From IMG/VR virus record IMGVR_UViG_3300024999_000038, positions 86,269-150,268 of that record: a stretch of 64,000 bases of DNA. The stretch is one strand, 5' to 3'. This document shows positions 1-64,000 of this stretch, one piece after another (position 1 is the stretch's first letter; the number at the start of each line of letters is the position of its first letter). Source of the DNA: a virus. The position numbers and the translations under genes were made by a program. Under the pieces are notes generated by a model, which worked only from the letters and a program-made list of their open reading frames with translations, was not told where the DNA came from and did not search any database.

Positions 1-2
1 AC

Positions 3-788
3 ATGATAAGATATAGGTCAGCAGGTACTTGGTATTATAAAACAGATCCTAATAAAATAGTAAGAGAAAGTGTTAATTTTTATACTCTATTTACTGACGA
101 AGAAGATTCACAACATAATTTAAATGAAGGAATAAAATTCTTTAAGAAATTAGAAATAAATTCTAATAAGATTTTCACAGGGAAGAAGGATTATAAAAAT
201 AATAATAAAGTATTAAACGGTGAGCTTGGGTCTATTATAAAGAAAGAGAAGAAAGGTACTGCTACAGAAAAAGATATAAACAGAAAGAATGAGATATTGT
301 ACTCAATTAATGCCAATGAAGAACAATATGCTATTCAAAGTTTGTTAGAATCTAATCTAGGTAAATTGCTTTCAGAAATTTACGAGGGATTTAATAGCGA
401 TAAGAAAGCAGAAAAATATTATGAGTTAGAAGAAAAATTAGGACTTCTTGATACTGGTGATAATGATAGTGGGGTTGACTTTGAGTATTATAAATGGGTA
501 ATGATTAACTATGAAAAAGATGAGCATGATTATTATGTAAGTTGTGTGAATAAACGAAAAAGAGAAATGTATAGTCTTGAAGATATAATAAATTTCTCAG
601 AACAAAAACAAAAAGGATTACATATTAATGGAGTGCCTTTGAAGAAGAGTAAAGATAATAATAAAGAAAAAGTAATAGAACAAGATGATAGTGATATTAT
701 AGAAGAATTAGGATTATGGGAAGACATAGACTCATTGAAAGAAGAAAATAAAAGATTTAATGATGATTGGTATTCAGAAGAAGAGTAA
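3..788 (+). CDS. Hypothetical charged protein (possibly 5'-truncated)
   Basis: No family recognised. The frame is open from an ATG two bases into the window and no ribosome site can be seen upstream, so this may be the 3' part of a longer gene. The 261 residues are soluble and Lys/Glu-rich, with an acidic C-terminal third. A GC-rich hairpin follows just after the stop. Confidence 0.6.
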   Translation: MIRYRSAGTWYYKTDPNKIVRESVNFYTLFTDEEDSQHNLNEGIKFFKKLEINSNKIFTGKKDYKNNNKVLNGELGSIIKKEKKGTATEKDINRKNEILYSINANEEQYAIQSLLESNLGKLLSEIYEGFNSDKKAEKYYELEEKLGLLDTGDNDSGVDFEYYKWVMINYEKDEHDYYVSCVNKRKREMYSLEDIINFSEQKQKGLHINGVPLKKSKDNNKEKVIEQDDSDIIEELGLWEDIDSLKEENKRFNDDWYSEEE

Positions 789-797
789 GTGAGAATA

Positions 798-819
798 AGG
801 GGCGGTTAATTCCGTCCCT
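798..819 (+). terminator. GC-rich hairpin between genes
   Basis: An 8-bp stem (AGGGGCGG pairing with CCGTCCCT, one G-U) closes a TTAATT loop and is followed by ATATTT. It is the only GC-rich stretch nearby. It could be a weak intrinsic terminator or an mRNA-stabilising 3' end for the upstream gene; the short T run makes efficient termination doubtful. Confidence 0.5.
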
Positions 820-842
820 ATATTTAAAGGAGGTGATAAAAA

Positions 843-1223
843 ATGAAAGAACGTATTACAATGAAGCAGTTAAAAGAGTTAACTATTGATCAATCAATCA
901 AATTAAAAAGTTGGTGGCAACCAAGAAAGTATGACGTTATTATGGTAAAAGATAAAACATTTACTTTTAATAAATTACACTTTAAGACAGATGTTATTTT
1001 CGAAGATAATTATGATACTCAAAAAGAATTTCGTATGCCATTATTGTCAATTGGTCAGATGCTAAATATTTTATATGATTATAAATATGATTTTATCAAT
1101 ACTCACAATCTAAATTGGTACGGACATAATGAAACAGTATTATGTAGTTTAGGATTCATTATTACTTCATATCCAGAGTATATTTGTGACGCTCTTTGGG
1201 AAACTGTAAAAAGTATTTTATAA
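843..1223 (+). CDS. Hypothetical phage protein
   Basis: 126 residues with no recognised family. The start follows AGGAGGTGATAAAA at ideal spacing; another Met occurs at codon 7. The protein is mixed alpha/beta with many aromatic residues and no membrane segment. It is separated from the next gene by a short A-rich spacer that carries that gene's AGGAGG. Confidence 0.7.
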   Translation: MKERITMKQLKELTIDQSIKLKSWWQPRKYDVIMVKDKTFTFNKLHFKTDVIFEDNYDTQKEFRMPLLSIGQMLNILYDYKYDFINTHNLNWYGHNETVLCSLGFIITSYPEYICDALWETVKSIL

Positions 1224-1279
1224 ATACCAATGAATGTTCTGTTTCGAAGTATTATAAAATAATTAAGGAGGTGATAAAA

Positions 1280-1453
1280 ATGTTATATTGTCCTCACTGT
1301 GATGAATTCCATTTAGATAGTGAATTAACCATTCTTGTAGAACTTGATTATGTAGAATGTTTTAAATCAAATAGAGAAATAAAAACATACAAATATATCA
1401 ATTCTGAAAATGTGATTACTTGGAGAAAAGAACATGATTTTACTGAACTGTAA
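1280..1453 (+). CDS. Small protein with N-terminal CxxC
   Basis: 57 residues. The start is the ATG right after AAGGAGGTGATAAAA; the frame is open further upstream but lacks a ribosome site there. Residues 4-7 form a CPHC knuckle, with a lone Cys later, so a half zinc-ribbon is possible. Function unknown. Confidence 0.65.
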   Translation: MLYCPHCDEFHLDSELTILVELDYVECFKSNREIKTYKYINSENVITWRKEHDFTEL

Positions 1454-1489
1454 AATAAAAAATAAGATAATAAAAGGAGAGATAAAATA

Positions 1490-2209
1490 ATGGAATTAAA
1501 ATTTATTGGCACAGGTTCAGCGTTTAATACTAAATTAGGAAATACTTCAGCATATATCAAAGAAAATGGTTGTTTATTACTTCTTGATTGTGGTGAGTTG
1601 ACTTTTGATAGGATTATAAATATGAATCTATTAAATGATGTTAATGAAGTACATATTGCTGTAACTCATTGTCATCCAGACCACATAGGGAGTTTAGGGA
1701 GTTTAATATTCTATTGTCATTTTATTAAGAAAATTAAGCCGATATTTCACGCAGTTGATATTAAATCTATTGAATTATTAGAACTTATGGGAGTTACTTA
1801 TGATCATTGCTATTTTTATAATTGTATGGTTGATAAGTTTGCAGAAATTAAATCTCTTAATCTTCAATTGTTATTCGTTCCTACAAAGCACGTAAATAAA
1901 ATGAATTCTTTTGGAATATTAATTGCTAATCTAATCACAAGAAAAACTATTTATTATAGCGGAGATAGTTGTGAGATACCAAAATCTATTTTGTATGGTT
2001 TAAAATGCGGAGAACTTCATTATTTGTATCAAGATACTTGCAAAGTAGATTATGATGGTAATGTTCATTTGTCCTTAAGGAAACTTACAGAACTTATTCC
2101 CGAAGAGTTAAGGAGTATGGTTTATTGTATGCATTTGGACAGTGTATTTGATAGAAGTGAGGCAGAGGGACTAGGATTTAATGTTGTTGAGATTGAAGGA
2201 GGTGAATAA
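1490..2209 (+). CDS. Metallo-beta-lactamase-fold hydrolase (RNase Z-like)
   Basis: 239 residues of the MBL fold. The N terminus MELKFIGTGSAF is the first beta strand typical of RNase Z/phosphodiesterase-like members. The metal-binding motif THCHPDH (HxHxDH) lies near residue 60, and GDSC and MHLDS towards the C terminus fit the later ligand positions. Family members hydrolyse phosphodiester bonds of RNA or cyclic nucleotides; substrate here unknown. A phage copy could act on host tRNA ends or nucleotide second messengers (inference). Confidence 0.85.
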   Translation: MELKFIGTGSAFNTKLGNTSAYIKENGCLLLLDCGELTFDRIINMNLLNDVNEVHIAVTHCHPDHIGSLGSLIFYCHFIKKIKPIFHAVDIKSIELLELMGVTYDHCYFYNCMVDKFAEIKSLNLQLLFVPTKHVNKMNSFGILIANLITRKTIYYSGDSCEIPKSILYGLKCGELHYLYQDTCKVDYDGNVHLSLRKLTELIPEELRSMVYCMHLDSVFDRSEAEGLGFNVVEIEGGE

Positions 2210-2210
2210 A

Positions 2211-2762
2211 ATGGATTTTAACAAAGAATTGCAAATACTTAAGCAAAAAGAGCAAGAATTAATTAATAAAGCAAAGGCTAAAGGTTATAAATTTATCAAT
2301 AATCAATTCACCAAAGATGAATTTATTCCTGTGATAGAGATTTATGCATACGGAGAAACAACTTATGAATCTTATGGTAATTTTATGATATTTAAAAAGA
2401 CTATACCTTTAACAAAAGAACAGCTTTTAGAAATCAAAGGTATACAGCAAACCAAAGAAAATATAATCAATGATTTTATGTATAATGATGGATTCTTAAC
2501 AAAATTAGATGGATTAGATAGTTTTTATGATATATCAGAATGGCATGGTATGTTGGATTCAGAAAACATTGATGGAATAGTAGAAGATTTAGAGGAAGAA
2601 TATTCAATGTTAGAGGATGGATGTAATTTATATTTAGAATTTTTCTTTGAGATAGAAGAGGGATTAAGGGGCTATATTAGTGTTTATGATATGCCATTAG
2701 ATAAATTAGGACAACAAGATAATATAGATTTAACTTTGCATAAATATCTTACTCAAAATTGA
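2211..2762 (+). CDS. Hypothetical acidic protein
   Basis: 183 residues, acidic, no recognised family. The start is the ATG one base after the previous stop; its AGGAGGTG site lies inside the end of the MBL gene, implying translational coupling. The first 35 residues are predicted coiled helix (Lys/Glu/Gln-rich). No membrane segment or metal motif. Confidence 0.7.
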   Translation: MDFNKELQILKQKEQELINKAKAKGYKFINNQFTKDEFIPVIEIYAYGETTYESYGNFMIFKKTIPLTKEQLLEIKGIQQTKENIINDFMYNDGFLTKLDGLDSFYDISEWHGMLDSENIDGIVEDLEEEYSMLEDGCNLYLEFFFEIEEGLRGYISVYDMPLDKLGQQDNIDLTLHKYLTQN

Positions 2763-2821
2763 TACCCTATGAAAGTCAATTTTCAACGGATAAAAAATAA
2801 ATAATAAAAGGGGAATTATAA

Positions 2822-3241
2822 ATGAGAGAAATTAGGTTTCGTGGTAAGTGTGTAGACGATAATGAATGGGCGTATGGAGATTATTATTCATCTGATGAAA
2901 TGCCAATGAGGGGAGAAATAGGGCATTTTATTAAGTGTGGATTAAATGAAGAGTATAGAGTTATCCCTGAAACTATTGGTCAATATATTGAACTTCATGA
3001 TAAAAACAAAAAGTGGATTTATGACGGCGACATTCTAGAAAGAGAAGGTTATTGGTCTATAAGAATTGAGTATAAAGAAGGAACATTTTGGATTCGTGAT
3101 TTAGATAAGGTGCGTTATAATAATAGGATACTAAATACACCTATAGCATTGTTTACAACTCTTAACGAATATGAAGTGATTGGTAATATTTTTGAGAATC
3201 CAGAGTTATTAGAAGAGGGAGATGAATTAAATGAAAACTAA
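2822..3241 (+). CDS. YopX family protein
   Basis: 139 residues matching the YopX family: the opening REIRFRGK, then the IGQYIELHDKN...IYDGDIL block and the closing YEVIGNIFENPELL. The family is widespread in Gram-positive phages (named for SPbeta YopX); its molecular role is unknown. Start after AAAAGGGGAATTATAA. The end overlaps the next gene by 11 bases. Confidence 0.9.
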   Translation: MREIRFRGKCVDDNEWAYGDYYSSDEMPMRGEIGHFIKCGLNEEYRVIPETIGQYIELHDKNKKWIYDGDILEREGYWSIRIEYKEGTFWIRDLDKVRYNNRILNTPIALFTTLNEYEVIGNIFENPELLEEGDELNEN

Positions 3242-3875
3242 ACCATATTTGAACTATTTTAAATATGTCCTAGAACACAAAAAGAATGTCTTTAAAACTT
3301 GTTGGAAAAGAAAGTTATATCTCCACGCCATTACACATGATTTAAGTAAATTTAGTCCTAAAGAATTTATGCCTTATGCAGAATGGTTTTACGGATATCA
3401 TGGTGTAAAACTAGAAAAGGAATATAATAAAGAACAACTTAATAATGGAATGTCATGTTTAAGTAGAAATTATTTAGAGTGTAAAAGCAATTTTGATAAA
3501 GCATGGGAGCATCATTACAATAATAATCCTCATCATTGGGACTACTGGTTGGACGAGAAGGGGATTCCTAAACCAATCTCTTATGATTATCTGCAACAAA
3601 TGTTAGCAGATTGGGAGGGGATGAGTTTAAAATTTGGTGGAACTGCACAGGAGTATTATTTAAATAATTATCATAAAATTAAATTAGAAAGGGATACAAG
3701 AATAAATTTAGAAATGTTGTTAGGTTTAAATAATAGTTTAGCACATAATTATGGTCATACATTAATAGAATTTGCAAATAAATACGATAAAAGTGATTAT
3801 AATATGATTTTTAGGTTTATTAAAGATAGGTATGAAATTGATACATATGAATTGTTAAGAAATAAAATCCAATAA
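3231..3875 (+). CDS. DUF5662 family protein
   Basis: 214 residues. Recognised as DUF5662 by the His/Asp pattern HAITHDLSKFSPKEF near residues 30-45 and the AWEHHYNNNPHHWDYW segment near 100-115. The His/Asp clusters suggest an HD-like metal site, but no activity is established. Translation is coupled to the YopX gene by overlap. Confidence 0.85.
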   Translation: MKTKPYLNYFKYVLEHKKNVFKTCWKRKLYLHAITHDLSKFSPKEFMPYAEWFYGYHGVKLEKEYNKEQLNNGMSCLSRNYLECKSNFDKAWEHHYNNNPHHWDYWLDEKGIPKPISYDYLQQMLADWEGMSLKFGGTAQEYYLNNYHKIKLERDTRINLEMLLGLNNSLAHNYGHTLIEFANKYDKSDYNMIFRFIKDRYEIDTYELLRNKIQ

Positions 3876-3912
3876 AACCCAGATTTTATCTTATGAAGAG
3901 AGGAAAATTTAA

Positions 3913-4110
3913 ATGAAAAAGGTTAAAAAGAATTGGATATATGAATTAGAACGTGGTGATATGATTTCAAAAGGTGAATTGGGAGCGTCTTATGAATTTA
4001 TGGGGATGAATGATGAAGGTTTATATATGTTATGCGGTATGCCTTTTGGATACTATAGAGAAACTATGGAGACGTTTAAATTACTACGCAAGAAAAATGC
4101 GGTACAATGA
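3913..4110 (+). CDS. Hypothetical small protein
   Basis: 65 residues, basic, start after AAGAGAGGAAAATTTAA. It looks like a compact beta-rich domain (GELGASYEFMGMNDEGLY). No family recognised. Preceded by the recurring spacer CCAGATTTTATCTTATGAAG. Confidence 0.65.
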   Translation: MKKVKKNWIYELERGDMISKGELGASYEFMGMNDEGLYMLCGMPFGYYRETMETFKLLRKKNAVQ

Positions 4111-4182
4111 AAACCTTATTTGATGTGCCCATGGTATAAATATAAAAAGTAAATAAAAGAAAGAAAGAAAGAAGGAATAGTT

Positions 4183-5133
4183 ATATATACAGCAGTAGAT
4201 TTTTTCTGTGGTATGGGTGGTGTTTCTAAAGGATTAGAGGATGCAGGTTTTAAAGTTTTAAAAGGGTATGATATGTGGGAAAATGCACTTAAAACTCATA
4301 AACAAAATCTGCAAAATATTGATGTAGAAAATATTGATATTACAAAATTGGAAATCGAGGATATCCCAGATGCAGATTTATACCATTTTAGTCCACCATG
4401 TCAATCTTTTAGTACAAGTGGTAAAAAGGAAGGAGCTAAAAGTGATAAAGGTCAATTAATATATGAAACAGTTAGGATTTTAAAAGGCAAAAACCCAAAG
4501 GCATTCACATTTGAAAATGTAAAAGGATTAACCTTAAAAAATAATAGGAGCGATTTCGATAAATTAATAAGTATATATGAAAATATTGGTTATGTATGTT
4601 CGTGGAAAGTAATTAATGCTTATGATTATGGAGTAGTTCAAAGCAGAGAAAGGTTAATTTTGGTTGGTATAAGAAAGGATTTAGATGTAGCTTATGAATT
4701 TCCAGATAAAATTCCTAATAATAAAACAATAAAAGATGTTATAAAAAATATAAAAAACAATAAAGGTGTATTAAAACACAAACCTGAAACAGTAGAAAAA
4801 ATAAAACATGTTCCATATGGAGGTTCTATTTTAGATATTCCATCCGAAATAAGACCTAAAGCGTTTGGCAATGCTTATGTTAGATTAAAATGGAATGAAA
4901 TACCTCCAACTATTACTAGAAATTATAATTGTCCATGTAGTGCAAATTGTATTCATCCAGAAGAACATAGGGCGTTAAGTGATACAGAAGCATTGCTTAT
5001 ACAAGGGTTTGATGAGGAGTGGGAGGTATTAGGAACAGGTAAGGATTTACAGATAGGCAACGCATTACCACCACAAATAATGAAGGTTATAGGGAAAAGT
5101 CTAATACATATTTTGGATATGAAAAATAAATAA
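4183..5133 (+). CDS. C5-cytosine DNA methyltransferase, likely AUA start
   Basis: Orphan DNA (cytosine-5) methyltransferase. Motif I DFFCGMGG, motif IV SPPCQSFS with the catalytic Cys, motif VI FENVKG, motif VIII QSRERLILVG and motif X QIGNALPP are all present. The first ATG (4213) would remove DFFCG of motif I. The frame is open upstream with no ATG, GTG or TTG; AAGGA at 4172-4176 is followed after six bases by ATA at 4183, the best start. No restriction enzyme gene adjoins, so the role is probably protection against host restriction (inference). Confidence 0.9.
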   Translation: MYTAVDFFCGMGGVSKGLEDAGFKVLKGYDMWENALKTHKQNLQNIDVENIDITKLEIEDIPDADLYHFSPPCQSFSTSGKKEGAKSDKGQLIYETVRILKGKNPKAFTFENVKGLTLKNNRSDFDKLISIYENIGYVCSWKVINAYDYGVVQSRERLILVGIRKDLDVAYEFPDKIPNNKTIKDVIKNIKNNKGVLKHKPETVEKIKHVPYGGSILDIPSEIRPKAFGNAYVRLKWNEIPPTITRNYNCPCSANCIHPEEHRALSDTEALLIQGFDEEWEVLGTGKDLQIGNALPPQIMKVIGKSLIHILDMKNK

Positions 5134-5195
5134 TTCTTGTACAATCAAATTAATAATCTATTTAGTACATAAGAAGTTAAAAATAATTAATCTTT

Positions 5196-5223
5196 AGGGT
5201 ATTGCAATTAAGAGCGATACCCT
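5196..5223 (+). terminator. Hairpin after the methyltransferase
   Basis: A 7-bp stem, AGGGTAT pairing with ATACCCT, around a 14-base loop. It lies about 60 bases after the methyltransferase stop. No strong T run follows, so termination is uncertain. Confidence 0.45.
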
Positions 5224-5249
5224 ATATAATTGATATAGAAAGTAAATTA

Positions 5250-5489
5250 ATGGTGGTGGTATATGTGAAAGGAATAGGATTTTATAAATACCGAAACGAA
5301 TTAATATTACTTAATGAAAATGATAAGTGGTGGATAACAAATTATTTTGATATTGAATTTGATAGTATAGAAAAAGCCAAGAATCACATTGACAAACATT
5401 TAGGTGGTTGGTCTGGTAAATGTATGCCTCAAAGATGGTTGAAGGATGAAGCGTTAAAGGAATATTATGAGGGAAGAAAGTATTTTTGA
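5250..5489 (+). CDS. Hypothetical small protein, start uncertain
   Basis: About 79 residues, Trp/Tyr/Lys-rich. ATG at 5250 has only a weak GAAAG upstream; GTG at 5265 is the alternative. The frame is open back to 5202, but that part overlaps the hairpin. The C-terminal half (HLGGWSGKCMPQRW) is compact and basic. No family recognised. Confidence 0.6.
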   Translation: MVVVYVKGIGFYKYRNELILLNENDKWWITNYFDIEFDSIEKAKNHIDKHLGGWSGKCMPQRWLKDEALKEYYEGRKYF

Positions 5490-5501
5490 GGAGGAATAAA
5501 A

Positions 5502-6101
5502 ATGCGGAAGAGAGTAATGAATAAACATATTTTAAAAGATAACTTAAAAATTAAAAAAGAATTTGTTAATTCACAAGAAGTGAAATTATTAAATATGTCT
5601 GATATCTTATTGGTTGAACCAATACATATTAATGCAAATTGTGATATGTCTGAGTCAATTGAAAGATTTAAAAGTAAAAATTTAATACAATTAAACGTCC
5701 CTATTGTTGTTAAGGAAGAATTGGATGGCAAATATTCATTAGTAATTGGGTATAGTGGTTACATGATAGCAAAATCATTAGGATTTACTGAAGTTCCATG
5801 TATTATAACCAGTGAAAAACGAACGGATTTGAACTATAAATTAGGTTTTAAAAGTCAGATACCGATTAATGGATCTATAGCAGATAACTATTTATCAATT
5901 GATAAGATTACTATTCCCAAACGAATTGTAAATGTAAACGAAGAAAAGATTAATAAGTGTATTGAATACTATAATAAGAATGGATATTTTAAGAAGCCTA
6001 TACTTATTCGAAAAAATGGAGTATGTGTAGATGGGTTTTCAATACTAATTGCTGCCCAGAGATTGAAATTGGATAAAGTTGAAGTTGAAATTAAGGTATA
6101 A
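5502..6101 (+). CDS. Tandem ParB/sulfiredoxin-like domain protein
   Basis: 199 residues, start after GAGGAGGAATAAAA. Two ParB/Srx-like halves are visible: VPIVV...YSLVIGYSGYMIAKSLGFTEVPCII (about residues 65-105) and KPILIRKNGVCVDGFSILIAAQRL (about 165-190). In the family the motif is (D/E)GxxR around a nucleotide-binding site; here the Arg is replaced, giving IGYSG and VDGFS. It is too small for a partition ParB and lacks its HTH domain. Probably a phage ParB-like fold protein, possibly inactive as a CTPase or nuclease. Confidence 0.6.
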   Translation: MRKRVMNKHILKDNLKIKKEFVNSQEVKLLNMSDILLVEPIHINANCDMSESIERFKSKNLIQLNVPIVVKEELDGKYSLVIGYSGYMIAKSLGFTEVPCIITSEKRTDLNYKLGFKSQIPINGSIADNYLSIDKITIPKRIVNVNEEKINKCIEYYNKNGYFKKPILIRKNGVCVDGFSILIAAQRLKLDKVEVEIKV

Positions 6102-6140
6102 AATGTTGCGTTTAAAGTAAGTTAAAAAGGAGATATTATT

Positions 6141-6398
6141 ATGAATTTACTCAAAGTTTCACTTTCTGAATCATTACAAGAAGAATTGAATAAGGAAATT
6201 ATTTTCTCATTAAAGGATTTAGGTTTCAAAATAGATAAAGAGATTAATTGGAAAGGTGCTATTTTGCTTTGTCACAAGACAAAACAGGGAATTATAAATA
6301 TCAGGCAATGGGAAGAACAATTCCAAAAATATGCCTGTTGGAGATTCACAAAAAAGAAAGAATTAAGTTTTGATAAGTATGAAGAAGGAGGAAAGTAA
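6141..6398 (+). CDS. Hypothetical small protein
   Basis: 85 residues with no known family. Start after AAAAGGAGATATTATT. The N-terminal half is amphipathic helix (SESLQEELNKEI), the rest basic and aromatic. It ends two bases before the next start, so the two genes are coupled. Confidence 0.65.
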   Translation: MNLLKVSLSESLQEELNKEIIFSLKDLGFKIDKEINWKGAILLCHKTKQGIINIRQWEEQFQKYACWRFTKKKELSFDKYEEGGK

Positions 6399-6400
6399 AA

Positions 6401-6655
6401 ATGAACAGTGAAAATATGATAGTAAATCTTAATAATGAGGATATAGTGGGATTATGTAATGATATTTACGATTGGGAGAAGGGCAATGGCGATCTGAATA
6501 ATGATAGTAAATTAAGAAAGTTATTTTTAAATCATCGAAACATTTTTCGTGATATTTACCATCTTAAAGATTTAATATTATTTGAGGCACATGAAAGGTT
6601 TCATAAAGTTGCTAGAATATTGATTATAAATAATCCTAGAATGTTTATTAAGTAG
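6401..6655 (+). CDS. Hypothetical small helical protein
   Basis: 84 residues, helical, with several His and Arg residues in the second half. The AGGAGG that serves it is inside the end of the preceding gene. Function unknown. Confidence 0.65.
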   Translation: MNSENMIVNLNNEDIVGLCNDIYDWEKGNGDLNNDSKLRKLFLNHRNIFRDIYHLKDLILFEAHERFHKVARILIINNPRMFIK

Positions 6656-6709
6656 ATAGTGCCAAGAAATGATGTTTTTATCTTATTATGAAAGGAGTGA
6701 ATAATATAA

Positions 6710-6919
6710 ATGAAATATTCAAGAGCTAAAGTAGGAGACAAAGTAAGTTTTACTTTATGGGAACAGCGTTCAGGATGGATGGAAAATCCTAAAACCCCAC
6801 CTTATTATGGTGTGATAATGCGTAAATACAAAAATTATTTAGGAACATTTTATGATGTGAAAAGAGATATAGATGGCAATGTTATAAAATTACTTGGTTG
6901 TGATTTTCAAAAGGTATAG
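6710..6919 (+). CDS. Hypothetical small beta-rich protein
   Basis: 69 residues; opens MKYSRAKVGDKVSFTLW, an SH3/Tudor-like small beta-barrel pattern seen in many phage proteins. Basic overall. Start after AAAGGAGTGAATAATATAA. No specific family assigned. Confidence 0.65.
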   Translation: MKYSRAKVGDKVSFTLWEQRSGWMENPKTPPYYGVIMRKYKNYLGTFYDVKRDIDGNVIKLLGCDFQKV

Positions 6920-6957
6920 AATCTTGCTTTTAAGTTATTTAAGGAGGAGAAAATTTA

Positions 6958-7314
6958 ATGGATTGTATTTATAAGTTGGGGCTATCAGTAAATATGTTTG
7001 GAAAGAAAACACGTTATTCTTTTACCGTATTGAGATGTAATGTAAAAAGTCAAACAAAAGATAATGTTATTCTTCATGATAGCAGAAGAATTAAAAAAGA
7101 GAATCTAGATAAAATTATTGATGGATTTTTAACTAATAGTTCAAGGAATATAAATTATGTAATTTGGACATTTGATTTATCTAAACAAGAACTTTATAAA
7201 AAGCAATTAGTAGGAAAAATAACTTTTCAAATAGAGAAATATAAACAAGAATTAATAGATTTAGAACAAGCAATGTTGTCTGAGCCGCAATTTACAGAAT
7301 TAGATAGAGAATAG
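6958..7314 (+). CDS. Hypothetical protein with C-terminal coiled coil
   Basis: 118 residues. The first half is beta-rich and basic; the last 40 residues form a Lys/Glu-rich helix (KITFQIEKYKQELIDLEQAM) likely to coil. Good AGGAGGAG before the ATG. No family recognised. Confidence 0.65.
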   Translation: MDCIYKLGLSVNMFGKKTRYSFTVLRCNVKSQTKDNVILHDSRRIKKENLDKIIDGFLTNSSRNINYVIWTFDLSKQELYKKQLVGKITFQIEKYKQELIDLEQAMLSEPQFTELDRE

Positions 7315-7364
7315 TATCCTACGAAAGAAGGGTTTCTTAGGATTTAGATTGGAGGGGATTAAAA

Positions 7365-7490
7365 ATGGAATATATTAATTGGGAATGTAAAGATTGTGGA
7401 TGGCAATGGGTAGGAGATAGAACAGATGCATGGTGTCCTTGTTGTGATGAGAATAATATTTTCTCTCCTAGTCATATAATTGAAGAATGA
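7365..7490 (+). CDS. Zinc-ribbon mini-protein
   Basis: 41 residues. Two knuckles, CKDC (residues 8-11) and CPCC (24-27), make a one-domain zinc ribbon. Start after GGAGGGGATTAAAA. Likely a protein- or nucleic-acid-binding accessory factor of the kind scattered through this region. Confidence 0.75.
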   Translation: MEYINWECKDCGWQWVGDRTDAWCPCCDENNIFSPSHIIEE

Positions 7491-7504
7491 AGGAGAAATT
7501 TAAA

Positions 7505-7900
7505 ATGATAGAGAAACAAATTATGATTCCTAAAACAGTTTATGAAACAAGTGATGGGCAACAATTTGAAAAAGACTATGATGCAGAAAAGTGGGAGTGT
7601 AAACTATATTTTAAAAATAATATGGAAAATAGATATCGGGATGTTATGGAAATCGGATACTGTGTGCTTAATTCCAAAGAAGAAACTGAAATTTTAGAAA
7701 CATTATCTAGGAATGGTTATATTAAAAAGGGATTTTATAGTCATTATTTAAATGATGAAATTAAATTTCCTATTATGGTTAAATTTAAAGAAGAATTTGG
7801 GCGGTCAGCCGTAATAGCAACGAAAAATGATTATGATAGATTTAAAGATATGGCAGAAAGATTTCAAACGCTTTGCAAGATGTACGAGTCAGTAAATTAA
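7505..7900 (+). CDS. Hypothetical protein
   Basis: 131 residues. The ATG follows AAGGAGAAATTTAAA, which overlaps the stop of the zinc-ribbon gene. The segment VYETSDGQQFEKDYDAEKWE is common at the start of small phage proteins of unknown function. Its end overlaps the next frame. Confidence 0.7.
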   Translation: MIEKQIMIPKTVYETSDGQQFEKDYDAEKWECKLYFKNNMENRYRDVMEIGYCVLNSKEETEILETLSRNGYIKKGFYSHYLNDEIKFPIMVKFKEEFGRSAVIATKNDYDRFKDMAERFQTLCKMYESVN

Positions 7901-8133
7901 CTATAGGAGAAGGGTATGATGGCAAATTGATCATAATTAACGATGGTTCATTATCGGAGATATATTTTGATTATGGTGAAATGATATATACTAAATTCCA
8001 AAAAGGGAGTTACATTGAATATATTCCTTTTGGAAAATTTATGTCGTTTAAATGCTCTAAATATTGTATTGATTTGGTTAACGAAAATGGAGAGGCGATG
8101 CCATTGGATTTATGTTATAGATTTGTCGAATAA
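7873..8133 (+). CDS. Hypothetical protein, start uncertain
   Basis: Up to 86 residues, beta-rich. The TTG at 7873 lies inside the previous gene and has no ribosome site. The frame contains GGAGAAGGG at 7904, and TTG at 7927 is a possible later start. Coding character is clear from 7930 onward. Function unknown. Confidence 0.5.
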   Translation: MQDVRVSKLTIGEGYDGKLIIINDGSLSEIYFDYGEMIYTKFQKGSYIEYIPFGKFMSFKCSKYCIDLVNENGEAMPLDLCYRFVE

Positions 8134-8154
8134 AGAGAAAGGTTGTTGAAATTT

Positions 8155-8331
8155 ATGACAAAAGATGATTCATTAAGAATTCTACATAAATGCATTAAAG
8201 AATTAAATAATATGAGTCAAAAAGAATTTGATCAAAAAATGTTGCAACAAGGAGCGTTCTTTGATGAATACTCATATGAGGAAGATGGTTTTAGTTTAGT
8301 ATTATCTCATGAACATATTCCTAATAAATAG
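8155..8331 (+). CDS. Hypothetical small helical protein
   Basis: 58 residues from the ATG at 8155; two TTG codons just upstream sit too close to AAAGG. Helical and acidic, with KDDSLRILHKCIKELNNM at the N terminus. No family recognised. Confidence 0.6.
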   Translation: MTKDDSLRILHKCIKELNNMSQKEFDQKMLQQGAFFDEYSYEEDGFSLVLSHEHIPNK

Positions 8332-8355
8332 CATTGAAAGGAGTTTTGTGATAAT

Positions 8356-8679
8356 ATGGAAACGATTAAACTTTCACAGCTAAATACAGATACAACCATT
8401 GCGTATGGTAGTAAAAATATTTTAGCATGTGCGGAAAGATTGTTCTATGATATTTATGAAGGGAAAAGAAAAAGAAAAGCTATTGCAATTATTGGTGATA
8501 AAAACTATGAAGTAGAATATGATATAAATCTAGAACAGATTAAAAAGGTTATAATTTGTTGTAATCACAATAAAGAAGTTGATAAGGATGCCAGCAGATG
8601 CCAGTTCGGTTGTGATGATTATTTAGAGGATAAGGAATTTGAAGGTAGTTGTTTGGAAATAAGACATTTATTAATTTAA
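8356..8679 (+). CDS. Hypothetical protein with C-terminal Cys/His cluster
   Basis: 107 residues, start after GAAAGGAGTTTTGTGATAAT. The second half holds CCNH, CQFGC and a further Cys, a possible metal site. Function unknown. Confidence 0.65.
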   Translation: METIKLSQLNTDTTIAYGSKNILACAERLFYDIYEGKRKRKAIAIIGDKNYEVEYDINLEQIKKVIICCNHNKEVDKDASRCQFGCDDYLEDKEFEGSCLEIRHLLI

Positions 8680-8707
8680 ATACAGTGAAAGGCAGAGGTT
8701 ATAAGTT

Positions 8708-8977
8708 ATGGCAATTTGCGGATATTGTAATAAAGATATGTCAAAAGTTAATTCGTGTGTTGAGGTTGCAATTACAATCAACAAAGAAGTGTATAAACCA
8801 ATACCTTATGGTCAAGAAACAAGAATTAATTGGGAATCTGAAAGATGTCATGATTGTAATATTGAACAAGGTGGATTACATCATCCAGGTTGCGATGTAG
8901 AAGAATGTCCTGTATGTCATGGTCAATTAATTTCTTGTGGATGTATAGATGATGAGGAGAAAGAAGAAATTGACTAG
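8708..8977 (+). CDS. Zinc-finger phage protein
   Basis: 89 residues. Cys pairs CGYC (4-7), CHDC near 48 and the C-terminal HHPGCDVEECPVCHGQLISCGC indicate two zinc sites. Proteins with this HHPGCD-ECPxCxGQxxSCxC tail are common small phage proteins of unknown role. Start after GAAAGGCAGAGGTTATAAGTT. Confidence 0.8.
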   Translation: MAICGYCNKDMSKVNSCVEVAITINKEVYKPIPYGQETRINWESERCHDCNIEQGGLHHPGCDVEECPVCHGQLISCGCIDDEEKEEID

Positions 8978-9019
8978 AAAAAGTGTAAAAGAAGCTGTTT
9001 AGGAAAGGAGGTATTAGGT

Positions 9020-9307
9020 ATGGAAAGCTATCCTGAGAAATTAGTTCAAACTGTAATTGAATACTTAGAAGAAACCAAAGGAGCAAAGATATTTCATTAT
9101 GACTCATACACTGGGACACCTTACAAAGACAAGTCTATTACAGATACTACTTATCGTATTTATGTTTTATATGGTAATTTATTTGAAGTTTTTAGTTATA
9201 CTATAAATTCTAAACCAGAATGGAATTTTGATGAAGTATCAGTTAGTTCTATGATTGCTTGGGAAATTAAAGAGTGTTATGAGAAGTCAGGTTGGCCTTG
9301 GAGTTAA
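9020..9307 (+). CDS. Hypothetical protein
   Basis: 95 residues, start after GGAAAGGAGGTATTAGGT. Mixed alpha/beta, acidic, Trp-rich C terminus (KSGWPWS). No family recognised. Confidence 0.65.
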   Translation: MESYPEKLVQTVIEYLEETKGAKIFHYDSYTGTPYKDKSITDTTYRIYVLYGNLFEVFSYTINSKPEWNFDEVSVSSMIAWEIKECYEKSGWPWS

Positions 9308-9333
9308 TTTGAGGGAATGGCAGGTGGTTTAAA

Positions 9334-9519
9334 TTGTTTGATGAAGATAATTATATGACGGTTACAGAAGCATCTAAAGCAATAGGTAAAACAAAACAAG
9401 AAACACTTGAACTTATTGAAAAGTATCAAATTAGGAAGTTTAAAGCGTTTCCTAATGATACTAGATTTTTGGTTTCAATGAAAGATGTTAATTTAATTTT
9501 AATGAGAAAAAGTCGTTAA
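9334..9519 (+). CDS. Excisionase/MerR-type HTH protein, TTG start
   Basis: 61 residues. YMTVTEASKAIGKTKQETLELI followed by KFKAFPNDTRFLVSMKDV is the winged-helix pattern of excisionase-family DNA-binding proteins (helix-turn-helix, then a basic wing). TTG start after CAGGTGG. It may bind DNA as a recombination directionality factor or small repressor; no integrase is nearby, so the target is open. Confidence 0.65.
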   Translation: MFDEDNYMTVTEASKAIGKTKQETLELIEKYQIRKFKAFPNDTRFLVSMKDVNLILMRKSR

Positions 9520-9544
9520 AACAAAAGTTTGAAAGGATTATGAT

Positions 9545-9652
9545 ATGGGTTGGGAAGAAAGAGAAAAGCAAGAAATTACTAATCTAATATTTGATATATC
9601 TATGATATTAATATTTTGTATATTATTTGTTTTTGTTGTTATAACCCTATGA
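9545..9652 (+). CDS. Single-pass membrane mini-protein
   Basis: 35 residues: a charged cytoplasmic N terminus (WEEREKQE) and one membrane helix to the C terminus. Start after GAAAGGATTATGAT. Small single-span proteins of this sort are frequent in phages; no function assigned. Confidence 0.6.
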   Translation: MGWEEREKQEITNLIFDISMILIFCILFVFVVITL

Positions 9653-9732
9653 ATCGAGAGTTTTATGCTAGTTATGGTTATGAAAAACGTAGTAAATCGA
9701 AGAATTAGCGAGCATGAGAGAGGTGGATTTTT

Positions 9733-10122
9733 ATGGATGAAAAATTAACGCACTTAGAAAATCTTGCTTTGGCTTTAATGCAACAAAGTGAACCAAAAGA
9801 GACTTTACCAATGACAAAAGATTGCAAGTATTGTACACATTACTCCGAAGTTAAATGTTATGCAGGTGGTTTTAAATTAAACCAAGATAAAATCATTGAC
9901 GAGTGTTATTATTCAAAAGGTAAACGTAGAACCATTGAATCTTTACATCCAATGATAGATTCAGGTGAATTAGGGGTATTTGAGTTTGAAAATATAGAAC
10001 TTACTGAGAATGAAAAAGTGATTGAAGAATTAAGAGAAGATGCATTAAAAAAGTTATTTCAAAGTTTAGGGGTTAGTTTGGCAGATATAATTGGAGAAAA
10101 TAGAATAAAGGAGGGAATATAA
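9733..10122 (+). CDS. Hypothetical Cys-containing protein
   Basis: 129 residues. An N-terminal helix is followed by CKYCTHYSEVKCY plus a further Cys, a possible zinc site at residues 31-60, and an acidic helical C terminus. Start after GAGAGAGGTGGATTTTT. The stop overlaps the next start (TAATG). Confidence 0.65.
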   Translation: MDEKLTHLENLALALMQQSEPKETLPMTKDCKYCTHYSEVKCYAGGFKLNQDKIIDECYYSKGKRRTIESLHPMIDSGELGVFEFENIELTENEKVIEELREDALKKLFQSLGVSLADIIGENRIKEGI

Positions 10123-10310
10123 TGGATATTAATTATTTGAAACATCTTAGAAAAATTTATGAAAATTATTCGAATATTAACGGAAAAGAAATAAAAATAA
10201 TGTGGAATATTATTGGAAGATATGTTGGAGAAATAGAAAGTGGTGAAATTGATTATAGTGCTTTTGGAAAATATGTTGGAAATATAATAAATGAAGCTAA
10301 TATAAAATAG
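10122..10310 (+). CDS. Hypothetical small helical protein
   Basis: 62 residues, translationally coupled through TAATG to the preceding gene; GGAGGG lies inside that gene. A repeated phrase, GRYVGE and GKYVGN, suggests two similar helical hairpins. Function unknown. Confidence 0.6.
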   Translation: MDINYLKHLRKIYENYSNINGKEIKIMWNIIGRYVGEIESGEIDYSAFGKYVGNIINEANIK

Positions 10311-10384
10311 ATATTTTATCCTAGTTTGAAGCTAGAGACTCAAAGCATTTAAGAGCATGAGAAAGTATGGAGGAGGTTAAAATT

Positions 10385-10714
10385 ATGGAACAAAAGGAAT
10401 TACATATCTGGATGGGTACACCTGATTTAAATAGTAGAGATGTGTTATTTACCACCTTTGATGAAACGGATACAGCATTACAAAATGGTCATAATAGAGT
10501 AAATACAGTACAACCTCATTTTTGTAGCACAGAATGGATAGTAAGAGGGTATCGAGTATTTATTCATATGCTAGATGGTAAAGTGGTTGAAATGAAACTA
10601 GGTTACATTGGTAATTGTGGTAGAGAAGTTAAGATTTCTACTGCTCTTGAGAAAATGATGTTATCCAATTGTTTTGGGAAAGCGACTAGGGATTATGATA
10701 AAGGAGCGAATTAA
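10385..10714 (+). CDS. Hypothetical protein
   Basis: 109 residues; the start chosen follows GGAGGAGGTTAAAATT rather than the ATG six codons earlier, which lies within that ribosome site. Beta-rich, with Cys and Trp residues. The end carries the AAAGGAG for the phosphoesterase gene, so the pair is cotranscribed. Confidence 0.65.
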   Translation: MEQKELHIWMGTPDLNSRDVLFTTFDETDTALQNGHNRVNTVQPHFCSTEWIVRGYRVFIHMLDGKVVEMKLGYIGNCGREVKISTALEKMMLSNCFGKATRDYDKGAN

Positions 10715-10715
10715 T

Positions 10716-11252
10716 ATGAGCGATAACCATAAAAACAAAATTTTCATGATTTCAGATCCACATTTCCATCATGAAAACATTATCAAATATGAGAGCAGAC
10801 CATTTGAAAATGCTGAACAAATGACTAAAACAATTATTAAAAATTGGAATAAAGTTGTTCATAGAGATGATGAAGTTTTCTGTTTAGGGGATGTTTGCTT
10901 TAAAAATAAAGAAATTACAACAGAAATTGTTCAGCAATTAAATGGAATCAAAACATTAATCTTAGGAAATCATGATAGATCAAAATCAGTAACTTGGTGG
11001 AAAAGTGTAGGATTTCAAGAGGTGAGTAAATATCCTATTATTGTTGGTGATTTTTATATTCTATCACATGAACCAATTTATTTGACTGAAGCAATGCCTT
11101 ATGCAAATATTCATGGACATATTCATCATCTGAAATATGAAGGTGAACAACATTTTAATGTTAGTGTTGAGTGTATTGATTATACTCCTATGGATTTTGA
11201 GGATATTAAGAAGGAAATTTTTATTAGAAATATGGAGGAGGAAAAGGAATGA
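10716..11252 (+). CDS. Calcineurin-like metallophosphoesterase (phage type)
   Basis: 178 residues. The metal motifs are in order: SDPHFHHENI (DxH), CLGDV (GDxx), LGNHD (GNHD), LSHEP and HGHIHH (GHxH). This compact type is common in phages and hydrolyses phosphomono- or diesters; substrate unknown. Start after AAAGGAGCGAATTAAT. Confidence 0.9.
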   Translation: MSDNHKNKIFMISDPHFHHENIIKYESRPFENAEQMTKTIIKNWNKVVHRDDEVFCLGDVCFKNKEITTEIVQQLNGIKTLILGNHDRSKSVTWWKSVGFQEVSKYPIIVGDFYILSHEPIYLTEAMPYANIHGHIHHLKYEGEQHFNVSVECIDYTPMDFEDIKKEIFIRNMEEEKE

Positions 11253-11656
11253 AAGATATGACACTTACACAAGCACCTGAATTGACTGAGGAAGAATTAG
11301 AAATGGTAGAAGAAGATCAAGTAAAGGTGATCAGAGGAAAATGTTATTTTGTTTTTGAAAATGGAAAGATCAAAAGTTACTGTAAAGATTTTGATGAGTA
11401 TGAAAAGGAAATGCTTAAAAACGAATATACTATCTATGATTTAATAGATGGGAAAAGTTTCGCAGAATCATTAAAATACAATGGGTTTACTGATTATGAT
11501 GGAAGTTTGTGTGAAATATTTGTTAATGACTATGTTACCAATCTTGGTATTTGGAGCAATAATTTTCATCAAGGAGAAGGATTTTATGTAAGTCTTAAAG
11601 ACTTTAAAAAACTATGTGGTCAATACAAAGTTGAAATTAATTGGGCAAACAAGTAA
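11249..11656 (+). CDS. Hypothetical acidic protein
   Basis: 135 residues; the start overlaps the phosphoesterase stop, with GGAGGAGGAAAAGG directly upstream. Acidic N terminus (LTEEELEMVEEDQ) and an aromatic-rich core. No family recognised. Confidence 0.65.
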   Translation: MKDMTLTQAPELTEEELEMVEEDQVKVIRGKCYFVFENGKIKSYCKDFDEYEKEMLKNEYTIYDLIDGKSFAESLKYNGFTDYDGSLCEIFVNDYVTNLGIWSNNFHQGEGFYVSLKDFKKLCGQYKVEINWANK

Positions 11657-11700
11657 TCCCTCGAATAACGCATTTGATGTTTAAGTGAGGAGAATGGTTG

Positions 11701-11887
11701 ATGGATTTCAAAGGTAAAGATAAAACCTATATTGACGAATGGGTTAGAACGATGTTACCTAATCTTGATTTATCAGCATATGAAAGATTAGGATATCTAA
11801 GGGGATATTTCAGGATACAAAGGGAAGTTGGATGGGTATTTTCAAGAACAGTATGAGCAATTGATTGATATTTTGACTAAGCAATAA
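11701..11887 (+). pseudogene. Small gene with apparent +1 frameshift
   Basis: The ATG at 11701 begins a frame reading MDFKGKDKTYIDEWV..., which stops at 11856 after 51 codons. In the +1 frame a clearly coding segment (LDGYFQEQYEQLIDILTKQ) begins near 11819 and stops at 11885-11887. One extra base around ATACAAAGGGAAG would join the two. Either the gene is broken, a base is misread, or both frames are used by frameshifting. Confidence 0.55.
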
Positions 11888-11963
11888 AACAAACACTTGG
11901 AATTTAGTAGTAGAAAAATCATGTAAATGGAAGTATAATAGAGCATGAGCGAGGTGTAAAATC

Positions 11964-12149
11964 ATGCAAGATATTATCAACGCTATTAAAATTTCAAATA
12001 ATCCTAATGAAGTGAAGCAAATGTTAAAAGCATTGAAAATTAAAGAAGTGATTAAAATAGCAAATGGTCTGAATGTTTATATCAGAGGAAATGAGAACAA
12101 AACTGAAGTAATTAGTAATATTATTTTAGGGATTATTAAAGAAACTTGA
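11964..12149 (+). CDS. Hypothetical small helical protein
   Basis: 61 residues, all helical and basic: AIKISNNPNEVKQMLKALKI, then a second helix. It follows the leader AGAGCATGAGCGAGGTGTAA, which resembles the leaders at 9709 and 10350. Function unknown. Confidence 0.6.
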   Translation: MQDIINAIKISNNPNEVKQMLKALKIKEVIKIANGLNVYIRGNENKTEVISNIILGIIKET

Positions 12150-12161
12150 AGGAATGATTAA

Positions 12162-12368
12162 ATGAATATTGATTACTCAAAGTTCACGCTAAAATGTGGT
12201 GGAAACGGTTACAATGATTGTGGTCAAAATGAAAAACAAAGATGCTGTGTGGCGTGTGATAAATATGAAGAGTGTGTTAAAAAAGGTTGGACTTGCTTTC
12301 CTTTAAAAGATTTATTTAATAATGATCCACTGGAATGTCCTGCATTGTATTTGAAAATTGAACGATAA
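12162..12368 (+). CDS. Cysteine-rich small protein
   Basis: 68 residues with Cys at CGGNGYNDCGQ, CCVACDKYEEC and further single Cys; eight in all before residue 60, suggesting two metal sites. Start after GAAGGAATGATTAA. No family recognised. Confidence 0.65.
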   Translation: MNIDYSKFTLKCGGNGYNDCGQNEKQRCCVACDKYEECVKKGWTCFPLKDLFNNDPLECPALYLKIER

Positions 12369-12397
12369 ATCATAATAGTAGTAGGAGGTTTAATTAA

Positions 12398-12577
12398 ATG
12401 AAAACAGATATATCTCAAGTAGGCATGTGGTGGAAATGGAATGAGCATTGTGATAATTGTGGTAGAAAGATTAGAGACTATGATGAATTTTCTTCAAGTG
12501 CTGAACCGGATGTGGATAAAGAAGATTATTGTTTGGATTGCATGAGAAAGAAATTAGATGGTGTTGTTGAATTATAA
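12398..12577 (+). CDS. Zinc-finger mini-protein
   Basis: 59 residues, start after GTAGGAGGTTTAATTAA. CDNCGRK (residues 18-24) and CLDCMRK (45-51) form a LIM- or treble-clef-like zinc site. Function unknown. Confidence 0.7.
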   Translation: MKTDISQVGMWWKWNEHCDNCGRKIRDYDEFSSSAEPDVDKEDYCLDCMRKKLDGVVEL

Positions 12578-12596
12578 AATAAATATTTGTAAAGTG

Positions 12597-12625
12597 TTGA
12601 TTTTATAATTTGTATATGATAGAAT
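12597..12625 (+). promoter_or_regulatory. Sigma-A-type promoter
   Basis: TTGATT, 17-base spacer, TAGAAT preceded by TGA (extended -10). The 12-mer AAATAAATATTT sits just upstream at 12577-12588. Likely drives the group starting with the gene at 12659. Confidence 0.6.
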
Positions 12626-12658
12626 ATGGGTAAGAAGAATTTGAGGAGGAGATTTATT

Positions 12659-12883
12659 ATGGAAAAGAAAATGGTAAGATTCACTATGACAATCGTTAGG
12701 GATATAGAGGTAGATTTAGCCGATTATCAAAATATGGGTAGTGAAAAACATCCAGAATCACCATGTAAAACTATTGAGGACGCATCTGAATTTAATATGG
12801 AATGTGACAAAGAAGATCCATTTGCTTTTATTGATGATAAAGATACTAAAATTGAAATGAAATATGAGATATTACCAGAATAG
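12659..12883 (+). CDS. Hypothetical small protein
   Basis: 74 residues; the ATG follows GAGGAGGAGATTTATT about 34 bases after the predicted -10. The N terminus MEKKMVRFTMTIVRDIEVDL is a beta hairpin; the C-terminal part is acidic. Function unknown. Confidence 0.7.
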   Translation: MEKKMVRFTMTIVRDIEVDLADYQNMGSEKHPESPCKTIEDASEFNMECDKEDPFAFIDDKDTKIEMKYEILPE

Positions 12884-12899
12884 AAAGGTGGAAGATAAA

Positions 12900-13097
12900 A
12901 TGTCGGAAAGTATTAAACCTGAATGTCAACTATCTGGAATTAATGGAAATGTATTTAACATAATTGGAACAGTTTCAAAAGCATTAAGAAATGCAGGATT
13001 GAGAGATAAAGCAGTTGAATTTTCTGATAGAGCTGTGCAACAAGAAAGTTATGATGCTGTGTTGAGATTGTGTTTTGAATATGTTGATGTTTGTTAG
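12900..13097 (+). CDS. Small conserved phage protein
   Basis: 65 residues, start after AAAGGTGGAAGATAAA. The sequence CQLSGINGNVFNIIGTVSKAL with a C-terminal SYDAVLRLCFEYVDV is a pattern I recognise in small conserved proteins of many phages and ICEs; function unknown. Confidence 0.75.
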   Translation: MSESIKPECQLSGINGNVFNIIGTVSKALRNAGLRDKAVEFSDRAVQQESYDAVLRLCFEYVDVC

Positions 13098-13105
13098 AAA
13101 GTCAA

Positions 13106-13140
13106 ATCCTGAAACCATTGGTACATAATGGTTTCAGGAT
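13106..13140 (+). terminator. Perfect 13-bp stem-loop
   Basis: ATCCTGAAACCAT and its exact complement ATGGTTTCAGGAT flank a nine-base loop, eight bases after a stop codon. A T run is missing, so it may act with Rho or protect the 3' end. Confidence 0.55.
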
Positions 13141-13195
13141 ACATAATATGGCATAAATGACGTAATTGAATGTAATTTAAGGAGGAGGAAAATAC

Positions 13196-13804
13196 ATGAA
13201 AGACAAACTATTAAACACATTCTCAACTGAAAGTAATGGAGAAATCATTAGAATCAATATTCTAGAAACAGACAAAGGTATTGTCTTTGATATTGTCGGT
13301 AAGTCAATGGATGTTTTTATTAATGGAGAAGAATTTTACAGCAAATATGATAAGGAAGAATACAAATATATTCCATCTCATTTAAGAAGTTTTGTTGAAG
13401 AAAATATATGTTCTTGTGGAGACGGTTTAGTAAAAGAGGGATCTGAAGTTCAGTGTGATCTATTATTAGAAGGAAAAGAGTATTTCTTAAAGATTCCAAC
13501 CAAAAAAGCAAAGAAAAATACTTTGACATTAACTGATTGGCTCATTAATTATGAAATGTTAGTAGATGATGGTAAGATTACAGATAAGGAAAAAGAGAAG
13601 TTAAAATATAAAGAATTTTTAGATTTAGTAAAAGGTTTTGGATATGAAATGAAAGTTAGTCATGGTGGTAACGATTATGATAACTGGTATAATTTAGTAA
13701 TTCCCATTAATGATTTTGATTTAGACAAAATTAAGAAATGTTTGAAATTGTGGCAAGAATATAACCAATATTTAATTGACAACTATTTAGATGGGAAGTA
13801 TTAG
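13196..13804 (+). CDS. Hypothetical protein
   Basis: 202 residues, start after AGGAGGAGGAAAATAC. Beta-rich N-terminal half with CSCG, then a helical C-terminal half rich in Lys and aromatic residues. No family recognised; soluble. Confidence 0.65.
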   Translation: MKDKLLNTFSTESNGEIIRINILETDKGIVFDIVGKSMDVFINGEEFYSKYDKEEYKYIPSHLRSFVEENICSCGDGLVKEGSEVQCDLLLEGKEYFLKIPTKKAKKNTLTLTDWLINYEMLVDDGKITDKEKEKLKYKEFLDLVKGFGYEMKVSHGGNDYDNWYNLVIPINDFDLDKIKKCLKLWQEYNQYLIDNYLDGKY

Positions 13805-13819
13805 AGAAGGGAGATTTGG

Positions 13820-14155
13820 ATGATGGATGTTCCAAAAATGTCTAAGAAAGAATTAGAAGAGTTAAGTAAATTGGTTGAATTGCAAAAACAACTATTGAAA
13901 GATGAAGAAGTAAACAAATTAAAAGAGAAAGCAAAAGTAAAAATTGAAAAACTCAGAGAACAAAAAGATTTGATCCTTAGTTTAATTGATCATAGCAGAA
14001 CTTCTTGTAGTGATTCAAATGTTTGTAATGGATATGACTCTGCTGATTATGGTGCTAGGTGTACGAAATGTCATTTGATTGAATTATTTGATCAAGAATG
14101 GTCTGATGGTGAGTGGGAAATTGATTTTCATGTTACAATAACTAAGGTGCAATAA
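13820..14155 (+). CDS. Coiled-coil plus Cys-cluster protein
   Basis: 111 residues. Residues 8-60 are one long Lys/Glu/Leu helix with heptad character; then CSDSNVC and CTKCHLIE form a likely zinc site. ATG at 13820 or the adjacent one at 13823. Function unknown. Confidence 0.65.
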   Translation: MMDVPKMSKKELEELSKLVELQKQLLKDEEVNKLKEKAKVKIEKLREQKDLILSLIDHSRTSCSDSNVCNGYDSADYGARCTKCHLIELFDQEWSDGEWEIDFHVTITKVQ

Positions 14156-14195
14156 TCCTTCGAATCGTGAATTTTCTGGGAAAGGGAGTGAAAAA

Positions 14196-14360
14196 ATGTT
14201 AAGAGGTTGTGAATTAGATCATCTTAATAAGAATAATTATGTTTATATCGGAGGAAGTTATGACGGTTTTGTATGTGTTGCAAAAGAATTGTGGTATGCT
14301 TTATTAAATAGTGAAGAAAATCAAAAATTAATCAAATCAATGAAAAACAAAGCCGAGTAA
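14196..14360 (+). CDS. Hypothetical small protein
   Basis: 54 residues, start after AAAGGGAGTGAAAAA. YVYIGGSYDGFVCVAKELWYALLN looks like a compact alpha/beta unit. Function unknown. Confidence 0.6.
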   Translation: MLRGCELDHLNKNNYVYIGGSYDGFVCVAKELWYALLNSEENQKLIKSMKNKAE

Positions 14361-14392
14361 AATTAAGTTTTAATTGAAAGGGAGTAGTACAT

Positions 14393-14746
14393 ATGAATTT
14401 ATTAGGTGTAACTGTAAATATTTCTGCTGAAAAATTGAGAGTAGAGATATCTAGGAATGAAATCATTAAAGAAACTGACAAATCATTTAAAATGAAGAAT
14501 ACTAATGATTTGCTTTTTAGATGTTTAACTCTCATACCAAAAGATATTATTGGCAAGATTCAAAAAGGACATTACGGCGATCATGTTAACAGTTTTGAAA
14601 GAACTGTATGGGTTATAGAGAATGACAACGTAACCGAACAATCTTTGATAGAAAGACTTAAAGGAGAAATAAGAAAAGAGTTGGATATTAGGAAAAATCA
14701 TCTTGACAAAATGATAAGCAATATCAACAAAGAAATGGAGGATTAA
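14393..14746 (+). CDS. Hypothetical protein
   Basis: 117 residues, start after GAAAGGGAGTAGTACAT. Basic; the C-terminal 40 residues form an amphipathic helix. It ends two bases before the next start, so the pair is coupled. Confidence 0.65.
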   Translation: MNLLGVTVNISAEKLRVEISRNEIIKETDKSFKMKNTNDLLFRCLTLIPKDIIGKIQKGHYGDHVNSFERTVWVIENDNVTEQSLIERLKGEIRKELDIRKNHLDKMISNINKEMED

Positions 14747-14748
14747 AT

Positions 14749-15090
14749 ATGCAAGTAGGGGACAATATTTATCTAAAACCAACCAACAACGCAGCTAGAC
14801 GAACTTCTGAAATTAGAGAATGGAAAATCAAATCTGTTGGAAGAAAATATTTTGAAGCATGGGATGGAGAACGGGATCATTCTGCTATGAAGTTTTATAT
14901 TGAAGGTTTTAAACAAGTTACAAAATATTCTCCAGATTGGGTTGTATACTTTTCTAAACAAGAAATCTTAGATGAAAATGAATTTTATAAACTCTTTAAT
15001 GATATCAGAATATTTTTTGGAGGTTATAGCAAACCGAAATTAACATTAGAACAATTAAGGAATATTAAAAAGATCATTGATAGCGAATGA
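14749..15090 (+). CDS. Hypothetical protein with small beta domain
   Basis: 113 residues beginning MQVGDNIYLKP, an SH3-like opening, followed by a basic helical half. The ribosome site GGAGG is inside the preceding gene. No family recognised. Confidence 0.65.
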   Translation: MQVGDNIYLKPTNNAARRTSEIREWKIKSVGRKYFEAWDGERDHSAMKFYIEGFKQVTKYSPDWVVYFSKQEILDENEFYKLFNDIRIFFGGYSKPKLTLEQLRNIKKIIDSE

Positions 15091-15127
15091 AATTATTCAT
15101 TTATGGTACTAGAAAGGATTGATAAAA

Positions 15128-15364
15128 TTGTACAAACCAATTCCATTTATACAATTTTTTAAAACAAAAAGAGTTATAGAAATTGCTGATTTGATAGTTA
15201 CTAAAATTGAATCGTCTGAACAATATTATATTCATAAATTTAGATATAGTAATTATTATAGAATTGGAGATATTATTAGTAAAAAGGAATTTGAAGTTAT
15301 TTTATCTAAGGCTAAGAATCCAATTGTATTAAGTGATATTTACATTGATTTAGAACTGAAATAG
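15128..15364 (+). CDS. Hypothetical protein, TTG start
   Basis: 78 residues from TTG at 15128, correctly spaced from GAAAGGA; another TTG at 15119 abuts that site and is less likely. Basic with aromatic patches, no clear membrane span. Function unknown. Confidence 0.6.
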   Translation: MYKPIPFIQFFKTKRVIEIADLIVTKIESSEQYYIHKFRYSNYYRIGDIISKKEFEVILSKAKNPIVLSDIYIDLELK

Positions 15365-15382
15365 TTTTCGTATAATTCAAAT

Positions 15383-15424
15383 ATAATTATTGTATTCTAT
15401 CTAACAACATGATACAATAATTAT
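15383..15424 (+). promoter_or_regulatory. Promoter embedded in a 13-bp palindrome (operator)
   Basis: TTGTAT, 17-base spacer, TACAAT with TGA before it make a promoter for the UV endonuclease gene. The same bases lie in a perfect inverted repeat, ATAATTATTGTAT and ATACAATAATTAT, separated by 16 bases, so one half-site covers the -35 and the other the -10. This is the geometry of a repressor operator; no LexA box is visible here. Confidence 0.65.
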
Positions 15425-15451
15425 ATTAAGGTTATTAGGAGGAATACATAA

Positions 15452-16333
15452 ATGATCAGACATGTCGGATTCGCCTGTATGAGTAAAAAGTGTAACACTA
15501 AATATCAAACATTCCGATTAGCATCATTCAGTGAATACAGGTCGCGTCAAGCAATTGCTCACAATCTAAAAGAAACTGAGCGTACAATTCAACATTGTAT
15601 TTCAGAAGGAATTAAATTATTCAGAATAAGTTCTGATTTAGTTCCATTTGCTACACATGAAATCATGAAAGATATTGATTATATTTCTTGGATTGAATCT
15701 GATTTAAAAAGGATTGGTGATATAGCAAGAAATAATAATATGCTATTATCTATGCATCCATCTCAAATGTGTTGTATAAACAGTCCAAAACAAGAAGTTG
15801 TAAATAATTCTATCAAAGATTTAATGTATCATTATGATATTCTTAATACTATGGGCCTTACTGATTTTAATATTATCATTCATGTTGGTGGAGTTTATGG
15901 TAATAAATTAGAAGCAAAGAAGAGATTTGTTAGTGTATTTAATAGTTTGCCTGTTGATTTAAGAAATCATATCTTGCTTGAGAATGATGACAAAAGTTAT
16001 ACTGTTAATGATATAATGGAAATACACAAAGAAACTGGAGTTAGACTAGTGCTAGATTTTCACCACAATGTTTGTAATAATGATGGGACAGAATTAGATT
16101 TAGAAGCTGTATTTGCCACTTGTGGGGTTGGTAAAGTACCTAAGATACATCTTAGTTCACCTAAGAGTATTAAAGAGTTCAGAAGTCATTCTGACATGAT
16201 TGATTATGAATATTGTAGAGAGTTCTTTGAGAAGTATAAGGGATTAGAATTTGATGTTATGATTGAGGCTAAGGATAAGGATTTAGCTGTAGAGAAGTTT
16301 ATTGAGGATTATAGGAGGGAGATGAGATTATGA
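15452..16333 (+). CDS. uvsE: UV-damage endonuclease UvsE/UvdE
   Basis: 293 residues covering the TIM-barrel family: HVGFACMSKKCN at the N terminus, LFRISSDLVPFATH, LSMHPSQMCCINSP, IIIHVGGVYGNKLEAKKRF, LENDDKSYTVNDIM and LDFHHNVCN, with the His/Glu/Asp metal ligands in place. The enzyme nicks 5' of UV photoproducts to start excision repair. Start after AGGAGGAATACATAA behind its own palindromic promoter. Probably repairs phage DNA after UV exposure. Confidence 0.93.
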   Translation: MIRHVGFACMSKKCNTKYQTFRLASFSEYRSRQAIAHNLKETERTIQHCISEGIKLFRISSDLVPFATHEIMKDIDYISWIESDLKRIGDIARNNNMLLSMHPSQMCCINSPKQEVVNNSIKDLMYHYDILNTMGLTDFNIIIHVGGVYGNKLEAKKRFVSVFNSLPVDLRNHILLENDDKSYTVNDIMEIHKETGVRLVLDFHHNVCNNDGTELDLEAVFATCGVGKVPKIHLSSPKSIKEFRSHSDMIDYEYCREFFEKYKGLEFDVMIEAKDKDLAVEKFIEDYRREMRL

Positions 16334-16539
16334 TTATTAGTTTTGATAAAATAGTAGAAAGATTTATATCTGCACAAGGAATAAGAGCAGTTGTATTAAA
16401 AACTGAATTTATTAATGAAAGTGAATGCGAAATATCTTTACGTGGAGGATTTTCAACAAATGTAAAAGTAATTGAAGACAAATTGTATAAAGATGATATG
16501 TTATATTGCAGAGTTGAAGATTTGTTTTTATTCGGTTAA
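16330..16539 (+). CDS. Hypothetical small protein
   Basis: 69 residues, overlapping the uvsE stop by four bases (ATGA), hence cotranscribed. Beta-rich, with GGFSTNVKVIEDKLY. Could be a uvsE accessory factor, but nothing identifies it. Confidence 0.65.
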   Translation: MIISFDKIVERFISAQGIRAVVLKTEFINESECEISLRGGFSTNVKVIEDKLYKDDMLYCRVEDLFLFG

Positions 16540-16589
16540 ACAGTCCCAGAAAAGTGTGGTTTTAAGCTAAGTGAGAAAGGAGTAATTTT

Positions 16590-16826
16590 ATGCAAAAGGA
16601 AATGGATTATTCTGTTTGGGTAACTTTAGATAATAAGCGTTTAAAGATATCTGAAATGACCACAGATCATATTAAGAACTGTATTAAAATGATTAAACGT
16701 AGTAAATTTTTAGATGTTATGGAGCGTTATGATACAGTTCCAGAACCACCTCCAAGATATGTAGTTGACTATGATAAATATAAACCATATTTAAAAACTT
16801 TTAAGAATGAATTAGAAATACGTTGA
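16590..16826 (+). CDS. Hypothetical small protein
   Basis: 78 residues, start after GAGAAAGGAGTAATTTT. A beta hairpin, a helix (TDHIKNCIKMIKRSKF) and a Pro-rich basic tail. Preceded by the recurrent GGTTTTAAGCTAAG spacer. Function unknown. Confidence 0.65.
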   Translation: MQKEMDYSVWVTLDNKRLKISEMTTDHIKNCIKMIKRSKFLDVMERYDTVPEPPPRYVVDYDKYKPYLKTFKNELEIR

Positions 16827-16858
16827 AAGTGTAAATATAATTGTTTAGGAGGGTTTTT

Positions 16859-17017
16859 ATGGATATAAATGTATTTAATATCAAATGTACTAAATGCAAT
16901 CAAGGAGTATTCATAGGTAAAGCATTCGAAGAAAAATGTGATCATTGCGGAGAAAACATTTCGGATGAACTCATCGTTGCTTGTTTGGAAAATGTAAGCG
17001 AAGAATTAAAGAAATAG
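16859..17017 (+). CDS. Zinc-ribbon mini-protein
   Basis: 52 residues. CTKC (10-13) and CDHC (27-30) form a zinc ribbon, followed by an acidic helix. Start after TTAGGAGGGTTTTT. Confidence 0.72.
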   Translation: MDINVFNIKCTKCNQGVFIGKAFEEKCDHCGENISDELIVACLENVSEELKK

Positions 17018-17106
17018 TGTTTACCATGAACATCTAGTTTTATCTTGAGAGTTTTAAAATAGCTGTTGTCTTGGATATAATTTATTTCTAAAGAGGAGTG
17101 GCAAAA

Positions 17107-17292
17107 ATGGAATTGAAATGTGGAGATGTTGTTCAATTAAAAAGTGGTGGGCCAGTAATGACTGTTGTAGAAGTAGCTAAATTTAGAAGTTATAGTGATG
17201 GTGAACAAGCAAAATGCACATGGTTCGATAAAACTGGGATTAAGAAATTTGATGATTTATTTGAACTGGAGACACTTGAAATTGTAGGTTAA
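17107..17292 (+). CDS. Small beta-barrel protein (DUF2158-like)
   Basis: 61 residues: LKCGDVVQLKSGGPVMTV...QAKCTWFD...FELETLEIV matches the pattern of small DUF2158-type proteins that open with GD-V-LKSGGP-MTV and contain W-F. Start after AGAGGAGTGGCAAAA. Role unknown. Confidence 0.75.
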   Translation: MELKCGDVVQLKSGGPVMTVVEVAKFRSYSDGEQAKCTWFDKTGIKKFDDLFELETLEIVG

Positions 17293-17376
17293 TTAGTTGT
17301 AGGAAATGAATTCTAAGGCAACAGTTATTTTAAAACTCTTAAATTTTTAATTAGAGAAGAAAGAGGGAAATTTATT

Positions 17377-17892
17377 ATGAAATCAACAGGTATTATTAGG
17401 AGAATAGATGACTTAGGAAGGGTAGTAATTCTTAAAGAAATTAGACGAACTTTAAGGATTCATGAAGGAGATCCAATGGAATTATGTGTGCATGAAGGTG
17501 GAGTATTTTTAAAGAAGTATTCTGCATTAGGTGAAATGATAGATTATGCTCAAAACTTTGCTGATACATTATTTGAACAAACTGGCCATATTGCTTTAAT
17601 TTGTGATAGCGATGTTGTAATTGCTGTATCTGGAACGTCAAAAAGAGATTTTTTAAATAAACCAATTTGGAATTTAGCATCTAAAGCAATGGAAGAAAGA
17701 TTAACATTAACTGGCCTTAAAGATGGAATACAAGAAGAATTTGAATATGAAAATCAAATTGTTACACCAGTAATTTGTGAAGGTGATGTAGTAGGAGCAA
17801 TAGGGTTAGTAGCGAAAGAAGAAGTTGGAATTGTAGAACAAAAACTAGTTCAATCTGTTGCAAGATTTTTAGCGAAACAAATGGGACAATAA
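17377..17892 (+). CDS. SpoVT-like AbrB-family transcription regulator
   Basis: 171 residues, collinear with SpoVT of Bacillus (178 residues). Residues 1-50 are the swapped-hairpin AbrB DNA-binding domain (TGIIRRIDDLGRVVILKEIR); SpoVT has PKEIR here, so a loop Pro is replaced by Leu. Residues 55-171 are the GAF-like regulatory domain with ALICDSDVVIAVSG and the closing ARFLAKQMGQ. SpoVT controls forespore sigma-G genes in endospore formers. A phage copy could reprogramme sporulation or be repurposed as a phage regulator (inference). Confidence 0.9.
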   Translation: MKSTGIIRRIDDLGRVVILKEIRRTLRIHEGDPMELCVHEGGVFLKKYSALGEMIDYAQNFADTLFEQTGHIALICDSDVVIAVSGTSKRDFLNKPIWNLASKAMEERLTLTGLKDGIQEEFEYENQIVTPVICEGDVVGAIGLVAKEEVGIVEQKLVQSVARFLAKQMGQ

Positions 17893-17905
17893 AGGAGTAG
17901 TAAAT

Positions 17906-18118
17906 ATGAAATGTGAATTCGGATTATGTGCATTTGAAAGCACTGGATCTTGTTTAGTTGTAGAATCATGTAAACAATGTGATTATGGTAAACTTGTTTT
18001 TAAAAGTTTACCATTACAAGTTGTTAAAACTGATAAATCAAGTCAAGTTTGTCAAGTTTGCAATGTAAATGTTAACAGTAATTATTGCTCTAATTGTGGG
18101 CAAAAGTTAAAATACTAA
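17906..18118 (+). CDS. Zinc-ribbon protein
   Basis: 70 residues with CxxC-type pairs CEFGLC, CKQC, CQVC and CSNCGQK; the last two form a typical C-terminal zinc ribbon. It starts 13 bases after the spoVT-like gene behind AAAGGAGTAGTAAAT, so it is probably in the same operon. Confidence 0.72.
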   Translation: MKCEFGLCAFESTGSCLVVESCKQCDYGKLVFKSLPLQVVKTDKSSQVCQVCNVNVNSNYCSNCGQKLKY

Positions 18119-18163
18119 ACACTCAAAACGAGGATTTTAAGCTATTAAAGGAGGGATAATTAA

Positions 18164-18349
18164 ATGAAAATTATTACTAAGAGCAACTACGACGATGAAA
18201 GGCTTAGTGAATATGTTGTCGCCGAAGGACTCAATCAGTATTATGGTAAACTAATTTATGACTTTTTACTTAATAGTACAGATAAACGTGATAGTAGTAT
18301 CTTTGAATTGGTTGAAGATAATTATATATTGTATGAATTCGAACCGTGA
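18164..18349 (+). CDS. Hypothetical small acidic protein
   Basis: 61 residues, start after AAAGGAGGGATAATTAA. Contains YVVAEGLNQYYG and an acidic C terminus. Function unknown. Confidence 0.6.
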   Translation: MKIITKSNYDDERLSEYVVAEGLNQYYGKLIYDFLLNSTDKRDSSIFELVEDNYILYEFEP

Positions 18350-18363
18350 AAAGGAGAGGCATT

Positions 18364-18609
18364 ATGAATAAAAACCAAAAGATATTATTAAAGGCACTAG
18401 AAACAATAACTAATTCGGTGTTATTTTTAGAAGATGCTCAAAATATTATTGAGAAAATAACTAAAGAAGAAGTTTCAGAGGTAATTGCTAAATTTTCAAA
18501 CAAGATTATACCTTTTGACGAAGATAGTCTTTATCAAGATTCTTATAATTTTCAAGGGTATGCAGATAGTATAATTGGTGGCGTAGTGAATAAGATTGGT
18601 GAAAATTAA
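18364..18609 (+). CDS. Hypothetical small helical protein
   Basis: 81 residues from the ATG after AAAAGGAGAGGCATT. Largely helical and acidic, with a C-terminal GYADSIIGGVVNKIGEN. No family recognised. Confidence 0.65.
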   Translation: MNKNQKILLKALETITNSVLFLEDAQNIIEKITKEEVSEVIAKFSNKIIPFDEDSLYQDSYNFQGYADSIIGGVVNKIGEN

Positions 18610-18651
18610 TATACTTTAAATCTAAGAATCTATCGGGTTAGGAGTTGAAAT

Positions 18652-19008
18652 ATGTTTATTATAGAAGGTAAGTCTGGCAAATCTAGAATATTAGAAACAG
18701 CAGTTAATGAATTACCAGAAGGTAATTGTATTGTTATAGATTCTGTGGGTGTTCCTATAGACTGGAATAGGACTATTTTTGCTTTCGATTTTAGAAGTAT
18801 GTCTCACGATTCTATTATTAATTGGTTAAAAGTGTCTTTGGGAAAATATATAAATGAGGAAGAAACACTAGTATTGGAAGTAAATTGTCCAAAAGATAAA
18901 TTAAATGATTATTTAGAACTGGAGAATATTTTAGGTTTCCAAAGATATATGATTACTGTACAAAATAATGAAATTGATGATATTTTACAATATAATGTAA
19001 TTTTGTAA
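18652..19008 (+). CDS. Hypothetical protein, partial NTPase-like look
   Basis: 118 residues. The opening MFIIEGKSGKSRILETAV resembles a degenerate P-loop (GKSGKS), and CIVIDSVG is a possible Walker B strand, but the protein is too short for a complete NTPase. Start after TTAGGAGTTGAAAT. Function unknown. Confidence 0.6.
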   Translation: MFIIEGKSGKSRILETAVNELPEGNCIVIDSVGVPIDWNRTIFAFDFRSMSHDSIINWLKVSLGKYINEEETLVLEVNCPKDKLNDYLELENILGFQRYMITVQNNEIDDILQYNVIL

Positions 19009-19051
19009 TCCAAGGAAACTTTGATTTTAATTGAGAAAGGAAGATAAGCTA

Positions 19052-19369
19052 ATGAGTAAGATCAAAATTATGACCGATAATGTTGAAAGTTTTCAAAAAT
19101 GTTCAGAGATTATAAAAGTATTCAAAGAGAGTTTCAAAAGTTCAATTAAGTATATTGAGGATAATGGGTTATATATTAGAATTCATGTCGATGTGAATAA
19201 TCTTTCAGATCAACTTTGTCTACCTGAAAATTATAAGCATAGCACTTCGATTAAAATTGAATCAGAAAGCAAAATGAGTGTATCATTAAATGGTCATTTG
19301 TTGATTGAGGAAAAAGATTATCATATTGTAATTGAAGCAACGGCATATAAGAATTTGGAAATATGTTAG
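19052..19369 (+). CDS. Hypothetical protein
   Basis: 105 residues, start after AAAGGAAGATAAGCTA. Alternating beta strands (LYIRIHVDVN, SIKIESESKMSVSLNG) suggest a beta sandwich. No family recognised. Confidence 0.65.
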   Translation: MSKIKIMTDNVESFQKCSEIIKVFKESFKSSIKYIEDNGLYIRIHVDVNNLSDQLCLPENYKHSTSIKIESESKMSVSLNGHLLIEEKDYHIVIEATAYKNLEIC

Positions 19370-19391
19370 CGTATAAAGAGGAGAATCTATA

Positions 19392-19694
19392 ATGCCAAGA
19401 AAATACGATGTAAATAATATCAATCTACAAATAGACAATATAGATTTTTGGTCTGCTCATACTGGTAATAAGGGTGGAATGAGAATCTATTGGAGTGCTG
19501 ATATTGGATATGGTCAACTTGATATTGTTAAACGTAGTGGTAATGATGGTGAGGGTAGAGATATTCTAGAAGGAGCATTAGAAGAGGAATTAGTATTAAT
19601 TGTAGATACTGAACGAATGGATCATGAAGATGATAAAGAATTTACGAGTAAGATTATGAGTTTGTTGGTTGAGATGTTGAAAGTTACTGGGTAA
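19392..19694 (+). CDS. Hypothetical phage protein
   Basis: 100 residues, start after AGAGGAGAATCTATA. GNKGGMRIYWSADIGYGQLDI suggests a compact beta domain; acidic helical C terminus. Function unknown. Confidence 0.68.
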   Translation: MPRKYDVNNINLQIDNIDFWSAHTGNKGGMRIYWSADIGYGQLDIVKRSGNDGEGRDILEGALEEELVLIVDTERMDHEDDKEFTSKIMSLLVEMLKVTG

Positions 19695-19802
19695 ATGATT
19701 GTTTATTGTTAATTTTAGTTCATTATTTGCATTAAATCTTAATAATTACATCTAATTAAACAATATATTATTTAAAAATAAATATTTAAAGGAGATTGTA
19801 AT

Positions 19803-20033
19803 ATGTATTATGTTTACACAATTTGTATGAAAAATGGAAAAGAATACAAAACCGAAGTCAAACAAAATCTTAATGAATTAATAAATCAACTTATGCCACA
19901 ATCTTTAAATGAAATTAAAATATTTAATTGTAATTTATTTAATGGAGAAGGCAGAAGCGTAGCAATAATCGGGAGTGAAGTATCAAGCATTGAATATCTT
20001 GTTACAAAAGAATCTGTTCTTGCAAGTATGTAA
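19803..20033 (+). CDS. Hypothetical small protein
   Basis: 76 residues, start after AAAGGAGATTGTAAT. The leader carries AAATAAATATTT (19776-19787) directly before the ribosome site. Small alpha/beta protein, unknown role. Confidence 0.68.
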   Translation: MYYVYTICMKNGKEYKTEVKQNLNELINQLMPQSLNEIKIFNCNLFNGEGRSVAIIGSEVSSIEYLVTKESVLASM

Positions 20034-20041
20034 ATAATTAT

Positions 20042-20070
20042 TTGTTTTACTATACATTACATGCTATAAT
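20042..20070 (+). promoter_or_regulatory. Sigma-A-type promoter
   Basis: TTGTTT, 17-base spacer, consensus TATAAT with a TGC extension. AAATAAATATTT lies at 20079-20090, starting about where transcription would begin. Drives the zinc-ribbon and phosphoesterase genes. Confidence 0.68.
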
Positions 20071-20108
20071 GAATACAGAAATAAATATTTAGGAGTGATG
20101 ATACATAA

Positions 20109-20387
20109 ATGACATCAGGTGATGGAATAAGAAGTTGTATACATAGGCATTCATTATCTACAAGTTTTAAGATTATTCCTGAAGGTGAAAGAAAAATTAA
20201 TTATGCTCCAAATATAAAATATGAGTGTCCTGTCTGCGGTGGACATAATGTAAATAAATTACCAAGTAATTTTCTATATTGTTTAGACTGTGGCTGTGAA
20301 ATTGATCAGAGTGGGAAGGCATATACGATTCAATGGGATGGTACTTTGACTGATTATTATGTTAATGAATTTGAGAATTGTGGATAA
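20109..20387 (+). CDS. Zinc-ribbon protein
   Basis: 92 residues. CPVCGGH (about 40-46) and CLDCGCE (about 59-65) make a central zinc ribbon. First gene after the promoter at 20042; it ends 15 bases before the phosphoesterase gene. Confidence 0.72.
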   Translation: MTSGDGIRSCIHRHSLSTSFKIIPEGERKINYAPNIKYECPVCGGHNVNKLPSNFLYCLDCGCEIDQSGKAYTIQWDGTLTDYYVNEFENCG

Positions 20388-20402
20388 GGAGAGATTACAT
20401 AA

Positions 20403-21086
20403 ATGATTTTTATCACTGGTGATCGTCATGGATCAAAAGGAATGTCAAGATTAAATTCAGATAATTTTCCAATCAACAAAGAATTAACAAAAGATGATTA
20501 TGTAATTGTTACAGGTGATTTTGGTGTAGTTTGGAATGGTGATAAAGAAGACAAATATTGGTTAAATTGGTTACATGAAAAGAACTTTACAATTTTGTTT
20601 TGCGATGGAAATCATGATGGTCATGATATATTAGATAATCTTCCAGTTTCAGAATGGAATGGCGGTAAAGTACATTTTGTCAATGATAGTGTAATTCATT
20701 TAATGAGGGGTCAGGTCTTCAATATCAATGGCAAAAAGATATTTACTTTTGGTGGAGCTGATTCAATTGATAAAGCAGATCGTAAAAGAGGAATTGATTG
20801 GTGGGAACGTGAGATGCCATCTACTTCCGAATATGAGGATGGTTTAGACAATTTAGACAAGTGTGATTGGAAAGTTGATATTATTGTTTCGCACGACTGT
20901 TCAACAAGAATTTTTGAAAAATTAATGGCTGGATTATACGTAAAGAGTTTAACTTCAATTAACAAGTATTTTGAGGTCTTAGAAGAGAGATTAGATTATA
21001 AGCAATGGTATTTTGGACATTATCATGAAGACAAATGGATTGATGATAAACATAGGTTAATTTATAATGATATTATAATGTTATAA
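20403..21086 (+). CDS. Calcineurin-like metallophosphoesterase
   Basis: 227 residues. Metal-site motifs: TGDRHGS (DxH), VTGDFGVVW (GDxx), CDGNHDGHD (GNHD), VSHDC and YFGHYHED (GHxH). Resembles phage and bacterial phosphoesterases of unknown substrate; distinct in size and motif context from the one at 10716. Start after AAGGAGAGATTACATAA. Confidence 0.9.
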   Translation: MIFITGDRHGSKGMSRLNSDNFPINKELTKDDYVIVTGDFGVVWNGDKEDKYWLNWLHEKNFTILFCDGNHDGHDILDNLPVSEWNGGKVHFVNDSVIHLMRGQVFNINGKKIFTFGGADSIDKADRKRGIDWWEREMPSTSEYEDGLDNLDKCDWKVDIIVSHDCSTRIFEKLMAGLYVKSLTSINKYFEVLEERLDYKQWYFGHYHEDKWIDDKHRLIYNDIIML

Positions 21087-21108
21087 GAAAGATGAGGGAG
21101 GAATTTTA

Positions 21109-21405
21109 ATGTATTTTATTACTGGAATTGAGAAACTAGATAAAGATTATGGTATTAAAGGAAGTAGATGTTTCGGTTACAAGAAAACATTTGAAGAAGC
21201 AGATTTGGCGGTAAAAGAAAATCATTGTGACATCAATGAAACAATTTATGATTATGCTGTGATTGAGTTGATTGAAGATGGAATACATCAGATTTGTTGG
21301 AATGATAAGAGATGGTTTTATAAGTTTGATTATGATAAGGGTATTTATGAGGCGATTGATGAGCCGGAAGAGGTTAAGGGATTGTGTAATTTTAGTATTG
21401 GGTAG
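21109..21405 (+). CDS. Hypothetical protein
   Basis: 98 residues. Opens MYFITGIEKLDKD...GSRCFGYKKTFEEADLAV and contains YDYAVIELIEDGIHQI, a pattern shared by many small Firmicutes proteins of unknown function. Start after GAGGGAGGAATTTTA. Confidence 0.72.
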   Translation: MYFITGIEKLDKDYGIKGSRCFGYKKTFEEADLAVKENHCDINETIYDYAVIELIEDGIHQICWNDKRWFYKFDYDKGIYEAIDEPEEVKGLCNFSIG

Positions 21406-21421
21406 AATGTAAAAATAAAAC

Positions 21422-21450
21422 TTGACTTAAATTGATAAATAATATATACT
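21422..21450 (+). promoter_or_regulatory. Sigma-A-type promoter
   Basis: TTGACT, 17-base spacer, TATACT. It lies 17 bases after a stop codon and heads a leader of about 140 bases before the 702-residue gene. Confidence 0.68.
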
Positions 21451-21506
21451 GAACACAAGGTAAATCAAAAAATACATAAGTTAAATATTAAAGGATGTGA
21501 AAATAA

Positions 21507-21530
21507 ATGTGGGTAAGAGGTCATACATAA
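21507..21530 (+). CDS. Seven-codon leader ORF
   Basis: AAAGGATGTGAAAATAA precedes ATG TGG GTA AGA GGT CAT ACA TAA in the leader between the 21422 promoter and the large gene. A real ribosome site before such a short frame suggests a translated leader peptide, but it could be chance or a remnant. Confidence 0.35.
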   Translation: MWVRGHT

Positions 21531-21597
21531 CTAAGCAAATTTATTTCAATTACTAATCACATTGAATCATAAAATAAATATATTGGAGGAATTAAAA

Positions 21598-23706
21598 ATG
21601 GATTTTAAAGAATTTAAAGCACTGCAACAAAAACACGTTTCCGAAATGTTAAAAAATGCTACTCACTTATTTGAGGTTGGTTTAAACAAAGATGCTTTAT
21701 ATGACCTGTATTTATCGAGTTTCCCACCAGGAACGAATGAAATGTTTAGAAATAGAAGAGAATTTGATTGTGGTTGTTGTAGACAATTCATTAAAAATAT
21801 TGGAAATGCAGTTATTACCAAAGACAACAAAATTACAACTATTTGGGACTTTGAAACAAATGATTCAACATTTCAACCAGTAATTAATGCTCTATCAAAA
21901 TACATTAAATCTCAAGTTGTTTCAGATATTTATGTCACTAAGTTTAAAAAGATTGGAACTGATAAGAATTTTGAAAAAGGTGTAAACGGAGGAATAACTG
22001 AATGGCAACACTTTTTTCTTGAACTGCCTAGTAAATTTGTTGATACAAGTGGAAAATCAGAAGGAGATATCAAAGGTGGTTATAGGGATACAAGAAATGT
22101 ATTCAAAAGATCATTAGATGAAATTACTGAAGAAAGTTTACTTACTGTATTAGAGCTTATTTCTCAGAACAGTTTATATAAAGGAGAAGAATGGAAAGCA
22201 GTATTAAATGAGTTTCTTAAATATAAGAAAGCATATGATAAACTCAAAACTAATAAAGCAAAAGAAATTTATGCTTGGGAGCAATCTGTAAAAGTTGGTG
22301 GTTCTATCGGAAGAATTAAAAACCATTCAATTGGAACATTGCTTATCAATATCAGCGAAGGAATGGATTTAGATTTGGCAGTTAAGAAATATGAAGCGAT
22401 TGTGGCTCCGTTGAACTATAAGCGTCCAAAGGCTATATTCACCAAGAAAATGCTAGAAGATGCTAAGAAAACAATTCAAGAATTAGGATATATGGATTCA
22501 TTAAATCGTAGATTTGCTACACTTGATGATATTACTGTGAACAATATCTTATTCTCAAATAAAGATTCTGCCAAAAGAATAAATGGTTTAGATATTTTTG
22601 ATGAAATGACTAGCAATATTCCTGTTAATCCTAAAAAATTCTCTAAGGTTGAAGAAGTTTCTATTGATAATTTTATCAAGGATATTTTACCTACAGCAAA
22701 AGAATTAGAGGTATTTCTAGAGAATAAACATGCGAGCAATATGGTATCTTTAATCGCTCCTGAGAATAAGGATTCAAAAACAATGTTTAAGTGGGATAAT
22801 TGTTTCAGTTGGGCATACTCAGGAAATATCACAGATTCAGACTTGACAGAAAGAGTAAAAGCTGCAGGAGGAAGAGTTGATGGTGTTTTAAGATTTTCTC
22901 ACAGTTGGAATTACGATGGTATGAGAAATGGTTCATTAATGGATTTACACGTATTTATGCCAGGATCAAGTCAATCAGTAACTATGAAAAGTGGTAAAGA
23001 AATACATGATAATTATGGCAATGATAAAAGAGTCGGTTGGAATCATAGAAATAATTATGAGTCTGGAGGTGTTCAAGATGTAGATTATGTAAATATTGCT
23101 CCAGTTGGATATATTCCAGTAGAAAATATTACTTTTCCATTAATAGATAGACTAAAGGAAGGAATCTATATATTTAAAATTCATAATTGGAGTTTAAGAC
23201 AACCTACAACGGGTGGATTTAAAGCGGAAATAGCATTTGGTGGACAAGTGTATAAATTTGAAAGAAAAGAACCACTGGGGCATAAAGAATGGATTACTTT
23301 AGCAAAATTAGAACTTAAAAATGGAGAATTTAAAATATTGGAAATGATGGAAAATGACACAGTACCAATCGAAGTTTGGGGAATTAAAACCCATCAATTT
23401 ATTCCGGTTTCAGTTGTTTGTAATTCTCCTAATTATTGGAATGAGCAACAAGGCATTGGACACAAACATTATATGTTCATGTTAAAGAATTGTATCAATT
23501 CAGAATTGCCAAATGGATTCTTCAATGAGTTCTTAAAACAAGATTTAGTTCAACATAAAAAAGTATTTGAGGCATTAGGTGCAAAAATGGCGGTTAAAGA
23601 TGTTAATGACCAACTTAGTGGAGTTGCATTCAGTTCAACCAAGAGAAACGAATTGTTAGTTAAAGTTAAAGGGCAAACAGAAAGAGTAGTCAAAATTAAA
23701 TTCTAA
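21598..23706 (+). CDS. Large conserved phage protein of unknown function
   Basis: 702 residues from the ATG after TTGGAGGAATTAAAA. I know the type as a conserved protein of large phages, without a described function. Visible blocks: FDCGCCRQFIKNIG near 50-65, a long helical middle (about 180-360), WDNCFSWAYSGNITDS followed by RVDGVLRFSHSW and MDLHVFMPG near 390-440, and a C-terminal beta region. Cys and Trp conservation suggests a folded core rather than a structural repeat. The 132-residue gene downstream is probably its partner. Confidence 0.75.
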   Translation: MDFKEFKALQQKHVSEMLKNATHLFEVGLNKDALYDLYLSSFPPGTNEMFRNRREFDCGCCRQFIKNIGNAVITKDNKITTIWDFETNDSTFQPVINALSKYIKSQVVSDIYVTKFKKIGTDKNFEKGVNGGITEWQHFFLELPSKFVDTSGKSEGDIKGGYRDTRNVFKRSLDEITEESLLTVLELISQNSLYKGEEWKAVLNEFLKYKKAYDKLKTNKAKEIYAWEQSVKVGGSIGRIKNHSIGTLLINISEGMDLDLAVKKYEAIVAPLNYKRPKAIFTKKMLEDAKKTIQELGYMDSLNRRFATLDDITVNNILFSNKDSAKRINGLDIFDEMTSNIPVNPKKFSKVEEVSIDNFIKDILPTAKELEVFLENKHASNMVSLIAPENKDSKTMFKWDNCFSWAYSGNITDSDLTERVKAAGGRVDGVLRFSHSWNYDGMRNGSLMDLHVFMPGSSQSVTMKSGKEIHDNYGNDKRVGWNHRNNYESGGVQDVDYVNIAPVGYIPVENITFPLIDRLKEGIYIFKIHNWSLRQPTTGGFKAEIAFGGQVYKFERKEPLGHKEWITLAKLELKNGEFKILEMMENDTVPIEVWGIKTHQFIPVSVVCNSPNYWNEQQGIGHKHYMFMLKNCINSELPNGFFNEFLKQDLVQHKKVFEALGAKMAVKDVNDQLSGVAFSSTKRNELLVKVKGQTERVVKIKF

Positions 23707-23744
23707 AAATAAAATATTAAAATTAAGAAGGAGCGTGTATTATT

Positions 23745-24143
23745 ATGACAAATGCAAATACTGTAAACATTTTTGAGGTTGCCAATAGAAATATGTATCG
23801 CTTCCCATTTAAGGGAACGAGCAATGTTGAAGATATGTGGCAAATTAGTGTAAAAGAATTGGATTCTGTTTTCAAGGTTCTTAATTCTCAATTGAAACAA
23901 GTGCAAGAGGAAAGTCTTCTAGATGTAAGAACTCAACAAGATCAAGAATTAGATATTAAAATCGCTATCATCAAACATATTGTAAAAGTTAAGCAAGAAG
24001 AGGCAGAAAAACAATTGCAAGCAAAAAGTGTAAAAGAGCAAAAGCAAAAACTTATGGAAATTTACGCATCTAAAAAAGATGAAGATTTGCTGAAAAAGTC
24101 ACCAGAAGAAATTAAAGCAATGATTGATGCGTTGGATAGTTAG
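23745..24143 (+). CDS. Partner of the large conserved protein, coiled coil
   Basis: 132 residues. N-terminal beta part (VNIFEVANRNMYRFPFKG), then continuous Gln/Lys/Glu helix from about residue 40, clearly coiled coil. It follows the 702-residue gene at 38 bases with AAGGAGCG, and a hairpin closes the pair. A complex between the two is inferred from gene order. Confidence 0.7.
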   Translation: MTNANTVNIFEVANRNMYRFPFKGTSNVEDMWQISVKELDSVFKVLNSQLKQVQEESLLDVRTQQDQELDIKIAIIKHIVKVKQEEAEKQLQAKSVKEQKQKLMEIYASKKDEDLLKKSPEEIKAMIDALDS

Positions 24144-24160
24144 GGTTAGATTAGTTAAAA

Positions 24161-24198
24161 TCAAATAAGTAGGGAGTTAATTCTCTCTACTTATTTGA
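24161..24198 (+). terminator. 16-bp stem-loop closing the 21.6-24.1 kb unit
   Basis: TCAAATAAGTAGGGAG pairs with CTCTCTACTTATTTGA (one mismatch) around a six-base loop. On the + strand it is followed by A residues rather than T, so it is a better terminator for transcripts from the opposite strand or an RNA-stability hairpin. Confidence 0.55.
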
Positions 24199-24267
24199 AA
24201 AAATTAAAATACATAAAAAATTCATTAATTTGGTTTAAATAATATATAAAAAAGGAGTATGGGAAGA

Positions 24268-25296
24268 TTGCCGGGTAAAAGAAAATTTCTAACAGGTCAA
24301 GTATTTGGACATTTAAAAGTTTTAAAAGAAGTCCATTCTGAAAAATATGGAAAAGCATGGTTAGTTGAGTGTGATTGCGTTAATAAAACTCAACAAGAGG
24401 TAGATACTACGAGATTAACTAGTGGTATAAAACAACATTGTGGTTGTCTAAAAGTATATAAAAAGCGAAGCGAAATTAAATTGCCTTCAGAATATATAAA
24501 TAAAACTAAAATATGTAATCAATGTGGAATAGAAAAAGTATATGGGGATTTTTATTCAACGGAATATATAAATTCAGAGAATATACAAATATATAAATTT
24601 GATTCAAGATGTACAGAATGTGTTAAGGAAAATTCTAAGAATAGAATATTAAATAATCGTGAAGATCATTTAAAAGCATTGAAAATAAACAATGCCAGAG
24701 AAGAAACTAAAGAAAAAGTTAGAATATGTGGTAAAAGATATAGAAGTGGTGAAAAATATGTGGCATGGAAAGATAAGAACGCATATAGATTTAAGATTTA
24801 TAGTGACAAGCACAGAGTTCACGACATTACAGAGGAAGAGTGGAGAGGATGTTTAATTGCATTTAATAACACCTGTGCATACTGTGGACTGCCAATTGAA
24901 GAACATATTATAAAACGAAATGGCAAATACATAATTATGAAATTTCACAAAGAACATGTAGACGATAAGGGTTATAATGATTTAAGGAACGGAGTACCAT
25001 CTTGTAGATCGTGTAATAGTAGCAAACACACTTCTAGTTTAGAAGAATGGTATTTTAAACAAAAATTCTTTTCTATGGATAGATATATCAAAATACTGTG
25101 GTGGACGAACGAAGAATATAAAGATTATATTGAAGAAAAACCACCATATAGAATTGTTAAGAAAAAGAACGATGACAATAATAAATTTCATCATGAACTT
25201 TGGTCGGTTGACGAAATGAGAAATTTTATTGAAATTATAACCACAGGAATAAAGAAAGAAGATATTAACATTTATATTGCTAATAATAATTTGTAG
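24268..25296 (+). CDS. HNH homing endonuclease, TTG start
   Basis: About 342 residues. The N-terminal basic module (TGQVFGHLKVLKEV...CDCVNKTQQEV...HCGCLK) and CNQCGIEKVYGDFYS are DNA-binding zinc modules typical of phage homing enzymes. The HNH nuclease near residues 205-255 reads CAYCGLPIEEH, FHKEHVDDKG, CRSCNSSK. ATG at 24259 is only one base from AAAGGAG; TTG at 24268 is better spaced. A freestanding mobile gene inserted after the hairpin that ends the 702-residue unit. Confidence 0.85.
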   Translation: MPGKRKFLTGQVFGHLKVLKEVHSEKYGKAWLVECDCVNKTQQEVDTTRLTSGIKQHCGCLKVYKKRSEIKLPSEYINKTKICNQCGIEKVYGDFYSTEYINSENIQIYKFDSRCTECVKENSKNRILNNREDHLKALKINNAREETKEKVRICGKRYRSGEKYVAWKDKNAYRFKIYSDKHRVHDITEEEWRGCLIAFNNTCAYCGLPIEEHIIKRNGKYIIMKFHKEHVDDKGYNDLRNGVPSCRSCNSSKHTSSLEEWYFKQKFFSMDRYIKILWWTNEEYKDYIEEKPPYRIVKKKNDDNNKFHHELWSVDEMRNFIEIITTGIKKEDINIYIANNNL

Positions 25297-25342
25297 TACC
25301 GTGAATATCAAATTTCGTGGGATTGTAAGAAAGGAGTAAAAT

Positions 25343-25543
25343 ATGAAAGTAATTAAACATGAAAGTTATATTTACCCTAAAGTTGATATGAGTATAAGTT
25401 TTATTTGTCCGAGGTGTCTTACCTCAGTTGTGATCCATATAGAAAAAGAAGGACTATACGGCAATGAGTTATGTGATTGTAATCAAAGATATCAGATTAG
25501 TAAACCAGGACTAATTGATTTTTTCAATCATGAACAACTATAG
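25343..25543 (+). CDS. Zinc-ribbon small protein
   Basis: 66 residues. CPRC (23-26) and CDC (about 44-46) give a zinc-ribbon pattern. Start after AAAGGAGTAAAAT. Function unknown. Confidence 0.65.
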   Translation: MKVIKHESYIYPKVDMSISFICPRCLTSVVIHIEKEGLYGNELCDCNQRYQISKPGLIDFFNHEQL

Positions 25544-25560
25544 GAAGGGGGTTTAGATTA

Positions 25561-25740
25561 ATGGAAGAATTAGATATTTTTAGCGTTAGCTTAAAGAAAA
25601 TTGAAGGAACTGTACATGATTTTGAACAAATACTAAGAATTAATCCTATGTTTAGTAGTTTACCTGAAAATAAAGTCAAAGAAATAGAGAATATTGTTAA
25701 TAGTGCTGTTGAAAGTATTCAAATGATTTTGAGAGATTAA
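25561..25740 (+). CDS. Hypothetical small helical protein
   Basis: 59 residues, acidic and all-helical (KKIEGTVHDFEQILRI, VKEIENIVNSAVESI). Start after AGGAAGGGGGTTTAGATTA, a notably strong ribosome site. Function unknown. Confidence 0.62.
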   Translation: MEELDIFSVSLKKIEGTVHDFEQILRINPMFSSLPENKVKEIENIVNSAVESIQMILRD

Positions 25741-25789
25741 ATACTAGCAAAGAGTTATTTCGAATGTTTTGAAGAAAGTAGGAAATTAA

Positions 25790-25984
25790 ATGCTTAAAGG
25801 CCAAAATGGAACAACTATCTTGCAAGTAGAAAATGGAGTAGTAAGATTATGCCATGATATGGTTACTTGTAGTTATACTATTGGAATTAGAACTGATAAA
25901 GACTTCCAATGGAAAGATATAAGTAAAGAATTATATGAATTAATGGTTAAAGAATTATCAAATAAAGAAGGAAATAGGTGGTAA
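25790..25984 (+). CDS. Hypothetical small protein
   Basis: 64 residues; beta-rich, with C and T clusters (VRLCHDMVTCSYTIG). The start is preceded by GTAGGAAATTAA. No family recognised. Confidence 0.6.
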   Translation: MLKGQNGTTILQVENGVVRLCHDMVTCSYTIGIRTDKDFQWKDISKELYELMVKELSNKEGNRW

Positions 25985-26015
25985 AATAATATGAAAGAAA
26001 GGAGGATCAATTCTC

Positions 26016-26222
26016 ATGAAAGATATTTTTAATTTTGAACTAGATGAAAATAATAAAAAGAAATTTCCTAGTTGTGATTTTGTATTCAAAGCAGAAAAGG
26101 AAAATGATGGAAAGTATAAAGTAACTTGGATTGAAGATGGAGAATTAGAACAATCGTATATAGGAGAGAAGAGAATGAAGCAAGGATTAGAAGAAGGGTA
26201 TTGGGTTGTAAAGGATGATTAG
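26016..26222 (+). CDS. Hypothetical small protein
   Basis: 68 residues, start after AAGGAGGATCAATTCTC. A beta hairpin core (FKAEKENDGKYKVTWIEDG) between charged ends. Function unknown. Confidence 0.62.
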   Translation: MKDIFNFELDENNKKKFPSCDFVFKAEKENDGKYKVTWIEDGELEQSYIGEKRMKQGLEEGYWVVKDD

Positions 26223-26259
26223 AGATGTCAATTCAAAGAATACATTTAAAGGATAAAGG

Positions 26260-27126
26260 ATGGAATTATTAATGAATAAATATAATGAATTAGAGAACCT
26301 AATGTATGCAATCGGAAGACAATTATATCATAAAGATAGAATATTGTATGACTTATTCGATAGTAGATTTAATCATACATATGTCTCATTTGGATATTGC
26401 TCCTCTGAAGAAGATAAAATTCAACAATTAGGAATTATTAATAATCTTATGGAAGAGTTTTCTTTAATTGACTTAATAAAAATGGCGATGTCTCATTCAG
26501 ATTACTATAGATTATATCAATTAAATTGGTGGATTGGTAATTACACTGAAAAGATAAAGGATTATAAATTGGATTGTGAACCAATAGTAAAATTAATAGA
26601 TATTAAAGATGCATTTGATAAAAGAATTAATAAACTAGAAGACGAGAATTTAAACAGTTGGAGAAAATCAGATGATGATATATTGCATTCTCATTATCAT
26701 TGGTGGATAAATAATTTAATGAATAATGAAAATTATGCTATATGGGCCTTACGATACAATGATACAAGAACTTTTGATACTTTTCATCTGAGTAATTGTG
26801 GTGAAAAAATATTCCCTAAAATTATATTGCAGTACATTTTGGATAATCATATAATTCCAGACCAAATTAATAAAAATGCAGAAATAGAGATAATGAGTCC
26901 ATTTAATAATTATGGTACAAATGGTTACAAAATAAAAACATCTTCTAATATGGGCGGAATGTGGTATATGATTTATTTGACAGCTAAAGAATTTCAAGAA
27001 ATATATAAGAGCGTAGGGAGTAAGAAAATAAGTGATATGAATGTAAGACCATTTTTCAGTTATGTAAATAGTTTGAACGAAGGTGATGAGTTAAACGAAA
27101 AATTCTATTTGTATTTTAAAAAATGA
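26260..27126 (+). CDS. Hypothetical protein
   Basis: 288 residues, no recognised family. The first half is helical, with His-Tyr-Trp clusters (HSHYHWWINNL near 145); the second half is beta-rich. The start is ATG 26260 or 26272. Soluble; no signal peptide. Confidence 0.65.
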   Translation: MELLMNKYNELENLMYAIGRQLYHKDRILYDLFDSRFNHTYVSFGYCSSEEDKIQQLGIINNLMEEFSLIDLIKMAMSHSDYYRLYQLNWWIGNYTEKIKDYKLDCEPIVKLIDIKDAFDKRINKLEDENLNSWRKSDDDILHSHYHWWINNLMNNENYAIWALRYNDTRTFDTFHLSNCGEKIFPKIILQYILDNHIIPDQINKNAEIEIMSPFNNYGTNGYKIKTSSNMGGMWYMIYLTAKEFQEIYKSVGSKKISDMNVRPFFSYVNSLNEGDELNEKFYLYFKK

Positions 27127-27241
27127 ACTAAAAATGAAGACTTGGTAGAAAATGATAAATTAAAATCATTGCAGGAGTAGGCTTTCAGGGTTCGGTACAT
27201 GGCATAAAACATGTCTTTCGTTGGATTATAAGGAGAATTAT

Positions 27242-27442
27242 ATGCATAAAATAAAAGGATATTGGAGTAAATTTGTTTTAATTCAAATGATAGTAATAAT
27301 ACTTTTATCTATAGTTGGATTGCCTAAAAGTAATTCTGGTATGTATTGGTGGATGGGAGTCACTTTTGTTGATATGATTGCTACTCATCCTGTATTTTAT
27401 GAAGAGGAGGAAGATAATCATGGATTTAGCAGACGTAATTAA
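27242..27442 (+). CDS. Small membrane protein
   Basis: 66 residues with one clear membrane helix (about 12-33) and a second hydrophobic stretch (38-55), then a charged tail. Start after AAGGAGAATTAT. Its end overlaps the next gene by 23 bases. Confidence 0.62.
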   Translation: MHKIKGYWSKFVLIQMIVIILLSIVGLPKSNSGMYWWMGVTFVDMIATHPVFYEEEEDNHGFSRRN

Positions 27443-27623
27443 AAACTGTAAAGAAGGCGAAGTATATAAAGCTACTTATGCTTTATGGAATAATTGGTAT
27501 ATAACCAAAAGCGTTGGATTTATAAGATATTGTGATGAGAATGGAAATGTATCCAATGAAGATGAAACAATTAAGTTGACTCCTAGTAATTTAAGAGCAG
27601 AATATGAATTGATTAAGGGATAG
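27420..27623 (+). CDS. Hypothetical small protein
   Basis: 67 residues from the ATG after GAGGAGGAAGATAATC. Opens LADVIKNCKEGEVYKATYALWNNW, a small beta-domain pattern. Function unknown. Confidence 0.62.
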   Translation: MDLADVIKNCKEGEVYKATYALWNNWYITKSVGFIRYCDENGNVSNEDETIKLTPSNLRAEYELIKG

Positions 27624-27639
27624 AAAGGAGCAGTGAATA

Positions 27640-27918
27640 ATGGACGATGGAGGAGTACAAGAAATCAAAGTAATACCATTATGGGCAAGAATCATATCTT
27701 GGATATTTAGTGGAGTGATCACCATTATGGGGATTATAATATTTATTATTGGTTCTTGGAGTCTAGGAAGCAGTATGTTGAAAGAAATTAATACATTTGG
27801 AATGTTAGAATCTTTAATAACATTAGGAATGGGATTTTTAATAATGTTATCTTCATTGTTGTTTGCTACATTATTTGTTTTAATACTAAAACGTTTAGTG
27901 AAATGGAAATGGTTATAA
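27640..27918 (+). CDS. Two-span membrane protein
   Basis: 92 residues: two membrane helices (about 14-38 and 52-84) with a short loop and basic C terminus. Start after AAAGGAGCAGTGAATA. Could be holin-like or an accessory membrane factor; nothing decides. Confidence 0.62.
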   Translation: MDDGGVQEIKVIPLWARIISWIFSGVITIMGIIIFIIGSWSLGSSMLKEINTFGMLESLITLGMGFLIMLSSLLFATLFVLILKRLVKWKWL

Positions 27919-28014
27919 ACAATTGAAATTTAATTATATATTGACGAGAGGATGTGATTGTAATGTAGAAATAAATATTTTGTTGGACAATGAATAAAAA
28001 ATAAGCTGTTGGCA

Positions 28015-28058
28015 ATACTATCTACCAAGGGAATAAATTAAAGGTAAGGTGATAGTAT
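28015..28058 (+). promoter_or_regulatory. Palindrome covering the ribosome site of the MazF-like gene
   Basis: ATACTATCTACC pairs with GGTGATAGTAT (one bulged base) across a 21-base loop. The right arm includes GGTGAT, the likely ribosome site, and ends at the start codon. Folding of the mRNA would hide the ribosome site; as DNA it could be an operator for autoregulation. The same design recurs at 62389. Confidence 0.5.
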
Positions 28059-28490
28059 ATGCAAGTAGTAAATAAAGTTGCACAACATAATCAACCACAA
28101 CAATTTAATAGAGGAGACATTTACTTAGCTACAGTTGAAAATAATGTCGGAGGGTCAGTGCAAAATATTTGTCAGAGACCAATGATTATAATTTCAAATC
28201 CTATGAGTTTACTGCACTCGCCTGTGATTCACGCAATTCCATTATCTTCTAAGACTTTTAAGCGATGGATTCCAACTCACGTTTCTGTACCTATGGCTAG
28301 TAGTGGTTTATTAAAGGATTCAATTGCACTTTGCGAACAAGTAATGTTGCTCCCGAAAGAGGTTTTTAGTAAAAAAATTGGCACATGCAGTAGTTTAATT
28401 GTAAACAAATTAGAAGAGGGTTTAATGGTACAATTCGGGTTGTTTAATCATAGTCAAAATGTAAGAAACAATGTTGCTTATGCAAATTAA
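28059..28490 (+). CDS. PemK/MazF-like protein, no antitoxin gene seen
   Basis: 143 residues. PemK/MazF core: RGDIYLATVENNVGGS (residues 18-33), QRPMIIISNP with the conserved Arg, HAIPLSSKTFKRWIPTHV, KDSIALCEQVMLL. MazF proteins are mRNA-cleaving toxins normally paired with an antitoxin; none is adjacent. The C terminus ...NNVAYAN resembles ...QQVAYAR of the HTH-MazF fusion at 32004, suggesting common descent. Either a solitary RNase under translational control or a regulator derived from one (inference). Confidence 0.85.
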   Translation: MQVVNKVAQHNQPQQFNRGDIYLATVENNVGGSVQNICQRPMIIISNPMSLLHSPVIHAIPLSSKTFKRWIPTHVSVPMASSGLLKDSIALCEQVMLLPKEVFSKKIGTCSSLIVNKLEEGLMVQFGLFNHSQNVRNNVAYAN

Positions 28491-28512
28491 AGAAGGAGAG
28501 ATTATTTAAATA

Positions 28513-30111
28513 TTGGGGAAAATGAAAACTACAGAACAGTATAGACAAGATTTAGAAGAATACAATTTAAAATATAATACAAAAATAGAGTTAAAGAATG
28601 GAGTTGAATATAATGGTGCTAATACTAAAATATTACATATTTGTTCGTGTGGTAAAGAGTGGTTAGTTTCACCTTCAGGCGTTATAAATAGTAGTTCGAA
28701 AACAAGTTGTGGTTATACGTTTGCAGAAAAAGGAATCGATAATCTAGGGTATAATTTTTTAGAAAAATATTGGGATTATAAAACAAATAACGAATTAGGA
28801 ATTGATCCTTGGAAAATTAGTTGTAGTTCTGGAAAAGAAGTTTATATATTTTGCCAAGAGAAAGATTATCATGGAAGTTATAAAGTACGTTGTGCTGATT
28901 TTAGTAATGGAAACAGGTGTGGTTATTGTCAAGGATACTATTTGGTTCATCCTTTAGATAGTTATGGACAGTATTTAATTGATTCATTTGGAATAACCGC
29001 ACTAGAACTGTATTGGGATTATAATATAAACACTGTTGATCCTTGGAAGATTACAAAACAATCAAATAAGATGGTATATATTAAATGTCAGAGGAAATAT
29101 TATCATGGAAGTTATGGCATCAGGTGCAATGATTTTATAAAAGGAGATAGATGTGGATATTGTGGAGGTAAAAAAGTACATCTATTAGATAGTCTAGGAA
29201 CGTTACATCCAAAATCACTAGAATTATGGTCAAATATAAACGAAAAATCCCCATATGAATATATGCCTGGGAGCGATATGGAGGTTTGGTTTAAATGTGA
29301 CAACAAGAGACATGAAGATTACCAAAAAAGAATATATAATGCAGTAAACTGTAATTTTGGATGTCCGACATGTTCACAAGAACAAAAAGAATCTATCATG
29401 GCCTCCACACTAAAACAAGTACTAAGATATGAATATAGTCACACAAAATGGGAATATGATGCAGGATTTAAAATAGATAATAGTATTAGTAGGTATGATA
29501 TTTATGTTCCAGAATTGAATAACTTATTAATAGAATGCCAAAGTGAATATCACGATGATGAAAAACATATTATTAACGATCAACTTAAAAAACAGTTTGC
29601 TATTGATAATGGATATGAATATATAGCAATAGACAAAAGAGATTTTTCCATAATAGAAATACTAAGGTTCTTTATACCATACATGGATAAAATTCCTGAT
29701 TATGTACAATTAAATAAAAATACTACAAGAGGTTGGGATATAGAAAACGCTCAAAAATTGTTAGATAGTGGTCATACATATATAAATATAGCTAATATAT
29801 TAGAAACATCAGTTACCGCGATACGTGCAAGTGTAGGAGACAATGGGTTAATCAAACCAAATAATTATACTTTTCAAGGTGAAAATATTGTTTGTCTGTC
29901 TATGGATAATAGTTTAATAAAAACATATAATTCTTGCAGTTCTGCCGCCAAAGATTTAGGAAAAGCAAATGGAACAAGTATTAGTTCATGTCTAACTAAG
30001 AAGCCTCGTTCAGACACAGGGAAAATTCGTGAAACAGCTTTTGGTTTTAAATGGATGTATTTAGTAGATTATGAAAATATGATTAAAGATCAAAATAATA
30101 AACCTCCGTAA
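28513..30111 (+). CDS. Vsr-like homing endonuclease with zinc repeats and NUMOD1
   Basis: 532 residues. Residues 35-300 hold four treble-clef repeats (for example YHGSYKVRCADF...RCGYCQG, then YHGSYGIRCNDF...RCGYCGG). A Vsr/PD-(D/E)XK-type nuclease follows at about 305-385 (RYDIYVPELNNLLIECQSEYH). Then an HTH (NIANILETSVTAIRASVG) and a C-terminal NUMOD1-like DNA-binding segment (YNSCSSAAKDLG...FGFKWMY). This is the architecture of phage homing endonucleases. TTG 28513 or ATG 28522 starts it. It separates the MazF-like gene from the Agr-type genes. Confidence 0.82.
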   Translation: MGKMKTTEQYRQDLEEYNLKYNTKIELKNGVEYNGANTKILHICSCGKEWLVSPSGVINSSSKTSCGYTFAEKGIDNLGYNFLEKYWDYKTNNELGIDPWKISCSSGKEVYIFCQEKDYHGSYKVRCADFSNGNRCGYCQGYYLVHPLDSYGQYLIDSFGITALELYWDYNINTVDPWKITKQSNKMVYIKCQRKYYHGSYGIRCNDFIKGDRCGYCGGKKVHLLDSLGTLHPKSLELWSNINEKSPYEYMPGSDMEVWFKCDNKRHEDYQKRIYNAVNCNFGCPTCSQEQKESIMASTLKQVLRYEYSHTKWEYDAGFKIDNSISRYDIYVPELNNLLIECQSEYHDDEKHIINDQLKKQFAIDNGYEYIAIDKRDFSIIEILRFFIPYMDKIPDYVQLNKNTTRGWDIENAQKLLDSGHTYINIANILETSVTAIRASVGDNGLIKPNNYTFQGENIVCLSMDNSLIKTYNSCSSAAKDLGKANGTSISSCLTKKPRSDTGKIRETAFGFKWMYLVDYENMIKDQNNKPP

Positions 30112-30162
30112 TCAATACATAAATTCTAATAATAAATAATAAAAGGAGAGATAATATAATAA

Positions 30163-30780
30163 ATGGTTGAAACATTAATATTTAGTCTGCTGTGTCTAAA
30201 AACAAAATTTGATCTAAAACTAGGCAAACTCCAAATACATAAAGAATCATACCTAATAAAACCAATGCTAAAAAGATGGAGCATCTATCCTGTAATATTT
30301 ATGTCAATATTCTATGTCTATCTACAATACACAATAATGAATCAGAATTACTATTTTCTTCAATATCAACACATAATAAAGAATGCTATATTAGGTTCAT
30401 ATATGATTCTAGGGCTTGATGTTTTGTTTAGGCATGAAAAGTATAAAGAGTATATTATAGCCTGTTGTAGTCTCTTGTGTGGCTTTACATTGAATAAGAT
30501 TGTAATGCATTTCAATAATAATCTCATGCCAATCTTCCCATCAATATCTTATTCAACAGGTTACACGCAATATGGTATGATTACGAATGCTTCTAAATTT
30601 AGCGATTTTCATGTTCTCGGAGATCATACAACAAGATTGATATTTTTGGCCGATGTGTTTGATATAGGTGGTAGCATTTGGTCGGTCGGGGATATTTTAG
30701 TTAGATTATTTGCTTTTATAATTGTGTATTATGCGGGTAAAGTAGTTAGTAAAATGCATACGAACAAAATATTGAATTAA
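30163..30780 (+). CDS. DUF5317-like integral membrane protein
   Basis: 205 residues, about five membrane helices. The C-terminal half fits DUF5317: an NNNLMPIFPSI segment, then LGDHTTRLIFLADVF and IWSVGDILVRLFAFIIVYYAG. DUF5317 proteins occur in Firmicutes, function unknown. Start after AAAGGAGAGATAATATAATAA. It heads the membrane and signalling block and may support the two receptor-like proteins, which is inference from position only. Confidence 0.72.
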   Translation: MVETLIFSLLCLKTKFDLKLGKLQIHKESYLIKPMLKRWSIYPVIFMSIFYVYLQYTIMNQNYYFLQYQHIIKNAILGSYMILGLDVLFRHEKYKEYIIACCSLLCGFTLNKIVMHFNNNLMPIFPSISYSTGYTQYGMITNASKFSDFHVLGDHTTRLIFLADVFDIGGSIWSVGDILVRLFAFIIVYYAGKVVSKMHTNKILN

Positions 30781-30796
30781 TAAATAAATATAAAGC

Positions 30797-30825
30797 TTGC
30801 ATTACACTCTTACATATGGTATACT
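30797..30825 (+). promoter_or_regulatory. Promoter for the receptor-like/AgrD unit
   Basis: TTGCAT, 17-base spacer, TATACT with a TGG extension, 41 bases before the start codon of the first receptor-like gene. An AT-rich AATAAATAAATATAAA stretch directly upstream could act as an UP element. Confidence 0.7.
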
Positions 30826-30865
30826 TGTTTTAGATTAAGAAACGAATAAGAAAGAGGTAATACAT

Positions 30866-31687
30866 ATGCAGAGTGTAACAAATGCTTTGTTGAATACAGT
30901 ATTTGTAAGTTTACCAGAGGAAACATTTTACGCAATGATGACATTGATATTTTTGAAAAGATATGATCTATTAGATTTTAGAATGTGGAAAGAAAACATT
31001 ACAACACTTATGATACCTATAATTCCAGTATCAATATTAATTAATATATTTAGATATATTATAATTATAGATAAAATACAAATGATGATTATTACAATAG
31101 TGATATTTTACATATTGTTATTATATATTGTTATAAAATATAAAGTTGAAGATATTGAAAGAATACATATGAAAGTTTTATTAAACTTAGCATATAGCGT
31201 AGCAATATGGGTGTTCTTAGAAGAGATAACCTATCCATCATTATTGTTTTTGATGAATTACCCACTCGAATTTATATCAAATAATATATTTTGGAATTTT
31301 ATTTTAAGTGTTCCTTCAAGGATAATTGCTATGGTTATAATAATATACAACATAGTTAAAAATAGTAACGAAATAAGCAATATAGAAGTTCTTGACGTCA
31401 TTACTAATAATAAACTTTATCGAAGAATAATGCTTTTCTGCACAATGTCATTTATTTTATTATCATTATTCTTAATTAAACTTATTTGGTGTAATAAAAT
31501 ATTTGACAATAAGGTTCCTTTGTTTGAAAAGATTATTATTACTGAATCGCTTTTTGTTTTGCCAGTAGTTGTAATATTCCTAATAATTATATTAATCAAC
31601 AATCTTCTTGTAAAAGAAAAACAAATACAACAGTCTTATGAAAATCTTGTTATGCAAGACGACATAATGCTTGATGTAGAAGATTGA
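30866..31687 (+). CDS. Receptor-like multi-spanning membrane protein A (kinase-less)
   Basis: 273 residues. N terminus VTNALLNTVFVSLPEETFYAMM with the SLPE motif, then about six membrane helices and a short charged tail ending in KEKQIQQSYENLV and acidic residues. The whole layout repeats in the protein at 33689 (VTNA/ITNA..., VSLPEE/VSIPEE, MWKENI/MWKNNL). It resembles the sensor half of AgrC-type kinases in Bacilli but ends where the kinase should begin. Lies 22 bases before the AgrD-like gene, as a receptor would. Receptor role is inference. Confidence 0.68.
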   Translation: MQSVTNALLNTVFVSLPEETFYAMMTLIFLKRYDLLDFRMWKENITTLMIPIIPVSILINIFRYIIIIDKIQMMIITIVIFYILLLYIVIKYKVEDIERIHMKVLLNLAYSVAIWVFLEEITYPSLLFLMNYPLEFISNNIFWNFILSVPSRIIAMVIIIYNIVKNSNEISNIEVLDVITNNKLYRRIMLFCTMSFILLSLFLIKLIWCNKIFDNKVPLFEKIIITESLFVLPVVVIFLIIILINNLLVKEKQIQQSYENLVMQDDIMLDVED

Positions 31688-31709
31688 TATGAAAGGAGGT
31701 GAAAAATTA

Positions 31710-31826
31710 ATGAAAAAGTACGCAATTATCGCTGGAGTGGTTGCTTTGTCAGCCGCAATGTTCTCAAATGTATTTGCTTCTATGTTCTTTTCTCATCAAC
31801 CAAAAACTCCTAATTGCATGAAATAA
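31710..31826 (+). CDS. AgrD-like cyclic lactone autoinducer pro-peptide
   Basis: 38 residues behind a near-perfect GAAAGGAGGTGAAAAATTA. Three parts match AgrD: an amphipathic N-terminal leader (1-20), a core VFA-SMFFS, and a tail HQPKTP. Aligned to S. aureus AgrD (ring CDFIM, tail DEVEVP) the ring is S24-M-F-F-S28 followed by exactly six residues ending in Pro. Ser24 replaces the usual Cys, which would give a lactone rather than thiolactone, as known for S. intermedius. A lone Cys36 lies in the tail. AgrB is encoded 1 kb downstream. Confidence 0.8.
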   Translation: MKKYAIIAGVVALSAAMFSNVFASMFFSHQPKTPNCMK

Positions 31827-31840
31827 TTTTACCATACATA

Positions 31841-31866
31841 TAGGGAAGGACTTCGGTTCTTCCCTA
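31841..31866 (+). terminator. Strong UUCG hairpin after the AgrD-like gene
   Basis: TAGGGAAGGAC pairs with GTTCTTCCCTA (11 bp, one G-U) around a TTCG tetraloop, 14 bases after the agrD stop. Followed by AT-rich sequence without a clean T run. It separates the agrD transcript from the next promoter. Confidence 0.72.
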
Positions 31867-31908
31867 TAAATCTAATATAAAATATTTTATAAATTTACTA
31901 AAAATCTA

Positions 31909-31936
31909 TTGACATATCTCCCAAATATGGTAAGAT
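31909..31936 (+). promoter_or_regulatory. Promoter for the HTH-MazF/AgrB unit
   Basis: Consensus TTGACA, 16-base spacer, TAAGAT with TGG extension. The leader to the ATG at 32004 is about 60 bases and AT-rich. The strong -35 together with the extended -10 suggests high basal strength, so control by a repressor is plausible. Confidence 0.78.
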
Positions 31937-32003
31937 GTATTTAATGAAGTTGTAAATAAATTATATATACATCATTATAAATTGAAAAGGGAGTTGTGTT
32001 ATT

Positions 32004-32792
32004 ATGTTTGAAAAATTTATTGGTAAAAAAGAGAGTACTATTACTGAGGAGAATACAAAAAAGGATTTCAAAAAGTTGGCTACATATGTTACTTTAGCCA
32101 AAGGCCCAAGAACTATTAATGGATTCGCAGCAGACTGCAAAACAAATGCTGACTATCTAGCTGATATTATCCATGTAAAAATCAATTCTTATCCTCAAGT
32201 TCAATTTCTGAAAATAATATCTGAAAATTCACAAGGCAGAGTTTCATTAGATGATCTTAAATTATCTTGTGGATATTCTTTATATGAACATAATGATATG
32301 GAGCAAATAAAAAATATTAATGTTCGCAGAGGATGGTTTTGTTACGTAAATCTAGGCCAAGTTTTGGACTCGGAATATGGGGGAAATCGAATGTGTTTGG
32401 TAGTGCAAAACGACGTAGGGAATCATTTCTCAAGCACATCAATTATTTTACCATTGACTTCTAGAAAATCAAAAGTAAAGCTTCCTACTCACGTCGAAGT
32501 TGGAATAAAAAATTGCGGATTACCGCAAGATTCGATTGTTAGTTGTGAGCAAATTCGTTGCGTATCGAAAAGGAGACTTATTCAAAATGGAATAGTCCAG
32601 AAAGTATCAGAATGTCCTCCAGATGTAATGTTAAAGGTAGAGGTGGCTTTATTAAAAGCACAAGGAGTTATACATCTTAAAATGAATGAACAGGAAGCTA
32701 TTCAGCACTTAATGAACATGAATACCCAAAAAACATACCAGTATCAAAATAATTATGCTAGTGCAGGACAGCAGGTGGCCTATGCACGATAA
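32004..32792 (+). CDS. HTH-MazF fusion protein
   Basis: 262 residues. Residues 24-92 fit the XRE-type helix-turn-helix of Firmicutes small repressors (LAKGPRTINGFAADCKTN, then YPQVQFLKIIS and VSLDDLKLSCGYS). Residues 107-225 are a PemK/MazF domain: RRGWFCYVNLG, GGNRMCLVVQND, LPLTSRKSKVKLPTHV, QDSIVSCEQIRCVSKRRL. The tail ends VAYAR, like the MazF protein at 28059. A DNA-binding domain fused to a MazF domain could autoregulate like an antitoxin or act as an RNA/DNA-binding regulator. It lies between agrD and agrB. Start after AAAGGGAGTTGTGTTATT. Confidence 0.8.
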   Translation: MFEKFIGKKESTITEENTKKDFKKLATYVTLAKGPRTINGFAADCKTNADYLADIIHVKINSYPQVQFLKIISENSQGRVSLDDLKLSCGYSLYEHNDMEQIKNINVRRGWFCYVNLGQVLDSEYGGNRMCLVVQNDVGNHFSSTSIILPLTSRKSKVKLPTHVEVGIKNCGLPQDSIVSCEQIRCVSKRRLIQNGIVQKVSECPPDVMLKVEVALLKAQGVIHLKMNEQEAIQHLMNMNTQKTYQYQNNYASAGQQVAYAR

Positions 32793-32808
32793 AAGAAAGG
32801 AAGATTAA

Positions 32809-33516
32809 ATGTTTTCAGTTCAAGATATTTCTGATCAATTGGCTACTAAACTATCAAAAAAAATATCATTAGATAAATTTAAAGAAGTTTGGGGGATCGT
32901 TATAAAAATATTCCCATCACTTGCTGATAAGCTTAATCTTGAACAAATAAAATCAATAAATGACTTATTAGGTTTATATAGTTATGGGATAACGGTATTT
33001 GTAGGATTACTATTCAAAGGCCCATTATTGATTATAATATCAATTATCTTTGGAATATTTACACCAATTATGTTTGTGGTAACCACATTTTCAAGTTTTA
33101 GGGTTGTAGCAGGTGGTTACCATATGCAGACATATTTAAGGTGTTGGATTGTAAGTTTTGTCACATTTATTGGATCTGCACTTATAGTCCAACACACACT
33201 TCAATATTGGTCTACCCAAAATATCTCTTCACTCTTCATATTTTGTATTTTAATGGGATTATATATAATTTTTAGATATATTCCTCGCGACACACCCAAT
33301 AAGCCAATTACAGAGCCATTGGAGATAGCAAAGTTTAAAAAATGGTCGTTATACTACTTAATTTCATGGGTAACAATAATGACCATTTTCTTATTCTTTA
33401 ATCTAAAATTAATTGTTATTTCAAGTTGTTTTGGATTATTATTGGAATTATTTTCAATAAGTAAAATTGGTTATAGTCTATATTCCCTTGTAGATGATAT
33501 TGGTATACATAAATAA
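32809..33516 (+). CDS. agrB: AgrB-like autoinducer processing protease
   Basis: 235 residues. The catalytic block FRVVAGGYHMQTYLRC contains His105 and Cys112, separated by seven residues as in S. aureus AgrB (His77/Cys84). About five membrane helices follow residue 55, and a soluble 50-residue N-terminal extension makes it longer than typical AgrB (about 190-200). AgrB cleaves the AgrD tail and cyclises the core. Start after AAAGGAAGATTAA, 16 bases past the HTH-MazF stop, so the two are cotranscribed. Confidence 0.92.
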   Translation: MFSVQDISDQLATKLSKKISLDKFKEVWGIVIKIFPSLADKLNLEQIKSINDLLGLYSYGITVFVGLLFKGPLLIIISIIFGIFTPIMFVVTTFSSFRVVAGGYHMQTYLRCWIVSFVTFIGSALIVQHTLQYWSTQNISSLFIFCILMGLYIIFRYIPRDTPNKPITEPLEIAKFKKWSLYYLISWVTIMTIFLFFNLKLIVISSCFGLLLELFSISKIGYSLYSLVDDIGIHK

Positions 33517-33688
33517 TATCTCACAAACCACCTTACTATCCCACCTTATCCCATAATTGCAATACTTTATTCAATTTATTTTTCCAACATTTATGATATA
33601 TTTACAGCAACAAGTAATAGCACATAATAACTGCCCCTTACTCAAACCACACCCACAAACTAAATAAAAAGAAGGAAGGAAACCCTAT
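33517..33688 (+). promoter_or_regulatory. C-rich, G-poor spacer, possible rut site
   Basis: The 172 bases between agrB and the next gene are rich in C (CCACC, TATCCC, TGCCCC, CCACACCCAC) and almost free of G until the AAGGAAGG ribosome site. Everything around has G exceeding C on this strand. C>G bubbles are the signature of Rho utilisation sites, so this may be a Rho-dependent terminator or attenuator before the second receptor-like gene. No reading frame is seen on either strand. Confidence 0.4.
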
Positions 33689-34552
33689 ATGTCTATTACC
33701 AATGCTGTACTAAATCTACTATTTGTCTCCATCCCAGAAGAAGCATTTATAGCAATAATAGCTATAACATTCCTAAATAAACTAGATAATCTTTTCGATA
33801 TCTATATGTGGAAGAACAATCTCAAATGGCTTATGATAGCAACATTGCCCACATCAATATTAATTTGTGTTTTACGATTTGTAATGTCTGTTCCCCAAAA
33901 TATTGTAGTAAAATTAGCCATAATTATAATGATTGCTTCAATGATATACATAGTAATTAAAAACTCTGACAAAATTACTATTCTATTAATATTTAAAACA
34001 GCAATGTTTACATTAGCAGGATTTGTAATTACAGGAATATTGGAATACTCATATTGCCCAATAATATTCTCATTATTACATAAACCACAAGAATTTTTTA
34101 ATAATGTTTTCCTCTATAATTTTCTATTAGGTTTACCTGCAAGAGTCCTTTACACCTGTATTATCACTTTTATCATAATGAAGAAAAATGGCAAAGTTAA
34201 AGTAAATTTATTTGATACTTTAGTCAAAAGCAAATTAATCATTGGTATTTTCATTGCTACAATATTATCTGTAGTTTCATTAATTGCCTATGTTGCTAAA
34301 TTGATAGAAAATGAAAGCATTTTGTTTAGTTTTCAATTCATTGATCAATTTATTATCATTGTAATAATCACATCTGTACCAACTATTTTAATCACATTGT
34401 TATTGATAGTTATTAATTATTTAATATCAGGTGAGAAGGAAAATCAGCAAATGTACGAGAATGCTATGGGTAGTAGGGATGAGAATGAGGATATAAATGA
34501 GGATGGTAATAATAGTAGCGATGAAGATATTTATGAAAATTATTATGAATAA
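33689..34552 (+). CDS. Receptor-like multi-spanning membrane protein B (kinase-less)
   Basis: 287 residues, paralogous to the 30866 product across its length (ITNAVLNLLFVSIPEEAF; MWKNNLKWLMIATLPTSILICVLRF). About six membrane helices, then GEKENQQMYENAM and a very acidic cytoplasmic tail (Asp/Glu/Asn/Ser) of about 35 residues. No kinase domain. The two copies may form a heteromer or read different ligands (inference). Start after GAAGGAAGGAAACCCTAT. Confidence 0.66.
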   Translation: MSITNAVLNLLFVSIPEEAFIAIIAITFLNKLDNLFDIYMWKNNLKWLMIATLPTSILICVLRFVMSVPQNIVVKLAIIIMIASMIYIVIKNSDKITILLIFKTAMFTLAGFVITGILEYSYCPIIFSLLHKPQEFFNNVFLYNFLLGLPARVLYTCIITFIIMKKNGKVKVNLFDTLVKSKLIIGIFIATILSVVSLIAYVAKLIENESILFSFQFIDQFIIIVIITSVPTILITLLLIVINYLISGEKENQQMYENAMGSRDENEDINEDGNNSSDEDIYENYYE

Positions 34553-34577
34553 TTATTATAAATAGGAGGCGATAATA

Positions 34578-34586
34578 ATGCTCTAA
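34578..34586 (+). other. Two-codon minigene with full ribosome site
   Basis: AGGAGG, eight bases, ATG CTC TAA. It sits at the same place after receptor-like gene B that agrD occupies after receptor-like gene A. It may be a remnant of a second agrD, or a functional minigene like the ATG-codon-stop bar minigenes of phage lambda. No peptide of useful length can be made. Confidence 0.3.
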
Positions 34587-34723
34587 AAATAGTTCCAAAG
34601 CACTAAGACTATTGACCTATATCAAATGGCAATATTCCTATTCTAATAAATAAATAAGATAAAACAATGTCGAAAAACCGAACATAACATCCCAAAATAA
34701 CATAATTATTGGTAATTTTGTTC

Positions 34724-34752
34724 TTGATTCTTGAACAAATGTTCTATATAAT
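34724..34752 (+). promoter_or_regulatory. LexA-box promoter
   Basis: TTGATT, 17-base spacer, TATAAT. Within the spacer, GAACAAATGTTC (34733-34744) is a perfect GAAC-N4-GTTC LexA (DinR) box of the Bacillus type. A box between -35 and -10 would block polymerase until SOS induction. Drives the gene at 34834. Confidence 0.78.
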
Positions 34753-34833
34753 AATATCAAGGAGGTATTGAAAGAACAAAGATATAATTTGTTGAATATC
34801 CAAATATTAGAAAATAAAGGAGAGATTTTAAAT

Positions 34834-35241
34834 ATGAATTGTATTAAAACAGAAGACAATGTGAGATATACATGGGCCATCAAAGATTCAAAAGGTAATT
34901 TTGCCCATAAGGGCAGTATACGTAAAATCAATAAAGATACTTGGCAATACATATCGTTTAAGACATTCTCCCAAGAAGCTAGGGGATACACATCCAAGGA
35001 ATCTGCTGAAAAAGCATTGGCTTTCTTAAATAAAAAGAATGACATTGCAGGATTCAAATTTGTTTTTCATATTGAGTGTCTTAACTTAAATAAAATAATT
35101 GATGAAAACACCATATTCCAAGGTAAAAATATGCTTATATATGAAAAAGAAGTGGTATCAGCTGCTTATAAAATGGGAAAAGTGGCAAAAACATGTGTCT
35201 GTACATGTTTACCAACTCTAATATTAGCCAGTATAATTTAA
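34834..35241 (+). CDS. Probable SOS-induced protein of unknown function
   Basis: 135 residues from the ATG after AAAGGAGAGATTTTAAAT. No family recognised. N-terminal beta-rich region (YTWAIKDSKGNFAHKG), a helix (SKESAEKALAFLNKK), and a hydrophobic C terminus after TCVCTCL. Behind a LexA-box promoter and just before the lysogeny-control genes, it could be an antirepressor or damage-response factor (inference). Confidence 0.65.
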   Translation: MNCIKTEDNVRYTWAIKDSKGNFAHKGSIRKINKDTWQYISFKTFSQEARGYTSKESAEKALAFLNKKNDIAGFKFVFHIECLNLNKIIDENTIFQGKNMLIYEKEVVSAAYKMGKVAKTCVCTCLPTLILASII

Positions 35242-35257
35242 TTAATTAACTCCACGC

Positions 35258-35300
35258 ACAATAAACTACTCTGAGATCATGTCACTGAGTAGTTTATTGT
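35258..35300 (+). terminator. 14-bp perfect inverted repeat
   Basis: ACAATAAACTACTC and its exact complement flank a 15-base centre, 17 bases after the stop of the SOS-type gene and 20 bases before the next -35. It can act as a terminator or as an operator for the downstream promoter. Confidence 0.6.
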
Positions 35301-35319
35301 AGAAATAAAGTATTTTTCC

Positions 35320-35349
35320 TTGACATTATTGCACAACTCATGTTATTAT
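35320..35349 (+). promoter_or_regulatory. Promoter of the lysogeny-control operon
   Basis: Consensus TTGACA, 18-base spacer to TATTAT with a TGT extension (or 17 to TTATTA). It precedes five closely spaced genes (35382-39520). Confidence 0.75.
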
Positions 35350-35381
35350 ATATACATTAATGATGTGAAGGAGAGATATTT

Positions 35382-36752
35382 ATGCTTAAAGAAAAATCGG
35401 TTGCACTCATGAGGGAACTAAATGTGTTAATTAAGAAGTATAGTTCAAACGACAAGGTAAGAAAATTAATTGTAGAAGAATTTGATAAAAGAAATATGAA
35501 GGGCAGTTTAGCGGTCGGCATCTTAAATGAAAATAGAGAGCTATCCACATTAGATATTGATGAAAGCAAAGATGTAATAATGTTATTTATTTTCACTATG
35601 AGTATGTATAATGCATTGACATATAAAGAGGAAGAAGATAAAGAGGCGTTGGGAGAAATTGAAGAAGGGTTAAGAATTGATCCTAAAAATTATTTTACTG
35701 AAATTGAAATTGAAAACCTAAATGACTATAAGTTTGAAAAGAAAATAGACAAAAAAGACGAAGTTATTATTTTCCCCAAAATGAGTAGAATTGCCCCTGA
35801 TTTCTTTTCAGGCTATATGTCAGGAAAGCATTTTGCAGAATTAGATGCAGGAAATGAATTTATCTATAATTTTAAGACTCAGCGTGACCCAATTATTGAT
35901 GTATCTGGAATGAAGAGGATACATTTAAATAAAACAAATGCAAAAGAAATTAGAGATGGCCTAATCTCAAAGAATCAATTCCCAACTACCATAGTAGTAA
36001 ATGTTCTTAAAGACGGTGAAGACGAGATATATTATGATGAGAAAACAGGCGATTTGTCTATTATTTCAGGTACTAAAAACCTTGTTGATGGAATGCATAG
36101 AAAAGTTGGTAATAGTTTGGCTCTCGCTATTGATCCAGACTTGGAGTTTAATTGGTTATTAGTTGTAACAAACTATAGTGAAATTAGAGCACAAAAATAT
36201 ATGGTGGAAATTAACAAGCAACAAAAAATGAAACAAGAACATATTAAAAATATGGATACTGCCAGTCTTGGAAATATTGTTGTTGATGTTATTAAAGATA
36301 TCAATAGTTCTGAATTTGCTGGACATATCAAAGATAGCGACAAGGAATTAGAACATGGAGGTTTAACTAGGAAGTCAATTTTAACTTTAGCAATTGAGGA
36401 AATATACAAAGATAAACTTGAAAACAAAACATTCATAAAACCTATCGCCAACCACATTACAAACGTTATGGATCATATTATTGCATTGAGAGTTGATGAG
36501 TTTATGAAATATCCTGAAGCCACACGTAAAGTAAGCTATATCAACCACAAGAATATGTTTGCAGGATATGTAGCTTTATCTGAGAGACTATATGGAGTTG
36601 AAAAATGGGATGACCTCCTTGAGGAAATTTTAGATAAAATTGATTTCAGTATGAAAAATTCTTTTTGGGAAGATATTGGATTGGGCAAAGAGTCCGATAT
36701 GAAGAAAACTACACGAAACAATCTATACGAATTCTTTCAAAAATTAATTTAA
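35382..36752 (+). CDS. DGQHR-like (DndB-fold) protein, SPbeta YopQ-like position
   Basis: 456 residues. The signature NLVDGMHRKVGNSLAL near residues 233-248 is the DGxHR motif of DndB/DGQHR-domain proteins, followed by ...QKYMVEINKQQKMKQEHIKN, a helix typical of that family. In SPbeta the regulator operon contains a protein of about this size (YopQ) next to the integrase-fold repressor; homology is my inference from size and order. Start after GAAGGAGAGATATTT. It may bind nucleotide or DNA; role in repression unknown. Confidence 0.65.
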   Translation: MLKEKSVALMRELNVLIKKYSSNDKVRKLIVEEFDKRNMKGSLAVGILNENRELSTLDIDESKDVIMLFIFTMSMYNALTYKEEEDKEALGEIEEGLRIDPKNYFTEIEIENLNDYKFEKKIDKKDEVIIFPKMSRIAPDFFSGYMSGKHFAELDAGNEFIYNFKTQRDPIIDVSGMKRIHLNKTNAKEIRDGLISKNQFPTTIVVNVLKDGEDEIYYDEKTGDLSIISGTKNLVDGMHRKVGNSLALAIDPDLEFNWLLVVTNYSEIRAQKYMVEINKQQKMKQEHIKNMDTASLGNIVVDVIKDINSSEFAGHIKDSDKELEHGGLTRKSILTLAIEEIYKDKLENKTFIKPIANHITNVMDHIIALRVDEFMKYPEATRKVSYINHKNMFAGYVALSERLYGVEKWDDLLEEILDKIDFSMKNSFWEDIGLGKESDMKKTTRNNLYEFFQKLI

Positions 36753-36768
36753 CAAAGGAGACTTTAAA

Positions 36769-37812
36769 ATGACTAAAAATGAAATCATTGATGAAACTAA
36801 AATCCAAGAAGTCGAAGAAAAATTAATGTTTGAAGTTGATCCTGAAGTTAAGGAAGAATTTTTAGAAAAGCAATTAAAATCAACTAGAAGTTATTATCGG
36901 TATATTTTAAAACTTGCCGATGAATTTGAAGTTAAATTAGGAAAACCAATTTACAATTTCAATACTGAAGAAAGAGATGAGTTATTGACTGTTCAATATA
37001 AAAACAAAAATATATTTGCATTTCAAACTGTTTTGTCTCCATTAAAAACTTATGTTGATTTTTGTATATCTCCTAAGAATTTAGTACGACACAATGAAAA
37101 TCGCTTTAGTAGTATCCTTACTTCAAACTACAAAGTTTATATCAGTAAACAAGCAAAAGAAAATTCTTATATCCCTTTATCTGAATGTAGAGAATTTCAA
37201 TCTAAATTAGCGAATTATCAAGACATGTTAATTCTTGAATTGCCAAATCTAGGAGTTAGAGGTCGTACTGAAAAAGGAAATACTCTTGAGGAACTGGTTA
37301 ATCTAAGGGAAAAAGATATTGAATGGGAGAAAAAGAGATTACATCTTACCAAAAACAATGGTGAAGAAAGATGGATTGAAGTTGATGATTACACTTTAGA
37401 TTTACTCAAGAAAACCATCAATCAAGATTTTTATATATCCAATAATGGATTAAAGACAAAACCGAACGACGATGGGGTATATGAACGTACAGAAAGGGGA
37501 AGAATGATTAATAAAACTGAATATGTATTTAGAATTCCAGGTAAGAATAAACATGGTAAGGTTGAATACCAATTTTTTGCTAGTAGAATCCAACGTATTC
37601 AAAAATGGTTAGGTAAACCGTATATTAGCATTAGTAATCTGTATTTTTCTGCTATTATAGAATACTCAAAGAAACTAAAAGAAGAGAAAGGTGAATTGAT
37701 TAGAGAAGATTATATTTCAATCAATCAAAGATTTGAATTTGGAGAAGATGGTGAGAAATATGTCTTTAAAACTAGAGAGCTTGTTGAATCATATCTTGAC
37801 GATGAGAGGTAA
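36769..37812 (+). CDS. Tyrosine-recombinase-fold protein lacking catalytic residues (MrpR-like)
   Basis: 347 residues. Residues 30-130 look like a core-binding (SAM-like) domain (TRSYYRYILKLADEFE...FAFQTVLSPLKTYVDF). Residues 135-347 follow the catalytic fold, with LGVRGRTEKGNTLEELVNLREKDIEW in the box I position. The box II HxLR is replaced by ISNLY, and no nucleophilic Tyr in a G-H context is visible. SPbeta MrpR (YopR) is such a dead-recombinase repressor. Probably the master repressor of this prophage; confirmation needs structure comparison. AAGGAG lies in the 16-base gap. Confidence 0.7.
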   Translation: MTKNEIIDETKIQEVEEKLMFEVDPEVKEEFLEKQLKSTRSYYRYILKLADEFEVKLGKPIYNFNTEERDELLTVQYKNKNIFAFQTVLSPLKTYVDFCISPKNLVRHNENRFSSILTSNYKVYISKQAKENSYIPLSECREFQSKLANYQDMLILELPNLGVRGRTEKGNTLEELVNLREKDIEWEKKRLHLTKNNGEERWIEVDDYTLDLLKKTINQDFYISNNGLKTKPNDDGVYERTERGRMINKTEYVFRIPGKNKHGKVEYQFFASRIQRIQKWLGKPYISISNLYFSAIIEYSKKLKEEKGELIREDYISINQRFEFGEDGEKYVFKTRELVESYLDDER

Positions 37813-37817
37813 ATACT

Positions 37818-38222
37818 ATGCAGAACACACTATCTGAGATGTGGAGAAAATACAATTTGCTTTTCTCTTTTAAAAATGAGATGAATAAACGAGGGTACGC
37901 TAGTAGGGATTTGTATAGTATCCATGTTCAATTATGTTTGTTAATGGAATTGATTGAAATCGAAAGTATTGATATCCTAGATGATTTGTTAAAGAAAAAA
38001 ACTTATTTCAGACTGTTGAGGAAAATCAATAGAGGTATTGAATATTTACATGAAATTGTAGATTTACCTGAGAATTGGTCACTTAACACTATTGAGAAAG
38101 ATACGGACGCATGGATTGATCCAAATGTTCTAATATTTACTACGAAATCAAAAGTTGCAGTATTCAGTAAATTGTCCCGTAAGAATGATGGAAGTTTGTA
38201 TATTGATGGAAAATTTCAATAA
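37818..38222 (+). CDS. Hypothetical helical protein of the regulator operon
   Basis: 134 residues, no recognised family; mostly helices (SIHVQLCLLMELIEIESIDILDDLLKK is one). It starts five bases after the MrpR-like stop, with GATGAGAGG inside that gene. Strict cotranscription suggests a partner or modulator of the repressor. Confidence 0.68.
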   Translation: MQNTLSEMWRKYNLLFSFKNEMNKRGYASRDLYSIHVQLCLLMELIEIESIDILDDLLKKKTYFRLLRKINRGIEYLHEIVDLPENWSLNTIEKDTDAWIDPNVLIFTTKSKVAVFSKLSRKNDGSLYIDGKFQ

Positions 38223-38236
38223 GAGGTGTATTTTTT

Positions 38237-38644
38237 ATGAACGTAGGAGAAAAAATTTGCCTATACAAAGAAAGATTAAACTTTAGAGACTATCAAGAAT
38301 TTGGTAGAGCAGTTGGTATCAGTGGCAATTGGATAAATGAAACATCTAAGAAATCAGAGATTAAACAAATCAACGATTTAGGTTATTTGGTTAAATTATG
38401 TGGATTTTTAGGAATAACGATAGATGAATTTTTAAGAGATGATATAATTGAAACAGATGAATCAATTGAACTTAAAATTATTGATGCAAATTCGGAAGAT
38501 ATTGGTATTTTGCTCAATAATATGATATTATTACTAGGAAAGGATGGTATAAAAATAGACGGAGCGTTAATGAATGACAAGAGCAAAGAGATTTGTATAG
38601 ATAGCCTTGCGGTGGTAAGAACACTAGTCAAGCAACATTTATAA
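38237..38644 (+). CDS. XRE-family HTH regulator
   Basis: 135 residues. Residues 1-70 form a lambda-repressor-like HTH (KICLYKERLNFRDYQEFGRAVGISGNWINETSKKSEIKQI, then LVKLCGFLGITIDEFL). The C-terminal half is alpha/beta, probably for dimerisation. Start after AAGAGGTGTATTTTTT. Its place beside the dead-recombinase gene fits the small repressor of the SPbeta control region. Confidence 0.75.
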   Translation: MNVGEKICLYKERLNFRDYQEFGRAVGISGNWINETSKKSEIKQINDLGYLVKLCGFLGITIDEFLRDDIIETDESIELKIIDANSEDIGILLNNMILLLGKDGIKIDGALMNDKSKEICIDSLAVVRTLVKQHL

Positions 38645-38659
38645 TGGAGGTCGATAATT

Positions 38660-39520
38660 ATGGTTCGAAAGAATTACAGGTCTGTAGACACATATGAGAT
38701 GGATGATATTGAAGTCTACTCATTAGTTAAAAATGGTAGTCTAAGGGCATTTCCTTCAAGGTTTTGGGAAGGTGTAATAGGTCTTCAAACTTCCAAGAAA
38801 ATTCTAAAATATGTTTTCGAAACTCTATTAAATTGGTCTATCGAAGACATCAAAGTTAAGGCCACTAGAGATATGTTTGAAGAATATAAATTAGTTGGAA
38901 TGGTTAGCACTGCATTTGATGGTAGTATGTATATTGCTATTGGAGAAACTTATCCAGAACTTAAAGAATGGGCAGATGAATTATATCAAACAAACGAACA
39001 TGCTGATTTTGTTTATAGGAAATATTCAGACGAAGAATTAATTGGTATTCTTCAGGAGAAAGCAAAGGAATTAAAAAGAATACCAAAAGGAGTTGATATG
39101 AAAACTCCCAGTAGTGGAATCTATAATAGAAGATTTGGCTCATGGGAAAAATCATTGATGAAAGCAGGATTAATTGAAGATATTTATAAGAATGTTGACT
39201 TTGAAAAACACTCAAAAGAATCTGTAATATCTAACTTAAAAGAACTTTTTTCAAACAAAGAGAGAGTGTTAGATAAGAAAGAGATACTTGCTATTTATCC
39301 AGAAGGATTAATAAAAGAATATTTTGGAACTTATAATAACCTTGAGAAAGTTATTATAAATGAGTATACCAAAAGGGATCTTATCAAAATCTTAAAAAAT
39401 AAGAAGGGAAAATTAGGTAGAACTCCAAGCAATAAAGATATGAAGTTTCCAATGGCTATTGTATTCATAGATAAATTTGGGAGTTGGCAGGAGGCGATTG
39501 ATAAATTGGAGAAAACTTAA
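38660..39520 (+). CDS. DUF4046-like protein with HNH-associated repeats
   Basis: 286 residues. The N-terminal 110 residues (RAFPSRFWEG...ILKYVFETLLNWSIEDI...YPELKEW) resemble DUF4046. Two homing-endonuclease-associated repeats follow at about 120-175 (LIGILQEKAKELKRIPKGVDM...FGSWEKSLMKAGL) and 235-285 (LIKILKNKKGKLGRTPSNKDM...FGSWQEAIDKL). No nuclease domain is present. Such repeats bind DNA, so this may be a DNA-binding regulator derived from mobile elements. Start after GGAGGTCGATAATT. Confidence 0.68.
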   Translation: MVRKNYRSVDTYEMDDIEVYSLVKNGSLRAFPSRFWEGVIGLQTSKKILKYVFETLLNWSIEDIKVKATRDMFEEYKLVGMVSTAFDGSMYIAIGETYPELKEWADELYQTNEHADFVYRKYSDEELIGILQEKAKELKRIPKGVDMKTPSSGIYNRRFGSWEKSLMKAGLIEDIYKNVDFEKHSKESVISNLKELFSNKERVLDKKEILAIYPEGLIKEYFGTYNNLEKVIINEYTKRDLIKILKNKKGKLGRTPSNKDMKFPMAIVFIDKFGSWQEAIDKLEKT

Positions 39521-39536
39521 ATTTTTTATATTAGAT

Positions 39537-39563
39537 ATTGAGGTATTATAGAAATATCTCAAT
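39537..39563 (+). terminator. Hairpin ending the regulator operon
   Basis: ATTGAGGTATT pairs with AATATCTCAAT (11 bp, one G-U) around a five-base loop, 17 bases after the last stop. No T run follows on this strand. Confidence 0.5.
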
Positions 39564-39614
39564 AGTACATAATCTGGGATATTATTAAAATATAATTAGA
39601 AAGTGAGATAAGTA

Positions 39615-40187
39615 ATGAGGAAAAATCCACTAAAGCATACTAAATTATTTGTCACATTTATTAGTGTGTTTATTCTCATAAGTAGTACAAATGGAAATCA
39701 TGTTATAAATAAAGATATAAAGAGTGTTAAACATATTAATAATTATGTAAGGAGTGATGTCTGTGAGACACTAAAGCAAATGAGAAAGCAATACATTGTG
39801 AAAGTAAAGCCAAAAGAAAAAGTAGTTACTAAGAAAGAAAATATATTTCTAGTCACAGTTTATGATCTTTCATTCCAGTCATGCCAGAAGTCAAGAGGCA
39901 ATTCTGAATATGGCATTACTGCTTCGGGATATGACTTGAGAGGCCACACATTATCGTCTGCTAGGATAATTTCTGTAGACCCTACTATTATATCGCTTGG
40001 AAGTAAAGTGAGGATTACATTCAAAGAAGATAAGTATAAGAAGTACAATGGAATCTATACGGCAAGCGATATTGGAGGTGGAATTAAAAATAATAAGATT
40101 GATTTGTTTGTTGGAGATAATATTTGGTCTAGAAAAAATATTAGAGATTTTGGAGTCAGGGAATGTGTTGTAGAAATAATCGAGTAA
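39615..40187 (+). CDS. Secreted 3D-domain cell-wall protein
   Basis: 190 residues. A basic N terminus and hydrophobic stretch (LFVTFISVFILISS, residues 11-24) form a signal peptide or anchor. Residues 78-190 are a 3D domain: ITASGYDLRGHTLSSARIISVDP, LGSKVRI, YTASDIGGGIKNNKIDLFVGD, with the three conserved Asp. 3D domains occur in MltA-fold lytic transglycosylases and resuscitation factors (YabE, YocH). Probably acts on host peptidoglycan. Start after AGAAAGTGAGATAAGTA. Confidence 0.87.
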   Translation: MRKNPLKHTKLFVTFISVFILISSTNGNHVINKDIKSVKHINNYVRSDVCETLKQMRKQYIVKVKPKEKVVTKKENIFLVTVYDLSFQSCQKSRGNSEYGITASGYDLRGHTLSSARIISVDPTIISLGSKVRITFKEDKYKKYNGIYTASDIGGGIKNNKIDLFVGDNIWSRKNIRDFGVRECVVEIIE

Positions 40188-40278
40188 TTAGTTGTAAAAC
40201 AGTAACAAATTTAGATGATTAAACATATTGTGAACAAATTAGTAAATGCAAAAATAAATATTAAGGAGATTGATAAAC

Positions 40279-40491
40279 ATGGCAGTTAGTATTACAGACT
40301 TCCCAGTAAAGAATGATTATAACGCAATGATAGGTTTGAGATATTTTGATCATAAAGATAGAATTGCAAAAACAAAATTATTAGAAAGAGAGATGACAGA
40401 AAAGAAAAAACTAAATAAAGGGAATTTTAGAATTTCGTCAAAGGATGATTGTGTTTTCTGTGAGTTTTGGGATAAATCAATTTATTATTAA
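40279..40491 (+). CDS. Hypothetical small basic protein
   Basis: 70 residues from the ATG after AAGGAGATTGATAAAC; the leader contains AAATAAATATTA. Basic in the middle (KDRIAKTKLLEREMTEKKKL), then CVFCEFW. Function unknown. Confidence 0.65.
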   Translation: MAVSITDFPVKNDYNAMIGLRYFDHKDRIAKTKLLEREMTEKKKLNKGNFRISSKDDCVFCEFWDKSIYY

Positions 40492-40612
40492 TACATAAAA
40501 CAAGACAACAAAATATTTTTCAATAAATCTTTCCATGACACCCTTAATTTACAATGCTCACACGTACAACATTATAATCATAAAATTAAAGAGGAAAGAG
40601 TGTGAATTAAAT

Positions 40613-41119
40613 ATGAGAATATATGATAATGTAGAAACAGTAGTTATTGTTCCGGTTTTAGTAGGGTCGCTCTGTAATAAATGTGGCAATGTTTTTGAAC
40701 CCAATGATACCAATATACAACCATTAAATACCCCATTAGTAGGATACGGGAATTTAAAATATGAAATATGCAATGATTGTCAATTAAAATTTATCAAAAG
40801 TTTTACAATTGTTCCTACTAATTTTAAAAGTAGTCCTCATTTCACTTCTTCTTTTGATTTAGACCATGATTTGCACCAAAGTCTCTTCGAAGAGTGGAAG
40901 AAAACAGATGTATGGAACTGTGATGAAAACCCTTGGAAAAGTTATTACAGTGAAGATATTTTAGATCAAGAAAATGAATCTTACGAAGAATATGAGGAAT
41001 ACTATGAAGATATTTCTAATGCAATAGAAGTTCGTAAACCTTTACATATCAATATTGTAAGGTTAGCAACCGTTCATCAAATTGGATTAGCAAAAAGGTG
41101 GTGTGAAAATAATGACTGA
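40613..41119 (+). CDS. Protein with zinc ribbon and acidic tail
   Basis: 168 residues from the ATG after GAGGAAAGAGTGTGAATTAAAT. CNKCGN (21-26) and CNDC (55-58) form a zinc ribbon; residues 120-145 are very acidic. The end overlaps the next gene by eight bases. Confidence 0.68.
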   Translation: MRIYDNVETVVIVPVLVGSLCNKCGNVFEPNDTNIQPLNTPLVGYGNLKYEICNDCQLKFIKSFTIVPTNFKSSPHFTSSFDLDHDLHQSLFEEWKKTDVWNCDENPWKSYYSEDILDQENESYEEYEEYYEDISNAIEVRKPLHINIVRLATVHQIGLAKRWCENND

Positions 41120-41276
41120 CAATAATAAATCTATTCAAGATATTAAAAATATTCAAGAAGAATTAGACAACATTATGGAAAAATATTATTCATGTTGTTT
41201 TGAGGCCCATGATGTAAAAGCTTTTAAAAAGTTTCTAATTGATAATAAGGAAACTTTGATGGATATTATAAAATAG
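41112..41276 (+). CDS. Hypothetical small helical protein
   Basis: 54 residues; AAGGTGGTG before the start lies in the previous gene, so translation is coupled. Helical, acidic N-terminal half. Function unknown. Confidence 0.62.
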   Translation: MTDNNKSIQDIKNIQEELDNIMEKYYSCCFEAHDVKAFKKFLIDNKETLMDIIK

Positions 41277-41304
41277 AAGTGGAATGAATTGGAGTAGAAA
41301 ATAA

Positions 41305-41691
41305 ATGAAAAAACAAAATGAAGACAAATATCTTCCATACACTAAAAAAGATTTCAGAAAATATTGGTGCTATCCTGATTCAACATTCCCAACATTTCAA
41401 CCATATGAAATAATTAGACCATTTACAGAAGAAGAAAAATTAGATTGGACAAAAGGTGAGGACTATGATGAAGAAGTATATTTAGTAAAAAGTTTTGATG
41501 AAAATGGATCAATGGATGAATGCTGTGCTTCTGATAGAGATATTCTTATTGAATGTAAAATTGATCCTGAAACATGGAGAATTTGTTTAATTAATCTGCT
41601 TGACAGAATGGAATATTGTGATGATGATATATTGGATTTTGTGAGTGAATGTAAAATTGAACAATATATAAAGAAACATTTAAATGATTAA
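41305..41691 (+). CDS. Hypothetical acidic protein
   Basis: 128 residues; opens KKQNEDKYLPYTKKDFRKYWCYPDS. Very acidic in the second half with three Cys. The upstream site is a weak GGAGTAGAAAATAA. No family recognised. Confidence 0.65.
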   Translation: MKKQNEDKYLPYTKKDFRKYWCYPDSTFPTFQPYEIIRPFTEEEKLDWTKGEDYDEEVYLVKSFDENGSMDECCASDRDILIECKIDPETWRICLINLLDRMEYCDDDILDFVSECKIEQYIKKHLND

Positions 41692-41711
41692 AAGGAGTTG
41701 AATAATAAAAT

Positions 41712-41951
41712 ATGAAATTAAGCGATGAAGAATTAATAAAGTTAAAAGTTCTAATTCTTGGAGCATTGGACGAAGAAGATGATAATAATTGTATGAAATG
41801 CACACCAGAAATTCCATGTTGTGGTTTAATTAGTGTATGCAATAGGTATGGTAGTTTTAATCTTATTGGTGGAGCGAACGATATGGTTATAGATTTGTTT
41901 GATACTATTGAAACTTTAAAAGATGATTTATTTGACAAAAGAAGGAGTTGA
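41712..41951 (+). CDS. Hypothetical small protein
   Basis: 79 residues, start after AAGGAGTTGAATAATAAAAT. N-terminal helix with Cys residues CMKCTPEIPCC in the middle, a possible metal site. Coupled closely to the next gene. Confidence 0.65.
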   Translation: MKLSDEELIKLKVLILGALDEEDDNNCMKCTPEIPCCGLISVCNRYGSFNLIGGANDMVIDLFDTIETLKDDLFDKRRS

Positions 41952-41958
41952 GTAATTT

Positions 41959-42291
41959 ATGAAATTCAAAGATGAAATAATTGATAAAATCTTAAATAAA
42001 GAATGGAAGCTACTAATTGAAGAACACGGAGGAGGGAGTTATCATTGCAAAATATATTTTGAAAGATATCTTAATCAAATTATAATCAAAGATTGTAATA
42101 GTCATAGCATTTATGATTTTGCAGAAATAGACAGTTTGGTTACTACTAAAATTGATGATGAGAAGGTAATATTGTCAGGTAAGAAATTAAGCAATGAGTA
42201 TTATGATGAATGGATTTTGTTAGAAATTGAGGAGAAGATTGTTGGCAAAGGTAATAAAGATGGTGATTGGCCGGATTCATGGAATATATAG
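41959..42291 (+). CDS. Hypothetical protein
   Basis: 110 residues, start after AAGGAGTTGAGTAATTT. Alternating strands and Lys/Glu-rich loops; ends in a Trp-containing tail (GDWPDSWNI). Function unknown. Confidence 0.65.
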   Translation: MKFKDEIIDKILNKEWKLLIEEHGGGSYHCKIYFERYLNQIIIKDCNSHSIYDFAEIDSLVTTKIDDEKVILSGKKLSNEYYDEWILLEIEEKIVGKGNKDGDWPDSWNI

Positions 42292-42319
42292 ACAAATTAA
42301 AAATGAGGAGATTAAATAA

Positions 42320-42559
42320 ATGATATTAATAGGAATTGATATTGGATTGTGTATTGGTTTTGCGTTTGCGTTTTGGAGATTTTACTCATATAGAAAAATA
42401 TTAATTTTAAAATCAAACAAAGAAAATAGAACCTCTGAAAAAATTGGTGACGAATTCTATTATATTGTTCCTGCTGATGAATATTTAGAAATGGAACAAT
42501 TGGCATTGTTTAGAAAGTTTGATGAAATGAAAAGAGAGGAGAAAAAGAATAATGATTAA
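42320..42559 (+). CDS. Membrane-anchored small protein
   Basis: 79 residues: one N-terminal membrane helix (residues 2-20), then a basic stretch and an acidic helical cytoplasmic tail. Start after GAGGAGATTAAATAA. Overlaps the cREC gene by eight bases. Confidence 0.65.
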   Translation: MILIGIDIGLCIGFAFAFWRFYSYRKILILKSNKENRTSEKIGDEFYYIVPADEYLEMEQLALFRKFDEMKREEKKNND

Positions 42560-42881
42560 TCTCTATCTCGATGATTTACGTCCATGCCCTGAAAGATTCA
42601 TCATAGCACGTAACGCTTCAGACTGCCGTTTCTTACTTTTAGAAAATGAAGTTAACCTCTTATCTCTTGACCACGATTTGGGAGATGTAAATGCTGAAAC
42701 AGGTTATGACTTCTGTAAATGGTTAGTTGAAGAAGGATATAATAATCCTAAAATTTATCCAAAAGTAATTTATCTTCATACTGGAAATGGTGTAGGTCGA
42801 GACAATATGTTTAAGTTATTAAACAGATATAAACCAGATTGGTGTAAATTGCATAGAAGTCCAATGCCAAATAATGATTGA
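42552..42881 (+). CDS. Cyclic-phosphate-processing receiver (cREC) domain protein
   Basis: 109 residues forming a stand-alone receiver-like fold: NLYLDDLRPCPERF, LLSLDHDLGDVNAETGYDFCKWL, YLHTGNGVGRDNM. These are the markers of the cREC family, proposed to process RNA or nucleotide ends bearing cyclic phosphates. Small cREC proteins are frequent in phages. Start after GAGGAGAAAAAGAATA within the upstream gene. Confidence 0.82.
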   Translation: MINLYLDDLRPCPERFIIARNASDCRFLLLENEVNLLSLDHDLGDVNAETGYDFCKWLVEEGYNNPKIYPKVIYLHTGNGVGRDNMFKLLNRYKPDWCKLHRSPMPNND

Positions 42882-42895
42882 AGGATGATTGGTAA

Positions 42896-43099
42896 TTGAA
42901 TTTTAATAAAGTTGAATTCTATCGTACAATTTATTGGATATTAATACCTATATTTGTAATATTGTTCATGTTTTTGTTTACACACTTACCATTATCAACT
43001 CAGGACAATGTTGTATGTGGGATGATTGTTTATCTAATAGTTGGTTATATAATTGAAAGAATTGCTTATTGGATTAATAATAGAATCAAAAATAAATAA
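42896..43099 (+). CDS. Two-span membrane protein, TTG start
   Basis: 67 residues. Membrane helices at about 10-30 and 38-58, basic C terminus. TTG start after GAAGGATGATTGGTAA. Function unknown. Confidence 0.62.
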   Translation: MNFNKVEFYRTIYWILIPIFVILFMFLFTHLPLSTQDNVVCGMIVYLIVGYIIERIAYWINNRIKNK

Positions 43100-43138
43100 C
43101 TTGAAACGACAAATTTAATTGTTAGGAGGTGTAATAAA

Positions 43139-43351
43139 TTGATTGCTATTTTGAATTGGTTTGATAATCCAAGGATGGATGAGATGGAGAAAGTTATAAA
43201 GGGAGATGCGGTAAAATCTACTATAAATGATTTTGATTTAACTGAAGGAAAAGAATATGAGGTTATTGAAGTTAATAGTCCAACTATGATCACAGTTATG
43301 AATGATCTTGGAGAAATTGATATGTATTCTGTAGAATATTTTAAACTGTAG
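43139..43351 (+). CDS. Hypothetical small protein, TTG start
   Basis: 70 residues; TTG follows AGGAGGTGTAATAAA. KGDAVKSTINDFDLTEGKEYEVIEVNSPTM is a small SH3-like beta-domain pattern common in Bacilli phages. Function unknown. Confidence 0.68.
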   Translation: MIAILNWFDNPRMDEMEKVIKGDAVKSTINDFDLTEGKEYEVIEVNSPTMITVMNDLGEIDMYSVEYFKL

Positions 43352-43389
43352 TACGAAATACAGAATTGAAAAGAAAGAAGGAATTAATA

Positions 43390-43593
43390 ATGAAAGAATA
43401 TGTAATGGAGAATAAAGTGACTAATACAATGTTAGAAGAAAAGATTCAAGAAGCAAAAGAATTGCTTTGGGCAAATGGATACATAGTAAAGAAGTTTACC
43501 AAAGAAATGAATAAAGATGCTGATAAATGTGATGCTTCAGGTGGTGATGGAGATTGTATGGGTTGCTCATGTAATATGTGTATTATTCAATAA
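43390..43593 (+). CDS. Small protein with Cys-rich C terminus
   Basis: 67 residues from the ATG after AGAAGGAATTAATA. A helical N-terminal half precedes a C-terminal cluster of five Cys (GDCMGCSCNMC), which probably binds metal. Function unknown. Confidence 0.65.
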   Translation: MKEYVMENKVTNTMLEEKIQEAKELLWANGYIVKKFTKEMNKDADKCDASGGDGDCMGCSCNMCIIQ

Positions 43594-43615
43594 AATAAAG
43601 AAGGAGAAAAAAATA

Positions 43616-43846
43616 ATGAAGAAATTTGAAGTTGTCAATTATAAAATTTGTCCTGATTGTAAATATAAAATTTCACCAGAAATTACACATGCTTATGCTA
43701 AAGAATGGTGTCCAGCCTGTGGTTGTAACTATGATGAAGTATTTCCTTTAGAAACAAAGAGTAAAAAATCAGAAACAATAGTGCGTAAAGAAATTGAATA
43801 TGTTAGTAGTGGATATGATGATGCAGTAAGAAGTGGATTATTGTAA
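43616..43846 (+). CDS. Zinc-ribbon protein
   Basis: 76 residues from the ATG after AAGGAGAAAAAAATA. CPDC (12-15) and CPAC (32-35) form the ribbon; basic helix at the end. The upstream part of the open frame overlaps the previous gene and is not used. Confidence 0.72.
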   Translation: MKKFEVVNYKICPDCKYKISPEITHAYAKEWCPACGCNYDEVFPLETKSKKSETIVRKEIEYVSSGYDDAVRSGLL

Positions 43847-43885
43847 AACTATCTAAAAATCAATTGAGAATGGAGTAAAATATTT

Positions 43886-44056
43886 ATGAAAAGTAAAATA
43901 GAGAAGAAAACTGAGGAACTTATAGACCAACTACAAAACGAACAAGAACCTGTTAATGATTCTGAATGGCAAAGTGGATACAATAATGGTTTAGTCAGAG
44001 CATTAGAATTGCTTTGTGAATTTTATAGGGCAACAGAAGTTCAAGAAAGGAGATAA
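43886..44056 (+). CDS. Hypothetical small helical protein
   Basis: 56 residues, start after TGGAGTAAAATATTT. All helical; SEWQSGYNNGLVRALELLCEFY resembles short phage proteins with an amphipathic helix pair. The end supplies GAAAGGAGATAA for the next gene. Confidence 0.62.
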   Translation: MKSKIEKKTEELIDQLQNEQEPVNDSEWQSGYNNGLVRALELLCEFYRATEVQERR

Positions 44057-44062
44057 TAGAAA

Positions 44063-44302
44063 TTGAGAAATAAATTAATCATAGAAAAAGATAAACAATT
44101 AATTGACTCGCTAAAATTTAAACATAAATCTATCTCAGAGAATATTGAGCAATTAAATGATGAGAAATTACACCTAGAAACAAAATTAATCAAAAATCTA
44201 ATTTGTCCAAAATGCTATTCAATATTAAATAAAGAAGAACGTAAAGATTGTGATTGTAATTATTATGATTGTACGAATTGTTGGTATGATACATACAAGT
44301 AA
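44063..44302 (+). CDS. Coiled-coil zinc-ribbon protein, TTG start
   Basis: 79 residues; TTG follows AAAGGAGATAATAGAAA. Residues 1-48 are coiled coil; CPKC (52-55) and CDCNYYDCTNC follow. Function unknown. Confidence 0.65.
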   Translation: MRNKLIIEKDKQLIDSLKFKHKSISENIEQLNDEKLHLETKLIKNLICPKCYSILNKEERKDCDCNYYDCTNCWYDTYK

Positions 44303-44318
44303 GAATACTAGATAATTT

Positions 44319-44411
44319 TCACTTACTAAAATAATAAATCAACAAACCAATAAATGGTGTCAGAACAATAACTAATCCTAAAACTCTAATTACAATTTTC
44401 CCAAAATCCAT
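44319..44411 (-). CDS. Minus-strand single-span membrane mini-protein
   Basis: The only convincing gene on the minus strand. 30 residues: basic start (MDFGKIVIRV), one membrane helix (LGLVIVLTPFIGLLIYYF), then SK. Its ATG follows AGAGGGTAATGATAT on the minus strand. It converges with the + gene ending at 44302. Similar small hydrophobic peptides act as toxins or holin-like proteins; function unknown. Confidence 0.5.
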   Translation of the reverse strand: MDFGKIVIRVLGLVIVLTPFIGLLIYYFSK

Positions 44412-44443
44412 ATATCATTACCCTCTTATCTAAAAATAAAGAA

Positions 44444-44482
44444 GACCTTGCTATTAGAGGAGAGATTCAAAATAGCAAGGTC
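44444..44482. repeat. Perfect 12-bp inverted repeat
   Basis: GACCTTGCTATT and AATAGCAAGGTC flank a 15-base centre containing AGAGGAG. It lies between the divergent minus-strand mini-gene and the + genes, so it may be an operator for both or a hairpin hiding a ribosome site. Confidence 0.6.
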
Positions 44483-44565
44483 AAGCGTGTAGGACGAAGA
44501 AGAATATTTGATTGATAATAGTTTATCCATATTAGTAATTATTATGCAAAGTGAGATGATTAAAA

Positions 44566-44751
44566 ATGACAGAAGTGAGGAATTTGAAATGTGATTTAGA
44601 GGTTGTTGATAAAAATGGTAAGGTTCAATGCTCCGCAATTTGTCTAGTTCATTTTATGACCGATGCTTGTTGTAAATATTGCGAAGAAACTAGAAGTTGC
44701 AAGAAAGTCTGTTGGTTAATTAAAGAAATCAGAAAAAGTAAGAAAGGGTGA
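44566..44751 (+). CDS. Cysteine-rich small protein
   Basis: 61 residues with eight Cys, including CCKYCEETRSCKKVC, enough for two metal sites; basic C terminus. The ribosome site is weak (GTGAGATGATTAAAA). First + gene after the inverted repeat at 44444. Confidence 0.6.
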   Translation: MTEVRNLKCDLEVVDKNGKVQCSAICLVHFMTDACCKYCEETRSCKKVCWLIKEIRKSKKG

Positions 44752-44755
44752 GAAA

Positions 44756-44971
44756 ATGAAATGTATAAAGGAAAATTGTAAATTTAATTTTATATCTTGT
44801 AATTTGGGGTTTTGTGAAGTAATTGGATCTTTTGTTCATGGAGAAGAACCAGAGTGTGTGTTGTCTGATAAAATTGTGCAAGTAGAAAATGAATTGAGAG
44901 AATATCAGTGTGCCTTAGATAAGATTATTATGTTTCATTATAAAAACGATAAGAAAGAGGTTAAGCAATGA
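44756..44971 (+). CDS. Cysteine-containing small protein
   Basis: 71 residues; four Cys at the N terminus (CIKENCKFNFISCNLGFC), then a helix. AAGGGTGAGAAA before the ATG; overlaps the next gene by four bases (ATGA). Confidence 0.63.
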   Translation: MKCIKENCKFNFISCNLGFCEVIGSFVHGEEPECVLSDKIVQVENELREYQCALDKIIMFHYKNDKKEVKQ

Positions 44972-45561
44972 GTGTAGTTGTAGCAATTAAAGATAATGAT
45001 AGAATATGGTTGGGTTGTGATAGTCAAGTCACCTACGGTTATACAAAATCTACATTAAAATCGCAAAGAAAAATATGGAGAGTTGAAGATGAAGAAAATT
45101 TAGTTATGGGTTTAGTAGGCGTTTGTAGAGACATGGACATTTTATCTACAACAGAAGATTGGATTGAGGAATTACCTAAACTAAAGAACGAGGTAAATTT
45201 TAAATACATAGTTAGAAAAATTGTTCCAAAGATTTTTAGTGAGTTAAATAAATTCGGTAGAATGGAAACAAAGAATGGTCAATGGTTTATTGATTCTAGT
45301 GTAACATTTGCTTATAAAAACAATGCTTATCAGATTGGACATAATGGTGAAGTTATGGAAATTGATGATATCTTAATTAGTGGTTCTGGGCGTACTTTAG
45401 GTATAGGGGCATGGAATAATTTAAAGGACAATAAAGAAATGAGCATTAGAGATAAATTGGTGCAAGTGGTTAAATCAGCTTGTGAGAGTGATTTGTATGT
45501 TAATTATCCAATTATTATCATGAATACGGTAGATAAAGAAATTGAGATTATTGAAAAGTAA
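44968..45561 (+). CDS. HslV/proteasome-like Ntn hydrolase
   Basis: 197 residues. The start MSVVVAIKDNDRIWLGCDSQVTYG matches the beginning of HslV-type beta subunits, with GLVGVCRDM and ISGSGRTLGIGAWN as later family blocks. The nucleophile of HslV is Thr after Met removal; here residue 2 is Ser, which can also serve. No HslU ATPase gene is seen. Probably a phage peptidase or capsid-unrelated accessory protease; substrate unknown. Confidence 0.75.
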   Translation: MSVVVAIKDNDRIWLGCDSQVTYGYTKSTLKSQRKIWRVEDEENLVMGLVGVCRDMDILSTTEDWIEELPKLKNEVNFKYIVRKIVPKIFSELNKFGRMETKNGQWFIDSSVTFAYKNNAYQIGHNGEVMEIDDILISGSGRTLGIGAWNNLKDNKEMSIRDKLVQVVKSACESDLYVNYPIIIMNTVDKEIEIIEK

Positions 45562-45574
45562 GGAGTAAATAACG

Positions 45575-45742
45575 ATTAAACTTAATCCTTATGATTGGCA
45601 AGATGTTTTATATTGGTTTGAAGATGAATCAGAAATATTTGAGTTTATGAGAGAAAATGAAGATATAATTGTGAAATATTCTTTAGAAAATAATATGACT
45701 ATTAGGGATGGAATTTGGTATTTGTTTAAAGTAAGGGATTAA
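45575..45742 (+). CDS. Small protein without canonical start (AUU or ACG)
   Basis: 55 residues of clear coding character (LNPYDWQDVLYWFEDESEIF...IWYLFKVRD) directly after AAGGAGTAAATAACG. The only ATG codons in frame are far inside. ATT at 45575 is nine bases from the ribosome site; ACG at 45572 is six. Function unknown. Confidence 0.6.
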   Translation: MKLNPYDWQDVLYWFEDESEIFEFMRENEDIIVKYSLENNMTIRDGIWYLFKVRD

Positions 45743-45780
45743 TCATCCAATTATTAATAAATTATAAGGAGTGGATTAAA

Positions 45781-46425
45781 ATAGCACAACTTTATTTTAG
45801 GTATGGGACAATGAATGCATCAAAGTCCATGCAACTTTTAGCAGTAGCTCATAATTATCAAGAACAAGATAAGAAAGTATTGATATTTTATCCTGCCACA
45901 GACACAAGGGGTGATGATGGGGCAGTAAGTTCAAGAATTGGAATTAGTAAACCTGCGATAAAGATTGACGGTAAACTCAATATAATTTCAGCAGTAAAAA
46001 GCATTATGCCAGATTGTGTATTAGTTGATGAATCCCAATTTTTAACCAAACAAAATATATTAGATTTTGCAAAAGTAGTTGACGAATTAAATATTCCTGT
46101 AATATGTTATGGGTTGCTAAGAGATTTTAAAAATGAGTTATTTGAGGGAAGTTACAATTTGGTATGTTATGCTGATAAATTAGAGGAAATTAAAACAATC
46201 TGTACGTATTGTAATAAAAAAGCAACAATGGTTTTAAGATTTGTAAATAATGAACCTAAATACGAAGGAGAACAGGTACAAATAGGTGGTAATGAGAGTT
46301 ATAAATCTGTTTGTAGGAAACATTACTTTAATCCAAAATACAAAGAAACTGGAAAAGTAAAAAACGCAGAATATTATTATCCGTCTTATATTCATAAAAT
46401 GCAAAACCCTGTAATCCCATTGTAG
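45781..46425 (+). CDS. tdk: Thymidine kinase, AUA start
   Basis: 214 residues when started at ATA 45781, nine bases after AAGGAG. This gives the expected AQLYFRYGTMNASKSMQLL with the P-loop GTMNASKS; the first ATG (45811) would cut the P-loop away. VLVDESQFL is Walker B, and CTYCNKKATM with VCRKHYF form the structural zinc site. Phosphorylates thymidine for phage DNA synthesis. There is no alternative ATG, GTG or TTG in the leader. Confidence 0.93.
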   Translation: MAQLYFRYGTMNASKSMQLLAVAHNYQEQDKKVLIFYPATDTRGDDGAVSSRIGISKPAIKIDGKLNIISAVKSIMPDCVLVDESQFLTKQNILDFAKVVDELNIPVICYGLLRDFKNELFEGSYNLVCYADKLEEIKTICTYCNKKATMVLRFVNNEPKYEGEQVQIGGNESYKSVCRKHYFNPKYKETGKVKNAEYYYPSYIHKMQNPVIPL

Positions 46426-46491
46426 TAAGGGTTTCAGAAATCAATAATTGCTATGAAATCAGGATTTTAAACTACATCGAAAGGAGAAACA

Positions 46492-46806
46492 ATGATAAAA
46501 ATAAGAGAATATCAATGGGATAAAATTGGCACAGAACAATTATTTTCTATAACTATTCCTCAAAACTCTCAAGAAAGAATTATTGAATATTCTTCATGGG
46601 AAGATTATTGTAACGATATCATAAGAATTGATAGTATGAAAGCATTACAATATCCATCTTTACCAAGACAAACAAGAATTAATGATAACTCTTTATGTCG
46701 TACTGATAAATGGATTTCTTTTGATTTTATACACAGACTTCTTAGAAAAGAAATAATGCATTATGCTGAACCAATTTCTGATTGGTGGAGTATGAATAAG
46801 AATTGA
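46492..46806 (+). CDS. Hypothetical protein
   Basis: 104 residues, start after GAAAGGAGAAACA. Rich in Trp/Arg/Ser. No family recognised. Preceded by the recurrent GGATTTTAAACTACATCG spacer. Confidence 0.65.
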   Translation: MIKIREYQWDKIGTEQLFSITIPQNSQERIIEYSSWEDYCNDIIRIDSMKALQYPSLPRQTRINDNSLCRTDKWISFDFIHRLLRKEIMHYAEPISDWWSMNKN

Positions 46807-46821
46807 GAGGGGGACAATGAT

Positions 46822-47160
46822 ATGGAATTATCAAAATATCCAGTTATTTATAATGAAAATGAATATAGGGTTGATATATCTAAAGATTATATTAGTCTTG
46901 GAGAACACCAATGGAAAGTTCAAGTTTATAAATTTTTATTAAAAACATTACCATTTGGACGCACAAAATATAAATGGGAAAAAGTTTATACCTATAATAG
47001 TGGATGGCATGATTATAAAAAATGGTTGGATAATTTTATTGAGCTTGCAAAATTAGTAGTCATAAGGTATGAAGAATCCATTAAGGCACAAGAAGAATCT
47101 AAAAATAAAGAAAAACAAAGTATTAAACAATGGAATGAATGGGATGGTATAATTGAATGA
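46822..47160 (+). CDS. Hypothetical protein
   Basis: 112 residues. Beta-rich first half, then a long basic/acidic helix (EESIKAQEESKNKEKQSIKQ). Start after GAGAGGGGGACAATGAT. Overlaps the next gene by four bases. Confidence 0.65.
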   Translation: MELSKYPVIYNENEYRVDISKDYISLGEHQWKVQVYKFLLKTLPFGRTKYKWEKVYTYNSGWHDYKKWLDNFIELAKLVVIRYEESIKAQEESKNKEKQSIKQWNEWDGIIE

Positions 47161-47372
47161 TTAAACCATTAATTGAATTAATAACTAATGAATCAGGAGA
47201 TTGGGAGGTATTACAAGTAAATTTAGGTGAAGATTTTATACGTGAAGGACATAGAATTTCTAATGAAGATTGGATTAAGTTATTAAAGGAGTTAGGTTAT
47301 CCAGTTGCTAAGAAATGTTTATCAGATGAAAATATGGAATATGGTGATTATAACGTGGAAGGGATTGAATAA
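47157..47372 (+). CDS. Hypothetical small protein
   Basis: 71 residues, coupled to the gene before (ATGA). Contains GDWEVLQVNLGEDFIREGHRISNEDWIKLLKELGY, a compact alpha/beta unit. It ends one base before the next ATG. Confidence 0.65.
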   Translation: MIKPLIELITNESGDWEVLQVNLGEDFIREGHRISNEDWIKLLKELGYPVAKKCLSDENMEYGDYNVEGIE

Positions 47373-47576
47373 ATGACAAGAACAATAGATTATGCTAAAT
47401 GTCCTAATTGTGGTAAGAAATTCGAAATGGGATTTAATAATTATTGGATGTCATCTGCTTTTGGAGAATATTCATTTAATTATACAAACCACACTTGCGA
47501 AGATTGTGGATGTAATTTTAAAATGACTGTGAAAAAGCAGACTGTATTTAATACAAAAGAAAATAAAGGAGGATAA
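47373..47576 (+). CDS. Zinc-ribbon protein
   Basis: 67 residues. CPNCGKKF (11-18) and CEDCGCNFKM (43-52) form a zinc ribbon. Tight coupling to the upstream gene with GGAAGGGATTGAATAA before the ATG. Confidence 0.75.
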   Translation: MTRTIDYAKCPNCGKKFEMGFNNYWMSSAFGEYSFNYTNHTCEDCGCNFKMTVKKQTVFNTKENKGG

Positions 47577-47582
47577 AATAAT

Positions 47583-48251
47583 ATGAGTTATGATAAAGAT
47601 GTAGAAATTAGATTAGAGACAGTTAAAAATAATTCACAAAACTTAAATTTCTCAATTCCTTTAGATTATTTTTGGAATAGTTTAAGTGAAGAGGATTTAT
47701 CAGAAATCGCTAAACAATTTGTAAGTAGTGGATTATTAACTAAAGTCTTAAAAGAACTCATTGATGAACCATCTTTGCCCTCAGTCATGTTTGGTTCTAC
47801 GGATCAAAATTATATTGAATTTAAAGAAACTCTGATTAATTTAGTTGATGATTTAAAAGAAAGTTACATAAGGGATTTAGAACAGGCTGAAATGCATAGG
47901 TGGTGGCAAGTAAGTAGGAGTCTTGATAAAATTGTAAAAACCATATGTCCAGATAGAAATATACATTGCACTACACAACCTCATATTGATGGATTTTTAG
48001 TGATTGACAAAGATAGGAATAAAGACGGTCAATTTAATATAAATTTATTAGATTGGACTTGTTATATTTCCAATGAAAAAACTAATGGAAAAGATGCCGA
48101 TAATTACTTTTATGAGGTAAGGAGAGAACTTGTAAATATTATTGATAATGGCAATAGATATTATGAAATAATGGAAGATTATCGAATTAAAAATCTAAAA
48201 TTAGAAAGTAGGATTAGAGAATTAGAAAATAAATTAAAGGAGTGTAAATAA
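47583..48251 (+). CDS. Hypothetical helical protein
   Basis: 222 residues, start after AAAGGAGGATAAAATAAT. Helical, with a C-terminal coiled coil (RIKNLKLESRIRELENKLKE). No family recognised. It ends directly at the next ATG. Confidence 0.65.
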   Translation: MSYDKDVEIRLETVKNNSQNLNFSIPLDYFWNSLSEEDLSEIAKQFVSSGLLTKVLKELIDEPSLPSVMFGSTDQNYIEFKETLINLVDDLKESYIRDLEQAEMHRWWQVSRSLDKIVKTICPDRNIHCTTQPHIDGFLVIDKDRNKDGQFNINLLDWTCYISNEKTNGKDADNYFYEVRRELVNIIDNGNRYYEIMEDYRIKNLKLESRIRELENKLKECK

Positions 48252-48779
48252 ATGAAATACAAACCAACAATTATAGTAAGTGCCTTCCCTGCTTGCGGAA
48301 AATCGTATATGTTCAATAATTATAACGACAAACCATTTACTATGCTAGATTCAGATTCAAGTAATTTTAGTTGGATTAAGGATAGTGAAGGTAACAACAC
48401 AAAAGAAAGAAATCCAGAATTTCCTGAGAACTACATCAAACATATTAAAGATAACATAGGTAAAGTAGATGTTATCTTTGTGTCCAGTCATGATATTGTA
48501 AGAAAAGCATTGAATGACAATAAGATTAATTTCTTTATGGTTTATCCTGATAAAAGTATGAAACAAGAATGGATTAGACGTTTTAGAGAAAGAGAAAATA
48601 ATGAAATTTTTATCAAGTTTATTTATGATAGTTGGGATAATTTCATTGATGAAATTGAGAATGAAGAGAAATGTTTAAAAGAAAGATTATCTTTTGATAA
48701 TCCATATATTGATAATAAATATCTTGCAGGTTGTTTTGATACTAGTATGGGTAATTTGTCTAGTATGTGGTGGAATTAA
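48252..48779 (+). CDS. P-loop kinase-like protein
   Basis: 175 residues. IIVSAFPACGKSYMF is a P-loop in the form seen in phage adenylate/nucleotide kinase-like proteins; FTMLDSDSSNFSW follows as in that group, and RRFRERENN could be the lid. Probably phosphorylates a small molecule or nucleotide. AAAGGAG lies in the end of the upstream gene. Confidence 0.75.
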   Translation: MKYKPTIIVSAFPACGKSYMFNNYNDKPFTMLDSDSSNFSWIKDSEGNNTKERNPEFPENYIKHIKDNIGKVDVIFVSSHDIVRKALNDNKINFFMVYPDKSMKQEWIRRFRERENNEIFIKFIYDSWDNFIDEIENEEKCLKERLSFDNPYIDNKYLAGCFDTSMGNLSSMWWN

Positions 48780-48892
48780 GAAAAATCCAAAAAGCTAAAA
48801 CCATTGCTACATAAGGGTTTTGAAGATCAATACTTCCGATGAAAACGATGTTTGATTTGGTTTAAAAAGTACGTAAAGTAATAAATAAATAT

Positions 48893-48921
48893 TTGACATA
48901 ATTGACTTCACCATGTATTAT
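48893..48921 (+). promoter_or_regulatory. Promoter of the ligase-macro-PARP operon
   Basis: Consensus TTGACA, 17-base spacer, TATTAT. It is fused to AAATAAATATTT (48883-48894), whose last bases overlap the -35. Leader about 45 bases. Confidence 0.78.
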
Positions 48922-48974
48922 TAGATAGACAAAAGATGAGGTTTATATTTTTATAAAAAGAAGGAGAGATATTA

Positions 48975-50300
48975 ATGGAAAAAGTATTAGAAATTATTAA
49001 TCAAATTCAAAACACATCAGGACGGAACGATAAAGAATTTATTATTAAGTCAAATAAAGACAATCAATTACTTAAGGATATTTTTAAATTCGTTTATAGT
49101 TTAGAGGTAAAGACAGGTATCAAACGTAAGAAACTTGAAAAGGAAGTTAAATCTAAACCCACTATAAAAATTACAGACTTTTATAGTTTAAGAGATTTTC
49201 TTATTGTTAATGGGACTGGTTCAGATGAAACAATAGCAAATATTCAACGATTCTTGTCAGAGCAAACAGATAAAATGAAAGAACTCTACATACAAATTAT
49301 TCTTCAAGATTTAAGAGGTGGCCTTAGTGAAAAAACTATCAATAGTGCTTTAGGATATGAATTTATTTATATTCATAAACTTGAAAAGGGGGAAGTAGCC
49401 GAAGAAAGACATTTAAAATTACTTAAAGGAAAAGAATTTGGTATATATAAAAAGTTAGATGGATATAGGGCTGAAATTGAAGTTGGCAATGGCAAAGTAA
49501 AAATTATGACTTCAGGTGGAGAATTATATAAAGAACTAGTTGATTTAGAAAGAGTTCTATTGAATTCAGATTTACCACATGGGGTATTTGCCTGTGAGCT
49601 GTTAGCAATCGATCTAGAAGGAACAATGACAAGAATGGAAGTATTTAATAAGACAGGGTCAATTCTAAGAAGAGATGGAGAGAAACATGGAATTGAAGTT
49701 AATGTATTTAATTTTATTCCTGACAATGGGTTCTATGAAGGAAAACATTCTATGATTTGTAGAGATAGAAAGAATCTAGCAAAACAATTGGTAGATAAGA
49801 TTAATTCTCCATTGGTTAAAAATGTAGAACCTTTCTATATTGGAACTGATTTATCCCAAATTGATTATTGGTTTGAAAAAATGATGGAACAAGAAGACGA
49901 GGGTATTATGGTCTTACCATTAGATCAAAAGTATGTTGGGAAAAAATCATATCAACAAATGTTAAAAGTTAAAACAGAAAAAGAAGCTGATTTACGTGTA
50001 ATTGGTTTTGAAAAAGGTGAAAAAGGCAAAGAATTTGAAAATACATTGGGTAAAATAATTGTAGATTATAAAGGCAATTCTGCAAATGTAATGTGTGGTT
50101 ATAAGGTTAAATATAATTCGGAAAAATATGATGACAGAATGGTTAGAGATTATATTTGGACACATCAAGACGAAATACTAGGTAAGATTGTTAAGGTTAG
50201 GTATACCGATGAGACTACTAATGATAAAGGTGGAGTAGATTTAAGGTTGTGTAGATTGATTGAGTATCGTGACGATAAGACAGAACCCAGTTACAATTAA
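48975..50300 (+). CDS. ATP-dependent DNA ligase
   Basis: 441 residues. Motif I YKKLDGYR with adenylation Lys160, ACELLAI (motif III region), EDEGIMVL (motif IV) and LKVKTEKEADLRV (motif V), followed by an OB-fold ending KVRYTDETTN. The first 140 residues are an N-terminal helical domain. Seals nicks in phage DNA replication or repair; first gene of an operon with ADP-ribose genes. Start after AAGGAGAGATATTA. Confidence 0.93.
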   Translation: MEKVLEIINQIQNTSGRNDKEFIIKSNKDNQLLKDIFKFVYSLEVKTGIKRKKLEKEVKSKPTIKITDFYSLRDFLIVNGTGSDETIANIQRFLSEQTDKMKELYIQIILQDLRGGLSEKTINSALGYEFIYIHKLEKGEVAEERHLKLLKGKEFGIYKKLDGYRAEIEVGNGKVKIMTSGGELYKELVDLERVLLNSDLPHGVFACELLAIDLEGTMTRMEVFNKTGSILRRDGEKHGIEVNVFNFIPDNGFYEGKHSMICRDRKNLAKQLVDKINSPLVKNVEPFYIGTDLSQIDYWFEKMMEQEDEGIMVLPLDQKYVGKKSYQQMLKVKTEKEADLRVIGFEKGEKGKEFENTLGKIIVDYKGNSANVMCGYKVKYNSEKYDDRMVRDYIWTHQDEILGKIVKVRYTDETTNDKGGVDLRLCRLIEYRDDKTEPSYN

Positions 50301-50315
50301 GAAAGGAATGATTAT

Positions 50316-50771
50316 ATGATTAAAATAGTTGATGGAGACATTTTGCAAGCAACAGAAGATATATGGTGTCACCAGACAAATGCAAAGGGTGTAATGGGTG
50401 GAGGAATCGCAAAACAAACCAAAGAAAAGTATCCAGAGGTTTATAAAGCATACAAAGAATTATGCGAAAAACACAATTCAAAAGATTTATTAGGAGCAGT
50501 TCAATATGTTGAATGTCATGATGGATATATTATAGCAAATTTATTTGGACAAGAGGGTTTTGGTAGAAATAAACAATATACTGACTATAATGCTTTAAGA
50601 AATGCATTAAATATTGTTTACAAAAGAGTAAAACGATATCATGAATCAGTTGCAATTCCGTTCAATATTGGATGCGGTTTAGCAGGAGGTTCTTGGCCTT
50701 TTGTGTATAGTATGATCGAAGAAGTTTTTCACGATTACGATGTAACTCTATATAGATGGGAGGTGAAATAA
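50316..50771 (+). CDS. Macro-domain ADP-ribose hydrolase-like protein
   Basis: 151 residues, a stand-alone macro domain: IVDGDILQA, CHQTNAKGVMGGGIAKQ, VAIPFNIGCGLAGGSW, as in Poa1p-type ADP-ribose-1''-phosphate phosphatases. It binds or removes ADP-ribose. It stops one base before the PARP gene, so eraser and writer are made together. Confidence 0.9.
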   Translation: MIKIVDGDILQATEDIWCHQTNAKGVMGGGIAKQTKEKYPEVYKAYKELCEKHNSKDLLGAVQYVECHDGYIIANLFGQEGFGRNKQYTDYNALRNALNIVYKRVKRYHESVAIPFNIGCGLAGGSWPFVYSMIEEVFHDYDVTLYRWEVK

Positions 50772-50772
50772 T

Positions 50773-51999
50773 TTGAGCTATGACTTTAAAAGTTTATATT
50801 TAGTAAAAGTTGAGCCAAATGCGAATAATAATAAGTTCTACCGTATGATCCAGACAGATAATAATAATTTTACTGTAGAGTATGGTCGTATTGGAGCAGG
50901 AGGTTTTCAAACAACACATTATGATATGAGTCAATGGAATAAAAAAGCAAAAGAAAAAGAGAAGAAGGGTTATGCAGATAATACTAGATTAGTTGCAGAA
51001 GTTATTGTAAAAGACAAAAAGAAAAAAGAATATCTAGACATTCCAAATCAAGTAATCGCATCTATTGTGTCAAGGCTTCAATCTATGGCACGACAAGCTA
51101 TTGCTGATAATTATACAATTTCTTCTAATAAAGTTACTCAAGTAATGATAGATGAAGCACAATTGACTTTAGATGGTTTAATGAATGCCGATAATATTGA
51201 ATTGTTTAATAAAATTTTAGTAGAATTATTTAAGATTATTCCACGGAAGATGAAAAAGGTTAAAGATAATTTAGCTAAAAAGGTTGAAGATTTTGGTGAG
51301 ATTATTCAGAAGGAACAAGATTTACTCGATGTAATGAAGGGGCAAGTAGTAACCCAATCCATAACTAAAGAAGACGAAGAAGATATTATTGAAAACGAAC
51401 CAGTCAATAATCAAACTATTTTGGATGTTATGGGTTTGCAATTTGAAGAAATAACTGAAAAAGAAAAAGAGTTGATTAAGAAGAATCTTGGTTCAATCGG
51501 TGATAAATTCTATCAAGCATGGAAAGTCGTAAATACAAAGACACAAGAGAAATTTGATACATATATTAAAGACAATAATATCAAAAATAAAAAACTATTG
51601 TTTCATGGTAGCAGGAATGAAAATTGGTGGAACATTATCAACACAGGATTAGTTCTAAGGCCATCAGCAGTAATCACAGGAAAGATGTTTGGGCATGGCA
51701 TATATTTCGCCCCTAAAGCCCAAAAGAGTCTAGGATATACCTCTTTACATGGTTCATATTGGGCAGGAGGAAGTTCGAATTCGGCATTCATGAGTTTGTA
51801 TGATGTGGCCTATGGTAAACCTTACGATGTTCATTCTTTTGATAATGTGTATCATAATTTTAATTATGAGTTGTTACAAAGGCACTGCCCAGGTGCTCAT
51901 TGCTTACATGCTCACGAAGGAAGTATGTTAAGAAATGATGAGATTATTGTCTACAAAGAAGACCAATTAACAATTAAATATTTAATAGAACTAAGATAA
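50773..51999 (+). CDS. WGR-domain poly(ADP-ribose) polymerase
   Basis: 408 residues, TTG start after GGGAGGTGAAATAAT. Residues 1-75 are a WGR domain (FYRMIQTDNNNFTVEYGRIG), 85-230 the helical regulatory part, 270-408 the PARP catalytic fold. The H-Y-E triad is visible: His278 in LFHGSRNENW, Tyr311 in GIYFAPKAQKS, Glu390 in LRNDEIIVY. Uses NAD to ADP-ribosylate protein or DNA ends, typically on sensing DNA breaks. Encoded with a ligase and a macro domain. Confidence 0.93.
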   Translation: MSYDFKSLYLVKVEPNANNNKFYRMIQTDNNNFTVEYGRIGAGGFQTTHYDMSQWNKKAKEKEKKGYADNTRLVAEVIVKDKKKKEYLDIPNQVIASIVSRLQSMARQAIADNYTISSNKVTQVMIDEAQLTLDGLMNADNIELFNKILVELFKIIPRKMKKVKDNLAKKVEDFGEIIQKEQDLLDVMKGQVVTQSITKEDEEDIIENEPVNNQTILDVMGLQFEEITEKEKELIKKNLGSIGDKFYQAWKVVNTKTQEKFDTYIKDNNIKNKKLLFHGSRNENWWNIINTGLVLRPSAVITGKMFGHGIYFAPKAQKSLGYTSLHGSYWAGGSSNSAFMSLYDVAYGKPYDVHSFDNVYHNFNYELLQRHCPGAHCLHAHEGSMLRNDEIIVYKEDQLTIKYLIELR

Positions 52000-52034
52000 G
52001 ATCAAAAAATAAAAAATAAAGGAGATATGAAAGA

Positions 52035-52334
52035 ATGAGTAATAGAGATGCAGAGATTAAAACAATTAAATATTATGGAACGAAACAGTATTTTGTAGAA
52101 ACAGACGCAAGGACAGGAGAAGTTATTAAAGATAGTTCTTTTAAGATAAAAACAAAAAGTGAACGAGTAATACATAGTGATTTGGCAACTATAGTAATTC
52201 TTGATGATGGGTCTAAAGGTGTGGCAAAGTGTATGCCAGAAGACGAATATGATAAGACAAAGGGAATTAAGATTGCATATCTTAAAGCAAAGATTAAATC
52301 ATTGAATAAAGAGTTGAAAGAACTGATCAAGTAA
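52035..52334 (+). CDS. Hypothetical small protein
   Basis: 99 residues, start after AAAGGAGATATGAAAGA. Beta-rich first 60 residues and a C-terminal coiled helix (KAKIKSLNKELKELIK). Last gene of the ligase-PARP unit. Function unknown. Confidence 0.65.
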   Translation: MSNRDAEIKTIKYYGTKQYFVETDARTGEVIKDSSFKIKTKSERVIHSDLATIVILDDGSKGVAKCMPEDEYDKTKGIKIAYLKAKIKSLNKELKELIK

Positions 52335-52349
52335 TTAGACAAATAAAAT

Positions 52350-52539
52350 AATTGAGCGAGGGAATGAAAAAACAGATCCAGTCACAATAAAAACAGAATC
52401 CCAAACTGTGTGATTAATGATAAAACTGGGTAATGCTCAATTTATAATACGATATGTTTAAGGACTAACTAGGATTCGGTAACTGAAAACTACAAAAGGC
52501 TTTTGCTAAGTGTTTCACTTTTGTAGCTGTTAGTCCTTA
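52350..52539 (+). ncRNA. Candidate structured non-coding RNA
   Basis: No reading frame spans these 190 bases. Two closed domains are visible. Domain 1: AATTGAGC/GCTCAATT (52350-52357 with 52435-52442) encloses CCAGT/ACTGG and CACA/TGTG. Domain 2: an 11-bp perfect stem TAAGGACTAAC/GTTAGTCCTTA (52459-52469 with 52529-52539) encloses CTACAAAAG/CTTTTGTAG (9 bp) and a small TTCGG hairpin. Domain 2 ends in TTATTT. Nested perfect stems in AT-rich DNA suggest a folded RNA. It is not a tRNA. Confidence 0.5.
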
Positions 52540-52598
52540 TTTAATGAAAAATAATTCATAATATTATAAATTTCGTAGAGAAAGAAGGTGAATAATAA

Positions 52599-52823
52599 AT
52601 GGAAACAAATTTAAGTATAATTAGTATTGATAATCTTATTGAGAATTTAAGAAAAATGGAAAAAGTTAATCATAAAAAAGTCTTCGTAATAAAATATGAT
52701 ACTTCTGGTTGGCTTCATATTACACAAATGGATAAAGAGTATCTAGAATCTAAAATAAAATGTAAATTGGACGTTAGGATAGATAACGACAACGACATAC
52801 TTCAAATAGCAATATTTTCATAA
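52599..52823 (+). CDS. Hypothetical small protein
   Basis: 74 residues, start after AGAAGGTGAATAATAA. N-terminal helix then beta strands with acidic loops (RIDNDNDILQIAIFS). Function unknown. Confidence 0.65.
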   Translation: METNLSIISIDNLIENLRKMEKVNHKKVFVIKYDTSGWLHITQMDKEYLESKIKCKLDVRIDNDNDILQIAIFS

Positions 52824-52882
52824 TTAACAAGCTGTTGATTTAAAATATCGATTTTATAGTATAGAAAAAGGATGTGTTAACA

Positions 52883-53182
52883 ATTATTAAACTATTAGAA
52901 AAAATACAAGAATTAAGTATTCAAAATGGTAAGACATTGGAACAAATATGTCTTAAACTATCAGAAGAAACTGGTGAATGTTCACAAGCGTTATTATCTT
53001 ATGTAGATGCTGAAGGAAGTATTTACAAAGGGTTAGGTTCACAAGATGTTAAAGAAGAATGTATAGATGTAATTATGGTTGCCATATCATTGTTTTATAA
53101 ACTTGGTGGCAATAATGAAGAATTGGTTAATCTTCTTAATGAAAAAATGAAGAAATGGCAAAATAAAGTTAATATAAAATAA
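52883..53182 (+). CDS. MazG-like pyrophosphohydrolase, likely AUU start
   Basis: 99 residues from ATT 52883, ten bases after AAAGGA; this yields IKLLEKIQELSIQNGKTLEQICLKLSEETGECSQAL, the usual MazG-like opening. The GTG at 52874 touches the ribosome site. The EETGE helix and VKEECIDVIMVAISLFYKLGG (ExxxD) form the metal site. These all-helical enzymes hydrolyse NTPs or alarmones. Confidence 0.8.
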   Translation: MIKLLEKIQELSIQNGKTLEQICLKLSEETGECSQALLSYVDAEGSIYKGLGSQDVKEECIDVIMVAISLFYKLGGNNEELVNLLNEKMKKWQNKVNIK

Positions 53183-53208
53183 ATATAATTTGTAAGGAGA
53201 GTTTGATA

Positions 53209-54216
53209 ATGAATATAGAATGGTATGAAAATATACCTGTTATGCTTAATAATCATGGAGACCCATTAACAGACAATCAAGTAGAAAGTACAATACTTAA
53301 AGTTAAATCATTAGTGGGTTGTGACAATGTGGTGGGAATTTGTACAAAAGCTGTTCCAAGTGAGAGTGCATATCAACAACTTAAACAAATAATGAATATA
53401 AAAGATGTAAAATTATTTATGGCGTATTCTTTAACTGGCTTAGATGAAGGAAATTATAGTTTTGAAGAAAGAGAAGAAACTATAATGCGACTATATGATA
53501 TGTTTGGTCAAATGAACATACTTCTTAGACCACTTATAAAAGGAAGGAATGATTCACATGAAAATATCAAGCGTATTGTTGAAATTGCTGCTGAAACTGG
53601 TAATAATATAATTTTAGGTGGATTACATAATAGAAAATTATTAAAGCAATTGAAGGATGATACTAAAGGTTACTTTATTGATTGTTGTAATGCTAATGGG
53701 GTAAGATACTTCAATAAAACATCTTGTGTAATTGCATATCAATATAATACAACTTGTAAAGTGCATGATATTGTAAACAATAAACCAAAGAATCTAGACG
53801 TTATTGATAGACTAGGATATAAATATACATTGTATAATGGTCATATATTATTAGATTGGGCTTCATCAGGAGATATGAATTTAGTAAGGTATATTACAGA
53901 GTCTTTACCGTACACTAAAAAATTGACATCTCGATTGAATCGAATATCATCTAATGAAAATCATAATTATGAACTTACATCTGGGTGGTTATCTTGGAGT
54001 AATAATGCCGATTGTCCGATAAAGTGTGACTATTGTGTTATGTCACTAATAGACTATTTGGTTGATAAAACTCCCGTAGGTTGTCATCCAAAAGATTTGC
54101 AAGATATAACAATCCGTGATACTTTTGATGGTGATGCCATAGATGTGGTAGCAAAGGATAAGTATATTTCATACAACGATTATAGAGTACCACAAGATTG
54201 CATAAAGTATAGATGA
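53209..54216 (+). CDS. Radical-SAM-like protein with C-terminal CxxxCxxC
   Basis: 335 residues. The first 140 residues read like radical-SAM barrel strands (VVGICTKAVPS, LFMAYSLTGLDEG, REETIMRLYDMFGQMNILLRPLIKGRNDSHENIKRIV, NNIILGG). The cluster motif is not at the N terminus: DCPIKCDYC (Cys269, 273, 276) lies near the C terminus. This suggests a permuted or remodelled radical-SAM enzyme. It overlaps the nucleotidyltransferase gene by four bases. Start after AAGGAGAGTTTGATA. Substrate unknown. Confidence 0.62.
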   Translation: MNIEWYENIPVMLNNHGDPLTDNQVESTILKVKSLVGCDNVVGICTKAVPSESAYQQLKQIMNIKDVKLFMAYSLTGLDEGNYSFEEREETIMRLYDMFGQMNILLRPLIKGRNDSHENIKRIVEIAAETGNNIILGGLHNRKLLKQLKDDTKGYFIDCCNANGVRYFNKTSCVIAYQYNTTCKVHDIVNNKPKNLDVIDRLGYKYTLYNGHILLDWASSGDMNLVRYITESLPYTKKLTSRLNRISSNENHNYELTSGWLSWSNNADCPIKCDYCVMSLIDYLVDKTPVGCHPKDLQDITIRDTFDGDAIDVVAKDKYISYNDYRVPQDCIKYR

Positions 54217-54911
54217 GTGAAAATATGAACGAAGAAATTATGAATATCTATAAAAGTCTATTACAAGACATGTATAAGATAAACCCAAATATAGTGATTA
54301 CTGGAAGTGTAGCAACTGTGTTATATTTGAATAATATCCATCGTATTTGTAATGATATTGATATCCATTTTGCTGATGATTACTCTATTGTAAGACTAAT
54401 TAATCAAATAAATTATACCAATGCGAAATATGAAATAATTGATTATTCAGTAGGTGATAATAATATAAGCATAAAATTGAAAAAGAATTCAGGACATCAA
54501 ATTACATTAGACATTTACAATAACTCGCTTATAGATCATCAAGAAGTAAATGGAATGAAGTTAATTAAACTAGAAAAGTTAATAGTTAACAAATTAATCA
54601 ATTGTGTTACTATTAAAAATTCTACAAATCCGAGAATTAAAGATTTATATGATTTGCAATTTTTGTTAAGGTTGAAGTATGGTTATAATTTAATATTTTA
54701 CTATTTATGCCGAGAGTTATTAGAAATATATAAAATTGATAAGTTGTTTAATAATGTTATCAATGAGCTATGTATTGGTGATTTTTATGAAGATATTTTT
54801 AACAAATATAAAGCAAATAATTACACAACTGAAGATTTAAAACTTAAAGAAATAAAAGATATGATTATTCAGTTAAAAGACCAATTTCATTCGGAAGGAG
54901 TAAAACAATGA
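54213..54911 (+). CDS. Nucleotidyltransferase (AbiEii-like fold)
   Basis: 232 residues. GSVATVLYL (30-38) and NDIDIHF (47-53) are the pol-beta-type nucleotidyltransferase site; RIKDLYDLQFLLRL near 146-159 is typical of AbiEii-like members. The family transfers nucleotides to RNA or protein, often as toxins. Overlaps neighbours on both sides, so it is part of a three-gene unit with the radical-SAM-like and zinc proteins. Confidence 0.75.
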   Translation: MSENMNEEIMNIYKSLLQDMYKINPNIVITGSVATVLYLNNIHRICNDIDIHFADDYSIVRLINQINYTNAKYEIIDYSVGDNNISIKLKKNSGHQITLDIYNNSLIDHQEVNGMKLIKLEKLIVNKLINCVTIKNSTNPRIKDLYDLQFLLRLKYGYNLIFYYLCRELLEIYKIDKLFNNVINELCIGDFYEDIFNKYKANNYTTEDLKLKEIKDMIIQLKDQFHSEGVKQ

Positions 54912-55312
54912 AAATCATTTGTAAAGTATGTGATGAAGTGATTGAATATGAAGTAAATGCACCAGGAGAAATTATTGAATGTTCAGTTTGTTGCACGAAT
55001 AATATACTCCCTGATATTAATAATTATGGTAATCTTCAAAAGTCTATTATTTATCAATATCATTTTTACAAAAATAGATTAGAAGAATATGAAAAAGCAA
55101 TGAATAAAACACATAGGAATTTCAGCAGAACTGTTGCTAACAGAGAAATAAATATTTACAGGCAAATTTATTCTTGGTTGGATACAATTATGGACGAAAA
55201 CAATTTTGACAAGACACCAGATTATTGGAGTGAAAATTGTGGTAGAAGTATAGATTTGCCTACTTATTGCCAGACGCATAAGAGAATATGTACTGGTTGT
55301 GGAGATTGTTAA
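54908..55312 (+). CDS. Protein with N- and C-terminal Cys motifs
   Basis: 134 residues. CKVC and CSVCC at the N terminus (lysine-biosynthesis-protein LysW-like ribbon: ICKVCDEVIEYEVNAPGEIIECSVC), a central helix, and CQTHKRICTGCGDC at the end. The N-terminal domain resembles LysW-type zinc ribbons. Coupled (ATGA) to the nucleotidyltransferase gene; possibly a carrier or substrate of the upstream enzymes (inference). Confidence 0.62.
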   Translation: MKIICKVCDEVIEYEVNAPGEIIECSVCCTNNILPDINNYGNLQKSIIYQYHFYKNRLEEYEKAMNKTHRNFSRTVANREINIYRQIYSWLDTIMDENNFDKTPDYWSENCGRSIDLPTYCQTHKRICTGCGDC

Positions 55313-55370
55313 CCCAAGGAAAGGACTATTTCATCTACTCCAAAAATAAAATACAAAGGAGATTATATAA

Positions 55371-56306
55371 ATGAAAGTAAAATTGTTCAGTCACAGTGAC
55401 AAAGATGGCATTGGTTGTGGTATTTTAGGAAAACAAGCATTCTCAAATATTGATATTGAATACTGCGACTATGACAATATAAATGATAAAATTAAACAAT
55501 ACATACTAACAGAAGAATATAAAAATTATGACACAACATTTATTACAGATATTTCCGTTAATGAAGAAGTAGCTGAATTAGTCAATAATATTCAATCTTT
55601 AATTAGTGAAGTTATTTTATTAGATCATCATAAAACAGCAGAATTCCTTAATAAATATGATTGGTGCAAAGTGGTAGAAAGTATAAATGGAGAAAAGACT
55701 TGTGGAACATCTTTATTTTATTATTATCTAATGGAACAAGGATTCTTGAAAAATTCAAGAGCATGGAAATGGGATGGATGTTCTAACTTATTTTCTTTTG
55801 TTGAATCAGTTAGAAAATATGATACATATCTTTGGAAAACTTTATACAATGAAATTGAACCAAAAATGTGGAATGATTTACTTTACATAATGGGTAGAGA
55901 TAATTTTATCGAAAAGATTATGGATATAGTTGGATTCCAACATGAATTTAAACTTGATGAATTTGATTTAAAATTGCTAGAATACAAACAAAGAGAAATT
56001 GACCATTACATAGATTCAAAAGACAAATCAATCATTGTTAAAGAAATTCAAGGTTATGAAACAGGAATAGTATTTGCAGAGAGATATGTTTCAGAATTGG
56101 GTAATAAGTTATCGGAATTACATCCTGAATTAGATTTTATTGTTATGATAAATCCATCGCATTCAGTTAGTTATAGAACAATTAAAAATAATATTGATTT
56201 AGGTGTAATAGCAGGCATATATGGAGGTGGAGGGCATCCTCAAGCTTCAGGAAGTCCAATAGATGAAAATATGAGAAATAAGATTATAGATTTAGTATTT
56301 GCGTAA
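55371..56306 (+). CDS. DHH/DHHA1 phosphoesterase (NrnB-like)
   Basis: 311 residues. SHSDKDGIGCG (DxD), DTTFITDIS, LLDHHKTAEF (DHH) and the C-terminal DHHA1 GGGGHPQASGSP. NrnB-type enzymes degrade nano-RNA and pGpG/pApA. Likely recycles short oligonucleotides or removes cyclic-dinucleotide products during infection. Start after AAAGGAGATTATATAA. Confidence 0.9.
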   Translation: MKVKLFSHSDKDGIGCGILGKQAFSNIDIEYCDYDNINDKIKQYILTEEYKNYDTTFITDISVNEEVAELVNNIQSLISEVILLDHHKTAEFLNKYDWCKVVESINGEKTCGTSLFYYYLMEQGFLKNSRAWKWDGCSNLFSFVESVRKYDTYLWKTLYNEIEPKMWNDLLYIMGRDNFIEKIMDIVGFQHEFKLDEFDLKLLEYKQREIDHYIDSKDKSIIVKEIQGYETGIVFAERYVSELGNKLSELHPELDFIVMINPSHSVSYRTIKNNIDLGVIAGIYGGGGHPQASGSPIDENMRNKIIDLVFA

Positions 56307-56326
56307 GAAAGGAGAAAATATAAGTA

Positions 56327-56518
56327 ATGAAATATACAATTGGTCAAATGGTATCTGTTCCAAAATACAATGTGCAATATGGAGAAATTACAGGTATTCA
56401 TATATACAATAGAGAAAAGGGAGATTCAGTAAATTCTATTGATTATGATATTAGTTTTTATTCAGATGGATGTTTGTTTAGAGAATCATATAGTGAAGAA
56501 CATATTGAAGAAATTTAG
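56327..56518 (+). CDS. Hypothetical small beta-rich protein
   Basis: 63 residues. YTIGQMVSVPKYNVQYGEITGIHIYN...DISFYSDGCLFRESYSEEHIEEI is the small SH3-like fold often seen in phages. Start after AAAGGAGAAAATATAAGTA. Confidence 0.68.
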   Translation: MKYTIGQMVSVPKYNVQYGEITGIHIYNREKGDSVNSIDYDISFYSDGCLFRESYSEEHIEEI

Positions 56519-56537
56519 AAAGAAGGATGAATTAACA

Positions 56538-57032
56538 ATGAGTAACAATAAAAAAGAAATATCAATTGATCGTGTAAAACAAATTACTCAAGAAGAATTA
56601 CAAAAATATATACAAGGTAATTTCTCAGAAGAAAGTTTAAGAAAAATGATTCAAGGACAATTAGAGAATTCTGGGAGAGAAATTGTTTTTAAAGAACTAG
56701 GATTAAAATATGATAGATGGGATCATAATTGGAATTTAGATTCATCTGGAGCAATTACAAATATGATTAAAAACAATTCACATATTAGAGACGTTGGGAA
56801 AGAAGTAATCCAAGAAATCATTAAACTAGTAACCCCTGAAGATATTTTAGGGTTACTAAATAAAAATAATATTCAATCATTGAAGAAAATATATAGAGAA
56901 ACTTTGATGAGTTATTTTGAAAAAGAAGTTAGAAATTCAGCTATACAACATGGAACCGATCAAGCAGAAAAATTATTTAAGAAATATTTATATGAAAGAG
57001 TAGATGAACAAATTCAGGCAGATGAAATTTAA
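56538..57032 (+). CDS. Hypothetical helical protein
   Basis: 164 residues from the ATG after AGAAGGATGAATTAACA. All-helical and charged, with repeated Lys/Glu/Gln blocks. No family recognised. Confidence 0.65.
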   Translation: MSNNKKEISIDRVKQITQEELQKYIQGNFSEESLRKMIQGQLENSGREIVFKELGLKYDRWDHNWNLDSSGAITNMIKNNSHIRDVGKEVIQEIIKLVTPEDILGLLNKNNIQSLKKIYRETLMSYFEKEVRNSAIQHGTDQAEKLFKKYLYERVDEQIQADEI

Positions 57033-57059
57033 CATTTATGGGAAAGGAAGATAAAAAAT

Positions 57060-57296
57060 ATGGAATTTATCAAAGTAAGAGCAAAAGAAGGATTTACTCT
57101 ATTCAATAAAAAGGAAGAAATTTTAGCCAAGATAGAAGAGGGAGAGGTTTTTCGTGCTAGGTTATCTAATATCTCTGATGAATATTTTGCAAAAGACTCT
57201 AAAGGTAGAGAATTTTATGTTGGAGAGTTGGATTTTGATAGCAACCTAAAATTAGATGATTGTTTTGAATTAACTAATGTAATCAATATAAAATAA
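57060..57296 (+). CDS. Hypothetical small beta-rich protein
   Basis: 78 residues, start after GGAAAGGAAGATAAAAAAT. KVRAKEGFTLFNKKEEILAKIEEGEVFRA resembles an SH3-like module. Function unknown. Confidence 0.65.
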   Translation: MEFIKVRAKEGFTLFNKKEEILAKIEEGEVFRARLSNISDEYFAKDSKGREFYVGELDFDSNLKLDDCFELTNVINIK

Positions 57297-57369
57297 AATA
57301 GTTCTTACTCAATTATATGAATAGCAAATAGGTCGCCAGACAGAAAGATAGAAAGGGAGTTAGATAAAT

Positions 57370-57723
57370 ATGATATTAAAAATTATGTCAAAAGAAGGTC
57401 AATCGAACTATACATCTGCGGAGGAGTTTACAACTCATAAAGCAATTGTTAAAGGCATATATGATGATTTTCAATCTAAATATGAGAAATCTGAGATCAT
57501 GTATTATAATGACAAACACAATCTTATGGTTAGGAAAATCCAAGAGCTTACAGGAATTGACAATCAGATAATAGACTTTAAAATCAACTGTGAATTTGAA
57601 GAATTAGACTTGATTTGTTGTATATATCCAAGAACTAAAAGTAAAGAACACAATATAATTGTAACAAATCAAATGACATTTCTTATGAGTGATGATGGAA
57701 AAACCATAGAAAGGTTAATATAG
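57370..57723 (+). CDS. Hypothetical protein
   Basis: 117 residues, start after AAAGGGAGTTAGATAAAT. Mixed alpha/beta; no family recognised. Its stop is nine bases before the next ATG. Confidence 0.65.
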   Translation: MILKIMSKEGQSNYTSAEEFTTHKAIVKGIYDDFQSKYEKSEIMYYNDKHNLMVRKIQELTGIDNQIIDFKINCEFEELDLICCIYPRTKSKEHNIIVTNQMTFLMSDDGKTIERLI

Positions 57724-57732
57724 GTGATTGAA

Positions 57733-57990
57733 ATGGATGAAGTTTTATTCATGGGAATGAATCTGCCAAATGAAATTGATAAGTTTCTTAATGAGAAAGA
57801 ATTGCTTATTACTAATGGTATGAGTGGTGCTGAATTAAAGTCATATAGGTTAGGAGTTAAAAATACATTGTCTGCACTATCCTCAATTATAAATGGTTTT
57901 GATGATTATTTAGTAGTACATACGGACAATGAAAAATATACCTGCGAAATGAATATAAAAGACTTACAGAAAATGTTTAATAATATCTAA
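57733..57990 (+). CDS. Hypothetical small protein
   Basis: 85 residues from ATG 57733 after TAGGTGATTGAA; the GTG at 57724 is an alternative. Helical (EIDKFLNEKELL, AELKSYRLGVKNTLSALSSII). Function unknown. Confidence 0.62.
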   Translation: MDEVLFMGMNLPNEIDKFLNEKELLITNGMSGAELKSYRLGVKNTLSALSSIINGFDDYLVVHTDNEKYTCEMNIKDLQKMFNNI

Positions 57991-58080
57991 ATAATAAAGT
58001 GGTTTGGCGACTTATTTATTATTTGTATAATTGAGTAAAGTTTTACGATAAGCTTATGGTTTGAAAGGACTTGATTATTA

Positions 58081-58305
58081 ATGTTTAAAATTGACGGAGT
58101 TGAATATACAGAAATGGATGGTTATTTATATAAGAAGGAATGTGAAGTTTTAAAAAGTAAAATAGAAAATTTAAGACTTGCTCTAGAATGTTTAAAAGAT
58201 GAATATATTCAGTATGTAGATAATGCTTGTCATTGTGATGAATATGGTGAAAATGAAGAATGTGCTTATTGTTTTACTAAAAGAATCTTAAAGGAAACTA
58301 AATAA
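58081..58305 (+). CDS. Small coiled-coil protein with Cys cluster
   Basis: 74 residues; a long helix (SKIENLRLALECLKDEYIQY) then CHCDEYGENEECAYC, a likely metal site. Start after GAAAGGACTTGATTATTA. Confidence 0.65.
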   Translation: MFKIDGVEYTEMDGYLYKKECEVLKSKIENLRLALECLKDEYIQYVDNACHCDEYGENEECAYCFTKRILKETK

Positions 58306-58320
58306 AAGGGGAAATAAATA

Positions 58321-58545
58321 ATGGTTGAACAAGATATGATAATTTTTAGGCATGTAATGCCATATGATAAAATTTTAAATAATAAAGATGCTTTATATGA
58401 TAAAGACGTTGATGAAGTATATGCCTCTGCTAGATATTTAGCTTTAAGAGAGTTAAACAAACATGGATTTAGAGTATTGCAATTCATAGTTACCGAAGAT
58501 AGTCTTGTAACTGGAGAATGGGTTTTAGTAGAAAAATTAAAATGA
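58321..58545 (+). CDS. Hypothetical small protein
   Basis: 74 residues, start after AAAGGGGAAATAAATA. Helix-rich first half (SARYLALRELNKHGFRVLQF), beta-strand end. Function unknown. Confidence 0.65.
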   Translation: MVEQDMIIFRHVMPYDKILNNKDALYDKDVDEVYASARYLALRELNKHGFRVLQFIVTEDSLVTGEWVLVEKLK

Positions 58546-58566
58546 AAATAAAGGAGATGTAATATT

Positions 58567-58944
58567 ATGACTTGTATAGAATGTGAATTTTACTCAGAGG
58601 ATGATTTAACAGGATTGTCTCCACAAGAGAAATTAGATCATGTAAGTAGTCACTGTATAGATTCTAATAATCCAGATTTCAATGAATGGGCAAGAGAATT
58701 TGGCAGAGGCGTTACTAAAGAGGAATCATTATCACATCCTAAGTGGTGTGGTAAAATTGATAATCCTGAGAAGACAGAGGAGTATTATACTAAGGAAGAA
58801 ATTAGTGAGGCAGTTAAAGAAGCAAAAGAACATCGTAAGTTCGCTATAAAGTCATATTCTTTATCCATAAATGATATGGCGATTGGAGGAACAATGTATC
58901 CAATTTATACAATAATTAGAGCATTGCAACGCTATGAAAAATAG
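58567..58944 (+). CDS. Hypothetical protein with possible TAG readthrough extension
   Basis: 125 residues to TAG at 58942-58944. CIECEFYSEDD, SSHC and HPKWC suggest a zinc site near the N terminus. The same frame continues after the TAG for 25 convincing codons (FGIVGSLDGKTTAKEIVEEM) to TAA at 59020-59022. Either a nonsense mutation removed the tail, or the amber codon is read through. Start after AAAGGAGATGTAATATT. Confidence 0.65.
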   Translation: MTCIECEFYSEDDLTGLSPQEKLDHVSSHCIDSNNPDFNEWAREFGRGVTKEESLSHPKWCGKIDNPEKTEEYYTKEEISEAVKEAKEHRKFAIKSYSLSINDMAIGGTMYPIYTIIRALQRYEK

Positions 58945-59074
58945 TATTTTGGTATCGTTGGTTCTTTAGATGGAAAAACCACAGCTAAAGAAATCGTAGA
59001 AGAAATGATTAAAAGCAAATAAAAAATATTTGAAATAAAAGGAGTATTTTTAATTTAAGAAAGGAGGTGTTTAT

Positions 59075-59257
59075 ATGGACGCATTTAAATTCATTAACAT
59101 CACTAGAAAATATAAGAAATGTCCAGATTGTGGGAGTAGTTGGAAAGATACAAAATTACAAGTCAGTGTAAAAGATGAAATTGTAACAATTAGTTGTGAA
59201 TGTGGTTTCTTAAAATTGGTTGATGAAAATAATAAAGAGATTAAAGGAGGAGAATAG
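59075..59257 (+). CDS. Zinc-ribbon protein
   Basis: 60 residues. CPDCGSSW (16-23) and CECGFLKLV (42-50) form a zinc ribbon. Start after AGAAAGGAGGTGTTTAT. Its end, EIKGGE, encodes the AGGAGG for the next gene. Confidence 0.75.
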   Translation: MDAFKFINITRKYKKCPDCGSSWKDTKLQVSVKDEIVTISCECGFLKLVDENNKEIKGGE

Positions 59258-59258
59258 A

Positions 59259-60320
59259 ATTAACAGTACAATATTTTTACCAAAAACTATTAAAGTAGGC
59301 TATCAAAATCGCTCAGATACATATACTGGTCAACTTGCGTATATTATTTATTATGATCAAAAGAATATATTAAGAAAAAGTAAATCATGGGAAAGTTGGA
59401 GAGATGATAAAATTCTACCACAAGAATTTGCCAATGAACCCACTAGTGGATTTGTATTAAATAAAAAAGTAGGCGACTACTCAAACGGTTGGGATCATCG
59501 AAAATCATATTGTAGAGTATTCGACCCTCGTAATTTTGAGTTCGAGATCACAATAGAGAATTTACTCTATATTCTTGAAAATGCTAGTTCAATTAAAGGA
59601 AAAGGGCTAGAGGGAGAATTCGTGTACGGTTGGTCTGGGTCAGATATAATTTTAATGCCAGTTGATTCACCTGATTATGCTGAATTATCAAAATTAAATG
59701 ATCTAAGACACGAAAGAAAGAAATTTGACGGTAAAACTTTAATATTTGGTGGTACATATAAATCAAATTCCAATAATGAATTAATTTATTTGGGTAGATT
59801 CTATGAAAATAATGATGATGGCAAAGAATCAAAAACTTATTTTTTCTATGATAGAAAGTCAAGTTATAGGAAAATAAATTCTATAAAATCTTTATCAGGA
59901 AGTATAATTGATGTTATTGATGAAAATTGTGTAGAAGATTATGCTGATTTGATGGATGAATTATTAAAAGACAGTAAATATTCATCAAGAGAACCTAAGA
60001 ACGACACCTATTTAGATTATACATTAGAAGATTTTAAGAAATTGCTAGAAAAGAATTCTTATTGGCATAATAAATGCTATGTTGAAATTGATAAAAAATA
60101 TTTAAGATATTACATCGAAAGACAAAGAAACTATTATCATTATTCATATTCTAATTATGACAGAAGAAATGAAACTTATAATGTTTATACTACTACCAAG
60201 GGGAGAAAAGATGAAATATTCATGAAAGAAGCGTCTCCAGAACATGTTTTTAATACAATTAAACCAAAATATTTAGTAACATACAATCAAAATAAAGAAT
60301 TAATTAAGGAGTGGAAATAA
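59259..60320 (+). CDS. Hypothetical protein, AUU start
   Basis: 353 residues starting at ATT 59259, eight bases after AAAGGAGG and one base after the upstream stop. No ATG, GTG or TTG lies between that ribosome site and clearly coding sequence (LPKTIKVGYQNRSDTYTGQLAYIIYYDQ). Many phages carry a protein of this type (TYTGQLAYIIYYD...SWESWRD) with no known function. Residues 265-330 are Tyr-rich. Confidence 0.75.
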   Translation: MNSTIFLPKTIKVGYQNRSDTYTGQLAYIIYYDQKNILRKSKSWESWRDDKILPQEFANEPTSGFVLNKKVGDYSNGWDHRKSYCRVFDPRNFEFEITIENLLYILENASSIKGKGLEGEFVYGWSGSDIILMPVDSPDYAELSKLNDLRHERKKFDGKTLIFGGTYKSNSNNELIYLGRFYENNDDGKESKTYFFYDRKSSYRKINSIKSLSGSIIDVIDENCVEDYADLMDELLKDSKYSSREPKNDTYLDYTLEDFKKLLEKNSYWHNKCYVEIDKKYLRYYIERQRNYYHYSYSNYDRRNETYNVYTTTKGRKDEIFMKEASPEHVFNTIKPKYLVTYNQNKELIKEWK

Positions 60321-60322
60321 AA

Positions 60323-60727
60323 ATGGCAAACGAAACAAACGATTCAAAGATTATGATATTAAAGAAGCAAATTGAGGACAAGAAAGCAAAATTAATTAAA
60401 TCTCAAAAGTTTTCTCCTATTACAAATAGTTCAATTGAGTTAGATGGGGTAAGAACTAATATCCAAGTTCTAAATAAGGAACAACTAACTTATCTATTAG
60501 TAAAACTCAACTCATATGCACTTTCTGCAAAAGATTTAGAAATTGATTTTATTATCTCTGGTTATTATATTGCGGATTGGATTACAGATATTAAATCTAA
60601 GCTTGATTTTGTAAGTCGCAAAGAAGAAGAAAATAAACTTAAAATAATGGAGTCTAAATTACATCAATTACTTTCAAATGAGAAGAAGGTAGAGCTTGAA
60701 ATTGATGAGATTATGAAGAATTTGTAA
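60323..60727 (+). CDS. Coiled-coil protein
   Basis: 134 residues from the ATG after AAGGAGTGGAAATAAAA. Helical at both ends (KKQIEDKKAKLIKSQ; ENKLKIMESKLHQLLSNEKKVELEI) around a small central domain. Coupled to the gene before. Function unknown. Confidence 0.67.
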   Translation: MANETNDSKIMILKKQIEDKKAKLIKSQKFSPITNSSIELDGVRTNIQVLNKEQLTYLLVKLNSYALSAKDLEIDFIISGYYIADWITDIKSKLDFVSRKEEENKLKIMESKLHQLLSNEKKVELEIDEIMKNL

Positions 60728-60739
60728 TAGTTAATAGAG

Positions 60740-60761
60740 GGAGGGTGTTAATTCATCCTCC
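60740..60761 (+). terminator. GC-rich hairpin
   Basis: GGAGGGTG pairs with CATCCTCC (one G-U) around TTAATT, 13 bases after a stop. The design (TTAATT loop, GC stem, no T run) matches the hairpin at 798. Confidence 0.5.
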
Positions 60762-60798
60762 TTCGAAAGATACATTTTAAGTTATGAAAGGAGAAATT

Positions 60799-61014
60799 AT
60801 GGGTTGGTGTAAGAGAGACAAACGTAAATGCATAGGAGAAATTTGTAGTATGCGTCCACAACCAAAAGAATCAGAGACATATGAAGACTGTCCTGAGTTT
60901 ATTATTAGGGGGCAGAGAAGTAAATTGAATTTGTACTACGATGATTTTGGCTATAATGCTGAAGAAATTAATAAGGTTCTGGAAGTATGTATTAATAAAA
61001 AGGAGATTAAATAA
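60799..61014 (+). CDS. Cysteine-containing small protein
   Basis: 71 residues from the ATG after AAAGGAGAAATT. N-terminal WCKRDKRKCIGEICSM and a further CPEF suggest a metal site; acidic C terminus. Its stop overlaps the next start. Confidence 0.65.
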   Translation: MGWCKRDKRKCIGEICSMRPQPKESETYEDCPEFIIRGQRSKLNLYYDDFGYNAEEINKVLEVCINKKEIK

Positions 61015-61322
61015 TGAAAGAATTTAATGACTACTTACTAAAATTTAAAATAACTAATGATAAACTTAAAATGGAAATAAGTCTAAAGGATTTGGTATGG
61101 TTATTTCATAATAGTCCTGAAAATATAGCTGATGATGGAGAAAGTCCATTTGCAAAAGTAAAACGTGGTAAAAGACAAGAGTTCGCAGAATATTTTGTAA
61201 AAACACTTATGGAAGATGCTCCATATGAAAGAGACTGTTTCAGATGGGGAGAGCCATTTGAAGATGCTTTTAGAGAAATTACTGAAAGTGGAGTAGATTT
61301 TTGTAAATATGAGGATGATTAG
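61014..61322 (+). CDS. Hypothetical protein
   Basis: 102 residues, coupled by TAATG; AAGGAG lies inside the gene before. Helical, with SPEN-A-DG and FRWGEPFEDAF segments near the end. No family recognised. Confidence 0.65.
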   Translation: MKEFNDYLLKFKITNDKLKMEISLKDLVWLFHNSPENIADDGESPFAKVKRGKRQEFAEYFVKTLMEDAPYERDCFRWGEPFEDAFREITESGVDFCKYEDD

Positions 61323-61333
61323 GGAGGTATAAT

Positions 61334-61678
61334 ATGCTAGTAGAAATTTATAGAGGTGTAGTACTAAAAGGTTATTCTATTTTATCAAGACGTAAACATT
61401 GGTATAGTAAAATTGAAAAAGAAAGAAGACAAATTAAACTCAATACTGGAATACACACAATTTGCGATGAAGAAGAAATTGAATTAAATGTTGATAGATT
61501 ACTTAAAGAAGTTATGGAAGATTCAGGTTGGGGTGAAAATTTTGAAGGATGGTCTGATTACGAATGGAAGTGGGATTTAAGGGTTGTTTATATTAAAGAC
61601 TTGAAAATGAACGAAATTATTGAAAAATTAACTGGTGAACAATTTAAAAATGAATTTGGGTTTATTAAGCCCTATTAA
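61334..61678 (+). CDS. Hypothetical protein
   Basis: 114 residues, start after AGGGAGGTATAAT. Basic N-terminal part, acidic Trp-rich middle (WGENFEGWSDYEWKWD). Function unknown. Confidence 0.65.
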   Translation: MLVEIYRGVVLKGYSILSRRKHWYSKIEKERRQIKLNTGIHTICDEEEIELNVDRLLKEVMEDSGWGENFEGWSDYEWKWDLRVVYIKDLKMNEIIEKLTGEQFKNEFGFIKPY

Positions 61679-61720
61679 ATTGAATATTCTAATGGATTGA
61701 AAAGAAAGGAGAAACATAAA

Positions 61721-61900
61721 TTGATTTGTAAAGAATGTAAAAACAAACCTATAGCAAGAGGAATTAAATTCGTAAAATGTTTTAGATGTGATGAGAATAC
61801 AACAGTAAATAGTTTTCATAAAAATATTTGTAATGATTGTTCAGATAAGTATCAAGTATGTCAATATTGTGGCAATAAGATTGAGCAACATCAAATCTGA
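61721..61900 (+). CDS. Zinc-finger protein, TTG start
   Basis: 59 residues from TTG after GAAAGGAGAAACATAAA. Four Cys pairs (CKEC, CFRC, CNDC, CQYC) give two zinc knuckles, as in small phage and host zinc ribbons. Function unknown. Confidence 0.72.
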   Translation: MICKECKNKPIARGIKFVKCFRCDENTTVNSFHKNICNDCSDKYQVCQYCGNKIEQHQI

Positions 61901-61933
61901 CTTTTAATTGATAATGAAAGGAGTAAAATATAA

Positions 61934-62308
61934 ATGAATATTAATAACTTCAACTCACTATTACAACATATGGAAACCAAATTTCCAATCAATGAATGCA
62001 CAAATAAATACAACCAAGATGCAATTTATGAAGGAAACAACTACTATTTGTGCATGATAATTGATAAAAGATTTAAAGATGAAATCACTTTAAAAATTTT
62101 AAAGCCATATATTTGGGTAGGAAATGAGTCAAAAGATATTAGACTAAGAAAAGATTTTAAAGACTATGTAGGATGTGCTTGGATAAGTAAAAATAATAAA
62201 TATTATGTTGATAATTTTGAAAATCCAGTACATGATGAAGATGAAATAGTAATTGGATTTGTTAGATACAAGAATATTTCAGATGATAAAATTTGGGATG
62301 AATTATGA
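61934..62308 (+). CDS. Hypothetical protein
   Basis: 124 residues, start after GAAAGGAGTAAAATATAA. Alpha/beta, with a WVGNESKDIRLRKDF segment and acidic end. No family recognised. Confidence 0.65.
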   Translation: MNINNFNSLLQHMETKFPINECTNKYNQDAIYEGNNYYLCMIIDKRFKDEITLKILKPYIWVGNESKDIRLRKDFKDYVGCAWISKNNKYYVDNFENPVHDEDEIVIGFVRYKNISDDKIWDEL

Positions 62309-62340
62309 TTACGAAGGATGATTTTAAGATGTGGTTAAAC

Positions 62341-62369
62341 TTGCAATTTTTCAAAATATAGCGTATACT
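62341..62369 (+). promoter_or_regulatory. Sigma-A-type promoter
   Basis: TTGCAA, 17-base spacer, TATACT, about 50 bases before the gene at 62421. The leader carries a palindrome that covers the ribosome site. Confidence 0.7.
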
Positions 62370-62388
62370 TAACTACAAATAAAGAAAT

Positions 62389-62420
62389 AATATCACCATA
62401 AACTAAGAAAGGGTGATATT
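62389..62420 (+). promoter_or_regulatory. Ribosome-site palindrome
   Basis: AATATCACC and GGTGATATT (9 bp, perfect) flank a 14-base loop; the right arm holds the GGTGAT ribosome site and touches the ATG. It parallels the element before the MazF-like gene at 28059. Confidence 0.55.
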
Positions 62421-62651
62421 ATGAGAAGATTACTAAACGGTTACATCAATACATTTTATGTTCTAGGAAATAAAACAGGTAAGGCATTTGTCAATCACAA
62501 TATCAAAAGTTCAATATTAATTACTGATCCAATGAGAGCAAAGAAATTTAATTCTATGAGTGAAGCATCTGATTATTATAATAAATGTAGAAATAATTAT
62601 GATGGCGAGTTATTTGTTCATCAGATTAGAGTGACTGTTGAATTAATTTAG
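62421..62651 (+). CDS. Hypothetical small basic protein
   Basis: 76 residues, monocistronic between its own promoter and a terminator-like palindrome. Basic; includes ILITDPMRAKKFNSMSEASDYYNKC. Function unknown. Separate transcription with a masked ribosome site suggests tight control. Confidence 0.68.
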   Translation: MRRLLNGYINTFYVLGNKTGKAFVNHNIKSSILITDPMRAKKFNSMSEASDYYNKCRNNYDGELFVHQIRVTVELI

Positions 62652-62701
62652 ATTTTTGTTTAAGGTGTAGTATAATTGTAAAATAAATATATTACACCTT
62701 A
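62648..62701 (+). promoter_or_regulatory. Overlapping terminator palindrome and promoter
   Basis: TAAGGTGTA (62661-62669) and TACACCTTA (62693-62701) are perfect arms followed by TTTTT, fitting a terminator for the upstream gene. In the same bases, TTAGAT, a 17-base spacer and TATAAT (62671-62676) form a promoter for the downstream genes. AAATAAATAT lies between the arms. Confidence 0.55.
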
Positions 62702-62723
62702 TTTTTGAAAGGTGAGGAAATAG

Positions 62724-62900
62724 ATATGTGAATATTGTAATGGTAAGAAAGTTTTATTGGAAGGTAATGATGGATATGGATTTTTTATAAAAAACAGTAC
62801 AATTATTATTGTTGAGCAAGCAAACGATGGTGCTTTTATTCTTGATAATATTTTTATAGATTATTGCCCAAAATGCGGAAGAAACTTATTTGAAATATAA
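62724..62900 (+). CDS. Zinc-ribbon protein starting at AUA
   Basis: 58 residues. The frame begins ATA TGT GAA TAT TGT, so the first Cys knuckle (CEYC) directly follows the start; CPKCGRN closes the ribbon near the end. AAAGGTGAGG is six bases upstream. The only nearby ATG is out of frame and followed at once by TGA. With no other start available, AUA initiation is required. Confidence 0.78.
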   Translation: MCEYCNGKKVLLEGNDGYGFFIKNSTIIIVEQANDGAFILDNIFIDYCPKCGRNLFEI

Positions 62901-62933
62901 TACTTTAAAAAATCTGATTTATAGGAGAAAGGA

Positions 62934-63161
62934 ATGATTATTATGTTCAAGAATTATAAAATTGTCAAAACAGAACCAAATATAAATATGATGAAAGAAA
63001 ACTCTTCTAAAATACTTACACATATTATTGTTGCTTATAATGAGTGTAATTCACCTGATAAATTTAATGATATGACAAACGAAATAATTAACATATTAGA
63101 AAGTCATTTTGAGTATGGATTTATGCAAGGTTATAAAGAATTTGGGAGGGAAGTTGAATAA
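62934..63161 (+). CDS. Hypothetical small helical protein
   Basis: 75 residues (72 if started at the ATG three codons later). Helical, with a C-terminal FEYGFMQGYKEFGRE of the kind found in small phage proteins. It overlaps the next start by one base. Function unknown. Confidence 0.65.
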   Translation: MIIMFKNYKIVKTEPNINMMKENSSKILTHIIVAYNECNSPDKFNDMTNEIINILESHFEYGFMQGYKEFGREVE

Positions 63162-63496
63162 TGAATACATATAAAATTGGAGAAGAAATTGGATTTTCTC
63201 AAGACTTTGAGATTGAATCAGCTTTAAGTAGAAACAAAGTAACTGTAAAAGTAGGAGATAAGGGTTTTATAGATAGCAAAGGTAATGTTCATTATACTAC
63301 TGGTCAGGCTTGTGGCATAATTCAAAGAATAGGTAAAGAAATTGAGATGGAAGATTATGATTATCATAGTATCGCTAAAATGTTATGGAATAGATTGAAA
63401 AGTCAGTTTGAAATTGAAGAGTTTCTTGGAGATTATGATGTTAACGAAAAAGATGTTCTTGAAGAATTAGAAGAAGTTTTGAGTGATATTTTGTAA
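63161..63496 (+). CDS. Hypothetical protein
   Basis: 111 residues, coupled (TAATG) with GGGAGG in the gene before. The first half is a beta domain (VTVKVGDKGFIDSKGNVHYTTGQACGII), the second acidic helices. Function unknown. Confidence 0.67.
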   Translation: MNTYKIGEEIGFSQDFEIESALSRNKVTVKVGDKGFIDSKGNVHYTTGQACGIIQRIGKEIEMEDYDYHSIAKMLWNRLKSQFEIEEFLGDYDVNEKDVLEELEEVLSDIL

Positions 63497-63515
63497 GAAA
63501 GAAGGATAATTAATA

Positions 63516-63833
63516 ATGAAACAATTCAAAGTAAAAGCAACCAGAACAGACGAATACATTATTGAAATTGATGAAAATGAATTAAATGAGAAATGGATGG
63601 AAGATTTTAGACAGGCGTTCTTTGACTTTCACACTTACGAAGAACATGCAGAACAAATTGCAATGATGAGAGCAAGATTTGGCGAAGGTTTTATTGAGGG
63701 ATATGGAAATATTTTAGTTGATGGAAATAAACCTTGGTATATTACTGATGAAAAACAAGTAAATAAAGCAATTAATATTAAAATAGTTAGCGAAGATAAT
63801 GATAGAGAAATTGAAGTGGAGGAAATTAAATAA
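63516..63833 (+). CDS. Hypothetical protein
   Basis: 105 residues, start after AGAAAGAAGGATAATTA. KQFKVKATRTDEYIIEIDENELNEKW is a beta hairpin and helix seen in other small phage proteins; the end is acidic. It overlaps the next gene by one base. Confidence 0.67.
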   Translation: MKQFKVKATRTDEYIIEIDENELNEKWMEDFRQAFFDFHTYEEHAEQIAMMRARFGEGFIEGYGNILVDGNKPWYITDEKQVNKAINIKIVSEDNDREIEVEEIK

Positions 63834-64000
63834 TGGAAAATTATTATGAAGTAACCAAACAATCATCATTACACAAAGAATATATGGATTATATAGTAAG
63901 TGATAAAATAATGAGGGAAATTTCCCATGAGTTTTTATCTAACAATAATATTAACACAAAAGAATATGCTTCAACTAAAGATACTTTTTATATTATTCCA
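63833..64000 (+). CDS. Hypothetical protein, cut by the window end
   Basis: The first 56 residues of a gene that runs past the window. Start follows GTGGAGGAAATTAAAT and overlaps the previous stop. Helical so far; no family recognised from the part visible. Confidence 0.6.
   Translation, partial: MENYYEVTKQSSLHKEYMDYIVSDKIMREISHEFLSNNNINTKEYASTKDTFYIIP

What the first reader, a model, noticed from the sequence alone, without database searches (positions are those of the whole stretch)
48975..51999. Ligase, ADP-ribose eraser and PARP writer in one phage operon
An ATP-dependent ligase is followed by a macro domain and a WGR-PARP with intact H-Y-E triad, spaced by 15 and 1 bases under one promoter. 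PARPs are rare in phages; writer-eraser pairing with a ligase suggests break-sensing DNA repair, or NAD-based interference with host defence such as ADP-ribosylating defence proteins.
Basis: partly seen in the sequence, partly recalled or inferred. Interest (0 to 1): 0.8.

Follow-up and report, generated by a model that had tools for sequence, protein, structure and literature searches.

The report
Phage PARP–macro pair beside ligase
A virus of bacteria carries, side by side, a DNA-sealing enzyme, an enzyme predicted to tag broken DNA or nearby proteins with ADP-ribose, and an enzyme predicted to remove the tag; related viruses keep the same arrangement even when individual genes have been swapped, which suggests a DNA-end repair toolkit resembling one known from animal cells.

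Summary
In detail: an ATP-dependent DNA ligase (48975-50300), a macrodomain (50316-50771) and a WGR-PARP with an intact H-Y-E triad (50773-51999) are packed 15 and 1 bases apart on a 150-kb phage contig. It is not an accident of one genome. Of 49 PARP clusters (90% identity) with enough upstream sequence, 45 have a macrodomain nearby, 39 immediately upstream; ATP-dependent ligases lie within about 4 kb in 19. Far flanks held 1 macrodomain and 1 ligase in 439 kb. Parts are exchanged while the order stays: L002 and L003 have 95%-identical PARPs but 32%-identical ligases; L003 and L028 differ in macrodomain type between conserved neighbours; some relatives use an NAD+-dependent ligase. The alternative erasers belong to the SCO6735 and TARG1 families, whose studied members remove ADP-ribose from DNA. 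The PARP model matches break-bound PARP1/PARP2, including a helical domain Pfam misses. Best reading: a break-activated, reversible ADP-ribosylation module serving phage DNA-end repair. No activity was measured. A published survey of viral NAD+/ADP-ribose systems does not mention the trio in the parts read.

The parts
48893..48921 (+). promoter-like sequence TTGACA-N17-TATTAT ahead of the ligase
   Evidence: consensus scan, 11 of 12 matches, the best in the region; no terminator-like site in 48200-53300
48975..50300 (+). ATP-dependent DNA ligase, 441 aa, motif I KLDG present
   Evidence: PF01068 E=2.9e-8, phrog_114 E=2.8e-67; PDB 6rau ATP-dependent DNA ligase E=2e-15
50316..50771 (+). macrodomain, 151 aa, SCO6735/DarG-like: keeps the Gln (NLFGQ) that replaces the TARG1 catalytic Lys in SCO6735; predicted ADP-ribosyl hydrolase
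   Evidence: PF01661; PDB 5e3b (SCO6735) E=1e-11, also 5m31; alignment A2
50773..51999 (+). WGR - helical domain - PARP catalytic domain, 408 aa, TTG start; H278-Y311-E390
   Evidence: PF05406 and PF00644; invariants; AlphaFold model pLDDT 85.9, helices 93-191 between WGR and ART; Foldseek best hits PARP1/PARP2 on DNA breaks, E about 1e-20
52035..52334 (+). 99-aa protein of unknown function, possible accessory: a homologue follows PARP in 8 of the first 16 relatives
   Evidence: tblastn on loci L002, L003, L004, L005, L008, L011, L012, L014
48252..48779 (+). P-loop-like protein (phrog_4182, unknown function) upstream of the ligase; a homologue is also upstream of the ligase in L008 and L011; probably a neighbour, not a member

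Best explanation
The three genes form a reversible ADP-ribosylation module coupled to phage DNA ligation. The PARP is inferred to be an NAD+-dependent writer held inactive by its helical domain and switched on when its WGR domain binds a 5'-phosphorylated nick or break. It then places ADP-ribose near or on the break: on itself or on repair proteins as PARP1-3 do, or, my favoured specific case, directly on the terminal 5'-phosphate as PARP3 does in vitro. The macrodomain removes the mark, and the ligase seals the restored end. ADP-ribose would thus be a temporary cap or flag protecting phage DNA ends until they can be joined. Shown here: the gene order, its conservation, intact catalytic residues, domain architecture and component swapping. 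Inferred: enzymatic activity, break activation, DNA as substrate, and the order of steps.
For: (1) Association: macrodomain near PARP (within 1.5 kb upstream, or downstream close by) in 45 of 49 clusters, 39 immediately upstream; ATP-dependent ligase within about 4 kb in 19, both in 18; far flanks hold 1 macro and 1 ligase in 439 kb. (2) Replacement with slot conservation: L002/L003 PARP 95%, ligase 32%; L003/L028 PARP 76%, ligase 74%, macro 30%; LigA takes the ligase position in L039, L053, L081 and lies 2 kb upstream in L090; at least 14 ligase-state and 6 macro-type changes on the PARP tree. (3) Both erasers belong to families with DNA de-ADP-ribosylating members: TARG1 (E=8e-25; K84 and D125 kept in most; PMC5725667) and SCO6735 (E=1e-11; PMC9411070). 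(4) Break-sensing architecture; PMC5966428 places DNA-dependence in WGR regions that match window residues 18-23, 37-41 and 62-67. (5) Other upstream neighbours are DNA polymerase III alpha, ERCC4 nuclease and LigA; 20 of 22 large PARP records encode a ligase, 18 NAD-dependent and 2 ATP-dependent. (6) Chemistry precedent: PARP3 modifies 5'-phosphates, and ligases can act on such ends (PMC5843604).
Against: No activity data. Only about 40% of clusters have an ATP-dependent ligase adjacent; in most LigA-encoding relatives the ligase lies elsewhere, so the tight core is macro-PARP. About a dozen TARG1-type macros have lost the catalytic Asp, so erasing may be lost or altered there. Characterised SCO6735/TARG1 relatives also act on proteins, so DNA is not proven as substrate. 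PMC5843604 reports that ATP blocks direct ligation of ADP-ribosylated ends, so the eraser step is needed in this scheme. Proximity of replication genes could partly explain ligase adjacency.
Confidence: 0.55

Rival explanations
1. Macro-PARP is a toxin-antitoxin or superinfection-exclusion pair of a temperate phage, like DarTG: the PARP modifies DNA or host protein when breaks signal a competing infection, and the macrodomain is the antitoxin. The ligase is a bystander or a damage-repair add-on.
For: Macro-PARP coupling is broader than ligase linkage; DarG-type macrodomains are among the relatives of the window macrodomain; the phage has an integrase and anti-repressors; a macro-PARP pair survives near an integrase-like and a transposase-like gene in a Lachnospiraceae chromosome contig (L096).
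Against: The PARP has WGR plus helical regulation rather than a constitutive toxin architecture; a few relatives keep PARP without a detected macro (L017, L032, L035, L088); catalytic-site loss in several macros; recurrent ligase presence at the same slot.
Confidence: 0.2
2. Counter-defence or host takeover: the PARP modifies host proteins (RNA polymerase, nucleases, defence proteins), as proposed for jumbo-phage PARPs, and the macrodomain limits self-modification.
For: Published proposal that phage PARPs act like T4 Alt/Mod (PMC7824862); the window macro type is common in phages, 1556 records.
Against: Gene context is replication/repair; no virion or early-injected context seen; a WGR domain is conserved in 49 of 52 relatives.
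Confidence: 0.15
3. Separate housekeeping genes kept together by modular evolution: the macro clears ADP-ribose by-products, the ligase replicates DNA, the PARP does something unrelated.
For: Each component also occurs alone in phages.
Against: 45 of 49 macro association against 1 macro in 439 kb of far flank; independent replacement of each gene within the same slot.
Confidence: 0.1

Closest known systems
Human PARP2/PARP3 with TARG1/MACROD2 and DNA ligase III/IV (break-dependent reversible ADP-ribosylation)
   Same: WGR-helical-ART order, H-Y-E triad, TARG1-type eraser in many relatives, ligase in the same cluster
   Different: viral, minimal and tightly clustered; no zinc fingers; activity unmeasured; the window macro is SCO6735-like rather than TARG1-like
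Bacterial WGR-PARPs (Clostridioides difficile CD160 PARP, Herpetosiphon PARP)
   Same: same domains; Tyr usual in the first position of the WGR motif; helical domain often not seen by Pfam; DNA-dependent activity reported for these two (PMC5966428, PMC4245714)
   Different: in the phages the gene is paired with a macrodomain and often a ligase
DarTG and SCO6735 DNA ADP-ribosylation systems
   Same: macrodomain of the same ALC1-like class that can remove ADP-ribose from DNA (PMC9411070)
   Different: the writer is a WGR-PARP, not DarT
Cellulophaga phage phi17:2 and phi4:1 PARP
   Same: phage WGR-PARP; in phi17:2 a DNA ligase lies one gene away
   Different: no macrodomain detected within 8 kb in phi17:2; ligase downstream

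Membership tests
DNA-dependent PARP (PARP1/2/3 and bacterial WGR-PARP clade) | PARP catalytic domain with H-Y-E triad | tested here: met
   PF00644 in 52 of 52; H278, Y311, E390 invariant
DNA-dependent PARP (PARP1/2/3 and bacterial WGR-PARP clade) | WGR domain with conserved DNA-contact regions | tested here: met
   PF05406 in 49 of 52; N18, N20, K21, G38, R39, K62, K65, G66, Y67 invariant
DNA-dependent PARP (PARP1/2/3 and bacterial WGR-PARP clade) | helical regulatory domain between WGR and ART | tested here: met
   predicted helices 93-191; fold alignment spans break-bound PARP1/PARP2; Pfam PARP_reg itself not matched
DNA-dependent PARP (PARP1/2/3 and bacterial WGR-PARP clade) | DNA-break-stimulated NAD+ consumption | not testable with these tools
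   needs biochemistry
TARG1 macrodomain | catalytic Lys84/Asp125 dyad | tested here: not met
   the window macro lacks both; TARG1-type macros of relatives such as L006, L007, L009, L028 have both
SCO6735-like macrodomain | sequence match and catalytic Gln85 equivalent | tested here: met
   5e3b E=1e-11, NLFGQ aligned to NMIGQ; role of Gln85 from PMC9411070
ATP-dependent DNA ligase | adenylation domain with KxDG motif | tested here: met
   PF01068 over cut-off, phrog_114, KLDG in sequence
DarTG toxin-antitoxin system | DarT-family writer | tested here: not met
   the writer is PF00644 PARP with WGR; no DarT family matched

The most novel reading that the evidence does not exclude
Phages use reversible ADP-ribosylation of their own DNA 5'-phosphate ends as a dedicated cap-and-ligate cycle: the PARP caps breaks, the macrodomain uncaps them and the adjacent ligase seals them. 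This would be a viral end-protection pathway encoded by one gene cluster, with DNA itself as the physiological PARP target.
Probability: 0.25. Interest if true: 0.92.

Novelty: new variant of a known kind. Interest (0 to 1): 0.72.

Why it matters
Phage PARPs are known one by one and have been guessed to modify host proteins. A recurrent writer-eraser-ligase cluster, with parts swapped but order kept, ties them to phage DNA-end metabolism instead. It gives a three-gene, phage-sized system for asking whether DNA-end ADP-ribosylation, shown in vitro for PARP3, has a physiological role.

Tried and rejected
Gene phi17:2 gp030, between PARP and ligase, was suspected to be a macrodomain but no macro match was found. 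RNA families and tRNAs in the window: none. TGA codons inside PARP of L008, L009 and L010 were considered as recoding; L016 has an Arg codon at the L009/L010 site, so a nonsense mutation or assembly variant is simpler there. The DUF6924 hit in PARP residues 47-180 is below its cut-off and was ignored. My first ligase counts missed NAD-dependent ligases; Pfam scans corrected this. The idea that the phage ligase seals ADP-ribosylated ends directly was set aside as the main route because ATP is reported to abort that reaction (PMC5843604).

Full report
What is there. The ligase matches ATP-dependent DNA ligases, the middle gene is a macrodomain, and the third is a WGR-PARP. The window is the last 64 kb of a 150,268-base virus record. 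That record also carries portal, terminase (weak match), integrase and anti-repressor genes, so it is a tailed, probably temperate phage. PARP relatives in a Tissierellia MAG contig and a Lachnospiraceae chromosome contig and the 29% G+C suggest a Firmicutes host; this is inference.

Conservation. The first scan of IMG/VR gave 16 relatives; most with enough sequence keep ligase, macro and PARP in that order. A profile-based scan found 169 relatives, of which 80 were kept. After clustering PARPs at 90% identity and setting aside contigs truncated upstream, 49 clusters remained. A macrodomain lies near (within 1.5 kb upstream, or close downstream as in L004) in 45, and within 250 bases upstream in 39. 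An ATP-dependent ligase lies within roughly 4 kb in 19, and both in 18. Parts of the same loci more than 3 kb from PARP, 439 kb in all, contained one macrodomain and one ligase. The macro and ligase profiles were grown from these loci, which biases toward near hits to some degree, but all ORFs were searched alike.

Swapping. L002 and L003 have PARPs 95% identical and ligases only 32% identical. L003 and L028 have PARPs 76% and ligases 74% identical but macrodomains 30% identical. In L039, L053 and L081 the gene just before the macrodomain is an NAD+-dependent LigA, and in L090 LigA lies 2 kb upstream. On the PARP tree macro type changes at least 6 times and ligase state at least 14 times; the tree is a quick one with long outgroup branches. 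Each part has therefore been exchanged while its place was kept, which is better explained by joint function than by shared descent of one block.

The eraser. In most clusters the slot holds a TARG1-type macrodomain (PDB 4j5r E=8e-25 for the L007 copy) with the TARG1 Lys/Asp dyad usually kept. The window version is of the SCO6735 type, whose studied member uses a Gln in place of the Lys and removes ADP-ribose from DNA and protein (PMC9411070); the Gln is present in the window protein. Human TARG1 removes ADP-ribose from DNA ends (PMC5725667). About a dozen relatives have lost the TARG1 Asp and keep the Lys; these may be binders rather than erasers.

The writer. All 52 aligned PARPs have the catalytic domain and 49 match WGR. 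The H-Y-E triad and the WGR residues corresponding to the DNA-dependence regions reported for bacterial PARPs (PMC5966428) are invariant or nearly so. The AlphaFold model (mean pLDDT 85.9) has a helical bundle at residues 93-191 between WGR and ART, and its best PDB matches are PARP1 and PARP2 bound to DNA breaks (E about 1e-20; TM-scores 0.5-0.7, so domain orientation is uncertain). This supports, but does not show, break activation.

Context. Other genes directly upstream of the pair are DNA polymerase III alpha, ERCC4 nuclease and LigA. Of 22 large PARP-bearing virus records, 18 encode LigA and 2 an ATP-dependent ligase. A published survey gives LigA in 12% of medium-sized and 32% of jumbo phages (PMC9503650), so ligase co-occurrence looks high, though these records are related.

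Mechanism. PARP3 places ADP-ribose on 5'-phosphates of DNA ends in vitro, and such ends can be ligated in the absence of ATP (PMC5843604); hydrolases including TARG1 remove it (PMC5725667). In an ATP-rich cell the direct ligation would be blocked, so the likeliest order is write, erase, seal. That is inference; protein targets at the break are equally compatible with the sequence evidence.

Prior knowledge. Phage PARPs have been noted before (PMC4245714, PMC7824862) and were proposed to act on host proteins. The survey of viral NAD+/ADP-ribose systems (PMC9503650), in the section and passages read, does not mention a PARP-macro-ligase cluster. Among isolates, Cellulophaga phage phi17:2 has a ligase one gene away from PARP but no detected macrodomain. 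The literature held is open-access only, so prior description elsewhere cannot be excluded.

Verdict. A real, recurrent and apparently undescribed phage module; mechanism inferred, not shown.

Noticed in passing
L014:5105-7525: The ligase ORF is 806 aa: a LAGLIDADG intein (Intein_splicing match 171-539) sits shortly after the ligase active-site region.
   Followed up: partly
L005:3297-5397; L030:2263-3471; L085:4651-5376: Homing-endonuclease-like genes (GIY-YIG, NUMOD3; some judged by eye) are inserted between or near the module genes, and in L030 one interrupts the ligase.
   Followed up: partly
L053, L059, L063, L067, L076, L080, L081, L086 macrodomains: TARG1-type macrodomains that keep the catalytic Lys but have lost the Asp; possibly readers rather than erasers.
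   Followed up: partly
L088:6107-9212: Two WGR-PARP genes nearly in tandem, no macrodomain detected.
   Followed up: no
L008:8145, L009:6244, L010:8298: In-frame TGA inside otherwise intact PARP genes; in L008 it stands where relatives have Trp, in L009/L010 where L016 has Arg.
   Followed up: partly
L063:6418-7578; L093:5224-6348: Adenylosuccinate-synthetase-like genes upstream of the macro-PARP pair (one Pfam match in the batch scan; the other judged by eye); a modified-base genome is possible.
   Followed up: no
window:52035-52334: Small unknown protein whose homologue follows PARP in many relatives and may be a fourth member.
   Followed up: partly
window:54213-54911: AbiEii-family nucleotidyltransferase (PF08843 E=1e-5), possibly a toxin-like or defence gene.
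   Followed up: no
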